Below are positions 1 to 64,000 of a stretch of DNA of 64,000 nt, piece by piece (the first letter of the stretch is position 1; each line of letters starts with the position of its first letter). The notes under the pieces were generated by a model. That model ran no database searches, was not told the DNA's origin, and saw only the letters and a list, made by a program, of their open reading frames with translations. Source of the DNA: Mesostigma viride (taxonomy: Eukaryota > Streptophyta > Mesostigmatophyceae > Mesostigmatales > Mesostigmataceae); contig RPFO01000106.1 in the NCBI GenBank assembly GCA_009746045.1, positions 1,852,211 to 1,916,210 on the forward strand, in the 5' to 3' direction. The position numbers were made by a program, and so were the translations under genes.

Positions 1-1126
1 TGGTATTTCCGTCAAGGCTTCCCATTGTGCAGCAGTCGCCCAAACGCTGTGCGAGAAGAATGGCACCGCCAATTTGTCGATTGGAAAAAAGCGCAGAACG
101 AAACAAATAACAATGTCTATCAAGCCAGTATCTTTCTGACACCAACTGCCTCACAGATTCACGGAACTATCGCACAAAAAGAAAGCGGCATCGAGCAACA
201 TTAGGAAGAAGCAAGGCAAGATCAGGAAGAAGCAAGGTGGCATTCCCAATGCTAATGGCGACGTGCGATAATTATGCCGGATTTCCGGTTATTGCCGAAT
301 GTAGACTGCGCAAGGGCTGTGAGTGTGGGAAGAGTTTCCAGAAGCAGAAACTGCAGGCCGCCTGCTTGGCAAGCGCAGTTATCGTCTGAACGCGCCCCGA
401 GCGTCTGAACGATGCCATTCACGCGAGGCTACTCATTTCTTGCGGAAATTACCCGCAAAGGCGAGCAGCAGACATAATTATGTGGAGGGTGTGTGGAACA
501 TGCTGCACGAAGCTGACATCCTGACACAGAGGAGTCCGCTGAACAATTTTCCGGTGAAATGGGTGTTAGTTTATTTCCATATAACAGTTCAGGTGACCGC
601 ATGAACAATTGAGCAAGGTGCGTGGCTGGCGTGCTTGTGGTGGTGGTTGTAGTGTGGTTGTTGTGTCCCACGCCGCACATGAGCAGCAGAGAATCTATAG
701 TGGCTGAGGGCCGGATATATTTAGTATCGGTGGTACTATCGGGGCACTGTGACAGCAGGTTGTGTACTTCTCGAGGCCGATTATAGAATCTCTATGCTGC
801 CCATGTGCGGCGTGGGAATCAACAACAACAGCTGTCGAGGCCGGATGGATGCGGCGCGGCGTTCCTCCGCACCGCCGCGCCGTGCCATGGACGAGTCATG
901 TCAGGACTTTTGCACCCGGGAAGTTCTCGTGGAAGGCCGGATCCGAGTCATCCGACTTGTGGAGATGCAAAAGATTTTTTTCCAAACGATCCAAATTGTG
1001 CATCTTTGCGCGGGCGCAGGCGCGGGCTGAGCAGATTGGCATAGATTCGCGTACCTGCCACATTTGCTACCATTATTGTCGTAATTGATTAGTAAAATCA
1101 GGTTAGCTGCTGATGCGAGACTAAAC
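1..1126. other. Upstream DNA with no recognised gene
   Basis: I see no coding region with recognisable homology here; the short open frames on both strands overlap one another and lack splice-linked partners. Positions about 640-705 and 780-832 form an imperfect inverted repeat centred on the shared core ATGTGCGGCGTGGG. The motif ggccgga recurs near 697, 839 and 934. The last few hundred bases must hold the promoter and 5' UTR of the sugar transporter that starts at 1127, but no TATA box stands out. Confidence 0.5.
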
Positions 1127-4100
1127 ATGGCTGCCACATTTTCTGCCGCATCCATCGCTCCTCGCCGCAGCCCTTGTTTCTCCGCTACAATTTGCCGAAG
1201 CTCCTGTCGGGAAACCCCACTGGTGGGAGCGCACAAGCCCCAGCTCGCGAAAGTTGGCAGTGGCAGTGGCGGTCTGAAGAATATCTTGCCAAGGCAGGCG
1301 CTTGGCCTTCCTCGGATTGGATTTAGCTCGCATATCATGAGCAAAAGGCCATGTAACCTGGTTATCCGGTGCGAGGCAGGCGGTTCCACGGCCGTGTCGG
1401 GGAAGGTGTCGTACCCCCCTGGTTTGTATGCATCGGCAGCGTGGGCACTGATGGGATCCCTACAATTCGGCTATCACTTGGGGGTTGTAAATACGTCTTT
1501 GAGCCACATGGGGAAATACTTGGCATTCGACGTCGCCAGTCTCGGAGGCCTGGTGGTTTCTGCCGTCATTATTGGGTACGCCACATAGCCAAATCGTGGC
1601 ATCAATGCCATATTACACACCTAGGCCTGACGCAACTTTTCGAATAGGTGCATTTGCTAAACATTGGCCAGTAATGCCACTTAAGATTCTAGCCGTTCGA
1701 AGGTCAGCAAAGGCAAGAATGCGAATTCTGGAGAGATGCATTTTTCTTTTTCCTTGTTACCGTAAATGATCCTTGCTCTCACACATCGTCAGTCCTCATG
1801 GATGATAGCGTCGGAGCGCCCGCCTGCGTCTGGTTCACGCAGGGCCATCCTCGGAAGCTTCTTGGCCGGCGTGCTGACGAAGAAGTTTGGGACACGTGGC
1901 GCGATCGTAGCCAACACGGTCCCCTACATCGTGGGACCCGCCATCATCGCGGTGGCATCATCCTTTAACGCCGTGGTAAGCCTGTGATTTTATTCTTAAG
2001 CGCTAGCGCCACGTCGTAGATGATTGCGTCCTTCTCCAAAGGTCTTGTGTTTTTTATGGCCTTCTTTAACACCATGATGCTAACAAATGGTGCAGGGGCC
2101 CTTGGCATGGCGTGGCTATGTTCCGTGCAGTGTGGCAAATGGTATCGTCAATGCGCTTTGCAATGAGTTCAGGTGTCGACATGGGAATAGGACCGGCGCA
2201 TTTTGCATCAATAATAGCTGCTATATGAGAAACTGCTAGTTAGATAGTGTGAAAGTGTGCGCGAATTGGGGAAGATTTTCCTGCATGCAAACGTGTAACT
2301 GGTCTGGCATGCATGCAAAATTGCTGCTGCATGTGAACATGATGGCGCACAGGTTTTGTGCACAGCTATATCATGTTACCATCCACCAACCGCTGAAGCC
2401 TATGCTGCCTGTGCCCTCCTTTTACTTAAGACTATTTTTGTGTAGTCTTACTCCCACACATATCCTCACCTCACCTTTGCCATCTGTGCCTTGTCGTTGC
2501 CTCGTCTACCCTCGTCCTTCCTTCCGCCCTAAACCCTAAACCCTAAACCCTCGTCCTTCCTTCCGCCCTATCCCACCCCCACTGCACCCCCCCTCTTAAC
2601 TGATTTCGCTCACCTCCCTTTTGTACCTTCTCTCACCTGTTGTTTCTGTCCCATACACGGTTTCTTTCCTCCCTTTGTTTCTCTCCCTGCCCTTTCCTGG
2701 CCAATAATCTGTTTCTTCTTCCCCCTTGCCTCCCATCATCTATTTCTCCACACATGATCTCCCCCCCTGCCCCCACCCCCCCACAGATCATCGGCCGCTT
2801 CATCACAGGCATTGCGGTCGGCATTACGTCGGTACGTGCGCCAGCACGTATTTTTGCACAAGCGCGATTTATATTGATCAGAAAATCGAGAACCATAAAT
2901 GCATATGCACGCCACGTCGGCAGGACCGTATATGTCTGGGTGAAGGTTTACCCTAAAAACCTACATTGTTATGTTGCTGTCAGATGGGTCACTGTGTGCA
3001 CGGTCCTGTCAGAAGCCCATCCGAAGAGCTGCCGCAGCTCCCCTCCACGTCCATTCTGGTTCCCCCGCTTCCCCTCCCGTATTCTTGTTCAAATGCACAG
3101 AAAGATGTGCCGTCTTGCCCTGGCACAATCCTCCTCGTGTCTAACGTTTCGCCTCCTTTTGTATGCCTATCATGAGGTTGGTTCTGACTTAGTTGCCCAG
3201 CGGCATCACACTTCCTGTCAAGTCCAGCCCCTTGATTGTCCAGGCATTCGTTGTCCAGGCGTTCGTGCCAGTCTAGGTCTCTGAATTGCACTCCTGCCCC
3301 CTGCTCCGGTTGCACTTGCTTTGGTTGGGTGATATCCCACACACACTCCCCCTGGTGCAGGCGCTGGTGCCGGTCTACATCTCTGAGATTGCGCCGACCT
3401 CAATGCGAGGGATGCTGGGCAGGTACAACTCCGGGGGGGAAGGGGGAGGGAGGGGCGGGGAGGGGGGAGTGGGGGGGGGGGAAGCGGGAGCGGGGAGGGG
3501 GGAAGGATCGGCAACAGGGGGACAACGGGGCAGGGGGCTTGGAAACAAGGGTTTTGGGTTTGGGAAGGGAATGGGGAGGGGAGGGCGAGAGGAAGTAGAT
3601 CCAGAAACTTAATTGAAAGTACCTGTGGTGGAAATTTTCATCTCTGTTGGAGCGTGCGGGGCCTTACAAGACTACCAGGGCTTGGTGGAAGTGCACACTG
3701 CCTGCTGTTTCCCACCAGCTGGGACCCACCGTATAACCAGCCCAGGAGAATGAAGGCATGCCGCCATAGCTGCATAACTGCAGTGAGTGTGACTTGAACC
3801 TCTTGTTTCAATCCTATTGGTGTTAATCCTATTGTTTTGTTCCCATTGATGGTAATCCTAGTGGTGTTAATCCTATTGTTTTGTTCCCATTGATGGTAAT
3901 CCTATTGTTTTAGTGCGTAATCGTGTGGCACTAATGGCAGCCCAATAGCTCCTACCGTACACATCACTTAACTTTCGCGTTGATGTGTTCCAGATGTATG
4001 ATTGGTTTGTTTTACGGTCATGTAAGGGCCCACTTGGCTGTGATGGCGTTTCCGTTCCATGTTCCCCAACTGTTCATAGTTGCCCCTTGCCCTCCTTGCC

Positions 4101-7100
4101 TCTTCCCTAATACTTATGATTCTGAATGCATCGTGAAAGATGGTATCATTTTTCGAATAGCCCCGCTGAATTTTCCTCACTCCCCTCGCGCCCCTGCCCG
4201 GTACCACCAGCCAGCCTTTATTGTGGTGGCCATCGCGTCGGACGGTCGAAACCTGTCCCGAGCTCGTGATGCTCCCTGGGTTGTGAAGTCGAGCTAGGCT
4301 GTGCAGACCCCCTTAGTTGTGCAGTCACGCTCCTCCCGCCTGTGTGTGACATCGGTCAGCCACGATGTAGCCAGGCGCGTGCTGCCTTGCCCATCAAGCC
4401 CTTCAGGCCTTGGCAGACCAGCAGCGGTGATGATGGTCCGTGTCATGATGGCTCTTGTGCGGGCCGTGTACCATCTGCCAGCTCTAACCAGACCTGCCAG
4501 CTTGAACCAGGCCTACCAGCTCTAACAAGGAACCTTGTCGTCCTTGCTGCCCGTGTGCTGGTATCTGCCAGCTACAACCAGCTGTTTGTGTGTGTGGGCA
4601 TCCTCATCTCCTACCTGCTGGGCATCCCGTTTGAGTACAACCTTGCGCCCGCCCAGGCCAACTTCTGGTGGCGCTTCATGTTCGCGGCAGGTGCGTGCGT
4701 GTGGCAGGTCCAGCGTGCCGTCTGCTCCTGAACACAAGTCTGTTTATTTCTAGTTTTGCTCCACTTGGGGGCGGGCGGGTGGGGGTGGGGGGGGGGGGGG
4801 GGGGGGCTGCTTGAAGAGGGCAGCTAGAAAGGGGGTCAGACAAGGGGTGAAAGTGGGGGGAGCTCCTTGGAGGGGGGCAGTTAGCCAGGGATGTGGGTGG
4901 GTGGATGGGTGGTGGATGTTAGCAACGAGTTTTTCTCCTGTGTGTTGGCAGTGCAGCAGAAACTAGGGCTGTTTGATGGCTTGATGCATGAGGCAAGGGT
5001 TGCAGGGGGTGCTGGGGGTGTCCACCGGCCATCCTTCCTGTGCATCCTTCCCCATCTGCCAGTGCGCATAGTGGCCACCAACTTCCGTGTTCATGATTTC
5101 TGCGAGCACATACCTGCGCGGGTGCACAGCACTCTACTCTGCGTGCTGCGCGGGGTCTAGTCATGGCCATAGACAACATCCCCGCGTTTGGATGGGTGCT
5201 TACCCGACCTTGAACCTAGCAGGGGGGCGACTGTCTGCATAAGGCCTGGAGCTTTTGGCCCATTATGTATGTAATAATATACTCTTTAAAGATTATGTAT
5301 CCTACTATGTATGTATATACTCTTTAAACATTATGTATACTGCTATGTGTGTATATGCTCTGGGCCCATGTTTTTTCCGTATACACTGATGTGGAGCTTT
5401 TCTACATGCCCACGTGAGAGACAAAGGGGGGGGGGGGAAGACAAATGGGGGGGAAAAGGGGGTGAGGGGACGATACCCCCTGGGGTCAGCCTCCCTCCCA
5501 CCCAACCAACCAACCAACCAACCAAACAACCACCCAACCACCCAACCACCCAACCAACCAACCACCCAACCACCCAACCACCCAACCACCCAACCAACCA
5601 ACCACCCAACCACCCAACCACCCACCCAACCACCTCCCCTCTCGCCCCCCTCCCCTCAGGGCCTCCAGGACTCTGTTCATCCTCCGTCGCTTACGCCCTT
5701 CTTTTTACAAACACCCCCGTCGTTACCAGCCAATACGGTTTTGTTCATAGCGTCCTCTTCTGGTCTCCGCAGAAGTGTCGCCAATCTGACAAGCTGACGT
5801 ACCCGAGCGGTGCTAACATCCGCTCGTCTCCCCGCCCCCCTCCCGCCCCCCCCTTGACCTGTGCATTCTACAACTGCGGCTCGTATATTCGTCGAAAATG
5901 ATAAATTACGGCGGCATATGTGTCGTCTCCCTCAGGCGCCATCCCTGCCGTTCTGCAGATTGTGGCGGGAGGCCTCGCTGCTGGCGTCCCCTCCGAGCTG
6001 CAGCGTTCGGGCAAGAACGATGAAGCGGTGCAGACGGCCACCAAGTTGTGGGGGTAGGTGCGATGAGAGTCGCATGTAGGTTGGGGGGGGGGGTAGGTGG
6101 CAGGTGGGGTTTAGGGGGGGGGGGGCAGGTCGTGGCCACAAAGTGGCATATAAGACTCGTAAAAGCTTTAGTACCCTTTTCACTTGCGTCAATCACCGGT
6201 CGTCCGCCAAGGACAAACCCAAAGATGCCCATAGCCTTACAGATACTTGGCACTTCAGTACAAACGATACATAGTGTTTTTTATTTATGTCACAGGCCGG
6301 TCACCAAGGACGAGCTAGTCATGCTCATGAATATCTTGCTCGACAACACTCATGCTCGATTAACATGAGTTTTTCGCCCATTTCTCTATCACAGGTCGGC
6401 CGCCAAGGACGAGCTGGCTGTACTCTATAAAACTTTGCCACATAACACTTACGCTGTATTAGTGCACAACCTGTTCTTTTTCTCGTGGGTAACAGGTCGG
6501 CCGCCAAGGACGAGCTGGCAGGGCGTGAGTCCGGCACGATGGGCGACTCAGAGGCCACGTGGGGCGAGGTGTTCTCCTCCAAGTACCGCAACATCCTGAT
6601 CCTGGCCGCCGCGCTGCCCTTCCTGCAGCAGCTGTCGGGCATCAACACCGGTGAGGCCCATGGGGGAGGGGGGGGGTCGTTGTTCTTAAGTGGTTTCCTG
6701 ACAACTCTGTGGGAGGGGGGGGTCGTTGTTCTTAAGTGGTTTCCTGATACCTCTGTGGTCATGGCTGCCGTAAATGGGGTCAAACGTGAGGGAGGTTCAA
6801 TAGTCCCAGTAACCTTTACAGCCAGATTCACTCTCCACCCTTGGATATCCTTCCAGTCTCCTTTTCCCTGCTGACCATCACCGCGCGTACCCAAGCACCT
6901 TGTAAAGCTCGTTCGTTCTTGCCTACTTATCTTTTCCAACATCACCGTATTCATAGTCTTACACCACCGTTCATATTCCCTTACCCTTCCCTGCTTACTA
7001 TTTCCGCCACCGTTCCCCCAGCCATCGTCTGCAGCTCCTTTGTGTTTAAAGCCTCCCACATGCTTTCTTTTTGCCCCCTTTCCTGTGCCCTGCTAATTGC

Positions 7101-9584
7101 CATTATCTTGCCACAGCCAACCCCAGCTGATCTACAGTTTGTTCGCCACCGACTACATCTCCTATGTCGCCCTCTTCGCCATCCCCATCGGTTGATATGG
7201 GTCCTCTGTGATTTTCTACAGCTCCTTTGTGTTTGCCACCTCTCACGTTCTTTTATCGTCATTATTCCGTTCCCCTTGCCCTTCAAAAATTAGTAAAAAA
7301 TAATCATACATCAATTCCCCCGCTGCCTCCCCAGTTGGCACTAGTCGTCTATGGCTCTTACATTGTTTGCCAACCCTCACCTTCTTATATCCATGATTGG
7401 GTTGACATCCCCCCCGCCCTGCTTTATATTCCCTCTGTGTGTCCCAGTCATCTTCTAGAGCTTTTACATCGTTTGCCACCTCTCACCTTCTTACATCACC
7501 ATATTCTCCTCCCCCCCCCCCCCTGGCCCTGCTTTATATTCCCTCTGTTGGCCCCCAGTCATTTTCTACAGCTCCTTTGTGTTCGCAAAGGCCGGCCTCG
7601 CCTCCCCCATCGTGGGCAGCATCATGATCGGCGTGGTGAACCTGGCCGGGACACTACTTGCGTCCGCACTCATGGACAAGGCGGGGCGCAAGGCGCTCAT
7701 GAACGCCAGCAACGGCGGCATGGCGCTCTGCCTGCTGGCGCTGGCAGGGGCACTCGTTGTCCCAGCACTGCAGTCGCTGGCGGGGCCCATCTCCCTCGTG
7801 GCCATCTTCCTGGTGGGTAGTTGATTAGATCCTTTGCTCATTAGGAACTATATCAACGGACATACCGCTTGTGGTCATCTTCCTGGTGGGTAGTTGATTA
7901 GATCCTTTGCTCATTAGGAACTATATCAACGGACATACCGCTTGTGGTCATCTTCCTGGTGGGTTACTCTATGAATAGGAATGTGTTAGCCTGTCTAATA
8001 TGGTTTTTTTGGGGGGGGGGGATGGCAATCTTCGTGGTGGGTAGTGAGTGGGAATCGACAAGCTTGGCTGGTGCCCATATTTTCGGTGGGACATCGGAAT
8101 CGCTTGCTCAGTTGACAGGCAGGCTTGATAACCGATCCTGGTGGTGGCCATCTTCGTAATGGGTTGTGAGAATGTGGGGAGCATTGATTAGTCAGTCCAA
8201 CAGTTTCAGGTTTTCGGGGGTGGGGGGCGGGGGGACCGGGGGGGGCATCATCATCCTGGTGGGTAGTGGGTAGGCATTTTTCAATCCGTCCAGTAAGTTG
8301 TTCGGGAGGGGGGGGGGGGGGGGGGGGGTAAGGAGGCAAATAATCTTGCCTCCTTAAGCTTGTTTAATTGTCATTCGTCCTTTGCAATTATCTCGGTCGC
8401 ATATGCAACTATTTCGTTTGTCTCTATTCCTGTTATCCCATCAGTGTGTTCGGCCCAGCCACCCACCCACCCATTTTGCTAACATGGTGTATGCCTTGTC
8501 GCTCTGATCTCCTGATACACCCCCTACCGCCCGCCCGCTCCGATCTATACAACCGCATGGGGATCCATGCAGTACGTCATCAGCTTCGCCATCGGGGCGG
8601 GCCCCGTGCCTTGGCTGTACATCGCTGAAATCGTGCCGCCCAAACTCAAGGTGGGTGGAATCGAAAGCCTCCCATGTGGACATTGTGGGATCCTCCTCTC
8701 CCTGTGCTCCCCTGCAACTTCAAGGGCGGGCAGTTGGGCCAGCCACCGGGCAGGAGTTTTTTGACAGAGGTTAGCCAAGGCAATAGTTGCTAAGGGGGGG
8801 AACGCGGTGGAAAAGGGCACAGATGCGTATGCTCATGTGTATGCTGATACCATCGATGTGTTGATTTGCTTTTTGATCAAGTAATGCAGCCTCGGTGGTT
8901 ACTCTGCGGCTTGCTCTCTGTGGGGATCGCACGGTGCCATGATGCCAGTGGCTGGATGTTCCCCATTGGTCCTCAGTGCACCAGGGTACCGGCACCTCTT
9001 CTGCGCACTTGTCGCTTCGTCCTTGCCTGTGACTTGTCAATGTGTCGTGGCATGAGGAACTATGCTTTTGGTAGCTGCTCATGGCAGTTGTGACGTAGTT
9101 GTCTATCTGCAGCGTTTCTTTCATTCATACGCCGCCAGGCCGGGAGAGTTATGGGGTAGCAACCATCCTAGTAGAATTCATCCATGGTGTGCCGTGCTCA
9201 GGTGGCTGCGCTTACGGGCATGTTCATTATTTATCATCATCCTTTCATCATCATCATCCATCATCCATGATGCAACATCTCATTCTGTCACCTTGCTGGT
9301 GGACGATGACATCCCTCGGCCTGCGATCCATCTTCTTTGCCCATGCGGGACAGGCCAAGGTCGTCCCGCTGTGCACCGCGTCCAACTGGATCTGCAACAT
9401 GGTCGTCGGGCTGACCTTCCCCAGCATGCTGGCGTCGATGGGGATCGGCGGCTCGTACGGTCTGTACGGCATCCTCTGCCTCGCGATATTCACATTCGAG
9501 AACCTCAAGATGGTGGAGACCAAGGGACGCAGCATGGAGGAGATCGAGCGGCTGCTGGTGGGAGGCACCGACAAGAGCTCGTGA
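1127..9584 (+). CDS. pGlcT: Plastidic glucose transporter, pGlcT-like (MFS sugar porter), 10 exons
   Basis: Probably exports glucose from the plastid stroma across the inner envelope after starch breakdown. Exons read by eye: 1127-1575, 1843-1975, 2787-2831, 3361-3422, 4572-4690, 5936-6053, 6496-6650, 7559-7812, 8573-8650, 9354-9584. All introns are GT-AG, phases agree throughout, and the product is 547 aa, close to the plant family length (about 546). Residues 1 to about 95 are rich in Ser, Arg and Ala and suit a transit peptide. Family motifs: FGYHLGVVN in helix 1, YISEIAPTSMRG, QQLSGINTVIFYSS, GAGPVPWL and VETKGRSMEEIE at the C-terminus. The near-universal PESPRWL motif after helix 6 is replaced by sequence around VPSELQRSG. 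ATG 1127 is the first ATG in the transit-peptide frame. Several introns carry duplicated splice-junction copies. Family assignment is secure; the substrate is inferred from homology. Confidence 0.92.
2511..2573. repeat. Interstitial telomere-type CCCTAAA repeats
   Basis: Three head-to-tail CCCTAAA units (Arabidopsis-type telomere sequence) lie in intron 2 of the sugar transporter. They are flanked on both sides by direct copies of ctcgtccttccttccgccct. This arrangement suits insertion of telomere sequence at a repaired break, or slippage. A weaker ccctaaaccctaga stretch lies near 44719. Confidence 0.8.
3239..3296 (+). repeat. Decayed copy of the acceptor and start of transporter exon 4
   Basis: Positions 3255-3295 resemble the acceptor and first 40 bases of exon 4 (3358-3400): both read caGGCG, then a GTGCC core, GTCTA and CTCTGA in the same order and spacing. 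The copy has an in-frame TAG, so it is not a usable exon. A shorter ccaggc match lies at 3239. It sits about 105 bp upstream of the real exon. Confidence 0.65.
4472..4532 (+). repeat. Three decayed copies of the exon 5 acceptor
   Basis: The real junction at 4566 reads tgccag then CTACAACCAG. Similar strings follow one another at about 4475 (tgccag/CTCTAACCAG), 4495 (tgccag/CTTGAACCAG) and 4513 (taccag/CTCTAACAAG). All lie in intron 4 just upstream of the real exon. Confidence 0.65.
4780..4806. repeat. Poly-G tract and G-rich DNA in transporter intron 5
   Basis: A long G run in a G-rich intron. Similar runs occur at about 3466-3482, 5427-5439, 6112-6124 and 8308-8328, all inside introns of this gene. 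They are possible G-quadruplex formers and hard to sequence exactly, so their lengths may be unreliable. Confidence 0.7.
5497..5640. repeat. CCAACC/CCACCCAA simple repeat in intron 5
   Basis: About 140 bp of CCAACCAAC and CCACCCAACCA units. It stays open in several frames on both strands and gives artificial Pro/Thr/Gln or Gly/Trp repeats. It lies wholly within the intron between exons 5 and 6 and is not coding. Confidence 0.85.
6191..6418 (+). repeat. Three upstream copies of the exon 7 acceptor region, about 100-bp period
   Basis: Exon 7 begins at 6496 after acag with GTCGGCCGCCAAGGACGAGC. Related strings lie at 6196 (accGGTCGTCCGCCAAGGAC), 6292 (cacagGCCGGTCACCAAGGA) and 6391 (cacagGTCGGCCGCCAAGGAC), spaced 98-102 bp apart. 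The second and third keep an AG acceptor, and the third copies 20 bases of the real exon almost exactly. They are tandem duplications of the intron end plus exon start, decaying with distance, and could act as cryptic acceptors. Confidence 0.85.
7018..7480 (+). repeat. Decayed copies of the exon 8 acceptor region
   Basis: Exon 8 begins at 7559 with TCATTTTCTACAGCTCCTTT after ccccag. Recognisable relatives lie at about 7018 (ccagccatcgtctgcagctc), 7208 (gattttctacagctcctttg), 7345 and 7443 (cccagtcatcttctagagct). Each is followed by a gtttgcca or gtgtt string like the real exon. They fill much of intron 7. Confidence 0.75.
7804..8275 (+). repeat. Tandem copies of the exon 8 donor junction spreading into intron 8
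   Basis: The exon 8 end and donor read atcttcctg/gtgggtag. A 73-bp unit starting there is repeated almost perfectly at 7877 and begins again at 7950. Older relatives follow at about 8029 (caatcttcgtggtgggtag), 8149 (ccatcttcgtaatgggttg) and 8248 (catcatcctggtgggtag). This gives a graded series from identical to degenerate, each carrying a possible 5' splice site. Confidence 0.85.
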
Positions 9585-10295
9585 TTGTTCAATCCGATAG
9601 GTGGGAAAGTGAGGCGGCCAACAGCGTCGAGTCTTGTTTGATTGATTGACAAGTGTACCGACATGCTCAAGTATGCAGATGTAGTGGGCATGCCATCGTG
9701 ATTCAAGCCGCATACGCCATTTACAAGTGGGCATGCTTGTGATGGTGCTCGGACCCTGGACCTGCTCCCGACCTGCTGTTGGCAGCAAACACCTCACTAT
9801 GTAGGTGCTGCTATGTACATCGTAGGAATCTTATGTAGGTACTAGTATCAAGGAGACAACCAGCGCAGGCCAGAAATCGGGAGAATCCGGACCACATGTG
9901 GTAGCTCGAGCCTGCCGTTATCTTGTCCGCGTTTTCGAGTCGTGCAGGATGATGAATATGAATGGAGTACTAGTATGTACATTGTAGGAATCTGAACCCC
10001 AACAGTTGGATAACCCTTGTGGAACGTAGGGCTCGACGGTTGTGACTTAAAGAAGTTAACAGACAATGTACAGATCAAGTGTAGGCGAAATGTCTGAGAA
10101 AATGGGAATTTGCCCACCAAATACCGTTTGTCTGGGGAAGAAGCCTATACTTCTCTACCGGTTCTAATTGCCTAGCCTAGTCTAGGCCCCAGTTGGCACG
10201 ATATTGCGGCCATTTAGGGTAGCACGCGCCTTCCCTACTGGAGGGGGCGTGCTGGCCTCCACTACCTGATGCCAAGCAGCTTGTCCTGCATTAAA
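9585..10295. other. 3' flank of the transporter; short duplicated segments
   Basis: No gene seen. Two related strings, tgtacatcgtaggaatctta (9813) and tgtacattgtaggaatctga (9975), mark a small duplication. Positions 9844-9879 hold, on the minus strand, a motif of about 34 bp that recurs near 28091 and 47215. Confidence 0.5.
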
Positions 10296-10880
10296 TGAAA
10301 TTAAAAATTAAATTAAATTATAACATGACTCCGTTGGGAGATCATGTACATAGCACATATTCCTTGCTGGATGGGTGGAGGTGGGCGAAGCCGCGTAATC
10401 GAACTAAGCTAACTCTAGCTTAAGCTGTATGTAGTCTAGAAAATCCTAACTACACTACTCAGCAAAACGCCCCTTCCGCTTGGGGGGAGGGGGCTTGCCC
10501 ACAGGGGCTGGCGTGTGAGCCTGGACAATCTTCTGCCACCGCTTCTTGTTCTGCATAGCAGTCCAAAGAAGAGAGAGGGAGTGGATGCGGTGTTCAAACT
10601 GGGCTGGGACCACTACTAGGTCGGCCAGCAACATCTGGGTGTAGTTCATGGCAGGTTTACCTAGCTTCCTGGGAATGTCCTTGGGGCCAGGCCAGGTCAG
10701 GATGTGCCGCCCTGGTTGGCCAAGCCGCTGGGGGCCGCCGGGCCAGACCAAGGGCGGTATCTACCTGACTGGTGCGAGCAAGATGTCCTCAACAAATGCT
10801 ATCCTACGCTGCATTTGCTCGTCCGAAATGCGAGGCATACCCTGATACAAAGACTATAATGGCCTATATATGCTTGGAAA

Positions 10881-11786
10881 CACGGCGGGGTTAGACCTGG
10901 TTACCGCCTTGCCGACCTGATTTATGCGGATGATACCACCCTCATCGAGAGCCCCGAGCACATTCAGACCTGGCTGGACTGCCTGGGCCTGGAGGCGCGG
11001 GCGGTGGGGCTGGAGATTAGTGTCAAAACTGAGGCGATGGTGATAGGAGCATCCAGTAAACCACCGCTGCCGCGCCTGCTCGACGGGACGGAGGTCCCGT
11101 TCCGCGACCGCTTCAAGCTGTTGGGGAGCTGGCTTCCTGACACCGCCGACGATGTGGACACCCGCATCGGCCTTGCCTGGGCCAAGCTCCGTTCGCTCAC
11201 ACCCTACTGGCGCTCGAAGGGCCTTAACGGGCACCGCAAGCGCATGCTCTTCAAGGTCCTCGTCCTCACGGTGCTCACGTATGGCGCCGAGGCGTGGACC
11301 CTCCCACCCAAACTGGCAGCTCGGCTCGACGGCACAGTTTACAGGATGCTCCGGCAGGTCCTTAATGTAGGTTTTTCCGAGCGTCCGTCATCAGAGTCTT
11401 TGTATCATGGCATGCCTCGTGTTTCGGACGAGATTAGGCAGCGTAGGATAGCATTTGTAGGACACCTTGCACGCACCAGCCAGGTCGACACCACCCTCGG
11501 TCTGGCCGGCCCCCAGCGGCTTGGACAGCCAGGGCGGCACATTCTGACCTGGCCTGGCCCCAAGGACATTCCCAAAAGGGTAGGGAAACCTGTCACGAAC
11601 TACGTTCAGATGTTGCTGGACGACCTAGTGGTCCCAGCCCAGTTTGAGCACCGCATCCACTCTCTCTCCCGTCTTTGGACTGCCATGCAGGACAAGACGC
11701 GGTGGAAGGAGATTGTCAAGGCGCACACGCCCGACCCTGTGGGCAAGCCACCTCCCCCCAAGCGGAGGAGGCGTTTTGATGAGTAG
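10881..11786 (+). CDS. LINE reverse transcriptase, C-terminal part of ORF2
   Basis: Open in one frame for 301 codons from the 5' truncation point, with no native start. The RT catalytic box reads LIYADDTTLI near 10911-10940. It is followed by a thumb region (LGSWLPDTADDVDTR), VLTYGAEAWTL, and an RQRRIAFVGHLAR region typical of the ORF2 C-terminus of this LINE type. It lacks the endonuclease and the N-terminal half of RT, so it cannot act by itself. It is the best-preserved RT fragment of its family here and serves as a guide for the other copies. Confidence 0.88.
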   Translation, partial: HGGVRPGYRLADLIYADDTTLIESPEHIQTWLDCLGLEARAVGLEISVKTEAMVIGASSKPPLPRLLDGTEVPFRDRFKLLGSWLPDTADDVDTRIGLAWAKLRSLTPYWRSKGLNGHRKRMLFKVLVLTVLTYGAEAWTLPPKLAARLDGTVYRMLRQVLNVGFSERPSSESLYHGMPRVSDEIRQRRIAFVGHLARTSQVDTTLGLAGPQRLGQPGRHILTWPGPKDIPKRVGKPVTNYVQMLLDDLVVPAQFEHRIHSLSRLWTAMQDKTRWKEIVKAHTPDPVGKPPPPKRRRRFDE

Positions 11787-11916
11787 GGCAGTTAGGATTT
11801 TCTAGATAGAGTTAGGATAGTTCGATCACGCGGCTTCCTCCACCCCATCCATCATGAAATATGTGCTACATGACCTCCCCACGGAAGCATGTTATAATTT
11901 AATTTAATTTAATTTA
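10881..11916 (+). mobile_element. LINE copy B, 5'-truncated, with 11-bp TSD
   Basis: Bounded by direct repeats of ATGCTTGGAAA at 10870-10880 and 11917-11927. The 3' end carries the family string ccacggaagcatgttat and an (AATTT)n tail. This is direct evidence for target-primed retrotransposition into the older LINE copy A. Confidence 0.9.
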
Positions 11917-12055
11917 ATGCTTGGAAAACCCTACATTCAGGACCTGTCGGAGCATCCTGTGCAGTCTAGCTTGGCCGCCAGTGTGTCCGTGAGTGTCGGA
12001 CATGCCTTGGCGCCATACGTAAGCACCGTGAGTGTCCATGCCTCGGCGCGAACAC

Positions 12056-13138
12056 GGCGGCGGTGGCCCTGGTACGTTACCGCCTGTCCGAACTGATTTA
12101 TGCGGATGATACCACCCTCATCGGGCACCCCGAGCACAATCAGACCTGGCTGGACTGTCTGGGCTTGGAGGCGCGGGCGGTGGGGTTGGAGATTACTGTC
12201 AAAACGGAGGCGATGGTGGCTGGGGCTACCAGCTCCCCGCCGAGGCCCCGGCTGCTAGACGGGGCAGACGTCCCGTTACGTGATCGCTTCAAATTAACTG
12301 CTGGGGAGCATGCTCCCCGACACCGCGGACGTCGGATGTGGACATCCGCATCCGCCTGGCCTCGGCAGGCAGGGCTAGGCTTCGTTCGCTAGAAACCTCC
12401 TGGCAGATCGAAGGACCTGGGTGGGTACCGCAAGCTAATGCTCTTCAAGGTCCTGGTCCTCACGTACGGTGCTTACGTATGGCACCGAGGCATGGACACT
12501 CACGGACACGCTGGCCGCCCGGCTGGACGGCACGATAGTTTTCAGGATGCTTCGACAGGTCCTAAATGTAGGGTTTTCCACACATAGGTCATTAGAGTCT
12601 TTGTATCAGGGTATGCCTCATATTTCAGACGAGATTAGGCAGCGTAGGATAGCATTTGTAGGACATCTTGTAGCTCGCACCAGTCAGGTACTGAGATACC
12701 GCCCTTGGTCTGGCGCGGCCCCCAGCGGCTTGGCCAACCAGGGCGGCACATCCTGACCTGGCCTGGCCCCAAGGACATTCGATCTAGAAAGCTGGGTAAA
12801 CCTGCCATGATGAACTATACATCCAGATGTTGCTGGCCGACCTAGTGGTCCCAGCTGAGTTTGAACACCGCATTCACTCCCTCGAGTCTCTCATTCTTTG
12901 GACTGCTATGCAGAATTACAAGAAGCCGTGGCAGAAGATTGTCCAGGCTCACACGCCCGCCCCTGTGGGCAAGACCCCTCCCCCCAAGCGGAAGGGGCGT
13001 TTTGCTGAGTAGTGTAGGATTTTCTAGACTAGATAGCTTAGAGTTATAGCTTAGAGTTCGGTTTCGCGGCTTCGCCCACCTCCATCCACCCTTCAAAGGA
13101 ATATGTGCTACATGATCTCCCAACGATTATTTCTTAAA
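12056..13138 (+). mobile_element. LINE copy C, degenerate
   Basis: Plus-strand copy starting at the same internal point as copy B (CACGGCGG, just upstream of the YADD box, here LIYADDTTLIGHPEH). Reading frames break at about 12290, 12390, 12460 and 12700. The 3' UTR runs to ctacatgatctcccaacg, and the tail is missing where the next element begins. Copies B and C share a 5' endpoint. Confidence 0.82.
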
Positions 13139-13785
13139 AACCGCAAGAAGCTCTCGAGGACTCACTTCACGCTGGACGACGACCTGACCCTGGCCCAGCA
13201 ACAACGGCGACGTGAGCTATCGGGCCGACCTACCTCCAGATATACGGCCGCAAAGCGCAGGGGGAAACCGGTATACTGGAAGGGGGACGTCATCTACGTC
13301 AGCCACAAGCCTTGGCAGGCACCCCCAGTCTAGGGAATATAGCAGTAGTGTAGATTAGTAAGGCTTAGCCTACCACGCGGCCCCAGCGCATGTGCGCCCA
13401 TAATGGCCATGGATGATGCATTTAAGAATTGAGCCACGCCCTGCCTATAATGGGACCCCCCATGGATGATGCATTAAGAATCAGCTCAGCCCTGCCTATA
13501 CAGAGAGTCACTCTCTGATGAGAAACCATGCCTTAGCTTTTGTATCGCCACGTTGATCTTCCCTCACCATGACAGGCTTCCCCTTAGCTGGGTATAGCTT
13601 GATAGATCATGGGGGTGCGGGTGCCCTGGTGCACCTCGAGCAAGTGTCGTTTACATGCATTCCCACCCTTGCAGGAAGTAGCTTAGAATGCATTAAAAGC
13701 CATATGCCCCTTCTCTGGGATATGTGCTACATTTACTCCCAACGGAGTTATGTTCCGAATTAATTAATTTCTTAATTAATCTCCC
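13131..13785 (+). mobile_element. ORF1-only LINE-derived element, copy D (fragment)
   Basis: Starts within an ORF1 C-terminal region (RKKLSRTHFTLDDDLTLAQQ). After a stop at 13331-13333 it runs straight into a 3' UTR of about 430 bp and a TTAATT-rich tail, without any ORF2. The same order is seen in the longer copy at 37854-39024, with shared UTR strings such as gcgcatgtgcgcccataatgg. The tail string tgctacatttactcccaacg resembles the 3' end of the LINE copies. Confidence 0.75.
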
Positions 13786-13786
13786 G

Positions 13787-14362
13787 ACGGAGTCATGTTA
13801 TAATTTAATTTAATTTTGTAATATGTAACACTGATTTGCCCTATGTTTCCCACATTATTAGGCACAGGCGCCTGGGCCTAGCCGGGCACCTGGCCCGCAC
13901 AGATCAGGTAGATACATCAGATAGACTAGCCGGCACCAAGCCCGCCCAGCCTGGGCGATATGTCCTCACCTGGCGTGCCCCCGGCCGCGCGCGGCAGGGC
14001 CGCCACCCGTGGACTTTTCGTGATAGACTCGGCATGGACATGTGCTACACTAGAGGTGACGGGCTCACACCAGGGCAGCCTCCTGGTTTGTCTGTCATAT
14101 GGAGGCAGATGGTGCGCAAGGATAGATGGCAAGTAGTGATGAAGGAGACCACCCCCAAGCCTGTGGGGGCTCCGTGTGTGACCAATTCAGTGTGGCATTC
14201 ATAGCGATTCAGGCCGCGGTGCCCACACCCCTGTAACTAGGACCTAGATTGCTTACACCATCCAGTCCATCCCATGTTCGGGACCCTCCCACTGAGGACT
14301 TATGCTCACGTGACGCAGTCACGTGTCTAATAATTAATTAATTAATTAATTAATTAATTAAT
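13787..14362 (+). mobile_element. Divergent LINE 3' fragment with TTAA tail
   Basis: A LINE 3' tail (cccgacggagtcatgttat plus AATTT units) lies at 13787-13818. It is followed by another ORF2 C-terminus, open at 13836-14204, reading RRLGLAGHLARTDQVDTSD and ending near WQVVMKETTPKPVG. This belongs to the same general family as copies A-C but is clearly divergent. A (TTAA)n tail closes it at 14330-14362. Confidence 0.7.
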
Positions 14363-15835
14363 CAACACATATTCCTGAGAAGGGGCATATGGTTTTAATA
14401 TATTCTAGTTGACAACCTGCACAGGCGGTGGGTGTAAACTGCCACCTACTCGCGGTGCACAAAGTTCTGAGGTGCACCTGCACCACCATGTATTCCAGCA
14501 GGTCTGCAAAGACAGCTACATGTGCGGTCCTAACAATTGGGATCGAGCCACGGTGAGTTCATGAACCCTCGAATTCCTTTAGGGAAGAAGCCTACTTGTC
14601 TAACCACAAGTAAATGCAGGATGCTTTATTGTCTTTCGTTGAATATATACATGCACTATCTCTAGTAGTATAGACATCTATTTATGTAAATGATAGAACC
14701 CGTCCTCCTGGGTGCTCACTAGCTATGTACTCCCTAGATACGGTCGTGTCATACCATGTCAAAGGCGAGCACAAGGATTGCGAGGAGGCAAAGGAGCTGC
14801 ATGCATGAGCTGATCGGTGTTGATGTTCAGCTCTGCCCCCCACAGCGCCTGTCAACACACTTGCAGCCATACATTACACTATGGAAAACAGGCTCCACTA
14901 CCAGGCCGGGGGGCGTGACCAACAAATTCACATGTGCATAAAAACTGCTGTTGAGTACGAGCCACCACCACCAATGACCCGTATAGGCCTCTTAACATGC
15001 TCATCATCTTGGCGTCCAGGTAGACCCAACGCTGAAAGCATGCAGAAGTTCCGGTAATTTGGTTCCCCTTCCCTGCTGAGAGCCACCTGTGTGACCACAA
15101 ATTGGCTTGATCATCACAGCAACGCTACCAGGGCAATATCTCACAGGGCGCCTCATCTCAATGGGCTCAGGTGCATGGCCAGCTAGATGTACCATCATAT
15201 ATCATAGGATATGCCCTGGTTGCTGTGCTTTCCCTGCCATCCATGGTGCTTAGCTGTTAATTGAGCAGCTCGACATGTGCCCGGCTGCCGGCATTTATTC
15301 TACAGATCCTCCGTCTACCCATAGTAACCCCCAACTGCAACAGAGGGAGCTTGATGGCGAATAAATAAAAGGCCCAGAGTATCAGAAGTGGCCCCATAGC
15401 GCAGACTGGCAGCTGCTGTCGTTGCCCAAATCAGTCCAACAACCTCCACCGCCTGGAAAAGCAGCCTGGCACCCCCCTGCCAGCCTGCCCCTGCCCTGGG
15501 CAACATCATCACAACCTGAATGGCTTCTGCCATGCAAGGGGTGAATCCTGGGCAGATATCGCATGCCTAAGCATGTCAGCCCCATGTTTCTGGTCACTGA
15601 TTGCCATCTTCTGCCATCAGCAGCATGGCCAGGCTATGCATTGGGGGGGTAGGGTTGCCGTGCATGTCTCTGGTAGCCCACCCTGCGCATCCGCTTGCGG
15701 TGACCACTTTTCCCTCATTCGGTACCACATAGTTCTGGTACCAAATAGGGATGATTAAAACACAGCCTCCACATTTATTATGCCCAGCCCCTTTGAAATG
15801 CCCAAAGTGGGCCACGCCTCTTAATCCATGACAGA
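14363..15835. other. Intergenic, no gene recognised
   Basis: No open frame here shows family motifs or credible splice partners on either strand. Moderate base composition with scattered short repeats. This is the region downstream of the fibrillin gene, which is read from the minus strand. Confidence 0.5.
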
Positions 15836-16022
15836 AAGTGTTCATGGCATGCTAGCCGCAAAGTCCACCATAAGTAGCCCGGGCCTTCAGCGACCAGACA
15901 ACACCATTCATGGCAGGCTGGCCACCAGGTCCACCATGGATGGGCCACGGCCGGCCTGGTAGCCCACCAGTGAGGACAACGTGTTTATGGCAGGCTGGCC
16001 GTCGGGTCCACCATGAACAGGC
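15836..16022 (-). repeat. Three decayed copies of the fibrillin gene's coding end
   Basis: The last codons and stop of the fibrillin gene lie at 16056-16096 (plus strand: tttatggcaggctcgaggtc, then gggtccaccat). Relatives lie at about 15984 (tttatggcaggctggccgtc), 15907 (ttcatggcaggctggccacc) and 15839 (gttcatggcatgctagccgc), each followed by a g-tccaccat string. The period is about 65-80 bp. The duplicated edge here is a stop codon rather than a splice site. Confidence 0.8.
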
Positions 16023-16055
16023 CACACCGGGCCTGTCCGCGTGACATCATCGTGT

Positions 16056-17959
16056 TTATGGCAGGCTCGAGGTCGGGTCCACCATACGGAGCACAAACAG
16101 GTTCCCCTTGTCGCCACGTGACACCCGGATTTCTTCGTCCAGGAAGGTGGTGTCCAGCCACCCGCGCGCACTGTCGGGGGCGTTCACTCCGATCAGGCCC
16201 AGCAGCTTGAACTGTGGACAGTTGGCAGCGTAACAAGCACAGTGGGGCAGGTGGCAGCAAAATCACCATGGCGGAATTATCAGCGCGATGCGGGCGCATG
16301 GCAGCATGATCGTCATGGTGGGGGCGGGTGGCAGCGTAATCAGCATTGTGGCCATGTAGGTCCCTGGTCCCACCGTCTAGGTCTCGCTGTGAACATTCGA
16401 TAGCCAAACTTTCTGGCAACTCACCTGCACGAACTTCACATCCACGCGGCTGGCAGTCGCCGGCGTCAGCTTGGCGGTAACGCTGTTGAAGAGGGGCCAC
16501 GTCTCCGCGTTCAGGCCGCGCAGAGACCGGTTATCCAGGGTCTGGTAGATGGGGCCGCGCGGGCGAAGCGGGTTCTTGCGGCCCAGAATGCTGCCGGATG
16601 TGGTGTACAGCAGCTCCCACTTGCCTGACGTGACGTACAGCAGCAGGTTACAAGAAGTGTGTGCCATGTGGGCAATATAGTGCGAGGGATAATTGAGCAA
16701 ATCATATAGACCACTCCTTAAGCTCGAGCATGTGCACGCGTGTAGTGTGGTTGATGGGTGGGTTTTCGCATCCAATCGAGGGGAATGCACTGTCATATTG
16801 TCACTGTGCCATTCCATAGAGAAAACTTTTGCGATCTTCTTACTTGCTCACCGTTCAATAGAGGGGATGCGGTTGTTATCTAGGCGTCAAATCATTCCAA
16901 AGAGAGGCTTAACAAACTGCTTGTTTGCTTACCATTCAATAGGGGGGACGTGACCGTCTTTTTGTTGCCATTCAGCTTCTCAAGCTTTTGCGCAAGCTGC
17001 AAAAGAGTAGGCAAGGAAAGAGAGCACGTGAACAGTGTAGGTACATGTTAGAAAGCCAGAGGTTCACAGAAAGCTGCTGCCGGATGTTTTACTTGCGTGG
17101 ACGAAGAAGCCGTTCCTAGTTCTACTCCCAACGTCCTACGAAACTAGTTTATTTCAAGCTCCTGGTTGACGACCACACTTCCTATTTGTTGAACTAAATT
17201 TAGACAATTACGAATATGTATATAAGGGGAGGACCAGAAGGCAGCCGTATACAGCATTATAGCAGACAAGAGATGCGACTCTCGCAGGAGCAAGTTCTGT
17301 AGAAGATGAGCTGGCGCCTGTTGAAGAGGTCCCTGAGGACCAATGATAGTAAGTGGCTCGATTCCCATTCCCCAGGCCCGATTTCGATACCGTAGGGGCG
17401 GGCAATCGAGCCTTGAAAATTAGATAAGCCGGCCCTCGGAAGGGCAGCACCAGTACCCAGGCAGGCACCCAAGGCAAGGCACACGCTTCCCGTCCGCATG
17501 CGGAAAGACGGGAACCCGTACGTCTTTTAGTGGCGGAAGAAAAAGTAACCGATGTAGACATAATACTGGCTACATGGCTGGCTGTTGCATACTCACCACG
17601 TCGATCTCGTCCATTTGCTCAGGAGTCGCTGTAAGACCACGCTCAACGCCTGCAATCGCGGACAGGAGGTTCTCCTTGGCTTCTTGAATATCCTTTTCCT
17701 TGTTGCCTCCAAACTTGAAGTTGAAATTGAACAAGGCCGCTGTTTGGGACAATTCTTTCCTTGTAGCTCGCCCAATCCGCACATCACCACGTTTAGAGCT
17801 CTTCATGCTTCCGCCCGTTAGGAAGGGACGGGCCATGCTTTTGCTTGCTGGCTTGCTATGGTTGAAACTAACTGCATTCGTGCTTGACGCCTGCGCACCG
17901 ACGCAGACATGGCCGCGTGCAGACACTGCAGGCATCGCCGTGTGCATTGTAGCCAACAT
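16056..17959 (-). CDS. FBN6: Plastid lipid-associated protein (PAP/fibrillin), FBN6-like, 4 exons
   Basis: Fibrillins are plastid proteins of plastoglobules and thylakoids that bind lipids or carotenoid-pathway partners. Exons in reading order: 17959-17597, 16996-16933, 16624-16425, 16211-16056; phases agree and the product is 260 aa. The first 60-70 residues suit a transit peptide. The FBN6-type signature follows: LLSAIAGVERGLTATPEQ, then GKWELLYTTSGSILG, LNAETWPLFNSVTAKL, and the final exon FKLLGLIGVNAPDSARGWLD with DEEIRVSRGDKGNLFVL. The start at 17959 is the first true ATG in frame. It is divergent from SAL1 across 809 bp. Exon 2's donor and the gene's coding end are duplicated in flanking DNA. 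Family is certain; FBN6 orthology rests on the ETWPxxNSVT and SRGDKGN motifs. Confidence 0.9.
16840..16870 (-). repeat. Decayed copy of the fibrillin exon 2 donor
   Basis: On the plus strand the real junction reads tgcttaccattcaatagggg (16926-16945). A relative, tgctcaccgttcaatagagg, lies about 80 bp downstream in the gene at 16845. Both keep a usable GT donor (gtaagc and gtgagc). Confidence 0.7.
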
Positions 17960-18768
17960 TTTAAAGAGCAAAAATACTATCGACAGGTAAGCTCAATGCT
18001 TTCTGAATGCGGCAAAGGTGCAAGGGCAGCAGCGACGAGTTATTGCGGAGGTCTTGACAGGTATACAACAAGCTTTTGGATGTCTCGTGCACCTGTTCTA
18101 GAACGACTAGCAAACGTGGCCGTGAGCCGCGCAATCCCCGCAGGCAACGATGCGGTGGAGCCACGCTTGCCTGCCATGTGGCGCGCACGATGCACAGGCT
18201 CGGCAGTCGGCAGCTTGACATGACTTGCTGTGACTAGCCTCAACTCACTCTCAAGGCTGCCAACTGCCAAGTGCCAACTGCCAACCAGGCGTCGACCGCT
18301 GAAGACTGGAAACAGGTCAGCACAGGCATTTTATGGGCGTTAGAACTCTAACCTCCATGCCGAGACGGAAAATGTACTTTTAGGAAATTGGAGAGGCAGG
18401 TAGTCGTTGTAAAAATAAAGTACAGGGTCCCCATGATAAGGCAAGAAGACGATTATGTGGTTTTCCGCAGTCGGAACTGCACGAGCATTAAATATACTTG
18501 AACTTGAGCCTTTCCGAGGGGTTCAGGGAGTTATGGTCCACGTCAACAATACCGCCAGAATTAGGTAGAAAAAACAATAAAGGGTCGACAATAAGTTGTG
18601 GCGGATAATAATTAATATCGACGATAAGGACAACGTGCTGAGGCACAAATATTATGTAGGTGAAGGCCGGGCTCAGGCACAGCCTTTGCCCATAAATTAC
18701 TTGTGGGAAGAAACCAAACGGCGTTTTCTGAAGCTCCACGCGCAGTTGTTTGGCTCCTCACTGTGGAC
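17960..18768. promoter_or_regulatory. Divergent intergenic region between FBN6 and SAL1
   Basis: 809 bp separate the two ATGs, which point away from each other. No other gene fits. No clear TATA box is placed for either gene. A short tandem repeat of ccaactgccaa units lies at about 18259-18283. The region must hold both promoters unless one gene has an unseen upstream exon. Confidence 0.6.
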
Positions 18769-21700
18769 ATGGCTTACGAAAAGGAGCTCGCAGTGGCTCG
18801 CAGGGCAGCCCTGCTGGCAGCCCGCCTAACGCGGGTATGTGCCAAATTCACGCCATGACATTTACGGACCGACGACTTATGGTTAACACAACAACGCGGA
18901 TGATGTCTTGCATGGCCTTTAAACATACGGCGTTTTGGTTCTAATATCGGATTACTGACTGTATTGGTATTGGGTTGGTTGGCTGATATTGGTTTGTGAT
19001 ACCGACGTACCTGTGGATAGCAAGCCCGACAAACTGCAGATTTCTTTCTTGTTTCGCTTGCATGACTGCACAGCTGTCAATCAAAATGCTGTTTTCCCAC
19101 GAGGTTCTGTGCCATGTTCGGCTCACTGAGCTATCGGGTCCCGCCTTTACGGACTGCGTTTCTATTAGGCATTACTCGCGCGGGTGGCCCCGGCCCATTT
19201 TTCTTACCTTTTCCCACCAGCAGTGCTCACGCTGTAATAGGCTTCATAACTTTTCATGAAGATAACCCCTTCCTTAGGGGTAGCGTCCTGTGGCGCAGCA
19301 GTGCGCGCATTATGGGCGCAAAGCAGGGGGGCAAGCCATCACCCCAATGGACACCTCATTGTGCACGCGGTGTTGTTGTCGACAAGGGGAAGCAAGTTAC
19401 TTGGTTTAATGGCTCATGGCACTGGTGTGGTTTGTCACCAACCAGGCATGCAATGTGAAGATCAAGAATAATGTTTGCCAAACTGCGAATGTGGGGAGAT
19501 GTGGCGAGGATAGAATCAAATGACATGGGCTAGACAGTTGCGGAGTACCTGCCACGCAAAGCGATAGGGGCTCTGTTTCATACTAGTCAAGTTATATCCC
19601 GGCCATGAACTCTATTTCCTGCCCTGCCGTTGCAAATGCACCCTTCATTCCGTTGCAATTGCAGCCTTTCTTGGTGGTCAGGGCACATGCCCTGCTGTCC
19701 CTTCCTGCCACCAATTGTTTGCCTTTACAGTAACACTGGCGGAAAATGTGCTGGTGGGCATCCCTGGTTCTGGTCTTGTGTTGCCCCATTGCCCCAGCTC
19801 GTGCAATCCGGTCTCAAATCGGAGGAAAAAATGGACAAGCAGGATGATTCGCCCGTCACCGTGGCGGACTATGGTAGGTGCACAGGGGATGATCAGGGAG
19901 CGGCGCGCACGTGCTTCTCTTTGGACTCGATATCTACCTGGAATTAATATCTGCATGGATAAGGGAATCAATCCACGTGGAATATAATGCATACTTGGTA
20001 GCAGTCTACAGCTAGGTTTGACGCTGCGATGATGTGGATTCAGAGTAATTGCTCTGCAGGCCTTGACCTCGAGTGCACACCAATTACGCTTACCTTGGCC
20101 CACCCAATCCCCTCTGCCCCTCTACTGGCACCTGCATCCTGCCTTGCAGCACCTCACTCATGCTGCCACAGCATCAATTACGAATACTATAATCTTGTAA
20201 TAGTACATCACCTGCTTGAACTATAGTCTTTAGGCTATAATAATCACGATGCCGAGTAACAATCTTGTATGTCACCTGCTTGCATTGGGCGGGCACAAAG
20301 CGCTACAAAACACCGGAAGTCCTGCACACGCAGTTAACAAGAACACACCCACACGCACTGTACACTCCACAGATGAGTGCAACTCCGTCCACCGAATGCA
20401 CAGGTTGTCCCCCTCTTCTTCTGTGCGGCCCTCGTTAATGATCACGCCCTGCATCTGACATAACCCACGCGCCCAGTTTCCCACATCCGCATAGTTATGA
20501 CCTAGCTGCCCGATTCCCACCCATGTTGCTTGAGTGCGCGTCTGTTGGGCGCACAAGGTGCTTTGGATAATGTACTCTCAAATGGGATGTACCTATGAGC
20601 CCCGCCCGGGGTAGGTTGGACATGAGACGCTCAAGGCTCTCTCTTTCGCAGCACCTCATGAAGAACTCGATTCCTCTAGATGGCACTGCTGTCATCCACC
20701 CCCTTCTGCTCCACACTTGTATCAAGGAGACAATTGTATGATTAGACCCCTTCTGTTACCTCCAAACGACTAGCTTTTCGGGTACTTATTTAGGTCGCCA
20801 GTTTAGGTGGGGCGAAAGTCAAGGTCGAGTGCTGTTTGCCCCTTCTGTGACTTCGGACCTAAATATTGGAGCTACGGCGCGCCGTACGCCCAAGAAAACG
20901 GCGCGGCGCATCAGGGAGAGGCGTGCGGACACCTACTTACCTCTTATTCGCCGACTTAATTTCGGCCTACTAGTTTTTCTGGTTTCCTTATTTAAGTACC
21001 CGCAGTTTAAGCCGTCCGATCGAAATGTGAAGTTAAGGCGTTAAGTCAGCAGTTTGAGTCGGTCATTTAGGTCGGAACCGGCTTAAGTCGGACAGAGCAT
21101 AAGGGGTCTATTAAGCGGTATATAGTCCCTACTATCTAGTTTTATTTCATATGACCACAACTGCATCTGCCTCCATGGGACGTGCTTGTCGTGATGCACC
21201 CCTGCCAGGTGCCCAGGCGGTGGTGAGCTGGGTGCTGCAGCAGTCGTACCCAGGCGAGCGCGTCTCCCTGGTTGCCGAGGAGGTGCGTCGCGCTGGTTGA
21301 TTCTCTTGATTAGTTAGAGTTAGTGAGGCGCGTTGTGTATCTGATTAGGCTGCTTTGCTTGCTGTTGGCCTCCAATCCACATAAGCCGTTGTTTGGCATT
21401 GCTGATTGTCATTGCCTGCCGTTTCTGTTGGCTGCAGTTCATGCTGTTGGTGGCAGTGCATGCTGTTGGTGGCAGTGCATGCTGTTGGTGGCAGTGCATG
21501 CTGTTGGTGGCAGTGCATGCTGTTGGTGGCAGTGCATGCTATTGGTGGCAGTGCATGCTATTGGTGACAGTGCAAGCTGTTGGTGGCAGTGCATGCTATT
21601 GGTGACAGTGCAAGCTATTGGTGGCAGTGCATGCTGTTGATGGCAGTGCATGCTGTTGGTGGCAGTTCAAGCTATTGGTGGCAGTGCATGCTGTTGGTGG

Positions 21701-24700
21701 CAGTGCATGCTGTTGATGGCAGTGCATGCTGTTGGTGGCAGTGCATGCTGTTGGTGGCAGTGCATGCTGTTGGTGGCAGTGCATGCTGTTGGTGGCAGTG
21801 CATGCTATTGGTGGCAGTGCATGCTATTGGTGACAGTGCAAGCTGTTGGTGGCAGTGCATGCTATTGGTGACAGTGCAAGCTATTGGTGGCAGTGCATGC
21901 TGTTGGTGGCAGTGCGTGGTATTGGTGGCAGTTCAAGCTATTGGTGGCAGTGCATGCTGTTGGTGACAGTGCATGCTGTTGGTGGCAGTGCATGCTATTG
22001 GTGGCAGTGCATGCTGTTGGTGGCAGTGCATGGTAATGGTGGTAGTGCATGGTGTTGGTGGCAGTGCAAGCTATTGATGGCAGTGCATGGTGTTGGTGGC
22101 AGTGCATGCTATCGGTGGCAGTGCATGGTAATGGTGGCAGTCCATGGTAATGGTGGTAGTGCATGGTGTTGGTGGCAGTGCAAGTTATTGGTGGCAGTGC
22201 ATGCTGTTGGTGGCAGTGCATGCTATTGATGGCAGTGCATGCTGTCAGTGGCAGTGCATGGTGTTGGTGGCAGTGCGAGCTATTGGTGGCAGTGCAGGGT
22301 ATCGTCCAGAATGATAACCTAAGGCTCCATGCAGTCGTGCTAATAGGAGGCTTTGTACCTCCTGTTTAAGAATTTTTTATCTGCTTCATTGCTTCCATGG
22401 CGGCTATGAATGTGCACGGAGCAACCAGCTGCCGCGATGCCCAGCACAGGACAGAGCGCGGCTGTCACACCTGGCTATCACATGCGACGCTCTTTCCTCC
22501 GTGCAAACATGATCTGAACTGTCTGAATCTATAACAACTTATCCATCAAACATCAAACACATTGATAAGCCGTGATTTATGATGCAGTCATGAGATTTCA
22601 CGTCACTTGTTATGTTCAAGCCTGCTTTATGAGTGAATCCTCGCCCTTTATTTTATTCCTACTTCGACTGAAACCTCGCCAACATCCCGGCCACACGCAG
22701 GATTCCGCGGATCTTCAAACGGAGGGCGGCCAGGGACTGCTCCAGCGCGTGGTCCAGGTGGTCAACTATGCACTGCGCGACGCGGGGCCCAAGGGGGAGC
22801 CCGTGACGCTGTCCCCACGCGAGGTGGTGGAGGCGATCGACCAGGGGGGGTCGCAGGGGGGGCCCACCGGTCGGCACTGGGTGCTGGATCCCATTGACGG
22901 CACTCGTGGGTGGGTTCTCTTATATTGATTAGTAAGAGAATAACCCCGTCTAAGCAAACCCTCAACCCCTAACATCAGTGCAGGAGCATGGTTGGGCTAT
23001 TACGGGGTCATACTTCTAGTGGTCCTCGCTGCGCGACTGAAGGGTTGGGTGTGCTGAAGGTAGCTTGTGGCCTTATAGGGTTATGTTCTTGTAGGCCTAT
23101 AGGGTCAGATTCTCTGAAGGCCTATAGGGTTATATTCTTGTAGCCTTCTAGGTTTATATTCTTGTAGGCCTATAGGCTACTGAGCTTTGTCACGGCAGTC
23201 CGTCACCGGTCAGCTCCGCCATCACAATTGACATCCAACCAAACTAGGTCTTGACCAGCGAGCTATTGTTGCGGGATGGTGCTCACCGCTCTGTCGTCAT
23301 GCCATGCATGGCCGCTGTTTCCCCTCTTCTCCGGTCCCTCCCTGCCGACCCCCCATGCCCTTATCCTCCCTTCTTCTCCCCCCGCCCCTGCCATGCCCTT
23401 ATCCTCCCTTTTCTATCCCCCCTCCCACCACATAACAATGACAATATGTTACCACCCCGCCAGCTTTGTGCGCGGCGACCAGTACGCGATCGCGCTGGGC
23501 CTGCTGGACAATGGGGAAGCGGTCGCGGGGGTGCTCGGTTGCCCCAACCTGCCGCTGACGCGCCTCACCAATGAGGGGCTGACAGAGGGCCAGCCGCGGG
23601 GCTGCCTGTTCTCCGCGAGCAAAGGGGACGGCTGCTTCTTGGAGGCGATGGACGGGGACCAAGCGAGCGTACGGAAGCGGGTGGGTGAGGGTCCTATCTC
23701 TACAATAGGCTGGCATCGGCTAGTCATAGCAAGGGCCTGTCATGTCAATAGGCTGGCATGGGCTTGTCATAGGAATGCCCTGTCATGTCAATAGGCTAGC
23801 ATCAACATAACAGGCTAATATCGATGCTGCCTGTGGCATAGCAGGCTAACATCGATGTAACGGGCTATCTGGGGCAATCGTTAGCTAGGCTTCACAGGGG
23901 CGACTCCCCTTGCTCAGGGGGTCGGCTTCCACAGGTCTTTGAGGCTACCAGAGGTGCATAGTCGGGCAGGTGGGAGGGAGTGGCATGGTAGGGCGGTTGA
24001 TGTGTAGTGAGGCACCCACGAGGGATTTGTCTTCCACAGGACTTGTCGTGGCATGTAAGGAGCTTTTTGGGATGTAATAGATAGGGATTGGTAATAGATA
24101 GGGATTGGTAATAGATAGGGATTGGTAATAGATAGGGATTGGTGGTACACAGGGTTATGTCAGGTGGGAAAGAGTGCCTAATGCTGAACCTAGTTCTGTC
24201 GAGGCTCGCCTCACCCTTCCTCGGCAGAAATTTTCTCTGGCTGGTCATAGTCTCCTTCAGAGTAGTAGCTCGTCACTGGGGGTTCGTGGGGCCACCAATG
24301 CAGCTCTGATTCGAAAATGCAGCGGCCAACTGCCGTCACCTCCGATCCTATCCCTGGGGGTGAGGGAATTCCTCCGTTGTCATCCTTTGATGAAAATGTC
24401 AACATTGCATGATTGAGCCACACCTCGTCATGGCATGCGATGGCTTGCGATGGAGCGTGATGGCGCGTCACGTGTTTTTGCCGCCTACCGTGTCTCATGG
24501 CATCTGATGGTGGTCGTTCCCACGGTGTCGGTTGGACCGCTACCGTGCAGGTGCACATGGACGACCTGGCGGACCCTGTCTGGTGCACCATGTGCGAGTC
24601 GTACGAGTCACGCCACTCCAACCACGAGATATCCTCGCGCGCCACCGCGGTGCGTGCGCTAGCAGCAATTATGTCCTCTGCCAAACCGTGCTCTAGCGTT

Positions 24701-25999
24701 GGTTGATCATGTGCCAGAAGAAGACATCTCACTGCCCACGGCCCACTTGTGACGCTCCAGCCATGAGACTGCGCCGGCGCGGTGCATCTGATAGCATTTT
24801 GCTGATAGTCTGCCCGAAGATTTCTGGGCTAGGAACAGTAATTCTTTCGAACCCGATACCTCGCGCGCCCCCTCGATGCATGCGCTAGCATTAACTACCG
24901 ACAGTTAGACTTTGCCTCTAGCTTGAGTGATAGCTTTGCCCAGTGGTTTGTGCCTCTAGCTTGAGTGATAGCTTTGCCCAGTGGTTTGTGCCTCTAGCTT
25001 GAGTGATACCTTTGCCCAGTGGTTTGTGCCTCTAGCTTGAGTGATACCTTTGCCCAGTGGTTTGTGCCTCTAGCTTGAGTGATACCTTTGCCCAGTGGTT
25101 TGTGCGTCTAGCTTGAGTGATACCTTTGCCCAGTGGTTTGTGCGTCTAGCTTGAGTGATACCTTTGCCCAGCGATTTGTGCGTCTAGCTTGAGTGCTGGC
25201 AGTATCTGCGGTGGGCCGCTGCGGCGCAAGCGCTAGCATAAGTGAGCATAAATATATTCATTTGCATAAATATAATCTGTCAAGGGGGGGGGGGGGAACA
25301 CAATAAGTCCTGTACCCTCCTGGCTTCTGAGCAGGAAAGGGGCCAGCAATTGCACAGGCACGCTTTGAGACCATTGCAAATACGAGGACAGTCGCATTCT
25401 GAATTGCACGCCCTTCCCAATTCTGGTTGGCCGGCCAAGCTATGTCTCATCTGAAGTAAACTTACAATAAGATTATAAGTTTGCAGCATTAACTACCAGT
25501 TCTGTTTCTTTATGTTTATGCCTGGCCTAGTTCTTGCAAAACTTCTGGTAGCTATGAATCCGAAATGTCTCTTCAACTGGCTGCATAACCAGTCAACCAC
25601 CAACAAAATACTGTAACTGGCCACTAAAGGGATAGCGGCTATTCACCAGCCTCCAACGATACCAACCAAATACTGTAACTGGCCACTAAAGGGATAGCGG
25701 CTATTCACCAGCCTTCAACGATACCAGCGAAATACTGTAACTGGCCACTAAAGGCATAGCGGCTATTCACAAGCCTCCAACGCTATTCTTTATATGCGTG
25801 AAGCGTGTCCATGACCCGTGTTATGGCATTCATGGCACGTTGGTGGTTGATGCCGATGGCCGATGGGTTTCAGCTTCTGATGCCTCTACCTATGCATTCA
25901 CTACTGTGGCTGTATGTGCTTTATTAGTGTCGATGGATGCATATCGGTGAATTCAGTATTCACACGCGACAAAATGGCATGGTGTGTGTTGATGAACCG

Positions 26000-26031
<32 letters not shown>

Positions 26032-27508
26032 TTCCCCTCCCAGATCCTGGGCGTGGTCACCCCTTCTCTGCGCGCGGACAGCCAGGCCAAGTACGGCGCG
26101 ATGGCGCGTGGGGACGCGCACATCTACATGCGCTTTCCCCCGCCCACCTACCGCGAGAAGATCTGGGACCACTGCGCGGGTGCCATCGTCATCACGGGTG
26201 AGCATGTCTGGCAATCGTACCTTCCCTCACTGCCTTCCCACTCTGCCTTCCCACTCTGTGGTTGAATGTCATTGCCAGTGGGCCTGCCCTTTCTGCGGTT
26301 TTGCTCCGCATTTGCGAGGCTGACTCCAGGGAATGTACGGTCACTTTGCCAGAAAAGGGCCGTAATGGGGACTTTGTGTCCCGTCACGGGTCTTTTCACG
26401 CTCCCACATTTGTATGTATGGTTGTGGTTGTCTGGGACATGGTAAGCTGGATGTGTGAGTAAATTGCGGTCTTCATTGATGCCATCAGCATGATGGCTCC
26501 GAGCTAGGGCTCGGCTCTCTGGGCAGCGCTGGCTGAATGTGTACTGTGTAGTACTGTGTTGGATGACGTAGCCTTTTTTTTCTACAAATTGGATGCATTA
26601 TTTTGCGGCCATTGTCACACGCATAAACCCTACTCATTCGCCCAGAAGCTAGCATTAGGCAGAGCCTGTGGGGTCAACTTGCTTGGGCGTATAGCTTTTT
26701 TGTTTTGTACACTGGCTGTCTCAGCGTAGCAGGGGGTAGGCTAGCATCGTGCTTTGGGGATGCCAAAATGAGCTTTGTTGCCTCCATACGGGATACCTTT
26801 ACCGTATCATCTACAATGGGCGGCATATCCTGACCTGGCCTGGCCCCAAGGACAAACCCAGACGGGTTGGTAGACTGCCATGAACTATACAGATCAGTTG
26901 CTGGCCGACCTAGTGGTCCCAGCCCAGTTTGAACACCGCATTTCCTCCCTCTCTCTTGAATGGACTGCTATGGAGGACAAGAGGAGGTGGCAGACCATTG
27001 TCCAGGGCCACACGCCAGCCCCTGTGGGCAAGCCCCCCCCGCCAGGAGGAAGGGGCGCTTTGCTGAGTAGAGTAGCTAGGATTTTTTGTAGATAGACTAG
27101 TTTAGCGTTAGCTTAGTTAGGTTTTGCGGCTTCGCTCACCCCCATCCACCAGCAAGGCAACACGTGCTACATGATCTCCCAACGGAGTCATCTTATAATT
27201 TAATTTAACTTTTAATCATCTACAATAGCGGGTGACTTGCATTGCATGCGCTTTCTTTTCCAACCATGGAACACCAACCGTTTGCCATGCACCGTGCTTG
27301 TGATCTGCTTGTTATATGTTCATGTGTTTCAGAGGCAGGGGGTGTTGTCATGGATGCCAGGGGGGCACCCCTGGATTTCTCAAAAGGGCGGTACCTGGAC
27401 ATCCACAAGGGCATTATTGCGACCACCGGCAGGTTAAAGGATGTCGTCCTGGCGGCAGTGGAGCTGGCGATATCAGGCTATGAGGCTGAGGAAAAGGCAA
27501 AGAAATGA
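18769..27508 (+). CDS. SAL1: 3'(2'),5'-bisphosphate nucleotidase, SAL1/HAL2-like, 8 exons
   Basis: Hydrolyses 3'-phosphoadenosine 5'-phosphate (PAP) to AMP; plant SAL1 acts in plastids and mitochondria and controls PAP retrograde signalling. Exons: 18769-18834, 19798-19873, 21209-21282, 22701-22909, 23464-23680, 24551-24649, 26044-26197, 27333-27508. Phases agree and the product is 355 aa (plant SAL1: 353). Metal-binding and catalytic motifs of the lithium-sensitive inositol-phosphatase superfamily are all present: SPVTVADYG, LVAEE, DPIDGT and the late WDHCAGAIV. RIDSQAKYGA-like and RGDQYAIALGLL segments match the PAP phosphatase branch. The N-terminus MAYEKELAVARRAALLAARL matches the short plant form and shows no long transit peptide. 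Introns hold a 19-bp minisatellite, several other arrays and a LINE. Very secure assignment. Confidence 0.95.
21427..22300. repeat. 19-bp minisatellite in SAL1 intron 3
   Basis: About 45 imperfect copies of CTGTTGGTGGCAGTGCATG fill most of intron 3. Variants alternate CTGTTGG, CTATTGG and GTAATGG. Because 19 is not a multiple of 3, every frame on both strands reads as a 19-residue repeat, producing long false ORFs. The units contain the palindrome GCATGC. Confidence 0.95.
23072..23175. repeat. Short tandem repeat in SAL1 intron 4
   Basis: About four imperfect units of roughly 33 bp built around ggcctatagggttatattct and cttgtaggcctataggg. Intronic and non-coding. Confidence 0.7.
23690..23880. 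repeat. Imperfect repeats of an ataggctggcat motif in SAL1 intron 5
   Basis: Strings such as caataggctggcat, tgtcatgtcaataggctagc and aacaggctaatatcgatg recur every 40-50 bp. They begin just inside the donor at 23681 and degrade downstream. No exon bases are clearly copied, so I do not count this among the splice-junction duplications. Confidence 0.55.
24069..24143. repeat. 17-bp tandem repeat in SAL1 intron 5
   Basis: Four near-perfect copies of gtaatagatagggattg in direct order, intronic. Confidence 0.85.
24848..24898 (+). repeat. Decayed copy of the SAL1 exon 6 donor junction
   Basis: The exon 6 end and donor read GAGATATCCTCGCGCGCC then ACCGCG/gtgcgtgcgctagcag. At 24853 the intron reads cgatacctcgcgcgcc followed by ccctcgatgcatgcgctagc. 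Order and spacing match over about 40 bp, but the donor GT has changed to AT. Confidence 0.7.
24913..25198. repeat. 38-bp tandem array in SAL1 intron 6
   Basis: About seven and a half units of 38 bp containing tctagcttgagtgata and ctttgcccagtggtttgtg. Successive copies show stepwise variants (tagc to tacc, gcctc to gcgtc, then gcgattt), suggesting serial duplication from one end. Confidence 0.9.
25607..25790. repeat. 62-bp tandem array in SAL1 intron 6
   Basis: Three units starting at 25607, 25669 and 25731 with aatactgtaactggccacta. They are nearly identical and intronic. Confidence 0.9.
26000..26030. repeat. Poly-C tract before SAL1 exon 7
   Basis: A run of about 30 C bases within the pyrimidine tract ahead of the acceptor at 26043. 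It may contribute to splicing, or its length may be a sequencing artefact. Confidence 0.75.
26818..27214 (+). mobile_element. LINE copy E in SAL1 intron 7, with 12-bp TSD
   Basis: Direct repeats ATCATCTACAAT at 26806-26817 and 27215-27226 bracket a 397-bp, strongly 5'-truncated LINE in the same orientation as SAL1. It carries the ORF2 C-terminus (LLADLVVPAQFEHRISSL, open from 26880) and the family 3' UTR and AATTT-type tail. It ends about 106 bp before the exon 8 acceptor. Confidence 0.92.
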
Positions 27509-29628
27509 GCGCTTGATTTTCCCCAGGCTGTTGGAACGTCGGGGAAGAATCTGTGGCAACCAGGGAAAGCTCAAGGTATAAGTGTTGCCAGAATGTTTCT
27601 AGAAAGCGAGATTTAGTGCGCAGAGTCACGAAACCAACCCACAAAATTAAGAAGCGTAGTGTTGTGTTTGGCATGCGCACTATCGCATAATCCGCTCAGT
27701 AGAAATGGTGGGCCGATTTTTTCGTACGGAGCCCATAATGATTTTTAACGTTGCCAGTTAATTCTTCTGCAGGTAGCAAGCAGGAATATCTAGATATAGA
27801 ATAAAAACACGCGCTCCCTTTGGGGAGTCACCGTTGGGGAGAACCGGAGTGCTTTTAATCCCTGTATATGCACAGCAGGAAAAGGGGCAGAGACCCCTCC
27901 TTTCCTTCATGCCAGAGGCATGCCATAGCAGCAACCGGATACGATTAAACGATCCGGCAACTACTGTGAAGTGCAATAAGACCCGCATGTGGGCATAGCA
28001 TGACAAGGAGAGCGTGGGCAAGCAAGCAGAGCGAATCGATGGATGAAGCATGACTGGCTGTGCTATTGCTAAGCTATATGCAAAGGGTACGATTTCTGGC
28101 CTGCGCTTGTTGTCTCCTTGATATGAAAGGGTATGGCTGGCTGTCTACCGTGCATTAGCGTTGCACACATGTGGCAACAGATGTCCATGTATATGAACGC
28201 AAATGGTTTTCACCTTTGCGGCGTGCCAAATCAGAATGTATATGATGGCATGCAAGGCTAGGTATGTACATGGTTGCTACATTCTTGGCAGCAGTGGCTA
28301 CAATTGCGACAATAACTACCACTGGTTACAAGGGCTAATCTAGCGACCCCCGGGGGGCTTCCGTACATCTCATGGTTGATCATCAGGTCCCCGCCCCTTC
28401 CATAGACCTTGGGTTTAATTCTGGGGATCCTGCTAGTGGCGGAGGTATTCCGGCCACAGGTCACGTCGCTGCTGCTGCAGAACGGGGGTCAGGTCGTCGT
28501 CCAGCGTCCAGGTGTTCATTGAAGTGGTGCAACCTCTTGCGACGAGAGAGGATCGAACAGCCGCTTAAACTCCAAGGAGTTGAAGGTGAGCAGGACTGGT
28601 GCAGGGGAGTCGCCTTGTCCTGCACATGAGAGGGGAAGGCGGTGGCACCCACGCATTTCTACTAGCTTCACCGGCCTGCCAGGCCCATGAGGGTAAGAAC
28701 TCGAGCTCGTCAGCAAGAGAGGTTGACGTCTCCCCTGGCTCCTGGGGGAAACGTGACGCAGAACCACTCGGCTCTTGCGGCGGGCGCGATCATTGGCGTC
28801 CGCGCCTGGTGGTGGGCTTCCAGAGCTCTCAGAGCCGTTTGATTATATCAAGGAGAGGTTTGATTATATGTCAAATAACTCATGCAGGTCGTATCCTCAA
28901 TGGAATATCACGCAGTATGTTTTCAAACCCGAGGATTTCACAACATGGTCATATGAATCCTCCTTAACTAGTTGATCAACAGCTCAAGTTTGCCTCTGTA
29001 TCATGTCTGGCTGGACTTACATCGTACAGCACTTGTGCGTCCCGGCTGGCCAAAGGCATAGGACGTGAGCACGCGCGCAGCTACACGTCATGCCGCCGGT
29101 GGCTGCGCCAACATAGGAACCACATTGACGTACACCTATACTGTGCAACGAAAAGGAGGGATCCATCCCTCTAGATAGGGTGCAGGTCAGCTCCTCACGT
29201 GAACTTTCGTGGGGGGGCATGCATGCAGGCGCTGGCCACTGAGATTCTCCTGTTACGCAAACTAATTACATGCTGCCGGAAACTCCCCTGGAGTGTAAGC
29301 CAACATATGTCATATGGGAGCTCCACAGAGAAAACACCACAGGGGGTTTACATAACGGTTAACCGCTAACACCACAGCTAGGGGGCGTCACTGCTGAGCG
29401 CCTGATTTTGAGAATTTGAATTGCCTGCAAAGGGCGCAAGGTTTTTATCATGGGGGGGGGGGGGGCGTCTCAGGTAAAATGCTCAGTCCACATAAGGTCC
29501 GACATGGCTCTGTCAGACGTGAAGCGAGCTCCAACATCGCCCCGGCACCAGTTGGCCAGAATTTTCAAAAAGGTGTGCGCTTAAGTTGGCTTTCTGAAGA
29601 CAGCGCGACGAAAGTAGAACAGGAGTGC
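27509..29628. other. Intergenic DNA downstream of SAL1
   Basis: No host gene seen. A motif of about 34 bp shared with 9844 and 47215 lies at 28091-28124. A decayed LINE ORF1 piece lies at about 28430-28770. A G run sits at about 29452-29465. Positions 29540-29628 (around aaaaaggtgtgcgcttaag) resemble 37780-37800 and 39245-39325, so they may be old element UTR sequence. Confidence 0.5.
28430..28770 (-). pseudogene. Decayed LINE ORF1 fragment
   Basis: Minus-strand frames read SPAPVLLTFNSLEFKRLF, matching APVLLTFKSMGDKLAFLK of the ORF1 at 37854. A shifted frame then gives WTLDDDLTP-like sequence and a CRRDL-like end. Several frameshifts and stops. No tail or TSD was found. Confidence 0.65.
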
Positions 29629-30408
29629 TGTAACGACTAAAAATGATCATCAACATCATCCACAGTCCAATATGAAAGATCTTTTACCTGGGTTGCTTTC
29701 CTGAGTCGCAGAACTTCAAGTATCCGAGCAACGTTGAGATGGAAATTCCACAGCACGTGATTTAGGGAATCACAACCCCTTGTAGACACAAAGACAAGCT
29801 CGTGTATAGACGGCCTCTGTGGAACTGAAGGTCGTCTATAGCCAAGGGGCTCTTATGGATTGGACAACAAAGCCAAGCTTTATTATACCATGGTGAATCA
29901 AAACCAACGTAGCAACAATGGCGACCCCACGTCCTTGATATCGACGTGCTTGTCGAACTTGCTCCAACCTTAGCCTGAAGAGAACCAATCAGAACCATGG
30001 GATTCTATACAAGATCTTCGTATCCATCCTAGTCACACAGAACAGAACAACACCACACACAGCCTGGCAGAATCTTTCCATGAGATCCTAAATCTGTCGT
30101 AAGCACTGAAGTCCCAAAGGAGCATTTAAGACTCAATAGTACCAACTAACAAACTACAACCCCACGTGGATCAGGCCACGACCAATGAGGGCTCCTATCA
30201 GTAGTATCAGCCAACAAACTACAACCCTACGTGGATCAGGCCACGACCAATGAGGGTTCCTATCAGTTGGTTGACAAAGTATCAGCTCCAAGTACCGTCG
30301 TCTTAGAAACCTCATAACTTTCTCAATACTGATCCAAAAGTCCTCAAATAAAAGCCAAACATTCACAAAACAAAGGATGTAACAACAAAGTCATTTTTGC
30401 TTGTTACA
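29629..30408 (-). repeat. LTR, left copy (3' LTR of the element)
   Basis: 780 bp, starting TG and ending CA. It contains an internal tandem duplication at about 30146-30265, centred on acgtggatcaggccacgacc, which is also present in the other LTR and so predates insertion. Confidence 0.93.
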
Positions 30409-30767
30409 TATCTCCCCCTCAAAACTGGACCTCCCAGGTCCAATAGCCAACTCTTGAAGGCAGAGGAACATTGAACAGAAATCCACCATCTCTTGGGAAA
30501 AGCAGATGGGTTTTTACATCCCTGGAAACAGGGCCTCCTATCTCATAAACATCTAGTCACAGGTTTCTACAGCAGACAAGTCACTACCTTATCTACTATA
30601 AATCCAGATAAACACATCTCATAATACAAGGTCTTCCATTCAGCATCCTGGAACCTGGAACTCTGGACTGGAACATCAGAACTGGACTGGAGCCCCCCCA
30701 TCATCCATCCTGGAATCCCCCCCTCACACCACAATCCAAAGCCCCCTTTCCTTCTCAGCCCTGTTCC

Positions 30768-31469
30768 TCACAGGCTATACCAATCCCCATTCAGGCCATC
30801 CTTGCCCTTGAGTCCACCCATGGGAAACTGCTCCACCATGTGGGCCAACTCTGGCCAGTCCCTGCTGACCTGCAACACCACGCAAGTCTCAGCAGCTCCT
30901 GCCACCATCTGGGCAGCATAGCGAAGGCATGCCCCTGGATAGGAGAAGAGCACCACAGACTGACTCTCAGGGTCCATCACCCAAGTAGAGGACGTCTTGT
31001 GCCTGCTCACCCATGATCTGTACGCCCACCAGAACTGCAGAAAGGTCTTGACCACCGACCACTTAGCACCTATCAGAGGCACCAGCACCCTTAGTGGCGT
31101 CTGACGGATCTTAAGTTCCACAGTGTACTTGGGCAACCCTGGATGGCAAAAGAGGTTAGAAGTCTCCAAAGGAAAACACCTTCTGGCAGAGCTGGAGGAA
31201 GAAGGAACCAAATCAAAGGCACCCTTCTGAACTGAAAACTCCAACAGCTCCATGTAGGAAGCCTCTCCCATACTCACTGGCTGCAACTGAGTAAATGCCT
31301 CCTTCAAGGCCTCAGGTAAGGCTGCCAGCATGACCGGCCCCTCAGCAGGCCTCATGTCAATCTCAGGTCCTGGTGACAATGCATACATCCTACGCAGCAG
31401 ATGAGCCACAAAAAGGGGAGCCACTCTCATACAGGCTTGTGTGCAGCTGAGATAGGACCTCCTCCACAT
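30768..31469 (-). CDS. Unidentified ORF in the LTR element, 233 aa
   Basis: This is the longest open frame inside the element. I do not recognise the family. Visible features are a Ser run (PSSSSSARR), several Trp residues (FLQFWWAYRSW) and a C-terminal part reading CVVLQVSRDWPELAHMVEQF. Another frame upstream at 31581-31390 (MAYVDHRNCTGPCDHYETL) may belong to the same protein before a frameshift. Its place near the 3' LTR is where integrase or an accessory ORF would lie, but no integrase motif is seen. Confidence 0.4.
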   Translation of the reverse strand: MWRRSYLSCTQACMRVAPLFVAHLLRRMYALSPGPEIDMRPAEGPVMLAALPEALKEAFTQLQPVSMGEASYMELLEFSVQKGAFDLVPSSSSSARRCFPLETSNLFCHPGLPKYTVELKIRQTPLRVLVPLIGAKWSVVKTFLQFWWAYRSWVSRHKTSSTWVMDPESQSVVLFSYPGACLRYAAQMVAGAAETCVVLQVSRDWPELAHMVEQFPMGGLKGKDGLNGDWYSL

Positions 31470-32309
31470 AGCCTTCAGAGCTCACCTCCCCCTCCTCTCT
31501 GTTGAGTGCAGCCAACGCCTTGGCCAAAGTCTCATAGTGGTCACAGGGGCCCGTGCAGTTCCTATGATCCACATAGGCCACTCAGCAGCACCAAGGTAGA
31601 AACCTCCAGGTATATACTATTGGTCTGGTACACGAAGACGTGCATGCAGAACATGACCCACGTGTCTTAATCATACCAGGAATCAAGCCCTAGGTGAACC
31701 ACTCCATATGTCGAGGGTACAACACAGAAGTCACTCTCCATGTGCCATCCAAGCTCAGATCCCCTCAACCATCCTCAGAAACTGGTCACCAAAATCTGGA
31801 TGTCATCTCAGCTTAGTCCAACCAAACTCCCACCAGAGTCCATCCCACTCAACTCAGATCCCCGTCGGATTCAATGAGTCCACATGAATCCAAGAAGGAG
31901 TAAACAGGATCAAGGCACCTAAGCCAAACAAGGCGAGGCCACTCCATGTTCTGGGACACCACCCTCCCTCAGCTAGAGTCCACGGGTGAAAGACAAGCCT
32001 GACATTCCCAGGGATAACGGGTCATCCACAGGGATCCATGCCACGAAATACTGACAACTCTCACTGCTTGATCAGGGCAGGAAGCAGAGTGTCATGTAGC
32101 AAGGCTAACCCTCTATACAGCGAACCCCACAAAACTAACTGGGCTGCCAGGGTCCAAGGCTCATCAAAGCTAGTCACCACAGCACACCCAAAGATTCCAG
32201 CCCTTCTCAAGGGAAGAGGTAGTCAGGGACAGATGCTGTATCACCACAACAGAGTGGCAGGTAACCGAGCCATAATAAATCCCCAATCCATCCCAACTGG
32301 GGACCTCCC

Positions 32310-32633
32310 TCAGATCACCAACAGGTCATAGCAGGCTGGGTGGATTCCAAGAATGCTCAATCCTAACACAGGGGCTGGCGTGAGCTTCTGCTGCAGCAAG
32401 TCCAAGGCCTGCTGACACCCGTCAGTCCACGCAAACTGGAACGAGGAAACGTCAACAGCGCCCCAGGTGGAAGTGCAGTCACCAAGAGGCAGGAGCAATC
32501 CAGCAGGAAGACGTCGCCAACAGGGTCGCCTCAGGAAGATCAAGGGTATCTCAGAAGTACACCCATGATGAAGAGAGGCCGTGGACAGGGTTGTCACCAG
32601 TGGGTACCCGCCAGCAGGTTGGGGAGGTGCCAC
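32310..32633 (-). pseudogene. Ty3/gypsy-type RT to RNase H connection, remnant
   Basis: The frame contains FAWTDGCQQALDLLQQKL followed by TPAPVLGL. This matches the conserved F-x-W-T-x-x-C-x-x-A-F-x-x-L-K-x-x-L-x-x-A-P-V-L segment at the end of Ty3/gypsy RT. No YxDD box or RNase H core is readable around it. It is the main clue to the element's superfamily. Confidence 0.6.
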
Positions 32634-33311
32634 AAAGCACAGCCAAAATAGCCCACCGATGGCCAGCGAAACCAGGATACCACATAGTCAGGGATCTATG
32701 AGGTGAGCCCGACAGGATGAACTGAAATCCCAGGGTGAATCCACGCTATGATCCTCACAGATCTCCTCCCCACCAGAACAAAATTCCCCCCCTCCAGTCG
32801 CACCAAAGGAGTGAGAGTGAGGTAAAGCCACATCTCCTTAGTAGCTAGTACACTCAAACCCATAGCCAGTGGCCTATGATAATCACAAGGCACACTATTT
32901 CTCCATAAGATGCCTGGGAAAACTATCCACAGCCTTGAGAGGGATAGCAGAAGATCAGTAATGCCTCACCAGCATTATGAACGGTATGCCCCAACTTGTA
33001 AATCGTAGCACACGCTACCCCCATGCAAGGGCTAGGTGCAGCCCAATCCCCTGCACGCCCTGCTCCCCACACAAATCCCCCTCAGCATAACTGGTAAACT
33101 GGAGACTACCAGCATGCCTAATAATTCCACCCCTCTGCGTAGAATAAGCTGTAATAATCCTGGTATCAGCTTCCCAAGATTGACAGCATGACCTAGCAGG
33201 AACAAACGCCATGGGATACGCATGAAGACAGAGGCCCAGCCAACCAGAGAAGGGTGGGGGAGGCAAGTCTCTCAGCCCACTAAACCACTGGTGGCCTGCA
33301 GGGTCGCTCTA

Positions 33312-33596
33312 TTAAGACGTCCTATGCACCTCATGACTAAAGATGGGGTGGGAACTACAGCATCCAAGACAGAGTTGCATACAAGGCAGCTTGAGAGCAG
33401 ACTGAAAGCAATCACCAATCAGCCAACTGATGTGCCCAAGCTTGGCAGGGCCCCAGCAACAAAAATCACTCCCCGCATCCATCCAGGTGGCACTACCATG
33501 CAAGGTAATGTGGGCATTAGGATCGAAGGAGCCCAAGACAAGGTTGCACAAGTAGGGCAGCGTAAGGGTATGCTGGATGAGGCCATCAGTCATCAA
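33312..33596 (-). pseudogene. Possible retropepsin remnant in the LTR element
   Basis: The frame reads NAHITLHGSATWMDAGSDFC, resembling a retropepsin around its catalytic D-[ST]-G, but here DAG. It lies upstream of the RT remnant, as expected in gypsy elements. The match is short and the frame is not continuous with its neighbours. Confidence 0.3.
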
Positions 33597-36498
33597 ACAG
33601 ATACACCCTCAGCTTGGCAGGGCCCTAGCAAGTAGACTGAACCATGTCCCCCTAGTCAAAGCATGGAAAGTAGTATCCATGTCCGTGGACCACGTAGACT
33701 GCCAAATGGTATTAATGTCAGTGTACCACGGATACTGATGCACATGAGGCAGGTTGTAAGGGTGGTAGAGGGCTGAATGGGTCCCCCAACTAACCCACAC
33801 CTCTAAGCCATGTGAGCCCCCGCCCAGCACCAAGTAGTCCAACTCCTCAATTAAGAGTCAACGGAGTGGGCATCATTGTCATCACTGTCATGCCAAAGAT
33901 TCCATCCTGCCCCACAGTTGTAGCTCCGTTGATCCCGCCCATCATCCAACCAACAAGGACATCCTACCCACGCAAACATGATGCCAGACCCCCCGTGCAA
34001 GCAGTCCCATTCATACAACCATCATGCTGTGCAAGCAATCAGCTCAAGGGCGGATGGTGTACTATCAAGACAACAAGCCATCCTGGCACCATGCAAGCAA
34101 GAATAAGTCCATAGCAGGGCAAAGCAAGGGTAGGAGGTTACTCATCTGCACAAGGCTGGCTTGATGTCCACCAGCAGGCAGGACCCAGCACTGCGTCAGG
34201 AGCAGGCACCAGCATTACAGATACTCGTCACTTGGGCGTCCCCAAGTCACCAGAGTCGCCAGCGGCCACCATGCAGTGCTTGCAGTCGCCACCACGAGTG
34301 CTCTCAGGCCCCACCATGAGTGCTGGTAGTCGCCACCAGGAGTGCTGGCGCTCGTCACCATGAGTGCTTGCAGTTGCCACCAACAGCACTAGTCCACTAC
34401 CAGGGTACTCTCCAACGTAGCCTCCATGCACCATGCCCGCCATAGACATGTTTCCAATCCCCCACTGGCCTCAAGCCCCCAAGAGGCTACTGCCACCACG
34501 CCCAATCAGCGTTGGACCACCCCCACATGTGGGTATCCAACACAGCTGTTGCCTGACTGTACAACCAAGACTAGCTGCTTGCGCCGATCACGCTATGGGG
34601 AAGTGACTAAGCTGCTTTATGGAGGCCTGGGACGGACACCAATGAGCCTGGCTCCAGAAGCTGCTTGGAAGAAGGACCACATGCTGTCAACTGCCCGGAC
34701 TAAACGTCAATCAGGCTGCAGGAAGGAGCCAGCACTCTTCACTATGGCACTCAGAAAACTGCCTAGTAGGCAAGCCACAGACTGCCAACCTATTAAGATA
34801 GCAGACTCGAACAGGGCTACTACCAAGTGCCAGGTAGCCAGAACTCCTAAGCCGGAGGAACACAAGGGCCTGAGGTTGTCCAACAGCCAGCAGAATTGCC
34901 CAAAAATCGAAAAAATGGGCCTAAAAACGCCTTGACCAGTGTCAAAAATTCTGATCTGAGAACTATATCAGATATATTCACAGATAAGAACTATGACAGC
35001 AGCCCTGGTGTCCATACTTGCTGTCCTAGTGCACCTCCTAGGCCCAACAGGGACCATCTGCCAACAAGCAGTGGTAACCATCCTGTCCTGGGAGAAGTAA
35101 ATGCGTGGTCACAATGGTCTGGCGCAGGTAAGGGCCCCAACTGGCAAGTGACCCACACCCCACTTGTAAAGGGACATTGTCAAGCAAGTGGTCCACCCCC
35201 TCTGGGAACATGTGTCAAAGGACACCGTCTAGCAAGTGGGCAACCCATGCAAGAGACACCTGGCAACTCATGGGTGCACGTGTGATACCCTCTAGGGGAC
35301 AACCCACTGCAGGTATCCCGATGTCCCCTGATGTGGTGGCATCTACCATGCCATATGCCTCCATGATAGCATCTGGCACCCTTTTGGCAGACCTGGGATA
35401 TCCACTCCCCCGCAGAAATTTTCTCAGGGTAACTAGACACAGCTGTCCAAGTATGATAGTGGAAACCCCGTAAATGCTGTTGTTCTGCCCTGGCATGTGT
35501 GATGCCGTCTGGAAATTACATTGCAGACATCCAGGATGTCCACTCCCCCGCAAAAAATTGCTCAGGGTAACCAGACGTAGCTGCCACCAATCTGGACAAC
35601 TCCTAGGGAGCTCGCCCTACCCATAGTACCATGATGATAGTGGGAACAACACAAATGCCGTTGTTCTCCTCCCCACCAAAACCAAACCACCATACACGTG
35701 GGAGGAACCAAAGCTCAACCTAGAACGCCTCCACTGTCATGATGCTCAACAAGAAAAGGAAGAGTTTCCCCCACAACTGAAACAAATGTTTGGCGACGCG
35801 TGAATTAAGGACGTGCCACAGTCCTTAAACAGCAAGGGTAGGCTGCCCATGCACCGAAGAAAAGGATCCTGAAAGATTGTCAAGTGAGTGCAAAAGGAAC
35901 CTTGCGTAAAAAAGGCAGCCATGAATCCCTACTGTCCGCTCATCCGGAGCCACCCTCAAAAGACACGAGGTGTAACCTGAGCCACACCGTAAAAATGTCG
36001 TCAAAGAAAAGCAGCACCGGGAAAAAAAAACAACCTTAGACGGCGACGTCGTCAGGCGGTCGCGGTGGTGGTCGTGCGTGCAGCCGCAACCCGGAAACCG
36101 GGTGATAGGTGCCGTCGGCAGCAACATTGCGTCGGCTCAGCCATAACCCGTAGCGCCATGTCGGCCTGGCCGAAAACAGAGCCTGCAGGGAAAAAAGACA
36201 GCTCCTAGCAGGATTCTGGAGCCGGACCTGCTGAGCTACTGGCCCAACACTCCGCATGGCCCTGCTCGAAACGTAGCAACACTTGCGTAATGCTAATATA
36301 TAAAGATGTTTGGAGCTAGGCAGAGACTGCGGCGTCAGCAGCCACGACAGACAGGGCGGTGGTCGGACTTCAGCACGATGCGGCCAGCCAGCCGAAAGCC
36401 CGTAAGTAAGGACGCTTGTCAATGAAATATTGCACGAATTTAAAGAAAGGGACGGTGACTTAGTGGTGCGTTAATAATGGCTTATGCAACACCCTTTT

Positions 36499-36732
36499 CT
36501 AGGGAGAGGTGAAGGAGAAGAAGGTCGCCCACACCTGGTTCCGTAGGGATGAAGGTGATTGTGTAACCCGCCTCACTTCAGTCATAGAAGTACGATTGAA
36601 ATTAAGTTGACGCCGTGGAGTATGAGTAGTTGTCTCAGCACCTTCCCTAGCAATGGGTTCCAGAGATGATGACGGATCTCCCAAACCTTGATTAGTAGGG
36701 GGTAAAGGTGATTGTGTCTTCGAACTACTCAT
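36499..36732 (-). CDS. Possible gag start of the LTR element, 77 aa
   Basis: First ATG frame after the putative primer-binding site, about 226 bp inside the 5' LTR. It is Ser/Pro/Thr-rich (MSSSKTQSPLPPTNQGLGDP) with no zinc knuckle. A gag role is inferred from position only. Confidence 0.3.
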   Translation of the reverse strand: MSSSKTQSPLPPTNQGLGDPSSSLEPIAREGAETTTHTPRRQLNFNRTSMTEVRRVTQSPSSLRNQVWATFFSFTSP

Positions 36733-36958
36733 ACTTCCACATGGAGTCGCGATCGTCTGCCTAGTAGAGACAACGGTTACGGCTGACTTCTAGTGTTACA
36801 GAGCAAGACAGTCACATCAGGATGTGTCTCAGTCTGTAACACCGTAAGTTTTCCGCAACTCTATGAATCTTCTCGGATGACAGACATCTGATCAACGTTG
36901 TACTACCCGGAAGGTTGCGACTTCAAGAGAAACACCAAAGTAGAGACCCCGATACCAA

Positions 36959-37738
36959 TGTAACGACTAAAAATGATCATCAACATCATCCACAGTCCAA
37001 TATGAAAGATCTTTTACCTGGGTTGCTTTCCTGAGTCGCAGAACTTCAAGTATCCGAGCAACGTTGAGATGGAAATTCCACAGCACGTGATTTAGGGAAT
37101 CACAACCCCTTGTAGACACAAAGACAAGCTCGTGTATAGACGACCTCTGTGGAACTGAAGGACGTCTATAGCCAAGGGGCTCTTATGGATTGGACAACAA
37201 AGCCAAGCTTTATTATACCATGGTGAATCAAAACCAACGTAGCAACAATGGCGACCCCACGTCCTTGATATCGACGTGCTTGTCGAACTTGCTCCAACCT
37301 TAGCCTGAAGAGAACCAATCAGAACCATGGGATTCTATACAAGATCTTCGTATCCATCCTAGTCACACAGAACAGAACAACACCACACACAGCCTGGCAG
37401 AATCTTTCCATGAGATCCTAAATCTGTCGTAAGCACTGAAGTCCCAAAGGAGCATTTAAGACTCAATAGTACCAACTAACAAACTACAACCCCACGTGGA
37501 TCAGGCCACGACCAATGAGGGCTCCTATCAGTAGTATCAGCCAACAAACTACAACCCTACGTGGATCAGGCCACGACCAATGAGGGTTCCTATCAGTTGG
37601 TTGACAAAGTATCAGCTCCAAGTACCGTCGTCTTAGAAACCTCATAACTTTCTCAATACTGATCCAAAAGTCCTCAAATAAAAGCCAAACATTCACAAAA
37701 CAAAGGATGTAACAACAAAGTCATTTTTGCTTGTTACA
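36959..37738 (-). repeat. LTR, right copy (5' LTR of the element)
   Basis: Same length as the left LTR and nearly identical to it. Followed outside by AGTGC, the TSD. Confidence 0.93.
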
Positions 37739-37853
37739 AGTGCGCTCGACAAAGAAACCCGGCGCCTGGTTTTCAGGAAAGGTGCGCGCTCACCGTTAGA
37801 CTTATGAGACATAGATATTGGTCCAGCGCTTTAAGGCTTTCATCCCGGAGTGA

Positions 37854-38533
37854 AGCCCAGCTCCTCGACCTCGACCAACGCCTTCAAGCCACCGCCACCG
37901 CCCTTAAGAGCTTGCATGACACCGCCGGCCTCACCGCCCAAGCGGTGCAGGAAATCGCTGCCCAGCCGGCACCTGCTGGCCCGGCCAGTGATGTTCCCTC
38001 CACCTGGGCGGACTTGCTTAAGCATCATACCACCTCCACCACCTCCACCATCGCGGCACAACTCAAGCAACAAGCCCTCGACCTTCGCGAGGCGGCCGAG
38101 ATCGACAAGCGCAGCCACAACGTCATCGTCAAGCACCTCGACCAGCCGGCAGGTGAGACCCCGACGAGCCTTCTCACGGCACTTAAGCGTGACATTCTTG
38201 CCCCCATGCAACTCACTGGTGAGCTGCCGGACATGTCGGCGGTCCGCCTCCCCCGCGCGCGGGGTAAGGCTGGCCCGGCACCCGTGCTTCTCACCTTTAA
38301 GTCCATGGGGGACAAGCTGGCGTTCCTTAAATGCCGCAAGAAGCTCTCGGCGACTCGCTTCACGCTGGACGACGACTTGACCCTGGCCCAGCAACAGCGG
38401 CGACGCGAGCTATGGCCGACCTACCTTCAGTTCCGGCAGCGCGCAGGGGGAAAGCTAGCCGGTGTACTGGAGGGGGGCGGTCATCCACGTTGACCACAAG
38501 CCATGGCAGGCCCCCCCTGCCACCCCAGACTAG
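37854..38533 (+). CDS. LINE ORF1-type RNA-binding/coiled-coil protein, 5'-truncated, one frameshift
   Basis: One frame is open to 38493. N-terminal heptad-like stretches (LLDLDQRLQATATALKSLHD) suggest a coiled coil. They are followed by an RRM/CTD-like section with VIVKHLDQPAGETPTSLL, VLLTFKSMGDKLAFLKCRKK and LDDDLTLAQQQRRREL, the layout of L1-type ORF1 proteins. Near 38470 the homologous end (ending HKPWQAPPATPD before TAG at 38531) continues in another frame, so a frameshift interrupts the C-terminus. No native start is present because of the truncation. It is likely a nucleic-acid chaperone that coats LINE RNA. Confidence 0.75.
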
Positions 38534-39024
38534 GGAACCTATACCAGCAGTGTAGATTAGTCAGGCCTAGCCTAGCATGTGGCCCACGCGCATGTGCGCC
38601 CATAATGGCCCCCATGGATGCTGCTTTCACTATTTAGCCGCGCCCAGCCTACAACGGGACCTCCCATGGATGATGCATTAAGAATTTAGCCATGCCATGC
38701 CTATGCAGGGAGTTACTCTCTGCTGAGATGCCATGTGTACACCAGCTATAGCCTAGCCACATATACCTTCCACCCCATATGTCATGCAGGCCTTCTAGGC
38801 CCTCTCCTCAAGCCCCCCCTGGGTGCCTGTGCTTGTTAAGGAGGCATGAACCATCATGGTGGTGCAGGTGCACCTTGTGCACCCAGAGCAGGTGATAGTT
38901 GTACATCCTCCACCTGCAGGTTGTAGCCCTGATTGTATTACAAACCCATAGATGCCCCTTTCTCAGGGCTATGTGTTACATATGCTCCCAACGGAGCTAT
39001 GATTTTAATTAATTAATTAATTAA
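37854..39024 (+). mobile_element. ORF1-only LINE-derived element, copy H, with 11-bp TSD
   Basis: Direct repeats TCCCGGAGTGA at 37843-37853 and 39025-39035 bracket the element. It starts inside ORF1, has a 3' UTR of about 490 bp, ends with ctcccaacggagctatg and a (TTAA)n tail, and has no ORF2. The same layout occurs in copy D (13131-13785). The end resembles the 3' end of the RT-encoding LINEs, so their machinery may mobilise it, in the manner of mammalian HAL1 elements. Confidence 0.85.
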
Positions 39025-39035
39025 TCCCGGAGTGA

Positions 39036-39407
39036 GGTACTTGTGGACGTACCAACGCACATATACGTAATACGGTACCTACCTAACTATGCCCGCGGTA
39101 CATAATTTACAGGACATGTGGCGAAACTTAAAGTGATCTAGGTGGCGTCAGATACAAGTCCTGACTGTGCCGACTACCTCCCTAGCGAATAGTGCCAGGT
39201 GTCACACAGCCAAGGTGCACTCCGTTTCACCCCGACGGACCCATTTTGGCAAAGGTGTACGCTCAGCCATTTTTCACTTTGGCTGGTGACGGACGGCGCT
39301 GGACGGCACAAAAAGGTGTGAGCTCAAGTAGCAAAATAGGGGGGTATGTCCCCCCCTCTTTATTCTTTATTTATTATTTTACTCAAGGTAGCTTCAAGGC
39401 GCACACC
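39036..39407. other. Flank between the ORF1-only element and the protease gene
   Basis: No gene. Two related strings, caaaggtgtacgctcagcca (39249) and aaaaaggtgtgagctcaag (39309), echo 29566 and 37779. The minus-strand protease terminates at 39408, so its 3' UTR lies here. Confidence 0.45.
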
Positions 39408-42400
39408 CTAGGAGAGTGTCGTGTACAGCTTGCGGGCCCTCGTCTTGCCGCTGCCCGTCGCGAGCACCACACGGCGCTGACTCAGCACATCCAGCCCTAC
39501 GAGCGCGGCCGGGCCAAGATACGGCCGCGTGCCATCCCCCAACAGCTGCGAGAACACCGGCAAATCCGCTACCGCGACCTGGACGGTGTCCCACGGCTTC
39601 CACCCCGGCGGGGGGAGCTTGAACGTGAGGTCCCTCCCCCCCGCAGGGTCCCTGACCGCGTCTCCGACATACGACAGTTGTAGTGGGTGCGTCGGCAGCG
39701 GCAGCGGCCGCCCGTCCACCCCGACAGAGAACAGCTTGGGCGCTTTATCCCACGACTTGTCCCCCTTGGGGGGCAGTCCCAGCAGCGCCGCAGCGGCCCA
39801 GTTCACGGCCGAGAACGAGGCCCCGCAGTCAAGGATGCCGACAAGAGGCTGAATGGAGGTGGTCCCATCGGGGCGGCCGCGCGCGCCCGCCGCGCTGACA
39901 GCTGGCGCGGTCACGCGGATGCCCAGCAGGCCCGTCTCGTTGAGCACGGCGGCAGGGACCTCGATCAGCCCGTCCGCCGCGGCCGCCTCTACGCCCTGGC
40001 CAGGGACCCAGAACCGGAGCCTATCTTTGGGGAAGTCAAGGTCCGTGTCGAACATGGACAGGAGCTCCATGCCGAGCATGCCTTCTACGGGGTCGTGGTC
40101 CGGGTCCAGGTGCTCCTGGGGGAAGTCGGTCACGACTGCAGTGAGCTGAGGAAGCGGCAGCTCGCGCGCGCCCGGCTGGGCAAAGGTGCCGCAGCAGAGC
40201 GACGCGCCTGTCAGGGGGATGATGTCGCCCTGGGCCACGGCGCCGCCGGCGCCGAGGCCAGAGACCTTTTTACCGTTCAAGTCGACGGCCAGGCCGAGCG
40301 TGGACCGCAGGTGGGGAGTGATGAGCTCGCCCGTGAGGCCTGAGTCGACCTGAGGGAGTGCCAGGGACGAGGGAGGGGCATGAAGAGAAAGGGACCATTA
40401 AGAGGAGGGAGAGGGCATCGAAGGGGGGGGCGTGGACGGGGGGCCCGCATGAAGACAAGGGGCATGGAAGGGGGACGGTTAGTGGATGGATGGATATGAT
40501 CGAGGGGACATACTCGGCAGCATGGTGTAAATGTGCCAATAGGTGCGCCTCACACGGGTGCCACCAGCTGTCAAAGCAGGCAACTTAAAACTAAAAGGCA
40601 CATACTGTGCCGAGAGAAGAAACCACTGCGAATCTCTTGAAAAAATATTTAGTAGTATATATAGTAGTATATATATTCATTCAATGAGAATGAGTGTCCC
40701 ATGCCGGCTGTAGTTGTTTTGTCGTGGTATCTCTTGTTACAGTGTTACAGCGTTGGCTTTCTTTATTTTTACGTGGGTGCCTTTACTCTGATGTAAGTAA
40801 TTATATTTTTTAATATATATTCATTGAGAATGATAAGTTACAGAGGTGAGAATGGCATGCAACAGAAGGAAATCAAACCCCGAAAAGGAGAACCCTCAAG
40901 ACAATAATAAGAATCCGACACGGGCATGCAAGGATCAAGCCTGGCAGCACAAGGTACATGCAACTCACGACAACACCAATCTACGACACGCAGCAACACC
41001 TCTGCGGGCCCACCAGGCCGGGGAAGTGACCTACACTGCCTAGGTCGCAACAAAGTCGGCCCGGACGCGGCGAAATTACACATCAGCCACCGTGCGAGTG
41101 AGGGCGAGGGACAGGCGCTGCCGCCAATACGATATATATAAGATACTTATATAAATACAAGATACCACTACTTGAATTGCAAGCATATGTAGTCTATGTA
41201 ACGTCAAAGTCGATGCGAACCCAACCCAAGGCTTCACGAGGGCAGCCCCTTCTCTCTGCGCGTGAGGGCCCGCGAGGAGTAGGGGGCGTGGCGAGAGGCC
41301 AGGACACCCAGTGGCGTGAACCGTTCTCCAAGTGCACGTTGCATCCCTGACATACAGATAGGATCGATGATGTGAAACCGTACCGAGTAGGTGGCCTACG
41401 ATAGCTAGGGCTGGCTAGTGGAAGGCAAGGCAAGCATGCATGGTTTGCACAATTGGTGGCACAATGGGTAATCCCAAAGGGTGGAAAAACACTAACAATA
41501 CAAGTTGAATCTGCCGCAACTGTGGTAATAATAATTATCTTCCACGGGCTGTACCACATGTCAAGCCATTTCAGTCAACCTAACCTTGCTTAGGAACTTA
41601 TAAATGGAAGGTGCCCATGTCACCCTGAGCACACTTTCTGGGGACACGCGGCGAAACGGCCTGCCAGCTGGCAGTTATGGAGGGATGCTGCCTAAAATAT
41701 TGCTAGGGAGGATGCACTTTGACTAAATAGCCTGCTCTCTACTTCGGTAGCTGGTGACTCGATCGTGTGCGTGCACTAGAAAGGCATTGTGCAATTAAGT
41801 CTTAGCGTGGTGCATTCATGATCAAGGCATACTGACAAAACAGAAAGACAACGCTACCCTAGTAGGCAAACGATACCAAAAGACATGAAGTCACAAGGAA
41901 ATGGGGATCGCTCATTTGGGGCTAGGAAGGGAGGAGGACATATATATATTCATTGAGAATGGTAAATTACGGAGGTGAGATTGGCATGCAACATAAGGAA
42001 AACCCCAAAAAGAAGAAGAACCCTGAAGAAATTAATAGTAATCGGACACGGACATCCAAGGATCACGCCAGCTGCACAAGGTACAACTAACTACATCACA
42101 AAACTACGGCACGCAGCAACATCGCTGCCGGCCCACCATGCAGGCCTGGGAGGGATCTAGACCGCATGGGTCGCGACAAAGTCGGCCCGGGTGCGGCGGA
42201 ATAACACATCAGCCACGGTGCGAGTGAGGGCGAGTGACAGGCGCTGCCTACATATATGCTCATCTCACCTCCGTAATCTATCATTCTCAATGAATATATA
42301 TATGCTCCGCAGCCGAGACGGCAAGGCGACAGGTATCCCGTACGTACCATGAAGTCGAAAGGTCCTTTGCCTTGAATTGTTAATTGGACAAGGATATAGT

Positions 42401-42860
42401 CACGGCCTGCCCCGCCCTTAGGGAGCCTTAACCGGCGCATCGGGACATCGGCCAGAGGGACCGCGCCTGCCTGCACCACCGCACGTGCGCCCGGTACATT
42501 TAGGAGGGCACCTGGGACCTGCAGAAAAGGCAAAGTTCCCAACGCGCACAGAACGTCTCGGCGTCCGGGTTCATGCGCGGCACGGACGACACAAGTGCGC
42601 GAAATTGCTGTCGCGGCCCGGCCGCGACGGCAACGACGGGATTGGCATTTGGGATCGAAGCCAAGGAACCCGACATCCCCCAACCATGGCGACGAGCTTA
42701 TGCTTGGACGCTGCCTTTCTGCTTGCGTCAGGCTACGAAGGCACGTCAGCCGGTCAATTTCCCGGTTCGATGCGATACGGCTGCTGATGGCATGGGCAAC
42801 GGACACCATGGTCGCAACGCGTCGCTGGCGCAACTGCTCGTCCAGCGGGCACACAAGCAT
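39408..42860 (-). CDS. Plastid-targeted aspartic protease with two retropepsin-like domains, 2 exons
   Basis: Exons: 42860-42348 and 40349-39408, joined as FDFM/VDSG in phase 0; 484 aa from the first ATG, or 467 from ATG 42809. The N-terminus suits a plastid transit peptide, and residues about 99-114 (PGRRDVLCALGTLPFL) look like a twin-arginine thylakoid signal. Domain 1 starts with the D-S-G triad at residues 173-175 and closes with VEGMLGMELL near 262. Domain 2 has D-C-G-A-S at 345-349 and closes with ALVGLDVL near 455. Two retropepsin halves in one chain could form an internal dimer. A DCG triad is unusual and may leave the second half impaired. The intron of about 2 kb holds MITEs. The clan AA fold is clear; function and substrate are unknown. 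Confidence 0.75.
40808..41130 (+). mobile_element. MITE-like element, copy 1 (right end missing)
   Basis: Starts tatattcattgagaatgata and shares most of its interior with copy 2, for example caacaaagtcggcccgga and tcagccaccgtgcgagtgag. It stops before the right inverted repeat. A further partial left end lies near 40667. It lies in the protease intron. Confidence 0.7.
41939..42304 (+). mobile_element. MITE copy 2 with long terminal inverted repeats
   Basis: 366 bp. The left end CATATATATATTCATTGAGA continues through attacggaggtgag. The right end, read on the other strand, gives the same series for about 45-50 bp with only a few mismatches. There is no coding capacity beyond chance. It ends 43 bp from the protease exon 1 donor (42347/42346). 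A TA target duplication cannot be fixed in the AT-rich ends. Confidence 0.85.
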
Positions 42861-43450
42861 GCACTGGGCAAACGCGCTCGCGAGGACTTGGTCCGAGACC
42901 TTGTTGGGATGATTTCACAGCAAAAGGTTGTCTGGTGGTTAGTAGATCACAGGAGGTTTCTGCACTGTTATGGCCACCCGCAATGCACTGGATGAAAAGT
43001 GAGAAACGTGACATGCCGGAAGAAATATCCTAACAGGACAGGGAGATCTGGACGCAGAAGCCACGCAGATCGGCCTTGTATCGGGCAAGTAAAACTTCCT
43101 ACGGATGACACGTGGCCGCCATCGCTCTACAAAGCTAGCGAATGTGGCATTCTAACCTGGCCTCTGTCACGCAGAAGTGCCCAAGACCACGCAATTCAGC
43201 GTCCATGGCAGCGTTTATTTCTTTTCCCCTACAACAGGCAGGGCCGGGGAGACATGGGCGGCATGTTAACCTGGTGTTTGGTAAGCTTACACTACATTTA
43301 ACTCCTGACACTACATTTATTCACGGCAAGGGTTTGAATTTCCGCCATGGAGTTTAGCGTCAAATTGTTCCCAGACGTCCTATTCTTGTTGGGCTTGGCC
43401 CACGCACGAGAAGTTTTCGAGTTCACGCGGCCGTCATAACTGATATTTCC
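42861..43450. promoter_or_regulatory. Divergent intergenic region between the protease and TCAIM-like genes
   Basis: 590 bp between two ATGs pointing away from each other. No coding sequence is recognised and no TATA box is evident. It must hold both promoters if the first exons are placed correctly. Confidence 0.55.
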
Positions 43451-46400
43451 ATGAGGCGCAGGATAAGTTCTCTTGCTGCCTGCAGCTCGAATTTGTGGCG
43501 TGTGGAACGTCCCTGCTTAGTATCCCTCATTTCGGGCACCCGAGATTCTGGAGTTGATGTTAACTGCACCAGTCGCAGCTTGCCGGTACCCCATGCACAA
43601 ACTCATTTCTTCCATAGCACGCCGGCCCCCTCCGCAGCAGCTGGTCCTGAGCCTGCCGCAGCTTCCAAGTCCGAGCCGCCGACGCTGCACAGCCAGCTGC
43701 GGCGGCTCTACCGCCTCGTTCACCCCGACCTGTTCCACAATGACCCCGACCGGAGAGAGGTGAACCAAAACTCCTTCCAACTGCTGCAGCAGTATCTGAG
43801 CGCGCTGAAAGAGCCCGCGCGGCTAGGTGGCTTCTCCGGCCACGTCCACCACCAGCAGCCCTGCAAATTAGTCTTCCACGTGCGCCAAGGCAACAAACCA
43901 GGCGCCGAGGGCCAGACCGCGCAATCGGACGACTTCGTCGTGTCCGTGACGCTTCCTCCCTCGTCCGCCAAGCACGCGTCGACCCCGACCCGCTTCTGGC
44001 CCACCAGCTCCGGCCCGGAAGCTTCTGTTACCGTTCGAGGCGCGTTCGGAGAACTATTCTCCAAGGTCGGCTTGCCCGCTGAGTTCACGTTCGGGGAGCT
44101 CCAGGGACCCCTGGACGACACCCTGTTCGATTCCGAGTTCGACTCCGGGGCGGGGCTCGAGGAGTTGCTGACCCATTTGACCCGTTCCGCGACTGCCATC
44201 ATGCAGATGGAGATGGACCCGGCCAGGGTGGCGCAGCGGCGGGGCCGACTCGGTCTCCAGAGCGGGCTAACGTCAGCCCACGTCGCGATCCGCATGCGGC
44301 GCGGCGTGGTGGCACGGTTCAGCCCGGGCGTGCTGGCGCACGTGGCCCCCCATGCAACGCAGCGGAAGCAGCTGCTGGACGCGCTGCATACGGCCCTGGA
44401 GCATGCGCCACACGCACAGCTAGAGGGCTGCACCGTGTTGATTGGCGACAGGTGAGGCGTCACGTTGTTGTGTGGTTGTTCTGTAGGTATAAGCGTCGCC
44501 TCACTGTCTACAGGGCTATCCGTAGGAATCCTGACATTCATCATATCACATCAATTATACTCATATTGATAGGAACCCTGACATCACGTTGAGGAGACAT
44601 GTGGGGCATCGTTTTAATATAGCTATTTAGGGGCTATTATAAGTACAATAGAGCTATTTATGGGTGCCATGTCCAGATTTCTGCACCCTTGTACCTGACA
44701 CCGTTGATCCCGACACCCTAAACCCTAGACGCCGACCCTAGACCTCGACATCTAAGGATTACAGCCTACTGTAGAATGCTTGATTGGCTCATCCCACCCT
44801 GGCCTTGCTGTCTCGTGCACTTGGCGGATTCTGGCTCCCACACCACGTTAGGGGCCATGCTACTGTGCTCCGAAGCTCCCCAACGCATGCCTAATTATTT
44901 AGGGGCCGCGTTTGTTGGGAGCGCACTACCATAGGTATGCCCCATACTATGATACGTACTATCATACGCACCACCGTACGTATGCCCCAACAACCACATC
45001 CACCAGTCCAGGCCCACCATGGTGCATGTGGCGTGGTCACTGCGCACTGGCGTATACGTTGCTGGGCACGAATTCCCCCTTTCCTCCCCCCCTTTATCCC
45101 CCCCCGCCCCCCCTTTTCCCTCCCCCCCCCTCCACACACACGCACGCACGCATACACCCACACTCGCACATGAGCGCTTACTCACTTCTACCCACGAAGC
45201 GTCTGCCCTCTCTTACAACCACCCGTCCTCTCTTACGACCACCTGCCCACTCTTATGACCACCTGCCCACCCTGATGACCACCTGCCCACTCACACGATC
45301 ATCCTTGTGTGTGTCCAGGTACGCGGTGCATGCGGAGCGAGCGCACGTGGAGCTGCTGGCCAGGGACGGCGGGATCATGCCGGCCAACGACGACTCTAGC
45401 GCGCATGAGGCAGGAACAGGGGCGTCCACCGACGGCCTCGGCCATGCCCAGCACGGCCATGCCGACACCCGGCACGGTCACGGTCACAGCCATCTCCATG
45501 AAGCCAGCAAGCAGCAGCAGCACCACCCAGAACAGCAACCCCACCCACAGCAGCATCCGCAGCACCTGCCCTTCTCCCGCTGGGCGCACTACTTGCAGCA
45601 CACCGACCTGCGGCCAATCTACGCCCACCTCCACCGCGTGCGCGAGCTGCGCGCCCTCGAGAACGCCGTCGCCAGCCACCTGCAGGTGTCCCTCGTCTCC
45701 TCCCTCCAGGGCGTGCCCTGGCAGGCGCCCGAGGCCGACGAGTTCGTTGACGCGCGCCGCCCCGAGGGGGCGGGGGGAGGTATGGGAGGGGGGGGAGGGG
45801 GTTCCTCTTCTTTCGGGACATCTCGCGGGCATGGCGCGGGGGGCAGGGGGACAGGTCCCGGTGGGTTTAGTGCCGGTGGGAACGGCGGGAGCAACCCCCT
45901 GGAGTGGACCCTGTACGGTCACGACGAGTACTGCCACTTCTTGGAGGCACTCGCGTGGGTGTCTCGCAAGCACGGCCCAATTGCAGAGGGGCGGTGTCGG
46001 GATGTCCCGCTCGTGGTCGTTCGGTCCGCAGATAGCATGGGGGGCGAGGGTGGGGCGGCGCCCAGGCAGGGGCCTGGAGGAAGCAAGCAGAGTGGGTGGA
46101 CGAGCGCGGGGGGGAGCGGTGGGAAGGAGAGTGCGAGGGCGGAGGCTGGGCAGAAGTCGGCTAGTCAGGGGCCGGATGCCGGTAGTCATGGGTCGCGAGG
46201 GGATGCGGATGGGCTGCCGTTGAGGTCATCGGGTTCTGGGGGCCAGGGTGAGTGGGAGGGTACTACCCCCATGCATCTGGGGTACTTCGTGCGGCGTTCG
46301 GATGGCGCGATTGTTGTGCCGTTGGAAGCCTCACCGGCCGATGTGCTGGCGTTTGCCACAGAGGTGGCCGACGAGGCGGCCTATCGAGCTGATGCTCGCA

Positions 46401-46675
46401 AAGAGCGCAAGCGAGCCGTGAAAGCGCTGCATCGGCGGGTGGTGGAGATGCTGGGCCTGAAGCAGCTGCTGTGGGATGCCAGCATTATTGGGGAGAACCA
46501 GCTGCAGCGCTGTTTTGCGCAGCTACTGCTGCACTCGTCGCGGCTGAGGGGTATCACGCGGGGCACCAAGCTGTGCATATCGGACGCATTTCGTCCGCCC
46601 ACGTGGAGCGAGGGCGAGCCGGTCATGCACATCAAGTGGAACTTTCACCTCCATAACTTGCACGCCTCGAGCTAG
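43451..46675 (+). CDS. TCAIM: TCAIM-like mitochondrial/organellar protein (DUF4460 J-like and DUF4461), 2 exons
   Basis: Exons 43451-44451 and 45319-46675, joined at AG/G in VLIGDR/YAVHAER; 785 aa. The N-terminus (MRRRISSLAACSSNLWRVER) is Arg/Ser-rich, suiting a mitochondrial presequence. Residues about 78-120 form the J-like DUF4460 domain, with LYRLVHPDLFHNDPDRREVN carrying the HPD tripeptide, followed by QNSFQLLQQYL. The rest matches DUF4461, ending near LRGITRGTKLCISDAF. Exon 2 adds a His/Gln-rich stretch (about residues 370-415) and two Gly/Ser-rich inserts that animal homologues are not expected to have. In vertebrates TCAIM binds mitochondrial targets; its role in algae is unknown. An unseen intron within the Gly-rich part cannot be excluded. 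Confidence 0.8.
45207..45302. repeat. About 21-bp tandem repeat before TCAIM exon 2
   Basis: About five units of ttacgaccacctgcccactc in the pyrimidine-rich end of the intron, just upstream of the acceptor at 45318. Variants ttacaaccacccgtcctctc and tgatgaccacctgcccac occur. Confidence 0.8.
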
Positions 46676-46867
46676 GCATGGCATATAGCCGTCGATGCAA
46701 TTACACGTACGCTACTTGCTCTGTGCAGTGAACCTTGGGAGACGCTAAGTATGACTGACACATCATATGTTAAAACCAGTGTTGTATCAAAAGTTGTATA
46801 TTTATGAGTGTCTTTTCACCCATCCATCCAACCATCGGGGTTGATGCTCCGTGACTCCCCAACGGGA

Positions 46868-47075
46868 GCACGAGTCTAATTAATTAATTAATTAAATTAA
46901 ATTACAACATGACTCCGTTGGGAGATCGTGTAGCACGTATTCCCTTGCTTGATGGATGGGGGTCCAGGCGAAGCCGCGAAACCTAACTAAGCTATCTCTA
47001 AACTAATCTATAAAATCCTAGCTACTCTACTCACCAAAGCGGGCCCCTGAAGTCCTCCTGGGGGGGGGGGCAATC
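46868..47075 (-). mobile_element. LINE copy G, 3' end only
   Basis: Minus-strand LINE tail (AATTAATT-rich, 46877-46912), 3' UTR (acaacatgactccgttggga on the plus strand) and the very end of ORF2 near 47040. Strongly 5'-truncated. Confidence 0.75.
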
Positions 47076-47214
47076 ACGAATGCATATGAGCATAAATCTC
47101 TGCACATGATCAGCATGGGTGGTGGGGTATGGGTTGTGGGGTACGGGTCGGCAACACAGATTCAAGTAGGGGCAACATTTTTAATTTGCACGTAGCCATG
47201 CACGTGATGATTAT

Positions 47215-47248
47215 GATTTCTGGCCTGCGCTGGTTGTCTCCTTGATAA
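47215..47248 (+). repeat. Dispersed 34-bp motif
   Basis: gatttctggcctgcgctggt followed by tgtctccttgata. It matches 28091-28124 on the same strand and 9844-9879 on the opposite strand, with one or two differences. A shorter piece (tatcaaggagacaa) lies at 20719. It may be the end of an unrecognised element. Confidence 0.7.
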
Positions 47249-47372
47249 TTAATTGATTCAGCTATAGGTGTTATGTGTGCATACATGTTAGCACAGCATG
47301 CTCATGAGGTCACTAGCCAGCACATGTAATTATTGTTTTGTTTAGTTATCAAGACCCATTATATGTATGCTC

Positions 47373-47640
47373 TTGCTTGGACTGCTATGCAGAACAAGAA
47401 GCTCTAGGTGGAAGAGGATTGTCCAGGCTCACACGCCAGCCCCTGTGGGCAAGCCCCCATCCCCCCAAGAGGAAGGGGCGCTTTGCTGAGTAGAGTAGCT
47501 ATGGTTTTCTAGATTAGATTAGCTTAGTTCTAACTAGATTAGCTCGGTTTCGCGGCTTTGCCCACCTCCATCCATCCAGCAAGGAATATGTGCTACATGA
47601 TCTCCCAACGGAGTCATGTTATGATTTAATTTAATTTAAT
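47373..47640 (+). mobile_element. LINE copy F, 3' end with 11-bp TSD
   Basis: Direct repeats TATGTATGCTC at 47362-47372 and 47641-47651 flank 268 bp. It holds the last part of ORF2 (KRIVQAHTPAPVGKPPSP, frame broken), the family 3' UTR and an AATTT tail. Confidence 0.9.
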
Positions 47641-47651
47641 TATGTATGCTC

Positions 47652-50256
47652 GAGTGACGCATTCGCTAAATTCATCTAGTTTCATCCCATGGCTGCAATT
47701 GTTGGGGGCGGTCACCGCACATTCATTAACAGGCTTTACAAAGGGTACTAATTGGTTTTCAATGATTTTTTTCACTTAGATTGCGTCACGCTGGCATAAG
47801 TCCTCAGTGGGACTTCGGAATAAAAGGGGCCTACATGATGGCCACACATGAAGCATGTGCAACAAATACACTTGAGGGTGAGATGACGGGTGTACAATAG
47901 TCTTAGATGAGTGTAGAATAGTCTGAGCACAACAATGTAAACCCATAGCGATCATTTAGCGACCATGAGCGCGACCATGAGTGTGAGTCCACCCTGAATG
48001 CACCAATTCTTTACCAACAGCTACGGTATAACAATTGCCCCGAAACGGCTAGCAATACAAGCGAAGCTACCTGACCGGTCCCAAACAGGTGTGGGGGTCA
48101 TTGACACACACAACCTCAGCCGGGTCAATCCTGCACATGGCTACGGCCGGCATGTCGAACGTGTAACCAATTAGGCCTAAAAGGCTCAGCCTAGCAATTA
48201 ACTCACCATGGACCACCATTTCTAGCCGTGACATGTGGCAACAAAGTTGCATGCACATACTATAGAAGGCACATAAAAGGTGTACATCTCGTTGTATAAT
48301 GGTCTACATTTTTGTATATACTGCCATCCTGGCATCACGGGCCGCATGTCCCAAAAGCGCGAGATGTAGTAGCAATGTACACTATTTCAATCCACTAAAA
48401 GTATTACCCTAACACACGTACGCACAAAGCATTACAACAAATGACACATCACTACCATTATGACATGCGACACATTATGCTATATATGAAACCCTTCACT
48501 TTCACTCACGAGATATACAACCAAGTTGATATGCAGAAAGCCATATAGGAAAGGCACGCATTGTTACAGCCTTCTGTTGCCTTTCCCGACAATTTCATAA
48601 GATGATTTCTTGGAAATTTACAGCGACGTATGTGCAGGCAAGGCATGGTAAGCATAGAAGACGAGAGATGGAAGCAGGGTCGGGTTGTGTGTGTGTGGGG
48701 GGGGGGGGGGGGGAGGCATAAGGCAGGATGGTCGATCAGGAGGGGAGGGAGAAAGTGGGGCTGGTATGACCCAGCGCTTTCAGACGAGAAAACGCCCGTT
48801 CTCAGGTAAGCGTACATCCATAATGTCTTCTGTCATTAGTCGACCACGCCCAATTACGGGTTTCAGGAGGGGAAAAAAGCTTAGCCTGCTTTTATTGTGA
48901 CCAGTAAAGACCGGGCTTGACAATACTCTAAGCTTATAAACAGGTATGAATCCCAGGGACGTAAAAGGTTCGTCGTCTCAATTTACCTTAGGACCTTACG
49001 ACCAACTATACCTTGGGCAAACATCCAAATGCCTTTTGTAAGACCGGCGCAACCCAGGCAAGGAGTACTAGCGGTATTAGGACGAGACCATAGCAACACT
49101 AGCTAAAGGCCTAAATATTAGAACACACCCGGCAATCAAGTCTGCACTACGTTTCCGTGGCCATCATAATAAATGGCGGGCTAGCTTGACTTCGCGTTCC
49201 CTAATAATGCACCCGGTAATTCCTTTTCTCAGAGAAATAATTCCTCAATGTGCTACTGTAGGTAGCCACGGTGAAGTGCCATTGTGCTGTAAGTCCCGTA
49301 TGCCGGGCAGCATGCACGCCATCGGCCCTGTTTCCCGCGCTAATTCGTGTGCCGGCCCGGCGCGGCTTGTCTGGGCGCGTCGGATTTTAGTGCGGTATTG
49401 GCCCGGACCCCCGCACTCGCCCCCGCACAAGAGTTTTCTTCATCCTGGCCCGAATAGGAGCTTCCGGAAGGGGGCTACTCTTTGTGCCTTTATAAGGGCT
49501 GGGAATCTGCGCTGAAAGATCTACGACAGCGGATGGTTTCATTTTGTAAGCGTGGACATTACCGTGGCGCAATGGAAGGGCAAAAGGCTCCGATTATATT
49601 CCGTCATTCCGCTATGTAACGGATCTGAAGAATCGTCGAAAGGTTGAAAAACACGTGGCCGATAGCAATACCCAAGTTTCAGTTGAATCCCACGCCGGGA
49701 ATAAACTCAACTCAACACCGCGTAACTACAAGCGTTCTTGCAATACAGCTGCATAAGCGTTATTACCCCACAGAGATACGCGTGGGACAAAACAACAACA
49801 ACAACAACAACCCCACATAGATACGATAAGGATGTATCCACGTGTACAAACAGCTGCCCCTGTCCGTCTGCACGGGCGTGCTGAACTGTACTGAACACGC
49901 TGCCCCTATGCACAGCACGTTACTGTACCGGTACTCAAAAAGCCTTCGTCAGAGCCTAGCAAAGTGTCGTCATTCTGTTCCAACGTTTCGGAAAATATGC
50001 AGATGGTGCTGCCGCTGTGCTGTTGTCCCACAGTCGGCGTTGACTCAACTTAACAGGCGGCGTAGGAACTGACTGATGCCAGACGTAACACGGTGACAGT
50101 CACGTGACATTTGACACGGTACCTACAGGCAAGGGTCGATACCGCCGGCCCACCATCTTCCAGCAACCTGTCGGACGGTGACCCGAGAATAAGCAGCCAG
50201 AAACGCGAAGTTGTCACAGTGGACGCGCAACGTCTGCGCAAATTTTGGTGGGAACA
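47652..50256. other. Gene-poor interval
   Basis: I find no protein family motifs or convincing exon chains. It holds a G run at about 48698-48713 and an (aac)n stretch at 49792-49811. One possible fold or expression signal, a TTTATAAGG string at 49490-49498, has no gene attached. Confidence 0.45.
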
Positions 50257-50815
50257 ATGGCGCCGGCACACCGAATTCGCTACTCCATTTGGGGGGCGAT
50301 GATAATCTCTATCTTGTTGGATCCTGCCATGGTAAGCAATCTGCACTTGGTTGTGCTGCTGACGATCTGTTATATTTGGTTCGGCCAGCGCCGTGGGAGT
50401 CACGCCCTATATACATACATTTACATCCAGCTGGCCGGCCGGCGGCCGCATATGTTCGTCATGACCATGTTCATCCACTCCAACATGTTCTTATGAATTA
50501 ACTTACCTAGTCATATATATACTTTATGTATATGTATATTATTTTCTTTGTAGGCTTGATCTTCCTCTTATTGGACCTTTCCTTTGATTCTGCTGCAGCT
50601 TGCCGATAGCCCCGGCCCGCCGTACTTTTTCTTTAATCTATATCTCAATACCTCCGTACTTTAATTATCATCCTCGATTAGTTATGAATTATATATATAC
50701 TTTCGTTGCCGTAGTTGACCTTGACAGTGCTCGCTTTTCCTGTGTCTAACATCTATGCACATGATGCAGGGACCGCTGACGCACGTGGGCCACGCTGACG
50801 CTTACGACATCGTCG
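50257..50815 (+). CDS. Possible start of an unidentified gene, two short exons
   Basis: ATG 50257 opens 25 codons (MAPAHRIRYSIWGAMIISIL, then LDPAM) that end exactly at a strong donor, ATG/gtaagc. A second candidate exon, 50770-50815, lies between gatgcag and gtaagt and keeps phase 0 (GPLTHVGHADAYDIV). The first peptide is hydrophobic in its second half, like a signal anchor. I do not recognise the family and cannot find later exons, so it may be chance or a gene fragment. Confidence 0.25.
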
Positions 50816-51375
50816 GTAAGTCGAATATCATTATGTCAATGCTGATTGCTCATGATGATTCAGTCTGACCTATACATACTAACAGCTGTAATGTAACAAT
50901 ATGTTATATCCAACTTTGAAAAAACATGAGCGTCACGTTGCGCACTCCAATATTCCGCCTACTAGTACTAGTAATAATTCTTCCACCTTCTAGTACATAG
51001 CCGACTCCGGCTGGCAGCCTTCAGTGGACCGGCCGGTCAAGCTTGGCATTCACTATTGTCTTATAATTAGTGTTATGAACAAGGCCTAGGCCTCATGCAA
51101 TTGAGGCCTTTTCGTACAGCGGGTGCTACATGTCCATGTAATTACGATGAGCCAACAAACTTTATGCTAACTATGAGGATAGGCCATGCATTATTATGAT
51201 TGTTTTGGGGTTCCCAGCGATAACATCAAGAGTCATTGCAGGCTTCCCCAAAACCTATTTAATTATGATTCAATGAAACAGCTAGGGGCACTGTCTCTGC
51301 TGCGGCACCATAAACACAGCATGACCATAGATACAAGCATAAAAAAAGGCGCTAGCACTCTGGGCTCCAACTTGG

Positions 51376-51670
51376 GTGAAAAAGGGGTGAAAAAGGGGTG
51401 AAATATTAGCCCCTTTTCACCCCCGCTAAAAAGGGGGTAAAGTTGTATTCACCCCTTTTTCACCCCTTTTTAGCGGCTAATTTTGAGGCTAATCACCGGC
51501 TAATTTTTGGGGGTGAATTTTTCACCCCTTTTTCACCCCTTTTTCACCCCCTATTCTCCCTGTATAAAAAGGGGCTAATTTGGGGGTGAATATATTTCAC
51601 CCCTTTTTCACCCCTTTTTCACCCCCTATTCACCCCTATAAAAAGGGGGTAAATCTATATTCACCCCCTG
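51376..51670. repeat. CACCCCTTTTT repeat block in both orientations
   Basis: Nearly all of this stretch is built from CACCCCTTTTT and its reverse complement AAAAAGGGGTG, alternating so that blocks can pair with each other. It begins with aaaaaggggtg units and continues with caccccttttt units separated by AATTT-GG spacers. No ORF is supported. Confidence 0.85.
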
Positions 51671-51935
51671 TTCACAGATTTTATATATGAATTGATTAAT
51701 TGTATATATCAATTAATTACAATCATGTTGATGATCATCATGATCATCATGATCATCATGAACTTGTTCATGCAATGCCAATTTCATTAAAAGTGACCAT
51801 AAAGATCAACGAATACGATGCAAGAATCACACACTTGCTAGCTAGACTTAAAAATGCATTGCAGATAGTGAAGGAAATCAAGCTCATCATGGTATTACCG
51901 ATGCGCGGTGGGCGTCATCATGATGTAGAATAAGT
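51671..51935. repeat. AT-rich palindromes and (ATGATC)n run
   Basis: gaattgattaattgtatata and following bases are near-palindromic. gatcatcatgatcatcatga (51733-51765) is self-complementary. An open frame gives an Asp/His repeat followed by unremarkable sequence; I do not call it a gene. Confidence 0.6.
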
Positions 51936-52466
51936 AACAAACTCTATCTAGGTAGAATGGTCTCCAAGCTTTTTCTATGTGTCCTGCCCGATGCTTGATG
52001 GCTCATAAGCTTCTTGCAAAAGATCACTTCTTCAGTGCATCTGCAACCGCCATTCAACGGATGACACATCCACATCGCAACAAGCAAGCTTCAAATTAGT
52101 ACACCATTTAAGTGACACAACAGGTAAGGGAACCCATGGATTAATTAAGCGAGCAAGTCAATCACGGCTGATTAAATTCACGAAGCAAGCATGCAAGGAA
52201 GCAAAGTTATGCAACACAAAGCTTGGAATGCTTGGGCACTGCCAAATGGCGTGTGTGTGCGTGAACGACGAGACACCTTGGCATTAGGATAATGTGGCAC
52301 ATATACTGCTGGCCAGCCGCCAACTATGGCTGGCCAGACTTTGCGTAAGTTAAACTAACTTACTGATCCTGGACGGACTAGCCTATCAGTTACAACCTGA
52401 TCTAGTCAGTCCTAACATGACAACTACAGTCCCGGTACTGAGGTACCGGCTCATCACATACTGAGT

Positions 52467-53512
52467 ACAGCTGTCACGTCCGTGATCATTTACGTCCGTG
52501 CACTCAAGAAGTTACGCGGTTCGGAATCGTTACCGACGTTTGGTTGGTTCCGATTCAGTAGGCCGCAGGCTTTGTTCCTTGGGCCGGTGTGGAGCGCCGC
52601 GCCGGAAAGGCCTGAATTTCTAGAGTGACAGTCTTAGGTGACCTGACTTAGGTTCAGGCGCAAGACTTTGGGGCGCAAAGCCTTGGTGGCTTGCGCAATA
52701 TTCCGGTGCGTGACATTTGGCAGTTATGAATCTTTTGTATTGTTCAGACGGAATGATGTTCAGTCCATCTGACAAAGCTAGATACGCAGATCGTAGTGTG
52801 CGGTGTGCTGGCTCGCACGTGGTTGTCGAACAGACTTGCTCTGCATTTTGCTGGCAGTCTAACTGCACGTCAGGCGGCTTGCTGGCAAATGCGACAGCGC
52901 ATGGATGCCGGGATTTTTGGAGGTATTTAGGAGCAGCGCAGCGGCCATGGTGGTCGTTGTTCGCTCGTTTCTCTCCCTCACAACTAGTTTGTTGTCTTCA
53001 TGGGGTTAAACTTCTCGAACAGCCCGGAGCAGCCCCCGTGAGTGGTTGCATGTCGTTGCCATGACGATGGTTGATAAGATTGACAATGGTTTGATCCGGT
53101 TGGGATGTTGTTGGCATTGTGGACGAGAAACGTTCTGCTGACCCGGGAACAGTCCCGGGAAAGGGCCGGTTCGTCGTTGGCCAGTGTGCCAGTAACTGGG
53201 ACATGAGCGCAGAGTCACACAGTTGATATAGATTATGACGTAAGTAAACACTGTTGCGCCACAGTGGCGTCATGGTCGGTCTGTGGTGATTTCGATGGGT
53301 CTCAAGGATATGTAGTTACTCTTACAGTTGCGGCAGCACAACTCGGCATTCATTGTAATTTGTCAAATGTTATGGAATGAATGGTTTGGGCATTGCTTTC
53401 ATCATAAAGCATTATTGCAATCTTCATAATATAAATATCGGCTGGCTGCGCTGCCTGTCATGAAGGTGGTGGTGCCGTCAAGGACCACACCTATCATTTC
53501 CACATTATTTAA
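52467..53512. repeat. 1.05-kb repeat, copy A (full)
   Basis: 1046 bp, nearly identical to 54535-55580. It starts acagctgtcacgtccgtgat and ends ccacattatttaa. It contains a perfect 7-bp stem, cccggga-acag-tcccggg, near 53138. Its open frames (for example 52717-53064) match no known family. If read on the minus strand, the 1033 bp from TGTGGAAATG to GTGACA have LTR-like TG/CA ends, but shared flanking bases outside those ends argue against simple LTR borders. Confidence 0.9.
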
Positions 53513-53516
53513 ACGA

Positions 53517-54132
53517 GACAGCGCATGGATGCCGGGATTTTTGGAGGTATTTAGGAGCAGCGCAGCGGCCATGGTGGTCGTTGTTCGCTCGTTTCTCTCC
53601 CTCACAACTAGTTTGTTGTCTTCATGGGGTTAAACTTCTCGAACAGCCCGGAGCAGCCCCCGTGAGTGGTTGCATGTCGTTGCCATGACGATGGTTGATA
53701 AGATTGACAATGGTTTGATCCGGTTGGGATGTTGTTGGCATTGTGGACGAGAAACGTTCTGCTGACCCGGGAACAGTCCCGGGAAAGGGCCGGTTCGTCG
53801 TTGGCCAGTGTGCCAGTAACTGGGACATGAGCGCAGAGTCACACAGTTGATATAGATTATGACGTAAGTAAACACTGTTGCGCCACAGTGGCGTCATGGT
53901 CGGTCTGTGGTGATTTCGATGGGTCTCAAGGATATGTAGTTACTCTTACAGTTGCGGCAGCACAACTCGGCATTCATTGTAATCTGTCAAATGTTATGGA
54001 ATGAATGGTTTGGGCATTGCTTTCATCATAAAGCATTATTGCAATCTTCATAATATAATCGGCTGGCTGCGCTGCCTGTCATGAAGGTGGTGGTGCCGTC
54101 AAGGACCACACCTATCATCACCACTTAATTAA
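53517..54132. repeat. 1.05-kb repeat, copy B (right-hand 60 percent)
   Basis: Begins at gacagcgcatggatgccggg, equivalent to 52893 in copy A, and follows A directly. It differs from A and C at a few sites (gtaatctgtc, a deletion in taatataatcgg, and the end caccacttaattaaa). A and C share their variants, so B is older or from another source. Confidence 0.88.
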
Positions 54133-54216
54133 AACGAGCGAACAACCCTTGGCGGGTTCAGTTCGGACAGCCTGAGCCGGAGATATACCCAAGCTGCTTG
54201 CAGAATCAAGCACTTG

Positions 54217-54352
54217 GAAGAGGATTAAGCTTATCCTTTAAAAAGCTATGAAGAGGATTAGGCTTATATATATCCTTGAAAAAGCCATGAAGAGGATTAT
54301 GCTTATCCTTGAAAAAGCACTGAAGAGGTTATTGCTTAGCCTATTTGAAAAG
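54217..54352. repeat. Imperfect tandem repeat of gaagaggatta units
   Basis: Three to four units of about 45-50 bp containing gaagaggattaagcttatcc and ttgaaaaagc. Non-coding. Confidence 0.7.
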
Positions 54353-54465
54353 CATGTGTGGTCCTGTCGTGGGAATTTTTTTTTCCCTATGTGATCCTCT
54401 TTTTGACTTTTTGGCTCTTCATTTTTTCGAGCTAAAAAGTGGGGGGGAATATAGTGGATCACACA

Positions 54466-54534
54466 CAAGAGTACTCTATTGCTATGGATATGCCTTCCAA
54501 GTGATAGGCTAGGATATAATGGCACGCAAACGCG
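54466..54534. repeat. 70-bp direct repeat X flanking copy C, left
   Basis: agagtactctattgctatgg through acgcaaacgcgaca; repeated at 55587-55657. The two copies bracket repeat copy C, consistent with unequal exchange or gap-filled insertion rather than a normal target-site duplication. Confidence 0.85.
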
Positions 54535-55580
54535 ACAGCTGTCACGTCCGTGATCATTTACGTCCGTGCACTCAAGAAGTTACGCGGTTCGGAATCGTTA
54601 CCGACGTTTGGTTGGTTCCGATTCAGTAGGCCGCAGGCTTTGTTCCTTGGGCCGGTGTGGAGCGCCGCGCCGGAAAGGCCTGAATTTCTAGAGTGACAGT
54701 CTTAGGTGACCTGACTTAGGTTCAGGCGCAAGACTTTGGGGCGCAAAGCCTTGGTGGCTTGCGCAATATTCCGGTGCGTGACATTTGGCAGTTATGAATC
54801 TTTTGTATTGTTCAGACGGAATGATGTTCAGTCCATCTGACAAAGCTAGATACGCAGATCGTAGTGTGCGGTGTGCTGGCTCGCACGTGGTTGTCGAACA
54901 GACTTGCTCTGCATTTTGCTGGCAGTCTAACTGCACGTCAGGCGGCTTGCTGGCAAATGCGACAGCGCATGGATGCCGGGATTTTTGGAGGTATTTAGGA
55001 GCAGCGCAGCGGCCATGGTGGTCGTTGTTCGCTCGTTTCTCTCCCTCACAACTAGTTTGTTGTCTTCATGGGGTTAAACTTCTCGAACAGCCCGGAGCAG
55101 CCCCCGTGAGTGGTTGCATGTCGTTGCCATGACGATGGTTGATAAGATTGACAATGGTTTGATCCGGTTGGGATGTTGTTGGCATTGTGGACGAGAAACG
55201 TTCTGCTGACCCGGGAACAGTCCCGGGAAAGGGCCGGTTCGTCGTTGGCCAGTGTGCCAGTAACTGGGACATGAGCGCAGAGTCACACAGTTGATATAGA
55301 TTATGACGTAAGTAAACACTGTTGCGCCACAGTGGCGTCATGGTCGGTCTGTGGTGATTTCGATGGGTCTCAAGGATATGTAGTTACTCTTACAGTTGCG
55401 GCAGCACAACTCGGCATTCATTGTAATTTGTCAAATGTTATGGAATGAATGGTTTGGGCATTGCTTTCATCATAAAGCATTATTGCAATCTTCATAATAT
55501 AAATATCGGCTGGCTGCGCTGCCTGTCATGAAGGTGGTGGTGCCGTCAAGGACCACACCTATCATTTCCACATTATTTAA
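54535..55580. repeat. 1.05-kb repeat, copy C (full)
   Basis: Same length as copy A, offset by exactly 2068 bp, and essentially identical to it. The hairpin cccggga-acag-tcccggg is kept. Confidence 0.9.
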
Positions 55581-55586
55581 CATGTA

Positions 55587-55657
55587 TAAAGAGTACTCTA
55601 TTGCTATGGATATGCCTTCCAAGTGATAGGCTAGGATATAATGGCACGCAAACGCGA
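55587..55657. repeat. 70-bp direct repeat X flanking copy C, right
   Basis: Second copy of the segment at 54466-54534, preceded here by catgtata. Confidence 0.85.
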
Positions 55658-56158
55658 CACAGCCACGTGTCCATGCCACGACTGCTCTAGTCCAGCACCG
55701 TCCCAGCACCCAATTGGGCGCCGGCGGTGCTGGCACGTGTCCACTTAGGCTACAGGCGGGAGACTTAGACTAACTCCCACTTTAAGTTTTCTTTGGGTTT
55801 CAACAGAAACACACATAGCCATCAAATGGACGCAGCCATTCCCAATGCCTTAAAAAAACTGTCAGATAACCTACTAGGACCCAAAGGTCACCTCACACAT
55901 GTACAAGAGATGCATTAAAAAGGCCCCATGTCTCAAGCATGGTTTCTTAACTGAGTGAGATGGGTGCTCCAGGCCCCAGCATGTCATGGTCATCCAAACA
56001 AGTGTCTCACAAAATTTATTCAATAAATAACACATTCATCATGTCCCAACTTTCTAGACCAGTGCTTCTCACTGTCAGAAAACTACCCAGCTGCCACTGC
56101 AGCCTTTCAGCTGCAGTATTAGGCAGGGGGTCATGGGCTAACATGTACAATGTGCCAG
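55658..56158. other. 3' region of copia-like element 1
   Basis: No ORF. On the minus strand, downstream of the RNase H stop, aaagtgggagttag (plus 55768-55781) looks like a polypurine tract, so a 3' LTR may begin there. I could not find its partner. Confidence 0.4.
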
Positions 56159-57121
56159 TCACTTCAGACTGTAACCAGGGTTCATCAACCCATACAAGAC
56201 CTGGTATTGTGGTCCTGCTGCTTGTGGCACCTTGGTCAGTGCATCTGCAGCATTGTCTTTGTCCCTGACGTGGGCTTTAGACTCCAGGTACTTGCATTCC
56301 TGTTTTAGCACAATCCAATCCAGGTCCGAGTGTACAGCCAAAGGATTGGCAAGGAAAGAGATGATAGATTGAGAGTCAGTCAGCAAATGTGCTTTCACTC
56401 CTGCAGAGCTACCAGCCTGGTGTTGAAGCCAGACCAGCAAGTGATTGAGATACCTTGCATGCAAGACAGAAGATACCACAGCCCTGCATTCAGCTACATT
56501 GCTACTCACAGCTTTCCTCTTGTGCAATCTACTGAACCAGGAGACTAGTGACTTCTTCCCACCTTGGTTATGCAGGAAAAACAATCCAGCCTCTCTGGCT
56601 TGAACCTTGGTAACTACCCTGGACTCCATTGAACTATCCATCATGCACGTGATGTGAATGGGAGTAAACAGGTCCAGTGAGTGAAGCATCAAAGGTGGAC
56701 CATCATGCAACAACTGCTTGATTGCCCGTGCTCCTACCTCCTGTAGTACCTCATCATCTACCCTGCTCACAAAAGCCAGGTGGGGTGCACATGTAGCACA
56801 TAGCCAACCAAGCTTGCCTCTAATGGTAGGGCACATGTCAGGGGTGATGTGAACAGGCAGGACATCCAGACAAGACTTAATGTATTCAGCAGAGGCCTGC
56901 ATGGAACAAACCCAGCTGCCCTGCTGCTGCAGCAACTCAAGCATCATGCCACAGAACTTGACTGGCTCCTTGCCCAGCTCTAGCTGCTTGCCAATCTCAA
57001 AACTGGCAGACACCTGAGCTATGAAAGCATCCACTGCAGCTCTAGGACCTGAGATTAACTGATCATCCCCATGCCAGACAAACATCATCATTCCATCAGG
57101 GTGTGGGATGACAAACAGCAA
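56159..57121 (-). CDS. Copia-like element 1: end of RT and RNase H
   Basis: 320 codons from an internal open frame; the true protein continues from the upstream ORF. Residues 17-20 read HGDD (plus 57062-57073), where Ty1/copia RTs have YVDD. Then comes the RT thumb (GKEPVKFCGMMLELLQ) and RNase H, with CMMDSSMES, NVAECRAVV, LLTDSQSI and DNAADALTK supplying acidic residues in the right order. It overlaps the upstream ORF by 34 bases in another frame. Element 2 reads through this point in one frame, so a simple frameshift mutation is the likeliest cause. Confidence 0.85.
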   Translation of the reverse strand: MLFVIPHPDGMMMFVWHGDDQLISGPRAAVDAFIAQVSASFEIGKQLELGKEPVKFCGMMLELLQQQGSWVCSMQASAEYIKSCLDVLPVHITPDMCPTIRGKLGWLCATCAPHLAFVSRVDDEVLQEVGARAIKQLLHDGPPLMLHSLDLFTPIHITCMMDSSMESRVVTKVQAREAGLFFLHNQGGKKSLVSWFSRLHKRKAVSSNVAECRAVVSSVLHARYLNHLLVWLQHQAGSSAGVKAHLLTDSQSIISFLANPLAVHSDLDWIVLKQECKYLESKAHVRDKDNAADALTKVPQAAGPQYQVLYGLMNPGYSLK

Positions 57122-60100
57122 GGGTCAATGTCATCATAGGTGGCCCCTAGCTTCATGAATACCTCCTGTGCAGACAGCCTAAAAATTTTTGGAGCTGACT
57201 GCAACCCTTCAACCCCCAGGTTTGGCCTCAACAAGGGTTGAACAATATCCCTGTGCCACACCTTAGGAGTATTCACCACGTATACCTGACCTCTCCAGAC
57301 CTGCTGTGCTATGGCAGGGTCCCCCTTTAGAAAGGCTCTTTTGATATCTGTGGCTTTACACACATAATCCTTCCCTGTATTAAGCTGATGCAAAAACAAG
57401 GAAAGCAACACCTTGAGAGACGTTTGCTGAATACCAGGAGTATAAAGCTCAGCCTCTGTCAGCTCTGTAGAGCCCCTGAACTCAGTAACACATGGCCTAG
57501 CATGGAAAATGGGTGGTCCCCCATCAGCCTGAGGTTTATGCTTGCACACAAACTTTAACCTTAGCTTCTTGGCTCCAGCTGGCATAGCATCAAGAGGAGT
57601 CACAGGTGGTGTGTGTGTGGGACTACGTGCATCTGGAACAACCCACTCCTCCCTGGCTTTGGTAAAAGCCTCCAGCCACTTAAGAAACCCAATCTGCGTC
57701 TGGCAGTCCCGTACAATATCATCATAGGACAGGGGAGACATGGATGCAACATCCCATCTACCAAGCCCAAACGCTGAAGGGTGTAGCTTTTGAGAGTGTA
57801 TGAGGTCCTCCACACACGGTTCCTGACCTGGGAGGTACTTGGGCTTAACTGCATTGATGGCAGCATCCAACCCAGTGCTAATCTGGCTCAAAGGGATTTT
57901 AAAATGATCTAGAGGCACCTGTCCTACCCCTGCCACACTCAACCTCCCAGCTGAGATGACAACACCAGGGTAAGATACAAAAGGTTCCCCTAACAGGGCA
58001 TTCCCTGAGTAACCCTCAACCACCTGAAATGGAGTGGGCATACCCAAGATTTGAATGCTCACCTGACCTTTGACCTGCATTTTGGTTTTGCCTGAAAAAT
58101 CTGACACTCTAGCCCATGGTGAGGCCTTCATTTTCAGACCAGATACAGCTGCTGCACTGATGATACTCACCTGTGCTTGGGTGTCTACAGCCAAAATACT
58201 AGGATCTTGACCTGCATCCCCTACAGCATTGACCTGTGCTGTACCTGTTGCCACAACTGCTTTAGTGTTGTGTGCCTTGTGCAAGGCCTTAAGAATCTCA
58301 GCAAATGACTTCCTGGGAACGACAGGATCTGCTCTATTTTGTGACTCCTCCAGGTGTGAGGGAGGTGCTACCTGCTGCTCACCCTGTGCACCGTCCTCCT
58401 GCCCAGGTGGACTATTGGGTTGTAGTGGGGCTGCACTACTGAGGAACACAGGAGCTTCTACTGTGGTGCTAGTGCTTGCATCAATGACGTCCTTAGCCAA
58501 TTCATTGGGTGAGATCAATCCACCAGACTCCTGCTCTGAATCCATGTCCAAGAATTCTACCCCTGACACGTCTGCCAGTGGTGGGTAATAAAGCTTGAGT
58601 CTATGCTTGCTGACCACACGCTCTCTGTCATGTTGTATAGTGACTGCAGTCCCTTCTTCATGAATTTTGGTGACTACAGCTGGACCGTGCCATCTGGCAG
58701 AGTGTGCTCTTCCTCTGTCACCCTCTCTGAAAAACAACACATGGTCCCCCACTTCAAACACAGGCCTGGCATTATTTTTGTCTTTCTTTGCCAGCAACTT
58801 GGCTAAGTGCTGCCTTTGTGTGTTGTAGTGAGTGTGTACCTCTGAAGCATAGCTGCCTGACTGAAGGCCAGTTGGGGTGATTTCCCCAAAAGGTGAGGAC
58901 ATTATTGGTTTGGCGTTTAGCTGGGTAGTCACCCCTGCTGCCCAAGATGCCCTGTCAGCATAGCTACCAGAGTCAGCCAACCTGGATGGCATTTTTCTTA
59001 TCACATCCCTGATGGCTCTCATGGTACGTTCTACCAACCCCTGACGTTCATGATCTTGAGCCCCAGACACTTCTATCTTGGGCAGGTCATTCCTGTCCTG
59101 GATGCAGAGAAACTGCTGATCCAGCATTACTTTTTCAATGGGGTGAAAACGTGCCAAGGCTATCTGTAAAGCTCTGTGCAGCTGCTCTTTATCCATCCCA
59201 GGCAGGGGCTCCACTACCACAAACCTTGACCAGGCATCCTTTATGACTAGGTAGTATACCGTGTCCTTCACCACGTGTATAACATCCCCAACCAGTTTGC
59301 CTCTAGCCAGTGGTGGTGTGGCCACATGCCATTTTCTGGGCTTGGGAGCATATAGCTGACATTGCTCACAGTGCTTACGTACGTGCCTGCACGTCTGTTC
59401 CAGGTCATGGCCTTGTATTTTATTGGCTAGCCTTTCAGCCACAGCCTCATGGCCCATAACCTTGTGCAGTTGCTCTGCTAGAGCACCATACGTGATTACC
59501 TTTTCTGCTGCTGCACTAAGGGAAGCTATGGTGGGGTCACGCATCATGTGTGACAGTGTCATGTCATATGCCACTTCCCAATCCACATCATCACACTCAG
59601 GCAACACTTGGCAGACAGAAGGTAACAGGAAACCATTTGTGAAAAATGGTGAGGGTAGCTTACAGGTGTCACCCTGGTCTGCCGCCCCCGCGCGGTTGTA
59701 GCGCCCTGGCGTGGTCTTGTTGTGCCTGGGTGCCGTGCAGCGCGCTCCTGCTGCAATGGGGTGACGTGTTTTCCAGCATCCGGGACAAACATCAACGTCA
59801 GAACCATAGTCGGGTTTGCCCTTCCAGCAATCATCTTTTAGATGCCCCTTACAAAGGCACCTAGTGCAATGTTTGGTGGGGTCATGAGGTAACCTCTTGT
59901 CCCCCCCTGCTGGCTTAGCACCCCCTGGCTTGCTAGCTCCCCCACTTTGTTTTCTGTTTTTATTGTTATTGTTCTTCCCCCCCCCCTTGTTTCCACCTCC
60001 CCCACTTTTGTTGTTTTTGTTTTTATCCCCCCCCATTACCGCCTTTACCTGGGCTACCAGCGACTGCATCTGCTTCTTGGAGAGCCCCGTACCTGAGGCT

Positions 60101-60171
60101 TCCTCCCCCTTTACCTGCTTCACCTTTCCATCCTTGGCTGCAGCAGCAAACGGCTCTAGGCATTGCTGCAC
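57088..60171 (-). CDS. Copia-like element 1: gag zinc knuckle, integrase, retropepsin-like domain, RT
   Basis: 1027 codons. Order: Lys/Gly/Asn-rich basic segment (1-100); CCHC knuckle C102-C105-H110-C115; integrase HHCC (H236, H241, C268, C271); catalytic D296, D351, E381 (QGLVERTMR); integrase C-terminal domain (VGDHVLFFREGD, WHGPAVV, about 473-530); retropepsin-like domain about 655-755 with VDTQAQVSI (D663), VSDFSGKT and ALLGEPF; RT from about 870 with DIKRAFLKGD and GVEGLQSAPKIF. There is no protease between the knuckle and integrase. It begins after a stop, so most of gag is missing. PR after INT, with DTQ, is abnormal for Ty1/copia (PR-INT-RT-RH). Confidence 0.88.
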   Translation of the reverse strand: MQQCLEPFAAAAKDGKVKQVKGEEASGTGLSKKQMQSLVAQVKAVMGGDKNKNNKSGGGGNKGGGKNNNNKNRKQSGGASKPGGAKPAGGDKRLPHDPTKHCTRCLCKGHLKDDCWKGKPDYGSDVDVCPGCWKTRHPIAAGARCTAPRHNKTTPGRYNRAGAADQGDTCKLPSPFFTNGFLLPSVCQVLPECDDVDWEVAYDMTLSHMMRDPTIASLSAAAEKVITYGALAEQLHKVMGHEAVAERLANKIQGHDLEQTCRHVRKHCEQCQLYAPKPRKWHVATPPLARGKLVGDVIHVVKDTVYYLVIKDAWSRFVVVEPLPGMDKEQLHRALQIALARFHPIEKVMLDQQFLCIQDRNDLPKIEVSGAQDHERQGLVERTMRAIRDVIRKMPSRLADSGSYADRASWAAGVTTQLNAKPIMSSPFGEITPTGLQSGSYASEVHTHYNTQRQHLAKLLAKKDKNNARPVFEVGDHVLFFREGDRGRAHSARWHGPAVVTKIHEEGTAVTIQHDRERVVSKHRLKLYYPPLADVSGVEFLDMDSEQESGGLISPNELAKDVIDASTSTTVEAPVFLSSAAPLQPNSPPGQEDGAQGEQQVAPPSHLEESQNRADPVVPRKSFAEILKALHKAHNTKAVVATGTAQVNAVGDAGQDPSILAVDTQAQVSIISAAAVSGLKMKASPWARVSDFSGKTKMQVKGQVSIQILGMPTPFQVVEGYSGNALLGEPFVSYPGVVISAGRLSVAGVGQVPLDHFKIPLSQISTGLDAAINAVKPKYLPGQEPCVEDLIHSQKLHPSAFGLGRWDVASMSPLSYDDIVRDCQTQIGFLKWLEAFTKAREEWVVPDARSPTHTPPVTPLDAMPAGAKKLRLKFVCKHKPQADGGPPIFHARPCVTEFRGSTELTEAELYTPGIQQTSLKVLLSLFLHQLNTGKDYVCKATDIKRAFLKGDPAIAQQVWRGQVYVVNTPKVWHRDIVQPLLRPNLGVEGLQSAPKIFRLSAQEVFMKLGATYDDIDPCCLSSHTLME

Positions 60172-61620
60172 ATAGAGTTAAGCTTTCTTCGCACACGCAA
60201 TGTGAAGGATATGGTTGCAATGCAGCAATATGTGTGATATGGTTGGAAACGGAGCTTTGTTAAATCGGATAATGTTTACAGCGCTCAACACTTGAGGCTT
60301 GCACACGAGCTTGCCAAGTCAAGGCACAACACGTGAGGCGGGCTCGCAAGAGATGCCCATTTGGCACTGGCCTATTGTTTATATACTTGTGCACTGTGCT
60401 TGCTAGTCCTGAGCAGCCTAGGAGGCCTGCTCAGTAATAACACCCCCGGTACAGTATTCACTACCTGTACAGCGCCCAACTCCTATACAGTAGGTCTGCC
60501 ATACAGGCACAGTGACTACAGAGCACAGTCCACAGTGACTATTGCATCTGCACCTAGAAGTCCAGGACTAAGCCTGCGGTACCAACAGACCACAGGTTAA
60601 GGTTCCTATTTCCTGCGTACGACGTATTAATCCAATACCGTCGTAGGTACAGCACCTAATTCCTGTCAGCCCAGGAATTACTGTCGACCCCATATGTCGT
60701 CGGCAAATATTCACGTCCGACTTAGAAGAACAGCCGGCTCGCGCTCGCGCGCGACCGGGAAGTCGGAACGCCATAACTTTCTTGATACTTGTCGGAATGA
60801 ACTCGTTCCGGTGCCGCTGGAATCGCAGAGATATGCCGAATCAGGATCACGCCAATGCGCTTGGCGTTAACTCCAATCCTTTCTTTTCTTGAGCTGTAGC
60901 AGCTCACACAAGTCTACATACAAACACACACAATGGGTACTGGATATCCTCCCCAGACTACAAGTCACAACCCGCTGGGCATGACAGTCAGCTTGGATTC
61001 CTTATTATATGTACATAGCACCCATACTGGCTCAGGAGCACAAACAAATTACAATGAGTCCCTATCCCTTCACGGGAGGCTCGTTGTGTTACCCATGTAC
61101 AAGAGGTTGGCCAACTGTGGCAGCCCATAGGTGTTCAGTTAAGAACTTGAGAAGTATGTACAACCTTCAGGACCTTAGGCGAAACCCCACAGATCACCCA
61201 CAACAGCTCATCAGAAAACATTGCTGACCCCCAGACGGGAGTCGGCGCCGGTCTGCTGCCCCTTATCGAACCAGACACAACATCTACGCGAAGCACATGC
61301 AAAACACAAGCTCCTCTACTCGTTCCAACCGTGGAAAATCAGGGGACCTGTCGCCACCTCACCAGCATGGTGGATGGGTCAGCCAGTCCGTGAAACTCCG
61401 CCTTAAGACGGCACCAGGGAATCGAACCCCGCCCACAAACCACAGATCTGGGGAAACCTCAGACTGAGATGAAAACCCCAGATAGACATCTCTCCATCAG
61501 AGACAATGTCAGACATTCCCACACCAGAGACATGTCTCACCCCTCAAGGTGTGCTCAGGATTATGTACAATCAAGCTCCCAGCCTGATATCCAGAGACTT
61601 AAGCACCCAGCTCTCAGCTT
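60172..61620 (-). other. Region between the two copia-like elements, probably LTR and UTR sequence
   Basis: It should contain the 5' end of element 1 and the 3' end of element 2. On the minus strand AGTATATAAACAATAGG (near 60370-60385) is a good TATA-type promoter pointing towards element 1. CTTGAGGGGTGAGACA (near 61540) could be element 2's polypurine tract. GGGGTTCGATTCCCTGG near 61410 looks like a tRNA T-arm or Pol III B box. I could not pair LTRs, so borders stay open. Confidence 0.4.
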
Positions 61621-64000
61621 TTAGACAGATAGACCGACTTGACAGTCAGCATTCATGAGCTTCCTCAGTACATTGTACTGGGCTGGGGCCTTGTGTGGCA
61701 GCTTTGTCAATGCATCAGCAGGGTTCTCCTCGCCAGGGATATGCTTCAAGTCAACCAAACTGGCCAACTCCTTCAGCAACAAATAATCCAGGTCCCGGCT
61801 CCTGGCCAGCTGCTTGTGAACAAACTGGACCATACCCATGCTGTCTGTTAGCAACAACGTCTCCATCTGCAAGGTCCAAGGGGTAACTGAAGCCAGCTCC
61901 AGCATTAACTCCTTTATGTACAGGCTGGACTGGATCCCCTCGCATATGGCCCTGCATTCTGCCACATCTGAACTGATACAGACCCTCTTCTGCAGTCTGC
62001 TGTACCAGCTGAACAAACTTGCCCTGCTCTGATAAAAAGCAAACAGAGCAGCAGATCTCCCCCTGACCTTGGTAACCTGGCGAGCATCCATGGAACTGTC
62101 AACAAAGATCTCCAAGGTGATAGGCTGGGCAAAGTCAATCCCAGACAAAATCAGATCAGGGGTACTCTCCACCAACCGGGCTATGACTCGAGGCTTCTCA
62201 TCCTCAAGCACCTCATCAGGCATTCTGCTATGGACCATCAAAGACGGACCACAGATGCTGGCAAACCAGGCCCACATGCCTCTCAACTCAGGTCCTGCAG
62301 CCTGGGTGATCTTCTCTGGCAAGGCCTTCACAATGGTCTGTTTATAATCTCCTCCAGCCTGAAGCCTGATACTCCACTCCCCGTCCCTCCTGAACAGGGT
62401 AGCCTGCATTCCACAGAACACTACAGGCTTGTTGGGCTCCTGCCACAGCTCCTTGCCCAGTGAAAACTTGCCACTGATGACAGGAATAAACTTCTTCAGC
62501 CAGGTCGTGGGGGCTAGCAAATGCAGATCATCTCCATGCAAACTAGCATACACTGGCAGACCCTCCCATTGGGCCAGCAGCAAACAGGGATCAACTGAAG
62601 ACACTCTCAAGCCACACTCACTGATCAGAGCTTCCTGCAGCGTGAGTCTCCAGATGATTGGGCTCGACCTGAGTCCTTCCAGGCCCTTCAGAATAACCAG
62701 GAATTGTTGATGCAGCTCCAGCTTCCAGATGGCAGGCACCTCAACACAGTAAGGCTCATCCTGCTTCCACACCCTCCTGGCCACTTCTGGATCAGATTTT
62801 AAAAATGCCCTCTTGAAGTCCAGCAGCACTGATGACATAGCTGCTCCCCTGTTCAGCAACCCCACGTAGAGACATAGCAAAATTCTCCATGTGTCGTGTA
62901 GCATCCCTGGCGTGTATAGCTCCTCTCCTGGCAGACTCCCCGTGCCGTGATACTCATTCAGGACAGGCCTGACATGGGGCACTGATACCTCATCCACAAC
63001 CTTCCTCTTCAGCACAAATCTCAAAGCAAGCTTCCTTGATGCTGGGGGACGTCTGTCTGTTGGTGCAGCACACTCAAACTGCAACCACTCCTCCAATGCC
63101 TTGGAGAAGGCGAGCTTCCAAGCCTCAAACAAAGTAGGCGAGCTCATCTCTTGGACCAGCTGGTCATATGTCAAAGGAGAGTGTGCAGCAAGGCTCCTGT
63201 GAGTTATGCCAATACTGCTGGGGTGCAACACAGCTGGAATAACCAAACTGGCCGCTGGGGGCACCTCCCCTTCATCCCATTTTACACCCTTGACCGGCTT
63301 GGCCCTGCACCTGACTGGAAATGTTGTCCTGAAATTTTCTAGGGGAATCATCCCCCAGCCATCTCTTCTCAGAGCTGTAGCTCTGATAGAAATCCCAGGA
63401 TTGCCCAGAAAATTCTGACCCAAAATCACAGGGCCATCATAGTCCTCTAGGACAAGGAAGGTCACATCCACACCCATGACAGGGGCAGTAACCTCTCCCA
63501 ACACCCTTAGATGCGTCCTACCACTGAAATCAGACACCCAGGGGCAACTTGGTTCTCCGACCAGCAGTTCTCCTGTATGCTGAGGTCCCATGACAGAAAC
63601 CTGTGCATTGGTATCTATCTCCATGGCAGCTACCTCAGGTTCATCCAACTGGACAAGCTTGGACACCTTAGGCTCCTTCTTGGCTCTTTGCAAAGCCTGT
63701 ACAATATCTGATAGACGCACACCCCTAGGCCTGGTGTCGGGCCGTTCCGGAGGTGCAGCCTGTCCGCCTGCTTGCCCAACCACCGTATGTGAAGGTACCC
63801 CAGGGGCCGGGCCAGGGTCACCCTGAGGGCTCGATACAGCTGTAGCACCCTGATCAGGAAGCTCCACGTCACCCCCGCCTTGTACACCAGCGGGCACCTG
63901 GAAGAGGTCTCCTTGATTACCTCCCCGGGGACGGATCTTTGACCAGGACAGACGGTGCACTGCTTGGGAGCCATCAATGGCCACCCAGCACTTATGGCCA
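61621..64000 (-). CDS. Copia-like element 2: integrase end, retropepsin-like domain, RT, RNase H (partial)
   Basis: Runs off the window: the frame is open through 64000 upstream of the first in-frame start-like codon at 63984. The first residues (KCWVAIDGSQAVHRLSWSKI) look like the end of an integrase C-terminal domain. Counting from 63984, a retropepsin-like domain lies at about 115-205 with IDTNAQVSVM (D124-T-N), VSDFSGRT and VILGQNFL. RT follows, with LDFKRAFLKSDPE and GLEGLRSSPIIW, and HGDD at plus 62527-62538. RNase H has FVDSSMDAR, DVAECRAIC, LLTDSMGM and ENPADALTK. A single frame with no stops or shifts suggests recent activity. It is clearly related to element 1 but divergent across most of its length, so the two are separate families. 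Confidence 0.88.
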   Translation of the reverse strand, partial: GHKCWVAIDGSQAVHRLSWSKIRPRGGNQGDLFQVPAGVQGGGDVELPDQGATAVSSPQGDPGPAPGVPSHTVVGQAGGQAAPPERPDTRPRGVRLSDIVQALQRAKKEPKVSKLVQLDEPEVAAMEIDTNAQVSVMGPQHTGELLVGEPSCPWVSDFSGRTHLRVLGEVTAPVMGVDVTFLVLEDYDGPVILGQNFLGNPGISIRATALRRDGWGMIPLENFRTTFPVRCRAKPVKGVKWDEGEVPPAASLVIPAVLHPSSIGITHRSLAAHSPLTYDQLVQEMSSPTLFEAWKLAFSKALEEWLQFECAAPTDRRPPASRKLALRFVLKRKVVDEVSVPHVRPVLNEYHGTGSLPGEELYTPGMLHDTWRILLCLYVGLLNRGAAMSSVLLDFKRAFLKSDPEVARRVWKQDEPYCVEVPAIWKLELHQQFLVILKGLEGLRSSPIIWRLTLQEALISECGLRVSSVDPCLLLAQWEGLPVYASLHGDDLHLLAPTTWLKKFIPVISGKFSLGKELWQEPNKPVVFCGMQATLFRRDGEWSIRLQAGGDYKQTIVKALPEKITQAAGPELRGMWAWFASICGPSLMVHSRMPDEVLEDEKPRVIARLVESTPDLILSGIDFAQPITLEIFVDSSMDARQVTKVRGRSAALFAFYQSRASLFSWYSRLQKRVCISSDVAECRAICEGIQSSLYIKELMLELASVTPWTLQMETLLLTDSMGMVQFVHKQLARSRDLDYLLLKELASLVDLKHIPGEENPADALTKLPHKAPAQYNVLRKLMNADCQVGLSV

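What the first reader, a model, noticed from the sequence alone, without database searches (positions are those of the whole stretch)
57088..64000. Copia-like retroelements with the protease domain moved between integrase and RT, and a DT[Q/N] triad
Seen: in both elements a retropepsin-like segment (D-T-Q/N-A-Q-V-S, then V-S-D-F-S-G-[KR]-T, then L-G-x-x-F) sits after the integrase C-terminal part and before RT. In element 1 nothing protease-like lies between the gag zinc knuckle and integrase. Known: Ty1/copia order is gag-PR-INT-RT-RH and the catalytic motif is DTG or DSG. Inference: two clearly diverged families share both the unusual order and the missing Gly, and element 2 is otherwise intact, so the arrangement is probably inherited and functional rather than a broken copy. 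The domain may be a non-catalytic structural relic, or an enzyme with an altered active site, with polyprotein cutting done some other way.
Basis: partly seen in the sequence, partly recalled or inferred. Interest (0 to 1): 0.82.

Follow-up and report, generated by a model that had tools for sequence, protein, structure and literature searches.

The report
Algal retrotransposons with relocated, altered protease
A group of recently active jumping genes, probably in the green alga Mesostigma, carries its protein-cutting domain in an unusual place and with a normally invariant active-site amino acid replaced, so how these elements cut their own proteins is an open and testable question.

Summary
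Both minus-strand elements carry a retropepsin-like segment after integrase and before a Copia-type reverse transcriptase (RT), with DTQ (element 1) or DTN (element 2) where DTG/DSG is expected. It extends beyond the window: P0001 (72% identical to element 2) has INT-DTN-RT-RH, and a Mesostigma protein, P0008, has DTK just before RT. The host assembly (440 Mb, probably Mesostigma viride) holds at least 57 copies of the element 2 protein; the 57 best candidates, the only ones scored, are 100% identical and stop-free. One full-length copy, L031, has 99.3% identical LTRs and a 5-bp target duplication. No D[ST]G motif lies in its gag, pol or 5' frames, nor in element 1 upstream of integrase. So order and missing Gly are inherited in a propagating lineage. 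Element 2 is nested in element 1's gag. Retropepsin homology is likely, not proven: best Pfam E-values are 0.0029-0.018, under curated cut-offs, two of five crops match nothing, and structure models were too poor (pLDDT 39, 46). Best reading: an RT-fused dimeric aspartic protease with an altered active-site loop; a non-catalytic scaffold is a serious rival. No catalysis was tested.

The parts
57088..60177 (-). Element 1 main open frame: end of gag with CCHC knuckle, integrase, protease-like domain, first part of RT (1029 aa)
   Evidence: landmarks; Pfam rve E 3.9e-5, under its cut-off
56159..57124 (-). Element 1 second open frame after a frame break inside RT: HGDD, RNase H, C-terminal ADALTK
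   Evidence: collinear with P0001 902-1212 at 40%
59827..59868 (-). Element 1 nucleocapsid CCHC knuckle (CTRCLCKGHLKDDC)
   Evidence: sequence
58543..59466 (-). Element 1 integrase: zinc-finger His/Cys pairs and the D, D, E residues are present; C-terminal part near 58698
   Evidence: these columns are invariant with P0001 and L031; rve E 5.1e-6, under its cut-off
57943..58215 (-). Element 1 protease-like domain; DTQ at 58177-58185
   Evidence: gag-asp_proteas E 0.01, Peptidase_A2_2 E 0.018, Asp_protease_2 E 0.17, all under cut-off; alignment
61621..63999 (-). Element 2 pol from the integrase tail to the end of RNase H (792 aa, continues beyond the window)
   Evidence: 57 of 57 scored genomic matches 100% identical
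63355..63642 (-). Element 2 protease-like domain; DTN at 63607-63615
   Evidence: alignment; gag-asp_proteas E 0.25 over a short stretch for this copy, E 0.0029 for its homologue P0001
62527..62538 (-). Element 2 RT motif HGDD in place of YxDD
   Evidence: same in 8 of 8 rows of the alignment that cover it, and in P0003
60176..60872 (-). Element 2 3' LTR
   Evidence: ends like the L031 LTR; junctions located
60171..60175 (-). Target duplication CTATG, element 2 inserted in element 1 gag
   Evidence: same 5 bases before the 5' LTR in L034

Best explanation
These are LTR retrotransposons with a Copia-type RT and RNase H whose pol order is INT-PR-RT-RH instead of PR-INT-RT-RH. The domain between integrase and RT is derived from a retropepsin and is the only protease-like domain found in the element. 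It keeps the catalytic Asp-Thr, the following Ala, a flap-like DF[SA]G segment and the [LI]GxxF segment, but the Gly of D[T/S]G is N, Q or K. Most likely mechanism (inferred): it still works as a homodimeric aspartic protease, one Asp per subunit, with a reshaped active-site loop, and acts while joined to RT, as foamy-virus PR-RT does, releasing integrase and gag parts. Shown: order, residues, absence of another D[ST]G motif upstream of the domain outside integrase in the coding frames read, recent amplification. Inferred: fold, dimer, catalysis, cleavage sites.
For: Order INT-PR-RT read directly in element 1, P0001 and L031; PR next to RT also in P0008 and P0007. Asp-Thr and Ala kept in 4 of 4 distinct sequences covering the motif (elements 1 and 2, P0001, P0008), third residue Q, N, N, K. 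Those four lie on both sides of the deepest RT split (96/95). Element 1 and P0001 (39% identical over this region) each match retropepsin-type Pfam families over nearly the whole profile with the same register. At least 57 identical stop-free copies; 30 of 30 copies read hold DTNAQVS. L031 LTRs 99.3% identical with a 5-bp duplication. No D[ST]G in the coding frames scanned apart from one in element 1's integrase. Foamy-virus precedent for a protease active while fused to RT: PMC6669543, passages.
Against: The Gly of D[T/S]G is near-universal in active aspartic proteases (recalled), and N, Q or K there is expected to disturb the active site. All Pfam scores are below curated cut-offs; element 2's own crop gives only 0.25 over a short stretch and the P0008 and P0007 crops nothing. 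Chance-level Pfam hits from other parts of the same proteins reach 0.039 (6 crops) and 0.012 (Agenet, integrase C-terminal part of L031), so single E-values near 0.01 carry little weight; the argument is the agreement between members. AlphaFold models failed (pLDDT 39.2 and 45.9). Foldseek of the second model lists HIV/SIV proteases in 47 of the 50 rows shown, but none significant (best E 1.3); VIA-align gave no retropepsin. The domain is less conserved than RT (67% against 79% between element 2 and P0001).
Confidence: 0.5

Rival explanations
1. Pseudoprotease: the domain no longer cuts and serves as a dimerisation or assembly module of RT or integrase; polyprotein is left uncut, is cut by a host protease, or gag and pol are made apart by the in-frame stop.
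For: Gly lost in all four sequences and replaced by three different residues; the domain is less conserved than RT; element 2 separates gag from pol by an in-frame TGA, so less cutting may be needed.
Against: Asp and Thr are kept in 4 of 4 across long RT branches, which a non-catalytic scaffold would not obviously need. Element 1 has gag and pol in one frame, so they would stay fused without cutting.
Confidence: 0.3
2. The domain is a relic and a protease is supplied in trans by other elements or by a cellular retropepsin-like protein.
For: A retropepsin-like frame lies in the window at 39408-40397 (Asp_protease_2 E 1.5e-6); LTR elements are 27.9% of the M. viride genome (PMC6947507, passages).
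Against: A relic should decay; the Asp-Thr motif is kept in 4 of 4 sequences.
Confidence: 0.1
3. The segment is not a retropepsin at all, but another small beta-rich domain with a chance DTxAxVS motif.
For: No significant fold match, no PDB sequence match at E below 1, Pfam hits under cut-off.
Against: Retropepsin-type Pfam families are the only hits of the element 1 and P0001 crops (three families and two), over nearly the whole profile; Asp to LG spacing of 65 residues in element 1 (counted by hand) is like retropepsins (61 in HIV-1, recalled); an HIV-1 protease is one of only two PDB sequence hits (E 6.4).
Confidence: 0.1

Closest known systems
Ty1/copia (Pseudoviridae) retrotransposons
   Same: RVT_2-type RT (P0002 E 1.6e-12), integrase upstream of RT, RNase H last, LTRs with 5-bp target duplication
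   Different: Protease-like domain after integrase, not before it; no D[ST]G; HGDD instead of YxDD in RT. The standard order and motifs are recalled
Foamy virus PR-RT
   Same: Protease domain N-terminal to RT with a short linker; the mature enzyme stays PR-RT (PMC6669543, passages) and only integrase is released (PMC8402755, start of abstract in the listing)
   Different: Foamy viruses have DSG and integrase last (recalled); no close sequence relation shown
Ty3/gypsy elements with Ty1/copia-like pol order (Goodwin and Poulter 2002, seen only as a reference-list title in PMC2774666)
   Same: A known case of rearranged pol order
   Different: There a gypsy-like element; here a Copia-type RT with the protease after integrase

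Membership tests
Ty1/copia superfamily | RVT_2-type reverse transcriptase | tested here: met
   P0002 E 1.6e-12 above cut-off, 41% identical to element 2; P0004 2.3e-4 and P0001 0.014 under cut-off; P0007, P0008 none at E 10; window ORFs none at E 1
Ty1/copia superfamily | RT phylogeny placing it inside reference Copia elements | not tested
   No outside reference RTs at hand; tree of family members only
Ty1/copia superfamily | Protease upstream of integrase | tested here: not met
   Element 1, P0001 and L031 have it between integrase and RT; no D[ST]G upstream in the frames scanned
Ty1/copia superfamily | LTRs and short target duplication | tested here: met
   L031: 698-bp LTRs, CTTAC duplication; window copy: CTATG
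Retropepsin (aspartic protease family A2) | D[T/S]G catalytic triad | tested here: not met
   DTQ, DTN, DTN, DTK in 4 of 4
Retropepsin (aspartic protease family A2) | Sequence-profile match | tested here: inconclusive
   Best E 0.0029, 0.01, 0.018, all under curated cut-offs; 3 of 5 members match gag-asp_proteas at E 10 or better
Retropepsin (aspartic protease family A2) | Retropepsin fold | tested here: inconclusive
   pLDDT 39 and 46; Foldseek not significant; VIA-align none
Retropepsin (aspartic protease family A2) | Proteolytic activity inhibited by pepstatin | not testable with these tools
   Needs a bench assay

The most novel reading that the evidence does not exclude
A whole, recently propagating lineage of Copia-type retrotransposons in a streptophyte alga uses, as its only protease, an RT-fused aspartic protease whose active-site Gly was lost in the common ancestor and is now free to vary (N, Q, K): an aspartic-protease active site outside D[T/S]G, in a pol order (INT-PR-RT-RH) that my literature searches did not turn up elsewhere.
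Probability: 0.45. Interest if true: 0.82.

Novelty: new variant of a known kind. Interest (0 to 1): 0.72.

Why it matters
D[T/S]G is treated as an invariant signature of aspartic proteases, and PR-INT-RT-RH as the standard Copia order (both recalled). A successful, recently amplified lineage that breaks both either widens what an aspartic protease active site can be, or shows that LTR elements can propagate with a pseudoprotease. Both are directly testable with an expressed domain. Motif-based annotation would miss the protease of such elements.

Tried and rejected

Considered and rejected: simple broken copy (at least 57 identical copies); protease missed upstream (D[ST]G scan).

Bias: the 57 matches are the best-scored of 8826 first-look candidates, so older or differing copies were not sampled. 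Selection (dN/dS) on the domain could not be measured, since the 30 copies read differ at only 0-2 bases from L001 over 2376 bp. No shuffled-sequence control of the Pfam matches was run.

Full report
What is there. The last 8 kb of the window hold two LTR retrotransposons on the minus strand. Element 1 has a 1029-aa frame (57088-60177) running from the end of gag through a CCHC knuckle, integrase, a protease-like domain and the first part of RT; a frame break then leads into a 321-aa frame with the rest of RT and RNase H (56159-57124). Element 2 (61621-63999) is a 792-aa frame, open at the window edge, from the tail of integrase through the protease-like domain, RT and RNase H.

The two are nested. 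L034 (G000:C1635:1913800-1923700, reaching beyond the window) shows CTATG directly before element 2's 5' LTR, and its 3' LTR in the window is followed by CTATG. So element 2 sits inside element 1's gag with a 5-bp target duplication. Element 1's gag lies on the far side, in a frame of 753 aa whose last residues belong to element 2's LTR. By eye, the TAT codon of the duplication is in the same register on both sides, so element 1 has gag and pol in one frame.

Order. In element 1, in P0001, a 1214-aa public protein 72% identical to element 2, and in the full-length copy L031, integrase precedes the protease-like domain, which precedes RT. In P0008 and P0007 only the protease-RT neighbourhood is seen. 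Integrase residues are kept across the three rows aligned: both His and two Cys of the zinc finger, and D, D, E (their roles are recalled). The Copia nature of RT rests on RVT_2 matches of relatives: P0002 E 1.6e-12 (above cut-off), P0004 2.3e-4 and P0001 0.014 (both under cut-off), with none for P0007 and P0008 and none for the window ORFs at E 1; P0006 also carries a precomputed PF07727 label.

The triad. Four distinct sequences cover the motif: DTN (element 2), DTN (P0001), DTQ (element 1), DTK (P0008, Mesostigma viride); P0007 starts after it. Asp, Thr, Ala, Val and Ser are kept in 4 of 4. Thirty of thirty genomic copies of element 2 that I read hold DTNAQVS, but these were chosen as best matches. 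In the RT tree (9 rows) element 1 and P0008 are split from the other seven rows (96/95), so non-Gly residues occur on both sides of that split; element 1, P0002 and P0008 are long branches and the root is for drawing only.

Is it a retropepsin? Crops of element 1 and P0001 match gag-asp_proteas at E 0.01 and 0.0029 over profile positions 12-89 and 14-91 of 92; element 1 also matches Peptidase_A2_2 at 0.018; both match Asp_protease_2 at 0.16-0.17. Element 2's crop gives 0.25 over a short stretch, with an unrelated family at 0.17, and P0008 and P0007 nothing. All are below the curated cut-offs. As a rough control, six other crops of the same proteins gave only scattered unrelated families at 0.039-0.2 or nothing, but a longer piece of L031 gave Agenet at 0.012, so single values near 0.01 are weak; the case rests on two members, 39% identical here, hitting the same clan over the same span. 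The PDB profile search gave two hits, the second an HIV-1 protease (E 6.4) aligned from flap to LG segment. Structure prediction did not help. I take homology as likely, not proven.

Is there another protease? No D[ST]G occurs in L031 gag, pol or its two 5' frames, in P0001, or in the element 1 gag frame in L034; element 1's long frame has one, inside integrase. A scan of all three forward frames of L031 shows four D[ST]G strings, none of them in those four frames. A spliced or frameshifted protease is not fully excluded.

Is it functional? The host assembly (439.9 Mb) holds at least 57 matches to the element 2 protein, 57 of 57 scored being 100% identical over 792 aa, with open frames of 1068-1198 aa and no stops. 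Over 2376 bp, 30 copies show 5 DNA variants and one protein. L031 is 8090 bp with 698-bp LTRs 99.3% identical and a CTTAC duplication; of eight longer loci compared, it is the only one in which two full LTRs were found. This is a young, amplified family. The matches are the best-scored ones, so the figure says nothing about older copies. The window's own copy has an intact pol frame of 1198 aa but no other frame of 250 aa or more in L034 1-6400.

Host. The assembly size and three Mesostigma proteins of the family (P0002, P0004, P0008) point to Mesostigma viride; the published genome is 441.8 Mb with LTR elements at 27.9% (PMC6947507, passages). This is inference; the assembly is unnamed.

How it may work. 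Asp and Thr kept while Gly varies suggests selection on the Asp, hence catalysis with an altered loop; with four sequences this is suggestive only. Fusion to RT recalls foamy viruses, whose PR-RT is monomeric in solution and is thought to become active by dimerising on RNA (PMC6669543, passages), and which release only integrase (PMC8402755, abstract start in the listing). Isolated DTR, DTE, DTD, DTV and DTA variants are listed among human ERV-K proteases, some classed as potentially active by their authors' rule (PMC6058741, passages with Table 4); they are scattered copies, not a fixed lineage trait. Whether Gly replacement permits activity I could not find in print (one search returned one paper, on docking, seen in the listing only).

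Expression. In 20 of 30 copies the gag and pol frames of element 2 are separated by an in-frame TGA in the context CAT TGA CTT; 3 more have CAT TGA TAT and 1 has CAT TGA CTT 36 bases nearer to the matched part; in 6 of 30 the nearest upstream stop is another one. Stop read-through is a plausible route to pol (inference).

Literature. Searches of the open PMC library showed, in the titles and abstract starts listed, no report of a Copia-type INT-PR-RT order or of a fixed non-Gly triad; of these papers I looked only at passages of PMC2774666. Subscription journals are mostly not held, so this is weak evidence of novelty.

Verdict. Observation confirmed, inheritance supported, enzyme status open. 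New variant of a known kind, interest 0.72.

Noticed in passing
window 62527-62538 and 57062-57073: RT motif C reads HGDD in all 8 rows of the alignment that cover it (elements 1 and 2, P0001, P0002, P0004, P0005, P0006, P0008) and in P0003, where YxDD is expected; a second unusual active-site change fixed in the lineage.
   Followed up: partly
L031 257-954 and 7649-8346: LTRs end in AGTTAACG...CGTTAACT (AG...CT) and not TG...CA.
   Followed up: partly
L031 3248-3250: In-frame TGA between gag and pol; 24 of 30 copies have a TGA after CAT as the nearest stop upstream of pol; possible read-through.
   Followed up: partly
L031 1119-1960: About 1.1 kb between 5' LTR and gag holds two overlapping open frames (177 and 207 aa) without Pfam match; possibly an extra protein.
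   Followed up: partly
P0005, P0007: Proteins labelled Prorocentrum lima (a dinoflagellate) are 86% identical to Mesostigma P0004; mislabelling, contamination or transfer.
   Followed up: no
window 39408-40397 (minus): Retropepsin-like frame with two lobes (DSG and DCG), Asp_protease_2 E 1.5e-6.
   Followed up: partly
window 52467-55659: Nearly identical long direct repeats (98-100%, up to 1046 nt) next to element 1's 3' end, a local rearrangement.
   Followed up: no
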